DNA of 42,654 nt, taken from an uncultured SAR324 cluster bacterium. GTDB taxonomy: Bacteria; SAR324; NAC60-12. This document shows, piece by piece, positions 1-42,654 of the stretch. The stretch spans positions 1 through 42,654 of the forward strand of contig CACIWU010000006.1 in the NCBI GenBank assembly GCA_902590435.1. The letters are read 5' to 3'. A model generated the notes under the pieces. It was given only the letters and a program-made list of their open reading frames with translations, was not told the origin of the DNA and made no database searches. Position 1 is the first letter of the stretch; every line of letters begins with the position of its first letter. A program made the position numbers and the translations under genes.

Positions 1-150
1 TATATATTAAATCAAATTAATATTTTAAAATTCTTCAATACCACCTCATAGTTTCATTTTTTACGTTCCAGAAAAAGTATTTTAATAATGAATTATCTGT
101 GATAATATTCGCGTAACACGTTGACATATAACTTTATTAGGAGAGGTAAA

Positions 151-408
151 ATGAATATTTGTATAGTGTCCACATACAGCTGCACTTTTGAAGAATTCTC
201 TGCAATCTTAGATGAGTATGAAGATACTTTTAAAGAATTTATTACAGAGTATGAGTTGGTGAAAGTAAATGACCATAAATCAATTATGATGTGTCATTGT
301 ACAGACATGGAAGCCATGGGAGAAATGATGTCATCACCAGAGATGAAAGAGTGGGACAAAGAAAATAACTGCGTTGATATTGTCTACTCACTTGAAAAAA
401 TTAATTAG
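151..408 (+). CDS. small DUF3764-like / dimeric alpha-beta barrel-like hypothetical protein (start at ATG 151 after GGAGAGG RBS rather than 121)
   Basis: ORF 121..408; 'aggagaggtaaaATG' gives a good RBS at the internal Met; overall size and layout resemble DUF3764-like small proteins. Confidence 0.55.
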   Translation: MNICIVSTYSCTFEEFSAILDEYEDTFKEFITEYELVKVNDHKSIMMCHCTDMEAMGEMMSSPEMKEWDKENNCVDIVYSLEKIN

Positions 409-452
409 TTGGGACATATGGTTTTTTTCAAGCCTTGATAATAAGTAGATTA

Positions 453-484
453 AAGGCAAGAATATTGAAGTGGTGGAGGTGTCG
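453..484. repeat. degenerate direct repeat of 9110-9141 (27/32 identical), possible decayed tmRNA-type att remnant
   Basis: aaggcaagaatattgaagtggtggaggtgtcg vs aaggcaaaaatagagaaatggtggaggtggcg. Confidence 0.45.
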
Positions 485-492
485 TCCACCAC
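470..492. repeat. perfect inverted repeat GTGGTGGA-N7-TCCACCAC, possible hairpin/terminator after the 151..408 ORF; overlaps a tmRNA 3'-end-like sequence
   Basis: gtggtggaggtgtcgtccaccac read directly, followed by tttt. Confidence 0.5.
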
Positions 493-946
493 TTTTGCTG
501 ATATCATTGAATAAATTCTAATATATTTAATTTGTGCCTCCCAGACTGTCTTCTTTGAAGAGCTTTGAAACAATAATTTGTTTCTAATTTGATAATATAT
601 ATATAAAATCAAATTAACACGGCTTTGTCCGTGCTTATAGTAATTATTATGCGTTCAATACCGTTAGCTATTTGCAACTTTTGGGTAAATACTTGTATAC
701 ACCAAAAATAAGATATAAAGTTAAAAAATACACCCACAAGATAGGTGAAATATATTCTAAAAATGGAGATTTCTGCTTGGAGGTGTCATTAGGAGAGTAT
801 AAAATTATTACCAAACTGAAACTTGATTTGTTTTTCCATTTGGTCATGTAATTGATTTCTGTCTAAGATAGTTTCTTGATATAATTCTAATCTTTTTTGA
901 ATGGGGATTGATAGAAAATTAAAATTAGTTTAAAAATTTTTCCTGA

Positions 947-1186
947 ATGCCAATAAAAGTAATTATAAAATTTTTTAAAAAAGGATTAGAGTCTCGTGCT
1001 ATTACTTTTTCAACTAATCACCAAATTAAGATAGTTGAAATGTGGATTAAAACAAAAGATTGGGATTTTGATGATTGTGAAGGTAGTTGGGAAATAGAAG
1101 GTGTTTCATATAATGATGATGGTAAAACAGATAATTGTGTTTGGGATGGAATTATTAATAAATGGATGTTGGAAAGGAATACATGA
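947..1186 (+). CDS. hypothetical protein (79 aa)
   Basis: ORF track only; aspartate/tryptophan-rich C-terminal half; no family recognised. Confidence 0.3.
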   Translation: MPIKVIIKFFKKGLESRAITFSTNHQIKIVEMWIKTKDWDFDDCEGSWEIEGVSYNDDGKTDNCVWDGIINKWMLERNT

Positions 1187-1293
1187 AAAATCAATAAAAA
1201 ACATAATTCGATAACTACAAGATTCCAAGAGATTGTATGGATTGGAAGGAAAATCTTTTAAAAATTAAATTAAAAATTTTATCATTTTCAACA

Positions 1294-1323
1294 TTAATGA
1301 TTTAATATATATTAAATCATTAA
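1294..1323. repeat. 30-nt perfect AT-rich palindrome
   Basis: ttaatgatttaatatatattaaatcattaa equals its own reverse complement. Confidence 0.8.
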
Positions 1324-1422
1324 ATTACTTTTTTATTATAAAGTTTGCAACTAATGTTTATTTCTTTATCCAAGTACCATTCAATTATTTTCCATGATTG
1401 TAAAAGATTAAACAAAATTGGT

Positions 1423-2361
1423 CTATTTTTTTAACAAAAGAGTGAGGAAGTTTCCGTCTTTACTTGAATGTTCTTCTATAATTTGCATTCCTGATGAAGT
1501 AACAATGTCAATCAGGGTATTACGATCATATTTGTATGACCAACTCATCTCAATATTCGTATTTGATGAAAGCCTTACGGTCTCTCCGGCTAGCATAATT
1601 TTTAAATCTCGAGATACATGAAATTGTTTTCGAATTCTATATAATCCCTGCATGCGTCTATCAAGATCGGTGTCTATTTTTAAAATCCCATCATCTGGCT
1701 CTGAAAGTCCAACACTGCTAAGAGGACCAAAGGCGAACTTTCGATTAATAGGGTTATCGTAACCTGCTATAGTTTCAGTTTGATTAAAAATTTCTCCATC
1801 TAATATAAGAAAGTCACCATTCTGCATGATCTTATCCAGTTTTTTGGCAAATTCCAATGGATCAAAAGCCCCCAATGTATTACCTAGAATCATGAATAGT
1901 CGTGTTTTTTTATCTAGAATGTTTTGCATATCTTGAAGATGAGCATCGTTATTTAAATCTGCTTTTAATCCACAGCATGAAAAGTTTTTTTCTTTGGCAC
2001 TCTTACAAGCAATTTCAAGCAACCCTTGACTAGAATCCACAGGTAGATAATTTAAAAATTTCCCTTGTTTTTTAAGCTCTTCCAAAATCAAAAAATCTTT
2101 AGTACCTTGACCAGCTCCAAGGCTTATCAACTCTGCAGGTCCAGAAGGTAATCTAGATACTAGATTTGCTGCTTGTTCTTCAAGCACAGAATGAGATCGT
2201 ATATAATTTCTATATTCCCCATCTCCGCAAAGATTTATCCAAGCTCTAACCGATAGTGGGAACCAGTAAAAAAATTTTTCAGGGAGATCATGTCTTTTTA
2301 AGGCCTCCAAAAAATCTTGAGCTATCTGTTCTTCGCTTAACAATATATCGATATGGATCAT
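1423..2361 (-). CDS. EgtD-like SAM-dependent methyltransferase (histidine-specific methyltransferase family, Methyltransf_33/DUF2260)
   Basis: 312 aa; LISLGAGQGTKDFLIL SAM-binding motif, LFMILGNTLGAFDP, SWSYKY segment typical of the EgtD family. Confidence 0.7.
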   Translation of the reverse strand: MIHIDILLSEEQIAQDFLEALKRHDLPEKFFYWFPLSVRAWINLCGDGEYRNYIRSHSVLEEQAANLVSRLPSGPAELISLGAGQGTKDFLILEELKKQGKFLNYLPVDSSQGLLEIACKSAKEKNFSCCGLKADLNNDAHLQDMQNILDKKTRLFMILGNTLGAFDPLEFAKKLDKIMQNGDFLILDGEIFNQTETIAGYDNPINRKFAFGPLSSVGLSEPDDGILKIDTDLDRRMQGLYRIRKQFHVSRDLKIMLAGETVRLSSNTNIEMSWSYKYDRNTLIDIVTSSGMQIIEEHSSKDGNFLTLLLKK

Positions 2362-2517
2362 GTTCTAGTTTTCATAGATTTACAAATATAAATATTAAAT
2401 TTTATTATCTCATTAATTGAAAACACTTGAAAGAAAATTTCAAAGTTATATTGGTTTTCAAACTACATAAATTTTTATATTTTTCTAATTGTATCATTTA
2501 AGAAATTATATTTTAAA

Positions 2518-4590
2518 TCAAGTGAGGAGTTTACGTAATTCTTCTACTGATTGAACAGGGATTTTACATGATTTATTTTGGCAGACATAGGCAGTTGCAA
2601 TATCATTAACCATCGATCTCCCTGATGTAAGTGGGATGATTTTTTCCGTTTCTATATTTTTACCGTTTTCCAGAAAAGAAACTACTATATTTGGATGATA
2701 TCCTCTCCGCAGCTCGGCTAATAAAAGGTCTGTTTTATCTTCACCACGTATTCCAGAAATGACAATTTCTTTTGGCTGTGAAAGACTGAAATGTAAGCCG
2801 CCCAGCATTGCGGAAAAGCTAACTCCAGCTTGTTCCATCTGTATAGCAAAACTTTGAAAGATTCTCTGCGCATCCTCATGAAACTTTGAAGAAAGACCAT
2901 AAGCATGAAGTCTCAGAAACGCATGAGCTAGACTACTGTTACCAGAAGGTTCTACGCCATCATAACCTTCGGCATTACGTGTAAGCAAAACTTCTCCGTC
3001 ATTTCCTGAGTCAAAATAAGGTCCATCAGCGTTTCGAAAAAGGCGATTAGTTTCTTTTGATAATTCAGTTGCTTTTAAAAACCATGCAGTATCATAAGTA
3101 GTTTCGTAGAGGTCTAAACAGGATACAGTAAGTTGGGCATAGTCACAAAGGTATGCTGGGAATCTAGATTCTCCTTGACGCCATCGACGCAATAATCTAC
3201 CGGTATTATCGAATAAATTATTGAAAATAAAATTAGCAGCACGAGTTGCCTTTTTTTCAAATTCAGCATCGTTTAAAACACGAGATGCTCGAGCAAAGGA
3301 AGAAATCATCAAAGCATTCCACGAAGTTAAAACTTTATCATCCAAAAAAGGGCGTATACGTTTGGAACGAACAGTCATTAATTTTTTACGAGCAGTTTGT
3401 ATTTTACCCTGCATTTCTTTAAGAGTTATCCGAAATCTTTTGGCTACAAATTCATCGGAATACTTGCGATTTAGAATACTACTTCCTTCAAAATTCCCAT
3501 CCTTTGAAATGTCCCAGAAAAAGCATGCTAATTCTCCAATTTCCTTACCTAAAATTTCTATGACTTCTGCTTGAGACCAGATATAAAATTTACCTTCGAC
3601 ACCTTCACTGTCAGCGTCTTCTGCTGAAAAGAAAGCACCTTCTGAAGAAGTCATATCTCGCGAAATATAATCTAGAACATCTCGAATAATGGTTTCATAT
3701 AGATGATTTTTTGTGATTTGGAAAGTTTCGATTAAGGCCCAGACAAATAAAGAATTGTCGTAAAGCATTTTCTCGAAATGTGGGACAAGCCATTCATAAT
3801 CTGTACTGTAACGACTTATTCCTCCACCAAGTTGATCATAAATTCCACCCGCAAACATTTTTTGTAAAGTTTTTTCAACCATTTCAAGGGAATGAGCTTC
3901 ACCTGTTCTTTTATAATTCCGAAGCAAAAGCATCAATCCCATACTTGGTGGAAACTTATTTTGAGGTTGATGATTGAAACCACCGTTTATTGAATCAAAA
4001 GCATCCCTAAATTGAGAAACTGTTTTTTCTTCTATTTCCCAGTTAAATTCAATAAATTCGGTAGTGGGAGGAACAGCTATTTTTTCTAAATGAGAAGTCA
4101 GCTGATTGGCAGTTAAAAATATTTTTTCACGTTCATCTTTCCATACTTTGGCTAGGCTTTCCAACATTTCCCTGAAAGATATTCTCCCATACATTGGTTG
4201 AGGAGGGAAATAGGTTCCGCCAGTAACTGGCTTACCTTCCGGAGTTATAAACATATTCAGTGGCCACCCGCCTTGCTGTCCTAGAGCGTGAAGTGCATCC
4301 ATGTAAATTTTATCGACATCCGGACGTTCTTCTCTGTCTACTTTAACAGATACAAAATGAGCATTTAGAAATTCAGCTAATTCTGAATCTTCAAATGATT
4401 CTCTTTCCATTACATGACACCAGTGGCATGTCGCATAGCCGATGCTGATCAACAATAATTTATCTTCATTTTTAGCTTTTTGAAAAGCGATCTCCCCCCA
4501 TGGATGCCAGTCAACAGGATTATGAGCATGCTGGAGAAGGTAAGGACTTTTTTCTTTTATCAGTTTATTACTGAAAGAATAGATTGTCAT
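2518..4590 (-). CDS. thioredoxin domain-containing protein, DUF255/YyaL (spermatogenesis-associated protein 20-like)
   Basis: 690 aa; [72 protein letters not shown]. Confidence 0.95.
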
Positions 4591-4652
4591 TTTATCAAAG
4601 GCTAAATTTTCATTTTTGTCTCTTATCTATTTTTTCTTCCAAGATAAATAAT

Positions 4653-5480
4653 TTACTTTTCTCTTTTATCATTTATGACTGTAATTCGATGCATATGTCT
4701 AAAATTTGGCAAGTAGTCACAAATAGCATAATGCTGAGTTATTCGATTATCCCAAATAGCTAAAGAGTTATTTTCCCAGTGGAATCTAACTTGAAATTCA
4801 GGCTTTGTCATATGTTTAAATAAAAATTGCAGTATATGATCACTTGATCCTTGACTCTCATTTACGATATTACGGGTAAAGGATTGGTTTATATTTAAAT
4901 ATTTCAGACCTGAAACAGGATGTGTTTCAATCACTTTATGAACAGCAGAACCAACTTTTTTTAATGCATTATTTACAGAATCAACACCACCTTCTTTATA
5001 AAAATCATTCCTGAATGTACCCATATCGTGGATTGCTTCTAACCCTTCTAAGTCCTTTTTCCAGCCTTCTGGCAGGCTATCATAAGCAGCACTCATGCTT
5101 GCCCAAAGTGTATCACCACCAATTTTAGGAACACTAACAGCGTGAAGAATGCTCGCAAATGGAGGGTTAGATTTAAAAGTAAAATCTTTATGCCAATCAT
5201 TTGTATCCGGCATTTTGTTTGAGTAATTCTTTAATAAAACTATGCTTTGAAAGCCTTCTACATGAGGATAAACAGGGTGACCAGGATCTATGTCACCAAA
5301 ACTATTTGCTAATTTGAGATGAGATTCAGGTTTAATATTTTGTTCTCTAAAAAAAATAACTTGATACCTAATCAGTGCATTGTATATGTTTTCAACAGTT
5401 TCACTATTTAGATCTTTGCATAGAGAAACTCCTGAAATTTCTGCACCAATTGCAGGAGTAATTGCTTCAACTTTTAACAT
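4653..5480 (-). CDS. TauD/TfdA family Fe(II)/2-oxoglutarate-dependent dioxygenase
   Basis: 275 aa; NDWHKDFTFKSNPPFASILHA, GGDTLWASM, AIWDNRITQHYAICDY, HMHRITV iron/2OG-binding motifs. Confidence 0.93.
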   Translation of the reverse strand: MLKVEAITPAIGAEISGVSLCKDLNSETVENIYNALIRYQVIFFREQNIKPESHLKLANSFGDIDPGHPVYPHVEGFQSIVLLKNYSNKMPDTNDWHKDFTFKSNPPFASILHAVSVPKIGGDTLWASMSAAYDSLPEGWKKDLEGLEAIHDMGTFRNDFYKEGGVDSVNNALKKVGSAVHKVIETHPVSGLKYLNINQSFTRNIVNESQGSSDHILQFLFKHMTKPEFQVRFHWENNSLAIWDNRITQHYAICDYLPNFRHMHRITVINDKREK

Positions 5481-5696
5481 TTTCTGGCCATCTAACAGCT
5501 TGTTTTGGGAGTAACAAAATTATACAAAACAAATCTAGATTGTATCATTAGTTTGAAAATGATTAATTATATAATAAATCAAAAAATTTATTCATCTTTG
5601 GAAAATACCTATTTATATTCCCAATGTAAAATACCATATCACATGCATTTCAGAATCTTTTATCTGCAAAATTTATAAAAAAATATAAATACTTTT

Positions 5697-6821
5697 CTAT
5701 TCTCCTATTAAATCTTTCCACCATTTTTCAAAGACATTTTGACTTTCGGTTGATACTAATTGACCAAGTTTTGGAGTCATTAGTTTAATTCCGTATTTTT
5801 CTGTATATTTTTCAATTTCCTCAACTGGCTCAAACCAATCATGTAGAGATAGATTGAACATTCCCCAATGAATTGGAACCATAGCTTTGCCATTTAGGTC
5901 CAGAACAGCTCGTACAGCTTCTTCAGGCATATTATGAACTTCACGCCATCTTTCATTGTATTGACCACTATCAATAAAAGCTAAATCAAATGGCCCATAT
6001 TTGTCTCCAATTCTTTTGTAATGAATATCGTAACCGGAATCACCATTGAAGTAAAAACTGTTAGATTCAGTTTTAACTATCCACGAAGCCCAAAGAGTTT
6101 TAGAAACCTTAATGGTTCCTAATCTTCCAGAAAAGTGTTGTGCTGGAGTACAAATAAAAGTTATTCCTTCAAATTCTAATTTGCCCCACCAATCTTTTTC
6201 AAACAATTTTGATTCATGTATACCCCATCTTTTCAAATGAGAGGTTACTCCTAGAGGAGCAATAAATTTTACATCTTTTTTCTTGAAGAAGAGCATTGTG
6301 TCCATGTCTAAGTGATCATAATGATCATGTGAAATTAAAACGTAATCAATTTGCGGCAAATCTCGAAGTTTTAAAACTGGTGGTTGAAATCGCTCTACAA
6401 GAAAGCTAACAGGCGACGCTGCTTTAGAAAAAACAGGATCTATAAGAATAATAGTATTATTTATATTAACCAAAAGAGAGGAGTGTCCAAACCATATGAA
6501 TTTGATATCTTCGGTATCCTTCAAAAATTCTTTTATGTTCGGGGGGTTAACTTCTGGGAGCTTAGTTTTAGGAACAGTTACTGCGGAGTTAAAAAAATAA
6601 TTATTGGAAATTCTTTTTTTAGTATTATCCCAAAATGAGTCTTTTTCCCTCATCTTATCAAAAATATTTTCTATCCTATTCATGAATCTTTCTTTTTCTT
6701 TGTCGTAATTAGGTGATTGTTTTATTTTTTCTAGATGTTCCCCACTGGGATTTTCTCCAAATTGAGAACAAGACGTTAGGAAAAATAATATACTCAAAAT
6801 AATTAGAAAACTTTTATTCAT
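5697..6821 (-). CDS. MBL-fold metallo-hydrolase, NAPE-PLD/UlaG-like, predicted lipoprotein
   Basis: lipobox LTSC near N-terminus; ISHDHYDHLD metal motif; FIWFGHSSLLVNI; VPIHWGMF. Confidence 0.9.
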   Translation of the reverse strand: MNKSFLIILSILFFLTSCSQFGENPSGEHLEKIKQSPNYDKEKERFMNRIENIFDKMREKDSFWDNTKKRISNNYFFNSAVTVPKTKLPEVNPPNIKEFLKDTEDIKFIWFGHSSLLVNINNTIILIDPVFSKAASPVSFLVERFQPPVLKLRDLPQIDYVLISHDHYDHLDMDTMLFFKKKDVKFIAPLGVTSHLKRWGIHESKLFEKDWWGKLEFEGITFICTPAQHFSGRLGTIKVSKTLWASWIVKTESNSFYFNGDSGYDIHYKRIGDKYGPFDLAFIDSGQYNERWREVHNMPEEAVRAVLDLNGKAMVPIHWGMFNLSLHDWFEPVEEIEKYTEKYGIKLMTPKLGQLVSTESQNVFEKWWKDLIGE

Positions 6822-6859
6822 ATTTTTTTAAAAAATCTTTATTAAGACATGTAATAAAA

Positions 6860-9025
6860 TTATTTGTTATCCATATAGTTAATTCCTTGCCAATTTTCAG
6901 AATCCCAACCACTAGAGAGAATTTTTTGACAACGGGCAACGTATAGTTCACCCACATGGTCTTCAGGAAATTTTTCAAGATATTTTCTAAACAATTCTAA
7001 GGCATTTTCAAACTTCTGATTTTGGTAAAGTTCAAAACATTTTTTAAAGTTTGGAAGCATAGAAATCTTTATTTTCCTTAAATCTGGAGTCTCCCCATTC
7101 AATACCTCGTGAACCATTATAGGTTTTACTTTCCCTTTTACAGCAACCTTGTCAATTAAACGCGTTTCAAAAATTGAATCTTCAATCTTTAAAAGAGTTT
7201 CACCACTGATAAGTAGGGGAGTTTTGTAAAGTTTAGTAAGACCTTCCAACCTTGCAGCAATATTTACTGCATCACTAATTACTGATCCTTCCATTCGATC
7301 TGATTCACCTAGAGTACCTAACATCATCATCCCCGTATTAACTCCTATTCCTATTCGAATGGGATCATTACCTTCTCTAATTCTTACTTTATTGTATTCT
7401 CGAAGTGCATCAAGCATTTTTACTGAAGTTCTTACTGCGTCGTCAGGAGATTTTTCAAAAAGTGCCATGATAGCGTCACCTATAAACTTATCTATGTACC
7501 CATTATTTTCCCGGACAATTGGTCCCATTTTGCTTAGATATGTATTTACGAATTTAAAATTTTCTTCAGGTAACATTGATTCAGAAAGAGAAGTAAATGA
7601 ACGAATATCAGAAAAAAGGATACTCATTTCCTTTTGAACTTGATCTCCTAACTGAACGTCAAGGATGCTATCTTTGTTTAGGTTTGTGAGAAGCTGTTTT
7701 GGAACGAAACGTTGATAAGCTTCTGTCAGGAGCATTTGTTGTTCTAGAGCAAAATTCTTCAAATCGTTAATACTTTGAGCTACAGCAAATCCGAAAGTTA
7801 TGAACATTGACAAAAATAATAGACCTCCCGCAGTAGAAATTGTTAACATGAATTTCCAATTAAATCCATCAAATAGAAGATAAACTGCTAAACCAATAGG
7901 TAAAACTAAAAAAGGTAAAATAAAAGAAAGACAGAGATAACCAGCTGCAGAATTTCCTTTTTTCCACTGGACAAAGGAAATAATAATTGAAAGGATCAGC
8001 AACAATACAAATGGTATAATTGTGTAATGGAATTTTATAATTCCTGGTCCTAAATTGTCTGGAGGGAATTTTATTAAGTCTAGGTTTTCTTCATGTGGCC
8101 AACTTAAAGAAGTACAAAAGTTGAGAATTATTATTAATCCATAAAAAGTAACTCCAAGCAAAAATAATTTGTTTATTTTTGGGAAATTTTGCTTTAGATT
8201 TAGTGCTTTCTTAAAAAATGTTATTAAAAATACAAATAATAAGCCCTGAAATACAAATAGTATTTCACTAATTGCAAACCAGCGAGAAAGCCCCAGATAC
8301 ATTCCATTTGATTGAGTAAAAAAAACTAATGCTGATGCTTGTATCAAGGAAAGGAAAAGCCAAAGATAATTACCTTTTGAAACAAGATAAATGAAAAAAT
8401 AATATAATCCGAAAGATATAGCAACAGCAATGAATCCAATATTACTTGAGAATCTTACTAATTCTCTAAGTCTAATGTCTTTCCACAATCCTATTGTCAT
8501 TCGGTCAAGACCATTAACCATGGCATAATAGCGGTCAAATGGTTTACTTCTGAAAAAGTTATAGATTATCGTATTCTCATTTTTAGGCATTAAAATCCTG
8601 TATTGTGCTCCTATATGTTCTTGTCCTACAAAATTATGTTCTCGGTGCTTCCAATAAGGGAATTCTTTCACTCCTAATGAGTTTTTTACATATAGCTTTT
8701 TCTCCATATTCCAATTGTGATTTAGACCAATGACATTTGATTCTAAATTGTTCCTTACGATAAACTTAACCCAATATCCATCAACTATAGATTGAGCATT
8801 TAACAATTTTTTTGTCCATGTAGCATTCTCTAGTACTTCAAAAGGTATTTTATAATCTAAACCTTCAAGAAATGTTAAATTATTTGCAGGGATAGTTTCT
8901 AGTATTGTGGTATCTAACAAAAATGGATCTTGTGCAAAAGTATTTTTACTACTAACAAAAAATATTAATGTTAATATTAGCAAAATTAATTTTTTTGTTA
9001 GAAAAAATTCCAAATATTTTATCAT
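6860..9025 (-). CDS. class III adenylate/guanylate cyclase with N-terminal 7TMR-DISM-like sensor and membrane domain
   Basis: 721 aa; signal peptide, extracellular region WVKFIVRNNLES..., about seven hydrophobic helices, then MSILFSDIRSFTSLSE...DKFIGDAIMALF...GIGVNTG cyclase catalytic domain. Confidence 0.92.
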   Translation of the reverse strand: MIKYLEFFLTKKLILLILTLIFFVSSKNTFAQDPFLLDTTILETIPANNLTFLEGLDYKIPFEVLENATWTKKLLNAQSIVDGYWVKFIVRNNLESNVIGLNHNWNMEKKLYVKNSLGVKEFPYWKHREHNFVGQEHIGAQYRILMPKNENTIIYNFFRSKPFDRYYAMVNGLDRMTIGLWKDIRLRELVRFSSNIGFIAVAISFGLYYFFIYLVSKGNYLWLFLSLIQASALVFFTQSNGMYLGLSRWFAISEILFVFQGLLFVFLITFFKKALNLKQNFPKINKLFLLGVTFYGLIIILNFCTSLSWPHEENLDLIKFPPDNLGPGIIKFHYTIIPFVLLLILSIIISFVQWKKGNSAAGYLCLSFILPFLVLPIGLAVYLLFDGFNWKFMLTISTAGGLLFLSMFITFGFAVAQSINDLKNFALEQQMLLTEAYQRFVPKQLLTNLNKDSILDVQLGDQVQKEMSILFSDIRSFTSLSESMLPEENFKFVNTYLSKMGPIVRENNGYIDKFIGDAIMALFEKSPDDAVRTSVKMLDALREYNKVRIREGNDPIRIGIGVNTGMMMLGTLGESDRMEGSVISDAVNIAARLEGLTKLYKTPLLISGETLLKIEDSIFETRLIDKVAVKGKVKPIMVHEVLNGETPDLRKIKISMLPNFKKCFELYQNQKFENALELFRKYLEKFPEDHVGELYVARCQKILSSGWDSENWQGINYMDNK

Positions 9026-9127
9026 TATTCAAATATTAAAAATCTACTAAGTAAAAAAAATGATCATAAAAGATCTTGCTTAAGAATGAAAATACCAAAA
9101 ATTAGTTTCAAGGCAAAAATAGAGAAA

Positions 9128-9155
9128 TGGTGGAGGTGGCGGGAATCGAGCCCGC
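9128..9155 (-). repeat. partial copy of the tmRNA 3' end (T-arm, acceptor 3' strand and CCA); putative att remnant
   Basis: tggtggaggtggcgggaatcgagcccgc, 27/28 identical to 10744-10771, same orientation; no adjacent tmRNA body. Confidence 0.85.
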
Positions 9156-9256
9156 TACACCAAAGTGCATACAATTATTTTATATTATTAAATATAATTA
9201 GGCTGAGAAAATACTTAATGGGACAGAGTAATTTGATAAATTTATAATTTTTTGAT

Positions 9257-9562
9257 TTAAATAATTACTTCAAATCCTTCAAATTGAGGATGTTCAAGAT
9301 AAATATCACTATGTGCTCCTGCTCCTTTATGTGCTTTCCTAAAAGCTTCTGATTTAGTCCAATTCTCAAAATCCTTTCTGGATTCCCAAGTTGAGTGAGA
9401 AGCATATAAAGTGTGAGTTTCTTCAGTTTTGCCTTTTATTAAATTAAATTCAATAAAACCTGGTACATTATTAAGATGTGTTTCTCTTTTTGTCCAAATA
9501 TTTTCAAATTCAATCTCTCTGTTAATGTTAATTTTAAACCGGTTCATTGCTATAAATTTCAT
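9257..9562 (-). CDS. antibiotic biosynthesis monooxygenase (ABM) family protein, HmoA/IsdG-like
   Basis: 101 aa; MKFIAMNRFKI...FENIWTKRETHLNNVPGFIEFNLIKG...YASHSTWESRKDFENWTKSEAFRKAH. Confidence 0.85.
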   Translation of the reverse strand: MKFIAMNRFKININREIEFENIWTKRETHLNNVPGFIEFNLIKGKTEETHTLYASHSTWESRKDFENWTKSEAFRKAHKGAGAHSDIYLEHPQFEGFEVII

Positions 9563-9694
9563 TTTTTCTATTATAAATAAATAAATATTAAATCAAAAAA
9601 TCAGCTTAGATAAGCTTATTATTTCTGAAATTTGCTTCGTGCCTGCCAGTACTGAGGGAACATAATCACATACAAAATACGATTCCCAAAAAAA

Positions 9695-9964
9695 TTAATC
9701 TTTGAGAGGTATAATAACAGTCGACTCGACATCGGCTCCTGCTTCAATCCTTTTTTGAAGAATATCTGGTCTGGTTAACCATTCTCTCCCTTTTTCCATT
9801 GATTCAAATTCCAAGATCATGTGAACTTTTTTTTCATCGATGTCACAACCCTTGTAAATAAATTGCATTCCGGCTACTGATACCATTTCAGAGTTCAGAT
9901 CCTCTGCCATTTCATTCCAAGTATCCCATCCTTTTTTTATATTAACTGATACATATGCTTTCAT
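9695..9964 (-). CDS. small DUF3764-like / dimeric alpha-beta barrel-like protein
   Basis: 89 aa; KVHMILEFESMEKGREWLTRPDI similar in style to stress-responsive/ABM barrel proteins. Confidence 0.55.
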   Translation of the reverse strand: MKAYVSVNIKKGWDTWNEMAEDLNSEMVSVAGMQFIYKGCDIDEKKVHMILEFESMEKGREWLTRPDILQKRIEAGADVESTVIIPLKD

Positions 9965-10192
9965 AATGATCTTTCATAGTAAGAGATTAATAGTTGTTAT
10001 CTTGCCTCATATTGATTTATTATATATTAAATCAAATAGCCATTTACTCTTGCAAACCATATTATTATTTGTGGTAAAATAAAACCTTACAATCTATTAA
10101 TACGTTTTACTCTATCACTTGGAGGAGAGTGATTTTAAAATTAGATCTTATGGCGGAGAGTATCACTCAAGTGTGACTTAAGTAGCTAATTT

Positions 10193-10684
10193 TTAATCTA
10201 CGAACTCCATTATTTCTGAAACGGCTTCAATTCCTGTCAAGGCACAGAGTTCGTCTATGTCTGGTCTTGCCCCTGCAACTCCAACTCCACCATAAAAATT
10301 TCCAGCAAAAATTATAGGAACCCCACCAACAATTAGAAGTATATCTGGAGCAAAGCTCAAATCACTCCTTCTAGGTGCTATTTCTGAAGTTTTCGTGCGT
10401 AAGGTTGCGGATGAGAATGCCTTTTGCTTGCTAACTTTAATTGTGTGTACACCGGAAAGTGGATTTCTCAGAAAAGCAGCAAGATTTCCGTTACGATCCA
10501 CTACTGCAGCAGAGACCAAATACCCGCGCTTGACACAATCTTCAACAGCAGCATGAACTATTTTATGAGCGATATGGTGCGCTAGAACCCTAAGTTGAAT
10601 AATTGGTTCTTTTTCGTCAGGAAATGATTTTAATGGCAATAAAAGCAAAAGTAAAAAAAGAAATTGTTTTTTTATGCTATACAA
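10193..10684 (-). CDS. GlcG/HbpS-like (haem-degrading/binding domain) secreted protein
   Basis: signal peptide FLFLLLLLLPLKSF; SAAVVDRNGNLAAFLRNPLSGVHTIKVSKQKAFSSATLRTKTSE; GGVPIIFAGNFYGGVGVAGARPDID. Confidence 0.9.
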   Translation of the reverse strand: MYSIKKQFLFLLLLLLPLKSFPDEKEPIIQLRVLAHHIAHKIVHAAVEDCVKRGYLVSAAVVDRNGNLAAFLRNPLSGVHTIKVSKQKAFSSATLRTKTSEIAPRRSDLSFAPDILLIVGGVPIIFAGNFYGGVGVAGARPDIDELCALTGIEAVSEIMEFVD

Positions 10685-10743
10685 AATATTAACTCCTAGA
10701 TTTATGTTGATACATCAGCAAGGTAAGTCGAAAATTAGTGGTA

Positions 10744-11118
10744 TGGTGGAGGTGGCGGGAATCGAACCCGCGTCTTACTTAGTTTCCAAATGGGCTTCTA
10801 CAAGTTTAGTTGGAATTTTTCAAATTCTTCAGAAATGTTGGCAACCAACCTCCTCAATCTGAAATACCTCCTTAAATCTCGCTAAAGCTATGGAGGATAA
10901 CAGTAGCTAGCCTGACTTAAATGACATCCTTCGTCACGTTTCAGGCAAACACAACGAAGAACGCCTACTTCAACTATGCCGCAAGAGCGACAGGAGCAGG
11001 TGAATAGTCAGCGTTGTTTGCAGCTAACATTTTAATGATCGTTTTTACGTGACCCCGATCATTACCCACGACTTGCTTCCCAAATTTTCCACTAGCAATC
11101 GAAATCCATGACACCCCC
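10744..11118 (-). ncRNA. ssrA: transfer-messenger RNA (tmRNA, one-piece), tag peptide ANNADYSPAPVALAA
   Basis: 5' GGGGGTGTCATGGATTTCGATTGC and 3' GCGGGTTCGATTCCCGCCACCTCCACCA; 7-bp acceptor stem GGGGGUG/CACCUCC; CCA encoded; tag ORF GCA AAC AAC GCT GAC TAT TCA CCT GCT CCT GTC GCT CTT GCG GCA TAG at 10974-11021 (minus). Confidence 0.97.
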
Positions 11119-11399
11119 ATTAACTGATGAGGAACAATTTTGAAAATTATATTTTTTAATATTAATCCTTTTATAAAAACTCTGCAACTTTTTTTCTTTA
11201 TTATGAAAAGATCTTTCTAAAATTTTGAAAATTAACTATTAAAAAGATTTTTTGAATTATATTTTTCACGTAAATTATTTTAAAATATGTAAAAAAATGT
11301 TTTTATTTATACAAGGTTTTTCTAAAATGATTTGTAGACAGATTAATTTTATGAATTTTTTTAAAAAAAGAATTGTATTTTAGAACTTAAAAAAAATAA

Positions 11400-12584
11400 C
11401 TAATTTTTATGTGCGCTGGCAACCGCTTTTTCAGCGGCTTCTCCAATCCCATCAGTTAAAATTAAATTATCTTTTAATTTTGAATTTTTAACTAGCATAT
11501 GAGCTTTTTTAGAGTTAGTTCCTTCTAAACGAATAACTACAGGTATTTTTAAGTTAACTTTTTTGAAAGCTGAGATAATTCCAGCGGCAACCATATCACA
11601 ACGGACAATACCGCCAAAAATATTGATAAGAATGCACTTTACATTCTTATCCTTTGAGATAATTCTAAATGCTTTTTCAACAGTTTCTTGATTCGCTGTC
11701 CCACCAACATCTAGAAAGTTAGCAGGATCTCCACCAAATGATTTTATTATATCCATTGTAGCCATAGCAAGGCCAGCTCCATTAACCATACATCCAATGT
11801 TACCCTCTAATTTGATGTAGTTGAGATTATGCTCGCTTGCCTCTATTTCAAGATTATTTTCTTCATCTTTATCTCTTAATTCCTGGTGATTGATATGACG
11901 ATATGCAGCATTATCATCAAAGGTTATTTTTGCATCCAGAGCGATAACTCTATTATCTCTAGTCAGTACAAGAGGATTTATTTCAAGCAAAGAGCAGTCC
12001 TCTTTTACGAATGCTTCATAAAGTTTTAAAAAAATTGAGGCACATGGTCGAATGAATTTGAAATTAATTTCATTTATTTTTAAATGGAAGACTAATTCAT
12101 TTGCTTGGTGTTGTCTCAATCCAGTTACTGGATCTATGAATATTTTAAATATTTTTTCTGGTGTATTTTTAGCAACTTCTTCAATGTCCATTCCTCCTTC
12201 TGTAGATGCCAGAAGGACAATACAATGATTACCTCTGTCTACAAGAACAGAACAATATAGTTCTTGAACTATATTGATACTTTCTTCTATAAGCAACTGT
12301 TTAACTTTTTGACCATTTGAATCTGTTTGATTTGTAACCAATTGCATTCCAAGAATTTTCTGGGCATTTTCTCTAACATGGTTTATATTTTTACAAACCT
12401 TAATTCCACCACCTTTACCTCTCCCTCCGGCATGGATTTGAGCTTTAACGACGCATGGAGATTTTGTGAAAATTTCCTCAGCAATATTTGAAGCTTCATC
12501 AACTGAAAAAGAGACTCTCCCCCGAGGTACAGTTATTCCATATTTTTGTAAAATTTGTTTTGCCTGAAATTCATGAATCTTCAT
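11400..12584 (-). CDS. sucC: succinyl-CoA synthetase (ADP-forming) beta subunit
   Basis: 394 aa; MKIHEFQAKQILQKYGI, KAQIHAGGRGKGGGIK, GAGLAMATMDIIKSFGG, INIFGGIVRCDMVA. Confidence 0.93.
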   Translation of the reverse strand: MKIHEFQAKQILQKYGITVPRGRVSFSVDEASNIAEEIFTKSPCVVKAQIHAGGRGKGGGIKVCKNINHVRENAQKILGMQLVTNQTDSNGQKVKQLLIEESINIVQELYCSVLVDRGNHCIVLLASTEGGMDIEEVAKNTPEKIFKIFIDPVTGLRQHQANELVFHLKINEINFKFIRPCASIFLKLYEAFVKEDCSLLEINPLVLTRDNRVIALDAKITFDDNAAYRHINHQELRDKDEENNLEIEASEHNLNYIKLEGNIGCMVNGAGLAMATMDIIKSFGGDPANFLDVGGTANQETVEKAFRIISKDKNVKCILINIFGGIVRCDMVAAGIISAFKKVNLKIPVVIRLEGTNSKKAHMLVKNSKLKDNLILTDGIGEAAEKAVASAHKN

Positions 12585-12598
12585 AGTTACTCTATAAT

Positions 12599-13582
12599 TT
12601 AGTTGAGCAAATCTTTTATAGCTTCTCGTTCCATTTCTAACTCTGACTTTGTCGCTTCAATTTTTTCTTGAGAAAATTTATTAAATTCCAATCCATTTAC
12701 AATCTTATAGTTGCCATCACCTTTGCTACTAAGAGGATAACTGAAAATTAGTCCTTCATGAATTCCATAACTTCCATCACTCGGGATAGCAGCACTAAAC
12801 CAGTCACCGTTAGGAGTAGGGGAATTTATTTTTGTTACTGTATCCAAAGCCGCATTTGCAGCAGATGCTGCTGAAGAAGATCCCCGTGCTTTTATTATTG
12901 CAGATCCACGTTGTTGAACAGTTTTTATAAAATCTGTTTGTAACCATTCCTTATCATTTATAACCTTATAAGCTGAATTACCTTTAATTTTAGCATGATA
13001 GAAATCCGGATATTGAGTAGCACTGTGATTACCCCAAATAGTCATGTTGGTAACGTCTTTTACGTCAGTTCCAGCTTTATATGCTAGTTGAGATTTTGCT
13101 CTATTTTCATCCAAAGCAGTCATCGCAAACCAACGATCTCTTGAAAATCGTGGTGCATTTTGCATAGCAATCAAGCAATTTGTATTGCACGGGTTACCAA
13201 CTACAACAATTCTTGCGTTTTCACCGGCATTTTCATTTATAGCATTTCCTTGATTAACGAAAATTCCACCATTTATGCGAAGTAGGTCGTTTCGTTCCAT
13301 TCCATCTTTCCTAGGTACAGATCCAACTAGAAGTCCCCAGTCGATGTCTCTGAAAGCCTTATTAGGATCAGAGGTGGTAGTAATTTTTTTCAATAATGGA
13401 AAAGCACAATCATCAAGCTCCATTTTTACTCCTTCTAGTGCACTAAGAGCATGTTCTAACTCTAGTAATTGAAGTTCAATCATTGTTTCTTTACCGAAAA
13501 CATTACCTGAAGCAAGTCTGAACAACATGGCATATCCAATTTGTCCAGCTGCTCCTGTTACAGCAATTTTTAAAGTTTTCAT
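12599..13582 (-). CDS. mdh: malate dehydrogenase
   Basis: 327 aa; [59 protein letters not shown]. Confidence 0.95.
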
Positions 13583-13610
13583 ATTTTCTCCATTTTTTTA
13601 TTAACCATCA

Positions 13611-15848
13611 CTAAAAATTAGAGAGAAGATTATTAAAGGTTTTACTAGGCCTCATATTTTCAGTTACTTTTTTTTCATCGGGATTAAAATATCCTCCCAA
13701 ATCAACTGAAGTCCCTTGTGCTTCGTTTAATTCATTTATAATTTCAGTCTCTTTTTCCCTTAAAACTTTTGCCAGTTCAAAGAATCTATTTTTAAGTTCT
13801 TTGTCTTCTTTCTGATGAGAAAGTGCTTCTGCCCAATACAAGGCTAGATAGAAATGACTACCACGATTATCAAGTTCATTAACTTTTCTTGATGGTGATT
13901 TGTTGTTATTTAAAAATTTTTCGATTGCTTGGTTTAGTGTTTTAGAAAAAACTTCTGCCTTGTAATTATCAGCAAATTTAGCGAGATGATTAAAAGATTC
14001 TGCAATTGCTAAAAATTCTCCTAGTGAATCCCATCTCAAATGACCTTCTTTTAAAAATTGTTGTACATGTTTTGGCGCAGATCCTCCTGCTCCTGTTTCA
14101 AATAAGCCGCCTCCATTCATCAAAGAAATTATTGAAAGCATTTTTGAACTAGTTCCTAATTCAATGATGGGATAAAGATCAGTATTATAATCCCGAAGAA
14201 CGTTACCAGTGACGGAGATTATGTTTTTTTTATTTCGAATTGTTTCGATGGTTAATTTTGCTGCTTCGTAAATTGAAAGAATATTTATTTCAAGTCCTTC
14301 AGTATCTTCATCTTTTAAAAAAGTCTTAACTTTCTTTATAAGTTCTCTTCCGTGAGCACGTTTATCATCAAGCCAGAATATAGCAGGCCACCCTGTGATA
14401 CTAGCCCTTCTAAGAGCAAGTTTTACCCATTCTTTTATTGGAGAATCCTTAACAGAAGACATACGCCAAATATCTCCTTCATCAACATTATGTTCATGAA
14501 TGATTTGACCATGATCATCAGTGATACAAATCTTTCCCTTTCCTGGAGCTACAAAAGTGGTAGAGTGAGAGCCATATTCCTCTGCTTTCTTGGCCATCAA
14601 TCCTACATTTTGTACGGTACCAATTGTTGTCGGGTCAAGAGCACCATTTTTAATACAATTCTCAATGGTGGCAGTATAAAGTGGTGCATAACTTGAGTCA
14701 GGAATAATGAATTTTGTATCGTGAAGGTTACCATCCTTTCCATACATTTTCCCAGATGCTCTAATTGCTGCAGCTAAAGAGGCATCTATAATGATATTGT
14801 TAGGGACATGTAAATTTGTTATTCCTAAGTATGAATCTACCATTGCTAACTCTGGACGATGATCATAAAGATCTTCAATGTCAGATTCAATTTTAGATTT
14901 TATTTCAGGAGTTATTTCCTTGTCATTTTTTATTTTTTCATATAGCTCACCAATGCCGTTATTGAAATTTATTCCAAGATTTTCAATTATATCTTTATAT
15001 TTTTTAAAAACAGGATCATAGAAAATTCTAACAAAATTTCCAAAAATAATTGGATCAGAAACTTTCATCATCGTTGCTTTCAAATGCAAAGAAAAAAGTA
15101 CTCCCTTTTTTTTTGCATCATGAATTTGCATTACAACAAAATCATCAAGTTCTTTTTTGCTCATAAATGTAGCATCAACTACTTCACCAACTTCAAAATG
15201 AAGGTTTTCTTTTAGTAAAATAATTTTATCTTTATTTGAGATGAATTCTATTTTAGCTTTGGTAGGATTTTGAATTGTAGTTGATTTTTCGTTTGAAAAA
15301 AAATCACCTTTGTTCATTGTTGATACATGTGACTTTGAATCACTTTTCCACTCAGACATTTTATGAGGGTGCATTTTAACGTAATTTTTTACAGTTTCTG
15401 CAACCCTTCGATCAGAATTACCTTCACGGAGGACAGGATTGACTGCGCTTCCTAATATTTTAGAGTATCGAATTTTATAATTCTTTTCTTTATCGTTCTG
15501 GGGATCATCTTTATAATCTGGAAGATCAAATCCTTGTGATTTAAGTTCAGATATTGCTTCTTTTAGTTGAGGAACGGAAGCACTTATATTAGGAAGTTTA
15601 ATGATATTAGCTTCGGGCATTTGAGTTAATTCTGCGAGCTCCTTAAGTCCGTTTGGTACTTTCTTAAATTCGTCTAACCTTTCTGGGAAAGAGGAAAGAA
15701 TTCTTTTTGCCAAGGAAATATCTTTTATCTCAAAAGAAATGTCTGTGCCTTTTGTATAACTATGGAGTATTGGAAGGAATGAGTAACTGGCAAGCATTGG
15801 AGCTTCATCGGTTTTAGTCCAAATTATTTTATCTATCTTTTTATTCAT
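13611..15848 (-). CDS. icd: monomeric NADP-dependent isocitrate dehydrogenase
   Basis: 745 aa; [53 protein letters not shown]-like [49 protein letters not shown]. Confidence 0.96.
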
Positions 15849-16043
15849 TCTTGTATTTTATTAACTGGAAAGAACGGATCAGTTTATTCGAGTCAAGTAG
15901 CAAAATACTGCCGATGATCAGAATTCAACCCTTGAAATCTGTAATTTCCAATTATACTGAAATTAAAAATGTCTTTATTTAATTGTACTTTGTTAAAAAA
16001 AAAATTCAATTATTAAAATACATTTAAAAATAAGAAAACTATT

Positions 16044-18353
16044 TTACTTAGTTAATAATAATTCAGCCTTTGAAAGATTTTCTTTCATTCCAAAAATTTC
16101 AACTATATCTCTAACATTTATTAGAGTATCTCCCCTTGGAAGTATTATTTTTCGTCCTCTGATAATTTTTACTATTACGCATCCTTCTGGAAAATCTAAT
16201 TCTCGTATACTCTTGCCATCAATTGATGAGCCAGAAGGTATTTCTATTTCTCTATGAGAAACGAGAGAATTTTCTGGAATATCATAGTTTCCTATATTAC
16301 CGTTAAGGAAATTATCTAGAAATTCTTTTTTCGGTTTTTCTGAAAAAATTGTTACCAAATCTCTAGCATGTAAAATAGTTTCACCCCTAACAATTCTTAA
16401 TTTGCCAGACCGACGAATTGAAACTATTAATGCATCATCACCAAGGTTTAACTCTTTTACTCTTTTCCCAACGTTTGGTGAATCTGCTCTAATTGAAACT
16501 TCAGATAAACAAGATGTTTCTAATTTCCTTATATTTAGAATTTCTTGATGGTGTTGATCTTGAGCTCGATCATTAACGGCTTTGTTATATGCTCTGATTA
16601 TGTCTATTCTTCGAAGAACTCCAAGCAGAATGTTCTTTCTTGATTCTGAAACTACTGGAACACACCCTTCTCCTTGATCTTCAAGATGTTGTAAAGCCAT
16701 CCAAACAGGTTGATTTGGTAAAATCGTTGCTGGATTCTCGTTTGTTAAAATATCCTTTATTGTTTTCGACTCAACAGTTCCTTTTTTTCTAACTTTATCT
16801 AATTCTTTTATAGTTATCAATCCAACAAGCTCATTATCATTCTGAATTACCGGTAGTGCATTGAAGTGCGTACTAGAAAAAATACTCATTAGTTCAATCA
16901 GTGGTAAGTCTATATGAACCGATTCAGTTTCATGGTTCATAGCAAATTCTGCAGTTACTCCTTGCATTAAATCTATTGAACGAGTTTCTGGAGAAAGTAT
17001 TATACCTCTTCTTTTCAATTTGAGTGAGTAAATAGAAAATGGATTTAAATTCCTTGATACAATGGTGCTGACAACAGTAGAAAGCATCAATGGTAGAATT
17101 ATTTGATAATCACCTGTCATTTCAAAAAGTATTAGAATTGCGGTAATTGGAGCATGTGTTGCTCCTCCAACGAATGCAGCCATTCCCACAAGAGCATATG
17201 CTCCAGAAGGAGCGACAATTTCTGGAAAAATGCTGTAAGATATATGACCAAATGATGCTCCGAGCATTGCACCCATGAAAAGTGATGGAGCAAAAATACC
17301 ACCAGAACCTCCTGATCCTAATGTAAGAGTTGTCGCTATAAGTTTCAATATTAATAACCCAAATGATAGTTGAAGGGTAAGTTGACTAAATAGACTGTTT
17401 TCTATAGTTTCATAACCTACTCCAAAAATTCTTGGGAAACCATCAATTTGATAAGACAAAATTCCTAATATGCCGAGTAAAATCCCGCCAAAAAGAGGTT
17501 TTGTAGGTTCTGGAATTTTTATTGCGCTCCAGAGATCTTCAGAAAAGTAGAGTAAACGACTGAATCCTACTGCAGCTATAGCAGCAATAATCCCCATGAG
17601 AGTATATAGTAGCAATTCCCATGGACTTTGAAGAGTATATTCAGGCGTGATGAATGTTCTCTTATCTCCTTCAAAATAATGAGCTATAACATCTGCTGTT
17701 ACTGCTGATATAACTACTGCTCCAAAATAAACACTTCCAAAACGTCGTAATAGAACTTCGAGCGCAAAAACAGCTCCGGCAATTGGTGCATTGAAGGTTG
17801 CTGCAATCCCTCCAGCAGCACCACATGCAACAAGTGTCCTAATATGTTCTTCAGTCAGTTTTAACAATTGTCCAACTGAAGAACCAATTGCGGATCCGAT
17901 TTGAGCGATTGGGCCTTCCCTTCCTACTGATCCTCCACTAGCAATACAAACTGATGATGCAAGAGATTTAACCAAAACTACTCTTGGCCTAATTATTCCT
18001 CCTCTAAGTTCGAGTGATTCCATAACTTCTGGAACTCCATGACCTTTTGCCTCTCGGGCGAAATAATATACCAATGGACCTACAATTGCTCCTCCTAAAG
18101 CAGGAATTAATATCAAATGAATTGGATACCAATCATTCAAAATTCCAGCTAAATCTTCATAAGCAAAATTTTGAATCCAGTCAATTAGATTTCGAAAAAT
18201 AACTGCTCCTAATCCAGCACAAATTCCTACTATCAATGAAGTTAAAAGCATTACGGAGGATTCTTTATCCAATAAGCGCCAGCCCGTAGACTGATTTTTA
18301 AAAAAAGTGCTACATTTTTTTGAAATATTTTTTAACTCTATTAATGGATTCAT
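16044..18353 (-). CDS. CLC-type chloride channel/transporter with C-terminal CBS pair and two TrkA-C (RCK_C) domains
   Basis: 769 aa; SGGSVGREGPIAQIGSAIGS, GSGGSGGIFAPSLFMGAMLG; CBS-like LVGLITIKEL...; two repeats ending in RGETILHARDLVTIF and RGDTLINVRDIVEIFG. Confidence 0.93.
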   Translation of the reverse strand: MNPLIELKNISKKCSTFFKNQSTGWRLLDKESSVMLLTSLIVGICAGLGAVIFRNLIDWIQNFAYEDLAGILNDWYPIHLILIPALGGAIVGPLVYYFAREAKGHGVPEVMESLELRGGIIRPRVVLVKSLASSVCIASGGSVGREGPIAQIGSAIGSSVGQLLKLTEEHIRTLVACGAAGGIAATFNAPIAGAVFALEVLLRRFGSVYFGAVVISAVTADVIAHYFEGDKRTFITPEYTLQSPWELLLYTLMGIIAAIAAVGFSRLLYFSEDLWSAIKIPEPTKPLFGGILLGILGILSYQIDGFPRIFGVGYETIENSLFSQLTLQLSFGLLILKLIATTLTLGSGGSGGIFAPSLFMGAMLGASFGHISYSIFPEIVAPSGAYALVGMAAFVGGATHAPITAILILFEMTGDYQIILPLMLSTVVSTIVSRNLNPFSIYSLKLKRRGIILSPETRSIDLMQGVTAEFAMNHETESVHIDLPLIELMSIFSSTHFNALPVIQNDNELVGLITIKELDKVRKKGTVESKTIKDILTNENPATILPNQPVWMALQHLEDQGEGCVPVVSESRKNILLGVLRRIDIIRAYNKAVNDRAQDQHHQEILNIRKLETSCLSEVSIRADSPNVGKRVKELNLGDDALIVSIRRSGKLRIVRGETILHARDLVTIFSEKPKKEFLDNFLNGNIGNYDIPENSLVSHREIEIPSGSSIDGKSIRELDFPEGCVIVKIIRGRKIILPRGDTLINVRDIVEIFGMKENLSKAELLLTK

Positions 18354-18748
18354 GTTTTAAAATTATTTAGCCTACGTAAATAGTAAAATTCGTAAATATT
18401 TATGAAAAATTTTTTACAGTTACTAATAATAAGAGATATGAGTTAGAATTATTTTCAAGTTTATGATGTATTATTTTTTAGACTTTTTTTATTTTAATTA
18501 AATTAAAAAATATTTGTTGATGATGTAAAATATATTTTTATCTTAATGGAAAATATCATAAAGATTTATTTTTGCAAAGATGGAAAACTTCTTTAAAGCA
18601 TTATACTATTACAGTTTTAAGATATTTTATATATTTTTAGTTTAAGATATATTAATTTATATCATACATACCAATGGCTTTTTTTACTTCTGTAATTAAA
18701 ATTTTTTATCAGAATTTTACATTAAAATTAATTTAATAAGAGATTATT

Positions 18749-19945
18749 ATGACAAAAAATTATAAAGGAACGATTGCGATTCTAACTGGAGGTGGAGATG
18801 TCCCTGGTTTAAACCCTGCTATAAGGGCAGCTACTATACGAGCTAATAAAGAAGGATATAGAGTCTTAGGTTTACGGAATGGTTGGGAGGGTATAATGAA
18901 AATTGACCGTTCTAAACCAATAGAAAAACAAAATTATTGTCAGATTCTAAGTGAAAACAATGTTAAAAAAATAGTTAGGTCGGGTGGAACATTTTTACAT
19001 ACTTCCAGAACTAAACCTAGCAAGGTAGCTAAAGGAAAAGTCCCCGAAGAACTTCGGGAAAAATATAGTGCGGATTCAAATGATTTGACTGATGAAATAT
19101 TGAAAAATTTAGAATACCTAGGGGTAGAATTTTTAATTCCAATAGGTGGAGATGATACTTTGAGTTATGGACTGAGACTTCATGATGAAGGTGTAAGATG
19201 CATCGGAATTCCTAAGACAATGGATAACGATGTGCCTGGTACTGATTATTGTATTGGTTTTAGCACTTGTGTTACTCGTACAATTGAATACACGCACCAA
19301 TTAAGAACTTGTGCTGGTTCTCACGAAAGAATTATGGTTATTGAAGTTATGGGACGATATGCAGGCTATACAGCATTGGTTCCTGCAATGGCGGGAGCAT
19401 CTGATCGTTGTGTAATTCCAGAATTTAAATTTGATATTGAAAGATTAACTGAATTACTAGTTAAAGATCGAAAAGATAATGAAAGTAATTATTCTGTAGT
19501 TTTAGTTTCTGAGGGTGCTATGTTTAAAGGAAGTGAGATGACATTTGCCAATCAAACTCCAGATGATTATGGTCATAAAAAGCTTGGAGGAATTGGAGAT
19601 ATGGTAAGTTTTGAAATTTTGTCACGTTCTTCTAAATATAATAAAGGAGTACCGATAAATACTATCAATCAAAGGATGAGTTATATGACACGTTCAGGAC
19701 AACCAGATGCAATTGATTCCATTGTGCCTATGGCTTTTGGCAACCTTGCAATAGATCTCATTTTGGGAGGGGAAAGTGGTAGGATGGTATGTTTAAAGGA
19801 TGGTCGCTATGATCATGTTCCGTTTGAGTTGATCACCCAATATGACAAAAAAATTGATATAAGTCGTTTTTATGACTCAGATCGATATAGGCCTCATTAT
19901 CTCAATTGTTTGGGGATGCCACTATATATTATGACAGGAGATTGA
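18749..19945 (+). CDS. 6-phosphofructokinase family protein, probably pyrophosphate-dependent
   Basis: 398 aa; TGGGDVPGLNPAIRAA, PIGGDDTLSYG, IPKTMDNDVPGTDYCIGF, VMGRYAGYTAL. Confidence 0.93.
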   Translation: MTKNYKGTIAILTGGGDVPGLNPAIRAATIRANKEGYRVLGLRNGWEGIMKIDRSKPIEKQNYCQILSENNVKKIVRSGGTFLHTSRTKPSKVAKGKVPEELREKYSADSNDLTDEILKNLEYLGVEFLIPIGGDDTLSYGLRLHDEGVRCIGIPKTMDNDVPGTDYCIGFSTCVTRTIEYTHQLRTCAGSHERIMVIEVMGRYAGYTALVPAMAGASDRCVIPEFKFDIERLTELLVKDRKDNESNYSVVLVSEGAMFKGSEMTFANQTPDDYGHKKLGGIGDMVSFEILSRSSKYNKGVPINTINQRMSYMTRSGQPDAIDSIVPMAFGNLAIDLILGGESGRMVCLKDGRYDHVPFELITQYDKKIDISRFYDSDRYRPHYLNCLGMPLYIMTGD

Positions 19946-20032
19946 AAACTTTTTTTGAAAAATCATGATACTTTTAATAATCATTTAATTTATAAAAATT
20001 TTAAAAAATAATTATAATATAATTTCCTAAAA

Positions 20033-21688
20033 ATGAGTGTTGCAGAATCAATTTTCAGAGCGATTAAGATTCGCAAAATAGATTACGTATTTTGTGTTCC
20101 GGGCGAAAGCTTTCTTGCAGTTATGGATTCATTTTACGGATCTGAAAAACCTTATTTGATTTCAACAAGACATGAAGAAGGTGCTGGTATCATGGCAGAA
20201 GCTTATGCAAAAGCTTCAAATAAAACTGGGGTTTGTATTGTAACACGAGGTCCTGGATTAGCACATGTGTCAATTGCTTTGCATACAGCGAGACAAGACT
20301 CTACTCCACTCATTGTTTTTGTGGGTCAAGTTCCAACAAATGTTAGATATCGAGAAGCTTTTCAAGAATTAGACATAGTTGATTTAGTTCGTCCTATTAC
20401 AAAGTGGGCGGTTGAAATTAACCGAGCTGATAGAGTTCTTGAGATAGTTGACAAAGCTTTTCATATTGCTAATTCAGGTAGACCTGGGCCAGTAGTGATT
20501 GGCCTTCCAGAAGATATTGATAGAAGTGGTTTAGTTACTAATTCTTTGAAGCGTGAAACAATTATAAGCGAACCTTCTACATCTATAGAAGGGGCAGATA
20601 TGGCTGCCAGAATTATTAAACAGGCATTAAGGCCTTGTATTGTTGCTGGCGAAGGCATTTTAAGAGGCAATCTTTCAGAAAAGTTAGTCCATTTTGCAGA
20701 ATATGTTGAGGTTCCGGTTTTTACTGCATGGAGAAGGTTTGATGCTTTTCCAAATAACCATAGATTATATATGGGAGGTCTTCATCTTTCCTCAATTAAT
20801 GATGAATTATCAGAACCACTTAAAAAGGCAGATCTTGTCATCGCATTAGGTACACGTCTTGATGAATTTACAACAATGAATTATTCTTATCCAACAATTA
20901 ACCAAAAACTTATTCATATTGATCAATCTCCTGAAGATACCGGAGGGAGTTGTGTTGGGGCGGATCTGGCCATTTTAGCAAATGTAGGAGAAGCAATTGT
21001 TAGAATTGAAAATAGTTTAAAAATTTTGGATTTTCGTAAGCCAAAGAAAGCACGTTTAAGTGAGGTAATTATTTGGAGAAATAATTTTATATCAAAAACT
21101 ACACCTAGTATTGTAGGGAATAATCTTAGGGATGGAGAAATTGATCTTCAGGGAATATTTTATGATATAATTAAAATATTAGATGAAGATGCAAGTACAA
21201 CCTGTGATGCTGGAGACTTTGGAAGTTGGCTAATAAAATTTTATAAATGGAACAAACCAAATACATTTTTTGGACCTACATCTGGTGCTATGGGTTATGC
21301 TTTACCAGCTGCAATTGGAGCTAAATTGGCTAGACCTAAATCCCCAGCAGTAGCGTTTGCTGGAGACGGAGGATTTGCAATGACTATGAGCGAATTCGAA
21401 ACTGCTGTTAGATTAAATCTTGGAAACTTGGTTGTACTTGTGTTCAATAACAATAATTATGGCACTATAAAGAGACATCAAATTAAAGAATTTCCTGGGC
21501 GTCAGATTGGAACAAATCTATCTGAAATTGATTTTTCAAAAATTGCGAAGGCCTTGGGAGGAATTGGTTATAGTGTCAGAAAGAATGAAGAGTTTTCTAA
21601 AGCTTTTGAGGAAGCTCTTAATTCAAAATGTCCAGCAGTGATCGACATTAAATTTTCAGCCAATAGTGTTAATGCATGGGGTATTTAA
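20033..21688 (+). CDS. thiamine pyrophosphate-dependent enzyme, acetolactate synthase large-subunit-like
   Basis: 551 aa; VFCVPGESFLAVMD, RHEEGAGIMAEAYA, GRPGPVVIGLPEDI, GDGGFAMTMSEFETAVRLNLGNLVVLVFNNNNYG (TPP motif). Confidence 0.92.
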   Translation: MSVAESIFRAIKIRKIDYVFCVPGESFLAVMDSFYGSEKPYLISTRHEEGAGIMAEAYAKASNKTGVCIVTRGPGLAHVSIALHTARQDSTPLIVFVGQVPTNVRYREAFQELDIVDLVRPITKWAVEINRADRVLEIVDKAFHIANSGRPGPVVIGLPEDIDRSGLVTNSLKRETIISEPSTSIEGADMAARIIKQALRPCIVAGEGILRGNLSEKLVHFAEYVEVPVFTAWRRFDAFPNNHRLYMGGLHLSSINDELSEPLKKADLVIALGTRLDEFTTMNYSYPTINQKLIHIDQSPEDTGGSCVGADLAILANVGEAIVRIENSLKILDFRKPKKARLSEVIIWRNNFISKTTPSIVGNNLRDGEIDLQGIFYDIIKILDEDASTTCDAGDFGSWLIKFYKWNKPNTFFGPTSGAMGYALPAAIGAKLARPKSPAVAFAGDGGFAMTMSEFETAVRLNLGNLVVLVFNNNNYGTIKRHQIKEFPGRQIGTNLSEIDFSKIAKALGGIGYSVRKNEEFSKAFEEALNSKCPAVIDIKFSANSVNAWGI

Positions 21689-21841
21689 GAATTAAAATAT
21701 GGATACAGTTATTAATTTTTTTGAATTTGTTTTCAAAAATAATTATTCACATTTAAGGAATTACTTGATAGAATTGTTTCTATAAAAATAATAATTATTA
21801 TAAAATTAATTTTTTAAATACAGGCATAAACAAGGAGTTTA

Positions 21842-22471
21842 ATGAAAACAATAATACAAGTATTGACCTATCCAAGCATGTCTGAAAGGCTTATTCTATC
21901 TGGATGTGAGTTTAATGTGCCCGGAGATTTAGTTAAAGCTGAAAGATTAATAAGGAGCATCATTCTTGCAATTTCTGGATCAGCCTTGATTGCTATATGT
22001 GCTCAAATTTATATCCCACTTTATCCAGTCCCCATTACAATGCAGACGTTTGCTGTTTTTCTAATAGGTTTGACTTATGGATGGCGACTAGCTGGAGTTA
22101 CAATTGCTCTTTATTTAGTTGAAGGTGCTATAGGCTTGCCTGTGTTTGCTAAAGGAGGACTAGGGATGGCCGTTTTTGCTGGACCTACAGCAGGATTTTT
22201 ATTTGGTTTTTTCTTTGCTGCAATAGCTTGTGGTTGGTTTGCAGAGAGAGGTTTCGATAGAAGTTATGTTAAATTGTTTTTCTCTTTGTTGATTGGAAAT
22301 GTCCTGCTTTATGCACTAGGTCTTTTTTGGTTAGGTAATTTTATAGGATGGGATAAGCCAGTTTTAAAATTGGGACTATATCCGTTTCTTTTAGGAGACT
22401 TAATAAAAATATTTATGGTAGTATTTATACTCCCTCCAGTATGGAAATATGTAAATAAAATTAAGTCTTAG
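21842..22471 (+). CDS. bioY: biotin transporter S-component
   Basis: 209 aa; AICAQIYIPLYPVPITMQTFAVFLIGLTYGWRLA, LPVFAKGGLGMAVFAGPTAGFLFGF, YPFLLGDLIKIF; aaggag RBS. Confidence 0.93.
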   Translation: MKTIIQVLTYPSMSERLILSGCEFNVPGDLVKAERLIRSIILAISGSALIAICAQIYIPLYPVPITMQTFAVFLIGLTYGWRLAGVTIALYLVEGAIGLPVFAKGGLGMAVFAGPTAGFLFGFFFAAIACGWFAERGFDRSYVKLFFSLLIGNVLLYALGLFWLGNFIGWDKPVLKLGLYPFLLGDLIKIFMVVFILPPVWKYVNKIKS

Positions 22472-22741
22472 CTTTATTTGTTATTACCTACTTATTTTAC
22501 TTCTGATTAAAAGTTGTTATTTTTTTTTTCAATAAATTAAACTATAATTTTTTCAAGTGATGATTATTCCCTTTTTAATATTATATAATTTTAAAATTTC
22601 CCTTTAATAATCGATATTTATGATATTTTGTTGATCTACAAAACAGATTATTTTTATTAAATTAAGTGCGCAAAATTTTCCCATAAAATTAGATTAATTA
22701 GGGAAATTAAATAAAAAATAAACTTATAAGTAATTTTTAGC

Positions 22742-23950
22742 GTGCCATATTCTCCCCCTAAAACTCAACATTTAGATGGTATCCTTCCAAAGGAACCCCT
22801 TTTATTGATGGGCGCCGGGCCGGTACCCATTTCACACGCTGTGTCGCGAGCGAACGGAGTTGTTATAAATCATCTTGGTGAAACCATGGATGCTGTAATT
22901 AAAAATGTCAAAATCATGGGAAGGTATGCTTTTCAAACCGTTTCAGACAAAATTATTGGAGTTTCAGGACCTGCTTCTGCAGCTATGGAAATGGCAATTA
23001 CCAATTTGTTGTGGCCTGGTAGAAGTGTTTTGTCTTTATCCATTGGAACTTTTAGTGCAAGAATGGCTGAAATGGCTAAAGGTGTAGGTGCAGAAGTTAC
23101 CATTCTAAAGTCTTCAGGAATTGAACCAATCAGATTGGAACAAGTTAGAAAAGAGTTAGAAAAAAAAAGATTTGACGTAGTTAGTCTTGTACAGGGAGAA
23201 ACTTCTTGTGGTATAGAGATGAAATGTTTGCCTGAAATTTCAAAGATGGTCAAAGAGCATGGAGCGCTTTTAATTGTAGATGCTGTTTGCACCTTGACTA
23301 CAATGCCTCTTCAAATGGACGAGTGGGGTGTTGATGTTGTTATTTCTGGAGGACAAAAGGGATTATCTTCAATTCCAGGGGTATCTTTGATAGCATTTTC
23401 AGGAGACGCATGGAAGACCATTGAATCTAGAAAAAACAGACATCCCCACTGGTGTCTAAATGCATTGCTCGCTCAAACATTTTGGGGGGCACAGCAGTAT
23501 CATTATACGGCTCCTGTTCCCGGTATTTTGGCATTGCATGAAGCTCTTAGACAAATATGTGAGGAAACCTTGCCAGTTCGTTTTGAAAGACACAGAATAA
23601 GTTCTATAGCATTACAATCAGGAATTGAAATGATGGGTTTAAAGCTTTTTGTTCCAATAAAAGATCGTCTCAATTCCGTTGTCGCAATTTGTAGTCCAGG
23701 AGATGCTGAAAGTTCCAAAATAAGAAAAATTATGTCAGATCGTTTTAATGTTGAAATCTCCGGAGCATTTGGTTTGGATATACTTAGAATCGGTCAAATG
23801 GGAGAGCAATGTCGTTCACACAATATTTTCAAAGTTTTGTATGCTCTTGGGATGAGTTGTCGTCAAGAAGGAATTGATTTGGATGTAAGTTTAGGAATGG
23901 CTGAGTTAGAAAGAAATTTGATGATTGATCCAGAGAATCTAGTAGATTAA
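22742..23950 (+). CDS. class V PLP-dependent aminotransferase (alanine/serine-glyoxylate aminotransferase-like); GTG start
   Basis: 402 aa; MGAGPVPISHAV, DAVCTLTTMPLQMDEWGVDVVISGGQKGLSSIPGVSL (PLP lysine context). Confidence 0.9.
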   Translation: MPYSPPKTQHLDGILPKEPLLLMGAGPVPISHAVSRANGVVINHLGETMDAVIKNVKIMGRYAFQTVSDKIIGVSGPASAAMEMAITNLLWPGRSVLSLSIGTFSARMAEMAKGVGAEVTILKSSGIEPIRLEQVRKELEKKRFDVVSLVQGETSCGIEMKCLPEISKMVKEHGALLIVDAVCTLTTMPLQMDEWGVDVVISGGQKGLSSIPGVSLIAFSGDAWKTIESRKNRHPHWCLNALLAQTFWGAQQYHYTAPVPGILALHEALRQICEETLPVRFERHRISSIALQSGIEMMGLKLFVPIKDRLNSVVAICSPGDAESSKIRKIMSDRFNVEISGAFGLDILRIGQMGEQCRSHNIFKVLYALGMSCRQEGIDLDVSLGMAELERNLMIDPENLVD

Positions 23951-23957
23951 AAATGAA

Positions 23958-25127
23958 ATGAAATCTAATTCTATAAACAAATTGATTTCAAGAAAAGCTA
24001 CTGAACTAGGTTTTGATCTAGTTGGCTTTGCTCCTGTCTCACGTAGCAAGACTATTGAAATCTATAATAATTGGCTTAAGAAAGGTTATTCTGGTTCAAT
24101 GGATTACCTAAAACGTCATGCAAAACTTAAAGAAGATCCTAGAAAATTACTTCCTCAAACTGTTTCTTTAGTTGCACTTGGTTTTAACTATAATACAATA
24201 GACCCGCCAACTATAACTAATGATCCAAAAATAGGAAAGATTAGTCGTTATGCCTGGGGGGAGGATTATCATTCTCTGATAAGAAAAAAATTAAATGTTT
24301 TAGAAGATTATGTATGTAGAGAACTTAAAGTAGGAAATATTTCTCGTTCTTTTGTGGACTCAGGCCCAATTTTGGAAAAGGAAATTGCTTTTCGTGCTGG
24401 ATTGGGATGGATTGGTAAGAATTCTAATTTGATTAACTACAAAAAAGGATCATGGTTTTTTTTAGCTGAAATTCTTGTTGATTTTGAGTTAGAACCTGAT
24501 TTTCCATTTGATAGAGTTGATTGTGGGAAATGTACTATTTGTATAGATGCTTGCCCAACGAATGCAATTATAGATGATAGATTAATAGATGCTAGGCTAT
24601 GTATTTCATATTTGACCATAGAGTTAAAAGATTCAATTCCAAAAAAACTTAGATCAAAAATGGGTAATCATATTTTTGGATGTGATATTTGTCAGAATGT
24701 TTGTCCTTGGAACAAAGAATCAGCTAAATCAAATGAAAAAGGGCTTTATCCTCTCCCTGAAAATATAAGTCCTGAATTGGCTAAATTGATGAATATGGAT
24801 GCCAATGATTTCAATAATCGTTTCAAAAATAGTCCTATCAAAAGGACTAAACGTAGAGGATTATTACGTAACGTAGCAGTAGCTTTGGGAAATTGGGCTA
24901 ATCCTGCGGCAATTCCTGCCTTAAGTAAGGGACTTCATGATGAAGAGTCTTTGGTACGTTCTCATTCGGCATGGGCAATGGGAAGGATTTTAGATAAAAA
25001 AGCGAAAAAAAAATTGGAAGAAGCTAAGGAATTGGAAGATAATGAAGAAGTATTGAAAGAAATTGTAGAAGCTTTAAATTACCTAGAATCGGTTTTACAA
25101 AAAAATGTAAAAAAGCATATACATTGA
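23958..25127 (+). CDS. queG: epoxyqueuosine reductase
   Basis: 389 aa; FVDSGPILEKEIAFRAGLGWIGKNSNLI, DCGKCTICIDACPTNAI, GCDICQNVCPWN, C-terminal HEAT-like region HSAWAMGRI. Confidence 0.95.
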   Translation: MKSNSINKLISRKATELGFDLVGFAPVSRSKTIEIYNNWLKKGYSGSMDYLKRHAKLKEDPRKLLPQTVSLVALGFNYNTIDPPTITNDPKIGKISRYAWGEDYHSLIRKKLNVLEDYVCRELKVGNISRSFVDSGPILEKEIAFRAGLGWIGKNSNLINYKKGSWFFLAEILVDFELEPDFPFDRVDCGKCTICIDACPTNAIIDDRLIDARLCISYLTIELKDSIPKKLRSKMGNHIFGCDICQNVCPWNKESAKSNEKGLYPLPENISPELAKLMNMDANDFNNRFKNSPIKRTKRRGLLRNVAVALGNWANPAAIPALSKGLHDEESLVRSHSAWAMGRILDKKAKKKLEEAKELEDNEEVLKEIVEALNYLESVLQKNVKKHIH

Positions 25128-25404
25128 GTTATTTTTAATCCTACTTTCTAAAAAATTATTAATAAAATATAAATTTAAGGTTAATATTTTTAAAAAATAT
25201 ATCTTTTCTTTTACTATGGAGAAACTATTGTTTTTGGTAAAAAAAATGCATTTTGCAATAATAATCTTAAATTCAAATAATTATTGTAAATTTTATATTC
25301 TATAATTTTAATCTTTCACTAAAAAAATCAGCAATTTATAATCCAAAATAAAATTTTTTAAAAAATACTTTCAAAAATAAACTTAGATTTTTTAATTATT
25401 AAAT

Positions 25405-26049
25405 ATGCATATTATTTTATTAGGTCCTCCAGGCTCTGGTAAAGGTACTCAAGCAAAAAAAATTTCCAAAGAATATGGATTTATTCAACTTTCCACTGGT
25501 GATATTCTTAGAGCTTCTTTTAAGTCAGATTCGAATTTTAGTAAAAAGCATAAAAGTACAGTTGATGGTGGAAGTTTAGTTTCCGATGAGTTGGTGATTC
25601 GGATAGTAGAAGACAGAATTTTTAAAGAAGACTGTTCAGCGGGATATATGCTTGATGGATTCCCAAGGAATTTATTGCAAGCAAAAAAATTAGACAATAT
25701 GCTTTTAAATAGGAATCAGTATATTGATATGGTATTACTATTTAATGTAAGTGATAATAATGTAGTTCGAAGATTGGCGGGTCGTCGCTTCCATGAAAAA
25801 AGTGGAAGAAGTTATCATTTGGAATTTAATCCGCCAAAAAGTGAGGGTAGAGATGACCTTACAGGTGAATCTCTAATTCAGAGGGCTGATGATAAGGAAG
25901 CTGTAGTGCAGTCTAGGTTAAAAATATATCACGATCAAACAAAACCTTTGATTAATTACTATGCAGAAAAGGGCATGCTTCAAAAAATTGAATGTATTGG
26001 TAATCCTGCTCAAGTATTTTCTGAAATTAAAAATATTATTGATAAATAG
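25405..26049 (+). CDS. adk: adenylate kinase
   Basis: 214 aa; MHIILLGPPGSGKGTQAKKISKEYGFIQLSTGDILR, YMLDGFPRN, RRLAGRR, DDLTGESLIQRADD. Confidence 0.97.
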   Translation: MHIILLGPPGSGKGTQAKKISKEYGFIQLSTGDILRASFKSDSNFSKKHKSTVDGGSLVSDELVIRIVEDRIFKEDCSAGYMLDGFPRNLLQAKKLDNMLLNRNQYIDMVLLFNVSDNNVVRRLAGRRFHEKSGRSYHLEFNPPKSEGRDDLTGESLIQRADDKEAVVQSRLKIYHDQTKPLINYYAEKGMLQKIECIGNPAQVFSEIKNIIDK

Positions 26050-26166
26050 ATAATTTAAATTTTCTATTTTGAAATATTATAATTTATACTGATATACTCC
26101 TTCCATAAGAAAACATTTATTTTCAAATTAACCAGTTCACGAAAAAAATAATTCTTAAAAAAATAT

Positions 26167-28059
26167 TTGGGAAATTCTTTAAAAAAATTTGATGTTTTAG
26201 TAATCGGAGGAGGACATGCTGGATGTGAAGCTGCATTAGTTGCATCTAGAATGGGAGCTGAAACACTTTTGATCACTCTTTCACGAGAAACCATAGGTCA
26301 AATGTCATGTAATCCTGCTATTGGTGGGATTGGCAAAGGACATTTGGTCAAAGAGATTGATGCATTGGGTGGTGAAATGGGTAAGGTTGCAGATGCAACG
26401 GGCATTCAATTCAGAGTCCTAAACTCTTCCAGAGGTGCTGCTACTAGAGGAACTAGATGTCAGTCAGACTATCTTGCATATAAAAATGTAATGAGGCAAA
26501 GAATTGAGAGTCAGCCTGGGCTTAAAATAATCGAGGGTCTAGTTGACGAATTATTATTCCATGATGAAAAAGTTGTAGGAATTCGTACTATTAGTGAAGA
26601 ATATTTTGCAAAAACAGTAATTGTGACTACGGGAACATTTCTAAATGGTCAAATTCACAGAGGGAAAGAAAAAATAAATGCAGGAAGAGTTGCGGAACCT
26701 TCAGCAAAAAAACTATCTTTTTGCCTTGCTAATCATTCACTTAAACTTGGTAGAATGAAAACTGGTACTCCTGCTCGCCTAGATAAACGTACTATTGATT
26801 GGACTAAACTAGAGCTGCAACTAGGAGATGAACATCCAAAGAAATTTTCTTTTTGGGATACAGAGATTCTATTACCTCAGGTACCTTGCCATATTGTTTA
26901 CACGAATTCTTCTACACACAAGATAATAAATAATAATTTAGAAAAGTCAGCACTTTATGGCGGTGAAATAAATGGAATTGGCCCCAGGTACTGCCCGTCT
27001 ATTGAGGATAAAATTGTTAAGTTTGCAGATAAAAAAAGACATCAAGTATTTTTAGAACCAATGGGTTTTTCTTCAGAAAGTATAATGATTTACCCCAATG
27101 GATTGTCGACTAGTTTACCTGAAGAAGTTCAATATGAATTTTTGAGAACAATTGAAGGTTTGGAAAAAGTTGAAATTATCGAGCCAGGTTATGCAATTGA
27201 GTATGATATTTTGGATCCTACACAACTTAAATCCTCACTTGAATTGAAAAAAATAAAAAATCTATTTCTTGCAGGCCAAATTAACGGAACTACTGGTTAT
27301 GAGGAAGCTGCAGCACAAGGATTGATGGCGGGAATTAATGCGGTACTTAAAACACGAAATAAACAACCATTTATATTGCAACGTAATGAAGCATATATTG
27401 GAGTTATGATTGATGATTTGATAACTCGAGGGGTAATGGAACCATATCGTATGTTTACCTCTAGAGCAGAATATAGGTTGCACTTACGAGAAGACAATGC
27501 GGATTCACGTTTAAGTAAAAAAGGATGGGATCTAGGTATAATATCAAGAGAAAATTATAATCAGTTTCAGAAAAAGCAAGATTCTATTATTGATTTAATG
27601 GGAAAAATAAAAATTGAAAAAGTTAGTCCTACTAGAACCATTCAAAATGAATTAAAGAAATTGGGAGAATCACCTCTGAAAAAAGTAGCAAAATTTTCAG
27701 ATCTTTTAAGACGTCCAAACCTTAATTTTAAGAAGTTGTTAAATTGTGATTTTTTTATTCAGAAAATAGAATTAGCTAACTACTCATACGAAGTATTTGA
27801 GCAAGTAGAAATATTAATCAAGTACGAAGGTTATTTGGCAAGACAAGATCAAGAATTAAAGCATATAAACAAACTTGAAAGAATTAATCTTCCTGATGAA
27901 ATGGTATTTTACAATATTCCAGGACTTTCACAAGAAGTAATTGAAATATTAGATAAAGCAAGACCAGCTAATCTTGGACAAGCTAGTAGAATAAGTGGAA
28001 TGACGCCTGCGGCAATTTCGATTTTACGCATATATTTAAGGACTAAACAGGCAGCCTAA
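26167..28059 (+). CDS. mnmG: tRNA uridine-5-carboxymethylaminomethyl(34) synthesis enzyme (TTG start)
   Basis: 630 aa; DVLVIGGGHAGCEAALVASRMGAETLLIT, SCNPAIGGIGKGHLVKEIDALGG, GRMKTGTPARLD, GTTGYEEAAAQGLMAGINA. Confidence 0.97.
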   Translation: MGNSLKKFDVLVIGGGHAGCEAALVASRMGAETLLITLSRETIGQMSCNPAIGGIGKGHLVKEIDALGGEMGKVADATGIQFRVLNSSRGAATRGTRCQSDYLAYKNVMRQRIESQPGLKIIEGLVDELLFHDEKVVGIRTISEEYFAKTVIVTTGTFLNGQIHRGKEKINAGRVAEPSAKKLSFCLANHSLKLGRMKTGTPARLDKRTIDWTKLELQLGDEHPKKFSFWDTEILLPQVPCHIVYTNSSTHKIINNNLEKSALYGGEINGIGPRYCPSIEDKIVKFADKKRHQVFLEPMGFSSESIMIYPNGLSTSLPEEVQYEFLRTIEGLEKVEIIEPGYAIEYDILDPTQLKSSLELKKIKNLFLAGQINGTTGYEEAAAQGLMAGINAVLKTRNKQPFILQRNEAYIGVMIDDLITRGVMEPYRMFTSRAEYRLHLREDNADSRLSKKGWDLGIISRENYNQFQKKQDSIIDLMGKIKIEKVSPTRTIQNELKKLGESPLKKVAKFSDLLRRPNLNFKKLLNCDFFIQKIELANYSYEVFEQVEILIKYEGYLARQDQELKHINKLERINLPDEMVFYNIPGLSQEVIEILDKARPANLGQASRISGMTPAAISILRIYLRTKQAA

Positions 28060-28067
28060 AAAGATAG

Positions 28068-28958
28068 ATGTTGAAAAGGAATATTATTTCTACTGCACAT
28101 CGTAATGGATTTATAAGCATATTTTTGGCAGTTCCGTTTGTTAGTTTAACGGGTCTTTTTGGAAAATGGATATCAATTTCTCCCTTAATGATAGTGCAAT
28201 GGAGAACTATTTTTGCTTTTATCGCTCTATCTATTGCATTAATTGTATCTCGAAAAAAATTCCTTTTTAATAATTATAGAGAATTCCTCTGGCTTTTTAT
28301 AAGTGGTGTGCTTCTTGGAGCACATTGGGTTGCATTTTTTAAATCTATTCAAGTATCAACTGTAGCTATTGGATTACTTTCTTATGTAAGTTATCCATTA
28401 TTTACTACTATGCTGGAACCCATGTTTTTTAGTGATTCAAAGATAGGTAAAAATTTTCCCTCAACAGTGCTGGTGGTTATTGGTCTTTTATTGATTGCAA
28501 CTTCTAATCGGACAAATGGAGAAATAATTTCTGGATTTGTTTTGGAAGGAGTTTTGTGGGGATTGGTTGCAGGACTTGGTTTTGCGATACTTACCCTCAT
28601 AAATAGATTACATGTGCGTAATCAATCTCCTTTATTACTCACATGCTGGCAAAATGGATTCGCAGCTTTGATTCTCGTACCATGGTCAATTTATGAATCA
28701 TGGATAATAACCAAAAATGACTGGTTTTTATTGTTTTTACTCGGTGTAGTATGTACAGTTGGCGGTCACAGCCTTTTGATAAATGGTCTCCGACATATTC
28801 AAGCTCAATTGGCAAGTTTGTTGATAGCAGGATTAGAACCAATTTTGGCTATATTTTTTGCCTTTTCCTTTTTGGGAGAAATTCCTTCTTTTAGAACTTT
28901 AATTGGTGGGGCATTTATAATAATTGCTACATTAATTATTATAAAAAAATCAATTTAA
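28068..28958 (+). CDS. EamA/DMT-superfamily transporter
   Basis: 296 aa; ten hydrophobic segments, VSLTGLFGKWI...WRTIFAFIALS, FAFSFLGEIPSFRTLIGGAFIIIA. Confidence 0.9.
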   Translation: MLKRNIISTAHRNGFISIFLAVPFVSLTGLFGKWISISPLMIVQWRTIFAFIALSIALIVSRKKFLFNNYREFLWLFISGVLLGAHWVAFFKSIQVSTVAIGLLSYVSYPLFTTMLEPMFFSDSKIGKNFPSTVLVVIGLLLIATSNRTNGEIISGFVLEGVLWGLVAGLGFAILTLINRLHVRNQSPLLLTCWQNGFAALILVPWSIYESWIITKNDWFLLFLLGVVCTVGGHSLLINGLRHIQAQLASLLIAGLEPILAIFFAFSFLGEIPSFRTLIGGAFIIIATLIIIKKSI

Positions 28959-29114
28959 AAAATAAATTAATACGGTTTTATAATTTGAAATGAAAAATAA
29001 AAAAAATATTTTTATGAATTTTTGAATGAAGAAAAACATGAACACTAACTAAATAATTGTTTTTTTAATTAGTAATTTTAATAATAATTAATAATTTTTT
29101 TTAAATTGTAAAAA

Positions 29115-30107
29115 TCATTTTTTTTCAAGTACTCCAATATCTGGATGAAGTAAGAGTGTACGTTTTTTACCAAAATCTTTTATTTTTAATACCAAAAGAC
29201 CTTCAGCTACATCATCGAAACCTTCGTCGTCCATATATGCACGAATATTTATTAATCCAAAAAATTCTTGATCATCTATTATTGGTGGCATAATTACTAT
29301 TAATATTTTTGCAAAACCATCTTCATTCAAAAAAACTCTTCTTGGGATATTCATATTTTTATAATTACTTTCAAAAACCAAATATCCAGAACGTTTTATA
29401 GATTTTTCGTTGGTAGTATTTTGGATTTGTATTATTAATTCTACTTGCTTTGAATTCCCATCTTTAAAATTAATCTCAAAAACGTTTGTTTTAAGTGATA
29501 ATATTTTTGGAAGAGGAGCGAGTATTTTAGATAAATTACTGTAAGGGTTGAATTTATGCAACCATTGACCAGTGTTTATAACAACTTTTTCTAACAGATT
29601 GCTTACTTCCAGTTGGCCTTCTGTCAAAGAGACTGTGGTAATATTTTTTTTTTCTGAAATACGAAATGATGTTCCTTTTATTCCGATTATAGCCGTTGGA
29701 GTTCTGATTTTTGTCCTTTGTATTCCTTTTCTAAATCTTCCTCTTATAGATCCTTCATTGAGGGTTAAAAGTTTATTGAAATTTCTTTTCCCTTTAATTT
29801 TTTCTTCTGAAAAGTTTAGAATTAATTTAGAATTTTGAAACAAACGTATTCTTGATCCATCCCTATACAGGATGCTAGTTTTAGAATTTGAACTTGTAAG
29901 AATTTTATTGCCGTTAAATAGTAACATACCCTCACGGGCGTATTCACCCCTCTGAGATTCTTTAGTTTTGACTTTAACTGTGCCTTCAAGATTTATTAAA
30001 GTTGCAATAACATCAGGTATTCTACTATTTGCTGATAAAAATTCTTGACTGTCGCAAGTTAATATAAAAATTATAATCAGGTATTTTAAGGAAAAGAATC
30101 TAGACAT
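29115..30107 (-). CDS. FecR-domain secreted protein
   Basis: N-terminal signal; TLINLEGTVKVK...REGMLLFNGNKILTSSNSKTSILYRDGSRIRL...RTPTAIIGIKGTSFRI FecR pattern. Confidence 0.9.
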   Translation of the reverse strand: MSRFFSLKYLIIIFILTCDSQEFLSANSRIPDVIATLINLEGTVKVKTKESQRGEYAREGMLLFNGNKILTSSNSKTSILYRDGSRIRLFQNSKLILNFSEEKIKGKRNFNKLLTLNEGSIRGRFRKGIQRTKIRTPTAIIGIKGTSFRISEKKNITTVSLTEGQLEVSNLLEKVVINTGQWLHKFNPYSNLSKILAPLPKILSLKTNVFEINFKDGNSKQVELIIQIQNTTNEKSIKRSGYLVFESNYKNMNIPRRVFLNEDGFAKILIVIMPPIIDDQEFFGLINIRAYMDDEGFDDVAEGLLVLKIKDFGKKRTLLLHPDIGVLEKK

Positions 30108-30186
30108 AAATTTTTATCCAATTGCCATTATTGGGATTCTTAATAGATCTTGGTGGCAAATCATTTGGATAGTCTAAATAAAATTA

Positions 30187-31185
30187 CTAACCAGATACTA
30201 ACACTTCTGCAATTTGAAGCGAGTTAAGTGCTGCTCCTTTATAAAGCTGGTCTGCAACTACCCAAAATGTTAATCCTTTTGGATGAGATATATCTTCCCG
30301 AATTCGCCCAACAAATGTATCAATGGTCTTATCAGCTTCCCAAGGCATCGGATATCCTCTATCAACAGGATCATCTTTTACCACAATTCCAGGAGACTCT
30401 CTAAGAATTTCACGTGCATTTTCTGCAGTCAACTTATCTTCAGTTTCAATCCATACTGCTTCTGAATGAGCTCTTAAAATAGGAACTCTAACACAAGTTG
30501 CAGAAATTTTCATATCAGGAGAATTCATAATTTTTTTGGTTTCATTTACCATCTTCATTTCTTCCCTCGTGTATCCGTTTTCAAGAAATATATCAACATG
30601 AGGAAAAAGATTGAATGCTATTTGTGCAGGGAAAGATTTTACTTCCATAGGTTCATTTTTGACCCATGCTTTGGTTTGATCTATTAACTCTTGCATGCCC
30701 TTTGAACCAGCTCCTGAAGTGGCTTGATATGTTGAAACAACTACTCTTCGGATTGTTGCTGCTTTGTGTAATGGATTTAGTGCTACAACCATTTGAATAG
30801 TTGAGCAATTAGGGTTAGCAATTATTCCATTGTGTTTAAATACCATTTCTTTGTTTATCTCAGGAACCACAAGTGGTACATTGGGATCCATTCTGAAAGC
30901 ACTACTGTTATCTATTACTAATGATCCAGAATCAACTGCTTTTTGAACAAATTCCTTACTTCTTCCTTTACCTGCAGAAAAAAAGGCTAGATCTACTCCC
31001 TGAAATGATTTTTCCGTTAATTCCTCTACAATTAATTTTTCACCGCAAAATTCTAATTCTTTTCCGACGGATCTTTTTGATGCAAGTAATTTGAGTTTTT
31101 TAACTGGGAAATTTCGCGATTCCATTAATTTTAAGAATTCTATTCCTACAGCTCCGGTTGCTCCGGCGATAGCTACATTTTTCAA
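30187..31185 (-). CDS. asd: aspartate-semialdehyde dehydrogenase
   Basis: 332 aa; VAIAGATGAVGIEFLKLM, FFSAGKGRSKEF, IANPNCSTIQMVVAL, VSTYQATSGAGSKGMQEL. Confidence 0.96.
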   Translation of the reverse strand: MKNVAIAGATGAVGIEFLKLMESRNFPVKKLKLLASKRSVGKELEFCGEKLIVEELTEKSFQGVDLAFFSAGKGRSKEFVQKAVDSGSLVIDNSSAFRMDPNVPLVVPEINKEMVFKHNGIIANPNCSTIQMVVALNPLHKAATIRRVVVSTYQATSGAGSKGMQELIDQTKAWVKNEPMEVKSFPAQIAFNLFPHVDIFLENGYTREEMKMVNETKKIMNSPDMKISATCVRVPILRAHSEAVWIETEDKLTAENAREILRESPGIVVKDDPVDRGYPMPWEADKTIDTFVGRIREDISHPKGLTFWVVADQLYKGAALNSLQIAEVLVSG

Positions 31186-31282
31186 TTTTTTTCTATCAAT
31201 AATAGTTATTTATGTTTAATAAAATATTCGTTTGTATTTATATTAATAAAATATTTTTTTGTACAAGTTATTTTAATGCCAT

Positions 31283-31864
31283 TTATTTAATACTTTTTTT
31301 AGACTTAAAATGTTTTCTGCAAACAGAAATGTAAGAATCATTCCCACCAATCAAAATCTGCTTACCTTGAATTGCTGGTTTACCTTTTTTATCAATTCTC
31401 AATACCATTGTTGCTTTTTTACCACAATGACATACAGTTTTTATTTCTATCAATTCGTCCGCCCAAGCCAGCAAATTAAGGCTGCCATCAAAAGGTTCAC
31501 CTTTAAAATCTGTTCTTAAACCGTATGTTAAAACTGGAACATCTAGTCTATCAACTACCTCTCCAAGTTCAAAAACCTGTTTCTTTGTTAAAAATTGAGC
31601 TTCATCAAGCAAAACACAACTCAAAGGAGTCTTATTGTTTACTTTTTTAGCCAAAGCCAATAAGTTATCTTCGGAACTAAAACTTACTGCATTTGTTTCC
31701 AGTCCAATTCTAGAACGAACCTTGGTTTTAGTGTGGCGATCATCTATAGATGGCTTTAGAACGAGTGTATTCATCCCTCGCTCATGGTAATTATATGCCG
31801 ACTGAAGTAGGGTCGTGGTTTTACCCGCATTCATCGCGGAATAATAAAAATATAACTTTGCCAT
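31283..31864 (-). CDS. tdk: thymidine kinase
   Basis: 193 aa; [57 protein letters not shown]. Confidence 0.96.
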
Positions 31865-32026
31865 CTGACTAAGAAATAAAAAATGATGATCTCAACAATA
31901 ATCTCCATTCAATTTAGCTTTGGAATGGCAAAGGTAATAATTAGTATTATAGAACATACCAACTAATAAATTAAAAAATCATAATTATACTAGCAGATCA
32001 GATCTAAATAATAAAGGGAGGATTTA

Positions 32027-32115
32027 ATGAAACCTATTTCAGATTTATGAAGGCACGTTTGTTGCTCATATATTTAAAGGGCCCCGGAGAGTGGCTCCGC
32101 CACTTGAATTCGTAA
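32027..32115 (+). other. two overlapping mini-ORFs (MKPISDL*, 32027-32050; MKARLLLIYLKGPGEWLRHLNS*, 32047-32115) joined by ATGA overlap, with gggagga RBS before the first
   Basis: read directly; not in the ORF track because too short. Confidence 0.35.
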
Positions 32116-32184
32116 ACGAGTTCATGAATTAAAATCCTAAGCCAAATTTAATACCAGGGATTTGTTCCATATTCGCTCCGGGGC
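32081..32184 (+). ncRNA. candidate structured RNA: closed four-way (cloverleaf) fold in the tdk/clpB intergenic region
   Basis: P1 gccccggag(32081-32089)/ctccggggc(32176-32184); P2 agtggc(32090-32095)/gccact(32099-32104); P3 gaattcg(32106-32112)/cgagttc(32117-32123, one G-U); P4 aaatcc(32132-32137)/ggattt(32158-32163). Confidence 0.45.
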
Positions 32185-32424
32185 TTGACTTCAAAAGATA
32201 CAGATTTCCCCGATACATATCAAGTAAGAATTTTAAAAAAATTACAATTATTTAAAAAAATAATTTTGCTTTCAGCGCAACTTTTTTTTTACCAGATTCC
32301 ACCTCTCTGATATTTATATTTTTATTAAAAAAATTATTATTTTTTGAATAAATATTGAATCAAAAAAAAATTTTATTTTTTTTGAATTTATATATTTTAT
32401 TAAAAAATTCATCTTGATGCTTTG

Positions 32425-32451
32425 TTAGCACTCTAGTATAGTGAGTGCTAA
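32425..32451 (+). promoter_or_regulatory. perfect CIRCE operator (HrcA-binding inverted repeat) upstream of clpB
   Basis: TTAGCACTC-tagtatagt(N9)-GAGTGCTAA, matches the CIRCE consensus exactly. Confidence 0.97.
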
Positions 32452-32472
32452 ATATATATTTATACAAAATTT

Positions 32473-35076
32473 ATGGATACTCAAAAATTTACTGAAAAAT
32501 CTATATCAGCTCTGGAAACAGCTCAAAGAGATGCTTTGCGTCGAAAGAATACCGAGTTGTCAACTCTCCATCTTTTTAATGCTTTAGTATTTCAAGAAAA
32601 TGGCTTAGTTCCAAGAATACTTGAAAAAATGGAGTTAGATCTTCCACTATTAAAGGGATTATTGGAAAAATCTTTAAAATCATTACCTTCTTATAGTGGA
32701 AGTACAGTTGGAAACCTTATTTCAAGTGGACAAATGAATCAGCTTCTTTTTAATGCAGAAGATGAAGCTAAAAAATTACATGACGAATTCATAAGTGTAG
32801 AACATCTTTTGCTAGCCTTTTCTCAAGAGAAAAGCAAAGATCCAGTTGGGAAATTATTTCATGAAACTGGCCTAACTAGAGAAAATTTAAAAAATATGAT
32901 TAATGAAATACGTGGAAGTAATCGTGTTACCAATAGTAATCCTGAGCAGACATTTGAAGCGCTTCAAAAATTTAGTTCAGATCTAAGCCAAATGGCAAGA
33001 GACGGGAAGCTTGACCCTGTAATCGGAAGAGATGATGAAATTCGTAGAGTGATTCAGGTACTTTCTCGTCGGACAAAAAACAATCCAGTACTCATTGGTG
33101 AGCCAGGTGTTGGTAAAACTGCTATTGCAGAGGGCTTAGCACAGCGAATTGTAAGAAATGATGTCCCCGATAGCTTAAGGGATAAAAAGCTTGTTTCACT
33201 TGATATGGGCTCACTAATAGCAGGAGCTAAATTTAGAGGTGAATTTGAAGAACGCTTGAAGGCTGTACTTAATGAAGTATTGGACTCAGAAGGAAAAATA
33301 TTCCTTTTTATTGATGAACTACATACAGTGGTTGGTGCTGGAAAAATTGAAGGTTCAATGGATGCTGGAAATCTTTTAAAGCCTATGTTGGCTCGAGGGG
33401 AATTAAATTGTATCGGAGCAACAACTTTAGAAGAGTATAGAAAAAACGTTGAAAAGGATCCTGCGCTTGAAAGGAGATTCCAGCCAGTTTTGGTAGATCA
33501 ACCTTCTGTTGAAGACACAATATCAATTTTAAGAGGCTTGAAGGAACGTTATGAAATTCACCACGGCGTAAGAATTAAGGATGTTGCATTGATTGCTGCA
33601 GCAACTCTTTCATATCGTTATATTTCTGATCGGTTCCTTCCAGATAAAGCGATTGACTTAATGGATGAAGCAGCATCTCGATTGAGAGTTGAAATAAATT
33701 CAATGCCATCGGAAATGGATGAAATATCAAGACGAATTTTACAACTTCAAATCGAAAAAGAAGCATTGAAGAAAGAAAAAGATGATGCATCTAATAGCAG
33801 ATTAAAAAAACTTTCTAAGGAATTAGTTGAATTAAAAAGTAATTTTGATACTTTGAGCCTTCAATTAGAAAAAGAAAAATCAGGTTTACAAATTCAAAGT
33901 GACTTAAAGCAAAAAATTGAAGAAGTTAGACTTCAAATTGAAAGAGCTCGTCAGGATTATAATCTAGAGGAAGCTGCTCGTTTAGAATATGGTGTTCTTC
34001 CCGAATTAGAAAAAAAACAAGAAGGTTTTATAAAATCAAAGGAAAAATCAAATTTTAACCTTCTTAAGGAAGAAGTTGACGCAGATGACATTGCAGATAT
34101 TGTTTGTCATTGGACTGGTATTCCGGTACAAAAATTAATAGAGGGTGAAGGAGAAAAATTACTTCGTTTGCCAGAAGAACTTAATAATCGTGTTGTTGGA
34201 CAAGATGATGCTATAAAAGTTGTTTCAGAGTCAGTAATTAGGGCAAGATCTGGAATAAATGATCCTAACAGGCCACTTGGAAGTTTTATATTTCTAGGGC
34301 CAACAGGAGTCGGTAAAACTGAATTAGCAAGATCTTTAGCTGAATGTTTATTTGATGATGAACAAAATATGATTCGAATTGATATGAGCGAATATATGGA
34401 AAAACATTCAATATCTAGACTTATAGGTGCTCCACCAGGTTATGTAGGATTTGAAGAAGGTGGACAGCTTACAGAGTTAGTAAGAAGGAAACCTTACAGT
34501 GTTGTTTTATTAGATGAAATTGAAAAGGCACATAGTGATGTATTTAATATTTTGTTACAAATACTTGATGATGGTAGGTTGACTGATTCCCATGGGAGAA
34601 CTGTGGATTTTAAAAATACAATGATTATTATGACATCAAATATCGGAAGTGAAAAATTGAATTTAGATGTTCATGATAAATTGGTAAGCAATTCTGTAAA
34701 AGAGGAACAAAAAAAATTGATAGAGAATGATTTAATAAAATATTTCCGTCCTGAATTTTTAAACAGAATTGATGATATTGTTTTTTTCCATCCACTTATT
34801 AAAGATCATATTAATGGAATTATAAAAATTCAATTAGCTCGTCTTAAAAAACGATTGGAAGATAGAAACATATTTTTGAAAATAAATGATAATACTGTTA
34901 ACCATCTGGCTGAAGTTGGATTTGACTCACGTTATGGCGCTCGTCATCTAAAACGTGCAATTCAAAAAGAACTGGAAACTGCTTTGGCCAAGTCTATTTT
35001 GTCAGGAGGAGTTAAAGAAGGTCAGAAAATAACTGCAAATTATACTTCTGGGAAAATATCTTTTGATAAAAATTAG
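32473..35076 (+). CDS. clpB: ATP-dependent chaperone/disaggregase ClpB
   Basis: 867 aa; double AAA+ with [18 protein letters not shown] and [16 protein letters not shown], coiled-coil M domain, [32 protein letters not shown]. Confidence 0.98.
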
Positions 35077-35407
35077 TTCTTTTCATAAAATTAAAGTATG
35101 GTTGTTAATTTTTTTATTTAAAAAATCCCTCAAAAATTTTAAGTATAAAAAAATAGTAATTGATATAATTTTATTTAATACTTGAATATTTCTAAAAAAA
35201 TTCATATAAACAGTTGAAATAAGTGTGTCTTTAATTTTTTTAAAGTACATTCAAATCGCAATAACATGCGAATATTTATGTTATGGTATAGATTCAAAAT
35301 ATTTTTGTAATGAATGATTCTAAAGTAGAATTAATGATTTTCAATATTTTGTTTTTTTCCATCATCAGTTGCCGATAAAATTGAAATTTTAATACGGCTA
35401 TAAATTT

Positions 35408-35428
35408 GGACTACATGGTTTGTAGACC
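35408..35428 (+). promoter_or_regulatory. 5'-UTR hairpin upstream of the ABC substrate-binding protein gene
   Basis: gg-a-ctaca-tggtt-tgtag-a-cc, 5 bp plus A.A mismatch plus 2 bp. Confidence 0.35.
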
Positions 35429-35455
35429 GATAAATTATTTAGTATAGGAGATAAT

Positions 35456-36313
35456 ATGGGTAAATGTTTTTCTAAAACATGGGTAAGTATTTTGCTGGTA
35501 TTTGTTTTATCAGTCTTTACTTTAGCAAGTATAGCTAGTGCAAATCGATGTTCTAATTTAAGATGGAACAAAGTTATGAAGCGTGGCAAAATTATTGTTG
35601 GAGTTAAGGCAGATTACAAACCATGGGGTTATCGTGACTCAAGCGGTAATTTGATAGGTATGGAGATAGATATGGCTAAAGATGTTGCTGCCGCAATGGG
35701 TGTTAATCTTGAGCTTGTTCCTGTTCAGTCTTCGAATAGAATGCAGTTTTTGCAGCAGGGCAAAATTGACTTGATGATTGCAACAATGTCAGATCGTGTA
35801 GATCGACGAAAAATTGTAGGAATTACTCAGCCTAATTACTATACTTCTGGGACAAACATTATGTCACCAAAGGCTCTCGGATTAACTGCATGGGAAGACT
35901 TGCGTGGGAAGCCTGTATGTGGTAAACAAGGTGCCTTTTATAATAAAATTGTAGCTGATAGATATGGTGCAAAAATAACGGCATTTACCGGAAATGCTGA
36001 GGCAAAACAAGCACTTCGTGATAAAAAATGTGTTGCATGGGTGTATGATGATTCATCCATAATGTCAGATCTTTCATCTGGAAGTTGGAATGATTTTGAA
36101 ATGCCATTACCTTCGGAAGACGATAATCCATGGGCACTTGCCGTTCCTCTTAAGGAGAAGGATTGTGTATTTGGTAAATTTATGTCAGGTATGACTTATA
36201 ACTGGCATCAATCTGGAAGATTGGTTGAATTAGAGAAAAAGCACGGAATCCAATCTACCAACTATCTAGTTATTCAAAAATATCGAAGTAAAGACTGGTT
36301 GGAAGGTAAATAA
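35456..36313 (+). CDS. polar amino-acid-type ABC transporter substrate-binding protein (SBP family 3)
   Basis: 285 aa; signal peptide, RGKIIVGVKADYKPWGYRDSSGNLIGMEIDMAKDVAAAMGV, MIATMSDRVDRRKIVGITQPNYY. Confidence 0.94.
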   Translation: MGKCFSKTWVSILLVFVLSVFTLASIASANRCSNLRWNKVMKRGKIIVGVKADYKPWGYRDSSGNLIGMEIDMAKDVAAAMGVNLELVPVQSSNRMQFLQQGKIDLMIATMSDRVDRRKIVGITQPNYYTSGTNIMSPKALGLTAWEDLRGKPVCGKQGAFYNKIVADRYGAKITAFTGNAEAKQALRDKKCVAWVYDDSSIMSDLSSGSWNDFEMPLPSEDDNPWALAVPLKEKDCVFGKFMSGMTYNWHQSGRLVELEKKHGIQSTNYLVIQKYRSKDWLEGK

Positions 36314-36323
36314 TAAAACAAGT

Positions 36324-36358
36324 AGACCTTAATTTTATTTAAACTAGAATTAAGGTCT
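36324..36358 (+). terminator. stem-loop between SBP and first permease gene (partial terminator or mRNA-stabilising hairpin)
   Basis: agaccttaatt(36324-36334) / aattaaggtct(36348-36358), 11-bp perfect stem, 13-nt loop. Confidence 0.7.
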
Positions 36359-36444
36359 TCTCATTCTCTTGATTCTTTCCCTCGATTTTTTTAATAAAAA
36401 ATGAGTTTTAATTAGTCCACACTTATCCCCGAAGACAATATTAG

Positions 36445-37200
36445 ATGCCAGAATACATTGGACAATTTTTTTTGGATCTTTATAAAAGTGATCCCAGTTG
36501 GAATTTTATTTTCTTCTATGATCCTTCTCAGCTTGAAAGAGTGTTAGATGGATTTTGGATGACCTTAGAACTGTCTATAATTTGTGTTATATTAAGTGTT
36601 GTCATTGGAGTTGTTGGAGCATGGATGCAAACTCATAAAAATCCTTTTTTACGTATAGTGGTTCAGGGATATATCCAATTTTTTAGGAATACTCCTCCTC
36701 TCATTCAATTGATGTTTTTTTACTTTGCATTAGGTCAGTTCACCCCTTCTTATTCGCCTGATGGTTGGCTTGAAGTTCCCATTATATCAAACGTTGGTTG
36801 GGCAATAATTTCTCTTTCATTTTTTGCAGGTTCATTTAATGTAGAAATTTTTAGAGCTGGAATTGAAGCTGTACCCGAATCCACTAAAGAAGCAGCAGAA
36901 GCACTAGGCATTTCCCATTTTCAAAGTTATCGTTATATAATTTTACCATTAGCATTCAGGGTCAGTTTACCTGCACTGAACAATAATTTGGTAAATCTAG
37001 TAAAAACTACCACTCAAGCCATGGCGATTGCTGTTCCAGAATTACTATACCAAATGGTAAGTATTTATAATGACTATTCCACTTCCATGAACGCGTCTAT
37101 GGTTTTACTCTTTGTTGTTTATATTTTACTAGTAGGAATATTAGTGTTTGGAGTACATAAATGGGAAAAAAATTTTAAAATTCCTGGATATGGTGGTTAA
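36445..37200 (+). CDS. amino-acid ABC transporter permease
   Basis: 251 aa; GFWMTLELSIICVILSVVIG, YIQFFRNTPPLIQLMFFYFALG, FNVEIFRAGIEAVPESTKEAAEALGIS (EAA motif). Confidence 0.94.
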   Translation: MPEYIGQFFLDLYKSDPSWNFIFFYDPSQLERVLDGFWMTLELSIICVILSVVIGVVGAWMQTHKNPFLRIVVQGYIQFFRNTPPLIQLMFFYFALGQFTPSYSPDGWLEVPIISNVGWAIISLSFFAGSFNVEIFRAGIEAVPESTKEAAEALGISHFQSYRYIILPLAFRVSLPALNNNLVNLVKTTTQAMAIAVPELLYQMVSIYNDYSTSMNASMVLLFVVYILLVGILVFGVHKWEKNFKIPGYGG

Positions 37201-37266
37201 ATATAAATTTAGGAAATTGGATCAATCATATTTTAGTTTCTTAAATTAATTTACCCAAATTAATCA

Positions 37267-39714
37267 ATGAGTAAAAACCTCCCCGAACATGCCCAGATTG
37301 TCGTTATTGGAGGCGGTATTATGGGTTGCAGTACTGCGTATCACTTAATGTTAAATGGCTGTAATGATGTAATTTTGTTGGAAAGGTCTAAGTTGACAAG
37401 TGGAACAACTTGGCATTCTGCGGCACAAGTTCGTCAGCTTAGATCCAATGAAAGTCTAACAAAAATTGTACAAAATAGTGTTGAATTGTATTCCTCTCTC
37501 GAAGCAGAAACTGGCCAATCAACAGGCTGGAAACAAACTGGCAGCATAAGCATTGCGACAAACAAAGACAGATTAACTCATATTCAAAGGCAGGCTTCAC
37601 TATCAAGGGCATTCGATATAGTTGCCGAAGAAATAACTTTGAATGAAGCAAAACAGAAATGGCCTTTGATGCGCACGGATGACCTTTTAGGTGCAGTTTT
37701 TTCTCCTTCTGATGGTCGAGTTAGTCCGAGTGATCTATGTACCGCACTCATTAAGGGTGCTAAAAATATGGGTCTAAGAGTTTTTGAAGATTCTCCTGTA
37801 AAGGGAATTAGTACTAAGAATGGGAGGGTTAGTGGTATAAAAACTCTTGAAAACGAAATTTATTGTGAAACTATAGTAAATTGTACAGGTCTATGGGGGA
37901 GACAAGTAGCTGGTATGGCTGGAGTTTCAGCCCCATTATATGCTTGTGAACATTTTTATATACTTACTGAGCAGATCGATTCAATTAAAGGGGCTCTCCC
38001 AACTCTCAGCGACCATGACGGTTATCTATATTTAAGAGATGAGGGAGGAGGATTGCTTGTGGGATGTTTTGAACCAAAAGGAAAGTCTATTGATCTAGAA
38101 GATTTACCAGATGATTTTTCTTTTGGTTTGTTGAAAGAAGACTGGGAACATTTAGAACCGATTTTGTCAAATGCAATTCATAGAGTACCTAAACTAGAAA
38201 ATACCGGTGTAAAAATGTTGCTTAACGGTCCAGAAAGTTTTACTCCAGATGATCGTTTTTTGTTGGGAGAATCCCCAGAATTACGCGGCTTTTTCCAAGG
38301 TTGTGGGATGTGTTCGGTAGGAATTGCAAGTGGAGGAGGAGCAGGTCGCGCCCTTGCAGAATGGGTCATTAACGGGGAGCCATCAATGGATTTATGGCCT
38401 GTTGATATTCGAAGATTTGGTACTTTTCAAAATACACTTAAGTCCCTTCGGGAACGCTCAACAGAAACTCTTGCTTTGCACTATGCTGTAGGTTTTCCTG
38501 GAAGACAAAATCGTACAGCTCGAAACCTAAGACTAAGTCCATTACATTCTAGGTTGGAAGATGCAGGTGCTGCATTTGGCCAAAGAATGGGTTGGGAAAA
38601 ACCTCGTTGGTTTAATCCTAAAGGTAAAAAAACTGATCCTGATTTAAGTTTTGGTAAACCTGGTTGGGAAATTTTTCAAGCTGATGAACATAAATCAGCG
38701 AGAGAATCAGTTGTTTTGTTTGATCAATCATCTTTTGGAAAGTTGTTGGTTCAGGGAAATGATGCTGAGAAAGCTCTCCAGAGATTGTGTGCAAATGATA
38801 TTTCAAAGTCTAACAAAAGAGTAGTTTACTCTTCTATGCTTAACTATCGTGGAGGTATCGAAAGTGACTTGACTATAATGAGTTTAAATGAAGATTCTTT
38901 TCTACTAATTACTGGTACAGGGCAACCAATACGTGACCGAGATTGGATTAAAAGAAATTTAAAAAAGGAAGATCATGTATTTGTTACTGATGTCACTGGA
39001 TCATATGCTGTTATAAGTCTTGCTGGACCTAAATCTCGTGAACTACTAAATCTAGTAAGTTCTGAAAATTTTTCGAATGATGGGTTCCCTTATTACACTC
39101 ATCGTATAGTTGAGATAGGATCGATTACCTTAAGAGCAGCTCGTTTGTCATATATCGGTGAATTGGGATGGGAATTGTATATTCCAAGTGAATCCGCACT
39201 ACCTGTTTTTGATGAAATTAAAAAAGCAGGCATGTCTTTGGGTTTAAAACCTGCTGGGACAGAGGCACTCACTTCATTGAGAATAGAAAAAGGATATCGA
39301 GCTTGGGGTCATGAAATAAGTTCAGATGATTCTCCTCTTCATGCTGGAATGGAAAGCACAGTTAAGTTTAATAAAAAGGAATCTTTTATTGGAAAAGAAG
39401 CTCTTCTCGAACAGAAAAAAAAAGGTTTGGAAAGACAGTTGGTAATTTTAACCACTAACTATTCAGGGTTTTGCCCTCAAGGGGGTGAACCGATTTGGTG
39501 GGGTAAAAAAGTAGTGGGACTAACAACTTCAGGAACTTTTGGTCATACTTTGGGTTGCTGTGTGATGATGGGGTATATCAAATGTAAAGATATTAAAATT
39601 GAAAAAATGATTAAAATAGGAGGTTTTGAGGTAGAAATTGCTTGTCGAAAATTCCCTGCTGAAGTCTCAATTGAATCTCCATACGATCCAAAAGGTCTTG
39701 CTTTGGAACGTTAG
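37267..39714 (+). CDS. FAD-dependent oxidoreductase with C-terminal aminomethyltransferase (GcvT-like) domain; dimethylglycine/sarcosine dehydrogenase-like
   Basis: 815 aa; IVVIGGGIMGCSTAYHLM Rossmann, LTSGTTWHSAAQVRQLRSN (flavinylation-type His motif), C-terminal GELGWELYIPSESALPVFDEI...GTEALTSLRIEKGYRAWGHEI GcvT-like. Confidence 0.93.
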   Translation: MSKNLPEHAQIVVIGGGIMGCSTAYHLMLNGCNDVILLERSKLTSGTTWHSAAQVRQLRSNESLTKIVQNSVELYSSLEAETGQSTGWKQTGSISIATNKDRLTHIQRQASLSRAFDIVAEEITLNEAKQKWPLMRTDDLLGAVFSPSDGRVSPSDLCTALIKGAKNMGLRVFEDSPVKGISTKNGRVSGIKTLENEIYCETIVNCTGLWGRQVAGMAGVSAPLYACEHFYILTEQIDSIKGALPTLSDHDGYLYLRDEGGGLLVGCFEPKGKSIDLEDLPDDFSFGLLKEDWEHLEPILSNAIHRVPKLENTGVKMLLNGPESFTPDDRFLLGESPELRGFFQGCGMCSVGIASGGGAGRALAEWVINGEPSMDLWPVDIRRFGTFQNTLKSLRERSTETLALHYAVGFPGRQNRTARNLRLSPLHSRLEDAGAAFGQRMGWEKPRWFNPKGKKTDPDLSFGKPGWEIFQADEHKSARESVVLFDQSSFGKLLVQGNDAEKALQRLCANDISKSNKRVVYSSMLNYRGGIESDLTIMSLNEDSFLLITGTGQPIRDRDWIKRNLKKEDHVFVTDVTGSYAVISLAGPKSRELLNLVSSENFSNDGFPYYTHRIVEIGSITLRAARLSYIGELGWELYIPSESALPVFDEIKKAGMSLGLKPAGTEALTSLRIEKGYRAWGHEISSDDSPLHAGMESTVKFNKKESFIGKEALLEQKKKGLERQLVILTTNYSGFCPQGGEPIWWGKKVVGLTTSGTFGHTLGCCVMMGYIKCKDIKIEKMIKIGGFEVEIACRKFPAEVSIESPYDPKGLALER

Positions 39715-39783
39715 CATATGATATTCATAAACTAATGATATTTAAAAATCTTTATGTGAAAAATTTTTATATAATCATAAAAT

Positions 39784-40704
39784 ATGCGTAAATTTAAAAT
39801 GTCAAATAGAAAAATTAGAATTATTGGTATTGAGAAAAATTCAAAGCAATCTGATTTACCTGTAATGTTGCCTTATAAGGCTTTCTTTTCAGGTGATCCA
39901 GAGGATCTACTTTTTAGTAGGTGGTTAGTCTCGTCATCCCCATTTGTTTTGTTTGGATTATTATTTTTTTTCTGTATTTTTCCTATGGTTGTGATGGCCC
40001 AATCAAATTTTACTCTGTTAAAAGCATTTAATACACTATTCAAGTGGTTACCATTTGTTGTGGGTACAGGATTTATAATGAATTTGTTAATTAGTTTTTT
40101 TACAATGTTGATTGGGACATTCGCAGGGATTTTACTAGGTTTGGGACAGATATCACTTTTTTCTAAGATTCGCAAAATATCTTGGTTTTTTACACAGTTA
40201 TTCCGAAATTCGCCATGGTTAGTTTTGTTGTTTATTGTGATGTTGACGTTTCCTTTTGAAATTGAAATTGGTGAGAATGTAATTAGCATCCCAGACTGGA
40301 TTAAAGCAGTTTTTGGGCTTTCACTTCCAATTATGGCAAATATTTCTGAAGTAGTACGTGGTGCAGTACAGTCAGTTCCAACTGGACAATGGGAGGCATC
40401 TGAATCTTTAGCTTTTAGCCGTGTACAAACTATTTGGAAAATAATTCTTCCACAATGTTTTAAACGTATGATTCCTCCATGGATGAACTGGTATGCTATT
40501 TTGACTATGGCAACACCTTTAGTGTCATTGCTCGGTGTAGAAGAAATAGTAACTCTTTCTAGACAGGCAATGGAAGCAGAAGACAATCATCCTGAATTAT
40601 TAATTCCTTTTTTTGGATTCGCACTTTTGATTTTTTTTGTGTACTGTTATCCGATTGCTCGATGGACATTAAAACTAGAAGAAAAATATTCCGTAAAATT
40701 GTGA
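39784..40704 (+). CDS. amino-acid ABC transporter permease (second permease)
   Basis: 306 aa; GIEKNSK N-term, FRNSPWLVLLFIVMLTFPFEI, IMANISEVVRGAVQSVPTGQWEASESLAFSRVQTIWKIILPQ. Confidence 0.92.
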   Translation: MRKFKMSNRKIRIIGIEKNSKQSDLPVMLPYKAFFSGDPEDLLFSRWLVSSSPFVLFGLLFFFCIFPMVVMAQSNFTLLKAFNTLFKWLPFVVGTGFIMNLLISFFTMLIGTFAGILLGLGQISLFSKIRKISWFFTQLFRNSPWLVLLFIVMLTFPFEIEIGENVISIPDWIKAVFGLSLPIMANISEVVRGAVQSVPTGQWEASESLAFSRVQTIWKIILPQCFKRMIPPWMNWYAILTMATPLVSLLGVEEIVTLSRQAMEAEDNHPELLIPFFGFALLIFFVYCYPIARWTLKLEEKYSVKL

Positions 40705-40710
40705 GAAATT

Positions 40711-41463
40711 ATGAGTAGTAACTTGCCTGGAGAACAGCCTGCAGTTTCATTAAGTGAAGTATATAAATCTTTTGGAGAACTTGAAGTTCTAAAGGGGATT
40801 AACTTTGATGTAATGAAAGGAGAGGTTATTTGTATAATTGGACCTTCTGGTTCTGGGAAGTCTACATTAATTCGCTGCATTAATGCCCTTAACAATATTG
40901 ATTCCGGTTCAATAAAAGTTCATGGGATTGAAGTCAATGACCCTAATCTTAATAAACTTGAACTTCGAAAAAATGTTGGAATGGTTTTTCAGCAGTATAA
41001 CTTATTTCCTCATAAAACTGCTTTGGAAAATATAATGATGGCACCTATTTTGGTTTTGAAAGAAACTAAACAGACGGCCTATGCAAAAGCTTTGGAGTTG
41101 GTTAAAAAAGTTAGACTTGAAGACAAACAGCATAACTATCCTGGAGAACTTTCTGGGGGGCAACAACAGCGTGTTGCGATTGCCAGATCACTGGCAATGA
41201 ATCCAGATATAATGCTCTTCGATGAAGTGACTGCAGCTCTTGATCCTGAAACTGTTAAAGAGGTATTAGTAACGATAAAAGATCTAGCAGGAGAAGGTAT
41301 GACATGCATTTTGGTGACTCACGAGATGGGATTTGCCCGTGAATTAGCAGATCATATTTATTTTACAGATCGTGGGGTTATTGTAGAACATGGTCCTCCA
41401 GATACATTTTTCAAAGAAGCAAAAGATCCTCGTACAAAGGAATTTTTAAGCCAAATTTTATAA
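40711..41463 (+). CDS. amino-acid ABC transporter ATP-binding protein
   Basis: 250 aa; GPSGSGKSTLIRCINALN (Walker A), LSGGQQQRVAIARSLAMNPDIMLFDEVTAALDPE. Confidence 0.97.
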   Translation: MSSNLPGEQPAVSLSEVYKSFGELEVLKGINFDVMKGEVICIIGPSGSGKSTLIRCINALNNIDSGSIKVHGIEVNDPNLNKLELRKNVGMVFQQYNLFPHKTALENIMMAPILVLKETKQTAYAKALELVKKVRLEDKQHNYPGELSGGQQQRVAIARSLAMNPDIMLFDEVTAALDPETVKEVLVTIKDLAGEGMTCILVTHEMGFARELADHIYFTDRGVIVEHGPPDTFFKEAKDPRTKEFLSQIL

Positions 41464-41754
41464 GTTTTAAACTTAATAATTTTCAAATTTCTAATACAAT
41501 TCTATTTATTTTTTTCATAACTCAATTTAAAATTCAAAATTGAGGAAAAATCAATAATTTATTTTTCTTTAAAAAATTTGCTGGTTACTTGGAATTAATT
41601 AAAATTTTTCATAATGCGAGTTATTTCTTATATAACTTGCTAGTGTCTTTAAATCTTTCAAATTTGATTTTGTATGATGAAAATATTTTAGATAAATATA
41701 AGCTGAAAACTACTAAAAAATATTGAATAAAAAAAATAGCAAAAATTTAGTTTC

Positions 41755-41783
41755 AGTTTCATAGAGTGGAACCTCTAGAAACT
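41755..41783. repeat. hairpin upstream of the FAH-family gene
   Basis: agtttc-a-tagag-tggaac-ctcta-gaaact; 11 bp with one bulged A. Confidence 0.4.
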
Positions 41784-41870
41784 TAGATCTAATGATTGTA
41801 GAAGAAAAAGGAATTAAAAGTTGATACTCTTTTTAAGATTAACGATATAAATTAATAATTAGGAGAAATA

Positions 41871-42654
41871 ATGAAAATAATAAGGTTTATAGATAAAGAG
41901 GATAAAAATATTAAATATTGTTCATTTGAAAATGATTCCAATTACTTAATTGAGGGTGACATTTTTTCAAATTATAAGGTTACTAAGAAAAAGGCTAATA
42001 TTTCAAAAATTTTGGCACCAATAAATCCAAAATCCATTCTAGGTATTGGATTAAATTATAAAAAACATGCCGAGGAAGCAAATGCTTCAATCCCAGAATA
42101 CCCAGTCTTATTTATGAAGCAACCCAACACAGTTCAGAACCCTGATGATCCAATTATCATTCCTAAAACTCTTGAATGCGAATCTGTAGATTTTGAATGT
42201 GAACTCGCTGTTATAATTGGTAAACAATGTAAAAATGTAAATAAATCAAATGCACTGGATTACGTTTTAGGATATACCTGTGCGAATGATGTAACTGCAA
42301 GAGATTGGCAATTTTTCAAAGGAGGTTCGCAGTGGTGTCGTGGAAAAACATTTGATACATTTTGTCCATTGGGCCCAGTAATAACTTTAAAAGATGAAAT
42401 TCAAGATCCAAATAGTTTGAAAATTAAAACTATTCTGAATGGAAAAACTATGCAGGATTGGAATACCTCAGATATGATTTTTGATGTTCCTACTATAATA
42501 GAATTTTTAAGTGGTAGTACTACTTTGGAGCCTGGAACAATTATTCTTACAGGTACTCCGCACGGAATAGGATATGCGAGGGAGCCGAAAGTATTATTAA
42601 AAAAAGGAGACTCGGTTACGATTGTAATTGAAAAAATTGGGAATCTAAATAATC
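41871..42654 (+). CDS. fumarylacetoacetate hydrolase (FAH) family protein, truncated by the window end
   Basis: aggagaaataATG; translation MKIIRFIDKEDKN...ILGIGLNYKKHAEEANASIPEYPVLFMKQPNTV...DFECELAVIIGK...CANDVTARDWQF...GKTFDTFCPLGPV...TGTPHGIGYAREPKVLLKKGDSV; no stop before 42654. Confidence 0.93.
   Translation, partial: MKIIRFIDKEDKNIKYCSFENDSNYLIEGDIFSNYKVTKKKANISKILAPINPKSILGIGLNYKKHAEEANASIPEYPVLFMKQPNTVQNPDDPIIIPKTLECESVDFECELAVIIGKQCKNVNKSNALDYVLGYTCANDVTARDWQFFKGGSQWCRGKTFDTFCPLGPVITLKDEIQDPNSLKIKTILNGKTMQDWNTSDMIFDVPTIIEFLSGSTTLEPGTIILTGTPHGIGYAREPKVLLKKGDSVTIVIEKIGNLNN

Follow-up and report, generated by a model that had tools for sequence, protein, structure and literature searches.

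A probable remnant of a tyrosine-integrase island with mixed cargo at the 3′ end of ssrA in a SAR324-cluster bacterium

The 3′ end of the tmRNA gene (ssrA) of a SAR324-cluster bacterium was found to be duplicated, and the 1.6 kb enclosed between the two copies very probably represents the remnant of an ssrA-targeted tyrosine-integrase island that has kept its attR, has lost its left end and carries a cargo of mixed origin. The window, i.e. the whole stretch of 42,654 nt that was analysed, belongs to contig 6 of a 1.51-Mb metagenome-assembled genome with a completeness of 54%; SAR324 bacteria are, to our knowledge, uncultured. All window features described below lie on the minus strand. The first-pass annotation of this DNA had proposed a trapped mini-island, or a decayed island devoid of an integrase, at positions 9156–10743, and this proposal is supported by the attR, by the integrases present in relatives and by the lateral character of the cargo.

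A single tmRNA gene was located at 10744–11118 by ARAGORN and by the Rfam model RF00023 in agreement (169.2 bits, full model, 1–374); it is intact, encodes the tag ANNADYSPAPVALAA and would be the target of integration. The att core at the gene (10744–10771), consisting of the T-arm, the acceptor strand and the CCA, recurs in the same orientation at 9128–9155 with 27 of 28 positions identical, and both copies terminate at an encoded CCA. The sole mismatch is found in the T loop, where GGGTTCGA of the tmRNA gene is replaced by GGGCTCGA in the displaced copy (T to C). The 1.51-Mb assembly contains the 28-mer in these two places only, no third copy being detected at up to three mismatches, and, judged by its sequence, a 28-mer with one mismatch is no chance match in an assembly of this size. 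The duplication of the tmRNA 3′ end, with the tmRNA body confined to the right copy, was thus confirmed, together with the presence of three ORFs between the copies (10193–10684, 9695–9964 and 9257–9562).

On the evidence of its alignment, the copy at 9128–9155 is a genuine attR, since six further attR ends are homologous to it. A profile that excluded the window and was made from displaced copies of the same genus (G016 C41 and C63, G001 C137, both G014 copies and G010 C55; n = 6) matched positions 9128–9239 over its full length with 80.7 bits (E = 8e-23), whereas intact tmRNA genes scored about 25 bits, through the core alone. Beyond the core, the match is accounted for by an AT-rich attR arm (9156–9239), which is aligned with those of all six displaced copies, the att end being conserved over 118 nt between the window and its counterparts in the genus. 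This arm contains a candidate arm-type site of the integrase, CTGTCCCATTA (9216–9226), situated exactly 71 nt ahead of the core. The consensus CTGTMCCATTA starts at this distance in 6/6 of the intact-core copies compared (the window, G016 C41, G016 C63, G001 C137 and the two G014 copies), all of which are also conserved in the sequence ahead of the core, and the 11-mer occurs once in the window, against an expectation of 0.03. On the opposite side of the displaced core, the flank beyond the island (9105–9127) shares an exact 11-nt match, TGCCTTGAAAC, with the flank downstream of the tmRNA of G008, at an equal offset; this segment is a probable remnant of the old tmRNA flank.

The distribution of the 28-mer across the phylum is in line with such an origin. 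After removal of redundant contig ends, displaced tmRNA 3′ ends were detected in 8 of 52 phylum genomes, namely in G000 (the source of the window), G001, G014 (two copies), G016 (two), G020 (two), G022, G024 and G027, while a reversed-pattern control yielded zero matches in the same 52 genomes. The 28-mer is accordingly not a dispersed repeat: the displaced copies lie at island ends, and within the genus they share the 118-nt att end. Two further 28-mers, in G018 C16 and G039 C350, were not counted as displaced, since tmRNA sequence extends upstream of both. In another SAR324 genus, the displaced cores of G027 (C46, L179; 194–221) and G024 (C337, L182; 6194–6221) are accompanied by a different arm in which GTGGACACGT is repeated, which suggests that a second type of integrase may use the tmRNA target there. 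In G022 (C15, L070), a tmRNA-linked region of 10.4 kb, bounded at 4009–4268 and 14397–14656 by tmRNA 3′ ends together with the exact 232-nt repeat that follows them, carries what appear by eye to be helicase, DNA methylase, restriction-like and toxin-antitoxin-like genes. Since duplication and assembly error are indistinguishable for this island (core plus 232 nt of exact repeat), it was kept out of the argument.

The gene order icd-mdh-sucC-tmRNA upstream of the insertion point is conserved throughout the genus, while the sequence following it differs in every genome of the genus; relatives therefore do not share the arrangement of the window. In G001, the tmRNA is adjoined by an intact integrase of 602 aa with a PF00589 domain and an N-terminal DUF6538 domain, whose gene occupies +191 to +1999 relative to the tmRNA end. 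In G008 and G010, the 11-mer CTGTMCCATTA is present twice, at +53 and +67 from the tmRNA, and is followed by the start of a DUF6538 gene, which is a 73-aa relic in G008 and is interrupted by the contig end in G010. An integrase relic together with an AlpA-type regulator was found at the tmRNA of G005, and, at that of G019, the DUF6538 start of a gene truncated where the contig stops. The idea that relatives might carry an integrase at ssrA has thus been borne out.

Unlike in G008 and G010, the island side of the tmRNA junction in the window (10700–10743) has neither an arm site nor the start of an integrase gene. These 44 nt between the tmRNA and the GlcG block show no convincing match to the loci of the relatives compared, and no integrase ORF, integrase remnant or PF00589 match was detected within 9156–10743. 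Because the junction is devoid of both arm site and integrase, the left end, i.e. the arm sites and the integrase gene, is missing from the window. Comparison with the relatives suggests that this end was formerly present and was later lost, and the element as it stands is therefore probably immobile, or mobile only with the help of an integrase supplied in trans and a neighbouring att site. Variants of the double site (CTGTCCCAGTTGACCTGTCCCAGTA and TTGTACCATTACACTTGTACCATTG) were also noticed approximately 62 nt past the 3′ end of a tRNA-Ala gene and of another tRNA gene (G000:C2:12264-12288, L203; G007:C146:1633-1657, L210; G005:C3:726349-726373, L204), hinting that related integrases may target tRNA genes in the genus.

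The following course of events would account for the present structure. A tyrosine-integrase island would have entered the tmRNA gene at its 3′ end, and the gene would have been completed by the 28 terminal nucleotides that the island itself brought, as happens with other tRNA/tmRNA islands. The old 3′ end would thereby have been displaced to the far side, where it would have been kept at 9128–9155 beside the right arm of the island. The left end, observed to be absent, would later have been lost together with the arm sites and the integrase gene, so that 1.6 kb would remain, with a cargo of mixed origin that comprises genes for an HbpS-like protein, an ABM-fold protein and a haem oxygenase.

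An empty site, in which the tmRNA would be joined directly to the left flank, was not found in any relative, the best hint of one being the 11-nt match to the flank of the G008 tmRNA. The genes of the left flank (cyclase, MBL and DUF255) are located away from the tmRNA in all the relatives checked, and so do not identify the old chromosomal neighbour; the nearest genomes compared differ by 20–30% at the DNA level in core genes. The adenylate cyclase gene (6860–9025) and the MBL-fold gene (5697–6821), both on the minus strand, stay together in G008 and G025 and are also paired in SAR116 Alphaproteobacteria, there with an identity of about 50%; they likely represent a transferred two-gene unit. 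A close homologue of this adenylate cyclase is present in the SAR324 single cell AG-404-P05.

With respect to the cargo, the ORF nearest to the tmRNA (10193–10684, TTG start) encodes a GlcG/HbpS-like protein (PF03928, E = 1e-24), as annotated earlier, with an N-terminal hydrophobic, signal-like segment; its closest solved structures in the PDB are extracellular haem-binding proteins. The middle ORF (9695–9964) codes for a protein of 89 aa without a family match in Pfam or NCBIfam; even at E ≤ 10, Pfam did not return the DUF3764 label given to it earlier. The structural model (pLDDT 92) predicts a ferredoxin-like protein, for which Foldseek returned ABM and related folds, ABM-type folds being the nearest. 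The third product (9257–9562) had been labelled an ABM protein; it does match PF03992, but a more precise label is HmuQ-type haem-degrading monooxygenase, as the score to NF053649 is 152.6 bits against a curated cut-off of 130. Residues N7, W68 and H78, which are invariant across the aligned homologues, we take to be the IsdG-type catalytic triad (IsdG/IsdI). A haem theme, formed by the HmuQ-type oxygenase and the HbpS-like protein, is plausible from these assignments. No match to the cargo was obtained in PHROGs, so a phage origin is not indicated, and a search of IMG/VR with the arm-plus-core pattern gave no hits. The GlcG gene starts 59 nt past the tmRNA, with no terminator-like site on that strand in between (10685–10743); transcription from the tmRNA promoter may extend into cargo placed behind the gene.

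All three cargo genes appear to have been moved laterally within the genus, given that they differ from their best relatives at 13–36% of four-fold sites, compared with 60–65% for core genes. The GlcG gene shares 94.9% nucleotide identity with that of G008, as opposed to 69.9% for sucC and 83.1% for the tmRNA of the same pair of genomes, and the corresponding four-fold-site differences are 14.9% for GlcG and 61.9% for sucC. In G008 this gene also lies behind the tmRNA, 3.1 kb away, and is followed by a partial core. The middle gene is 94% identical in nucleotide sequence to a G010 gene found at another location (13.3% four-fold-site differences), and the HmuQ gene differs from that of G016 at 35.7% of such sites. 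No conserved cluster of the three genes was found; in nearly every relative each of them stands alone among different neighbours, and this absence of synteny, along with the four-fold-site values, marks the content as foreign.

The nearest genome is different for each gene (G008 for GlcG, G010 for the middle gene, and G016 or G007 for HmuQ), and homology ends within tens of bases beyond each of them; for these reasons the cargo is probably a composite that arose by more than one insertion. The intergenic region 10007–10180 is made up of two repeats present elsewhere in the genus, block X (10112–10180), which also occurs upstream of a gene in G008 and in G001 C124, and repeat Y (10007–10116), which also precedes the last cargo gene of att-ended units in G008 and G016. 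It is quite possible, if short of probable, that a GlcG unit and a separate unit comprising repeat Y, the ABM-fold gene, HmuQ and the attR were stacked here and that the att site between them was erased. Such stacking would explain why the closest genome changes from gene to gene and homology breaks off so abruptly, and G008 offers a parallel in its partial core just past GlcG and its decayed attR past the next gene, yet no recognisable core remnant is present between 9990 and 10180. This history concerns the cargo and is compatible with an island remnant.

Small att-ended units of about 1.1–3.7 kb, mostly without an integrase, were detected in several relatives. In G014 C61, a single ORF lies between two cores that are 2.27 kb apart, and in G010 C55 an attR is followed, about 1.1 kb on, by a second, degenerate core, one ORF being present. 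In G008, an integrase relic opens a unit of 3.7 kb that is closed by the partial core after GlcG, and a decayed attR lies about 2.0 kb past this partial core, with one ORF between them. The G014 and G010 units are found on contigs separate from the tmRNA in their assemblies, and their position behind the tmRNA is a deduction. The window element might likewise never have had an integrase, being a cassette-like mini-unit of arrays that are laid down behind the tmRNA and moved by the integrase of a neighbour (cis-mobilizable). The integrase-less, single-ORF units of G014, G010 and G008 (2.27, ~1.1 and ~2.0 kb) speak for such a possibility, as do repeat Y upstream of the last cargo gene in three such units and, in the manner expected of tandem elements, the 87% identity between the flanks of the second, degenerate core of G010 and of the intact tmRNA of that genome. 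However, the tmRNA-proximal junction of the window is without any known arm site, so the element as it stands has no left att arm, and the G008 unit with the same GlcG gene opens with an integrase relic; we therefore consider this origin rather unlikely. More speculative still is the general view that SAR324 gathers one- or few-gene units without integrases, ending in a core and a conserved arm, into arrays at the tmRNA that are served by an integrase at the tmRNA end and resemble cassette arrays without integron parts.

In G016 and G018 the contig stops exactly at the tmRNA CCA, and in G004 and G014 it runs on for three more bases, as would be expected if more than one sequence follows the tmRNA in the sample; a hotspot at the tmRNA may explain why tmRNA-bearing contigs of SAR324 frequently end at the CCA. 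These contig ends also mark a point that is hard to assemble, and in a metagenome-assembled genome a chimeric join at the 28-nt repeat deserves consideration. A repeat of 28 nt is short for assembler k-mers, which speaks against a chimera, and core and arm match over their full length in the order found in other genomes, making an assembly artefact very improbable. A chance repeat, or a tmRNA pseudogene left by an unrelated duplication, might be suggested by the presence of just 28 nt of the tmRNA gene, but is hardly credible given that the copy terminates exactly at the CCA, in the orientation and on the side expected, and that its adjoining arm matches six independent attR ends, a profile match that contradicts this origin.

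An island remnant at ssrA is of practical interest for several reasons. SAR324 bacteria are abundant in the dark ocean, and a tmRNA hotspot with recognisable att ends helps to find genes that have recently been exchanged. The arm site and the 118-nt attR profile can reach integrase-less elements that are discarded by standard island finders, and the cargo points to haem handling, which would be plausible in iron-poor water.

Elements of this kind are already known in other bacteria, and the novelty is modest; no report of tmRNA islands in SAR324 was found in the literature searched. In the additive island fGI-2 of Ca. Methylopumilus, recurring tRNA 3′ ends mark the additions (PMC10872708), but the target there is tRNA-Lys and the lineage is unrelated, whereas here the target is the tmRNA. 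The closest in behaviour are the ssrA islands of Dehalococcoides, which use the 3′ end of single-copy ssrA, are flanked by 20-bp direct repeats and lie in tandem downstream of ssrA, 15 of them lacking an integration module and being suggested to be cis-mobilizable (PMC3146451). The ssrA 3′-end target and the short direct repeats of this end are shared. Dehalococcoides, however, relies on the serine recombinase DsiB and carries reductive dehalogenase cargo, while the SAR324 relatives have tyrosine integrases (PF00589, N-terminal DUF6538) and units of 1.1–3.7 kb; no integration module is present in the window, which sets it apart from an ssrA island of the Dehalococcoides type. In terms of a cis-mobilizable element (CIME), which keeps working attL and attR sites but has no integrase, the attR would be complete and the attL core present, with arm sites absent on the tmRNA side. 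With the tDNA islands catalogued by Islander, the element shares the anatomy of an intact tmRNA gene and, correctly ordered and oriented, a displaced 3′ fragment downstream (PMC4383910). Islander requires an integrase gene and a length of 2–200 kb (PMC4383910); with no integrase gene and 1.6 kb between the cores (<2 kb), the element would go unlisted, and because it fails these two filters it is best named a remnant or an integrase-less relative of tDNA islands.
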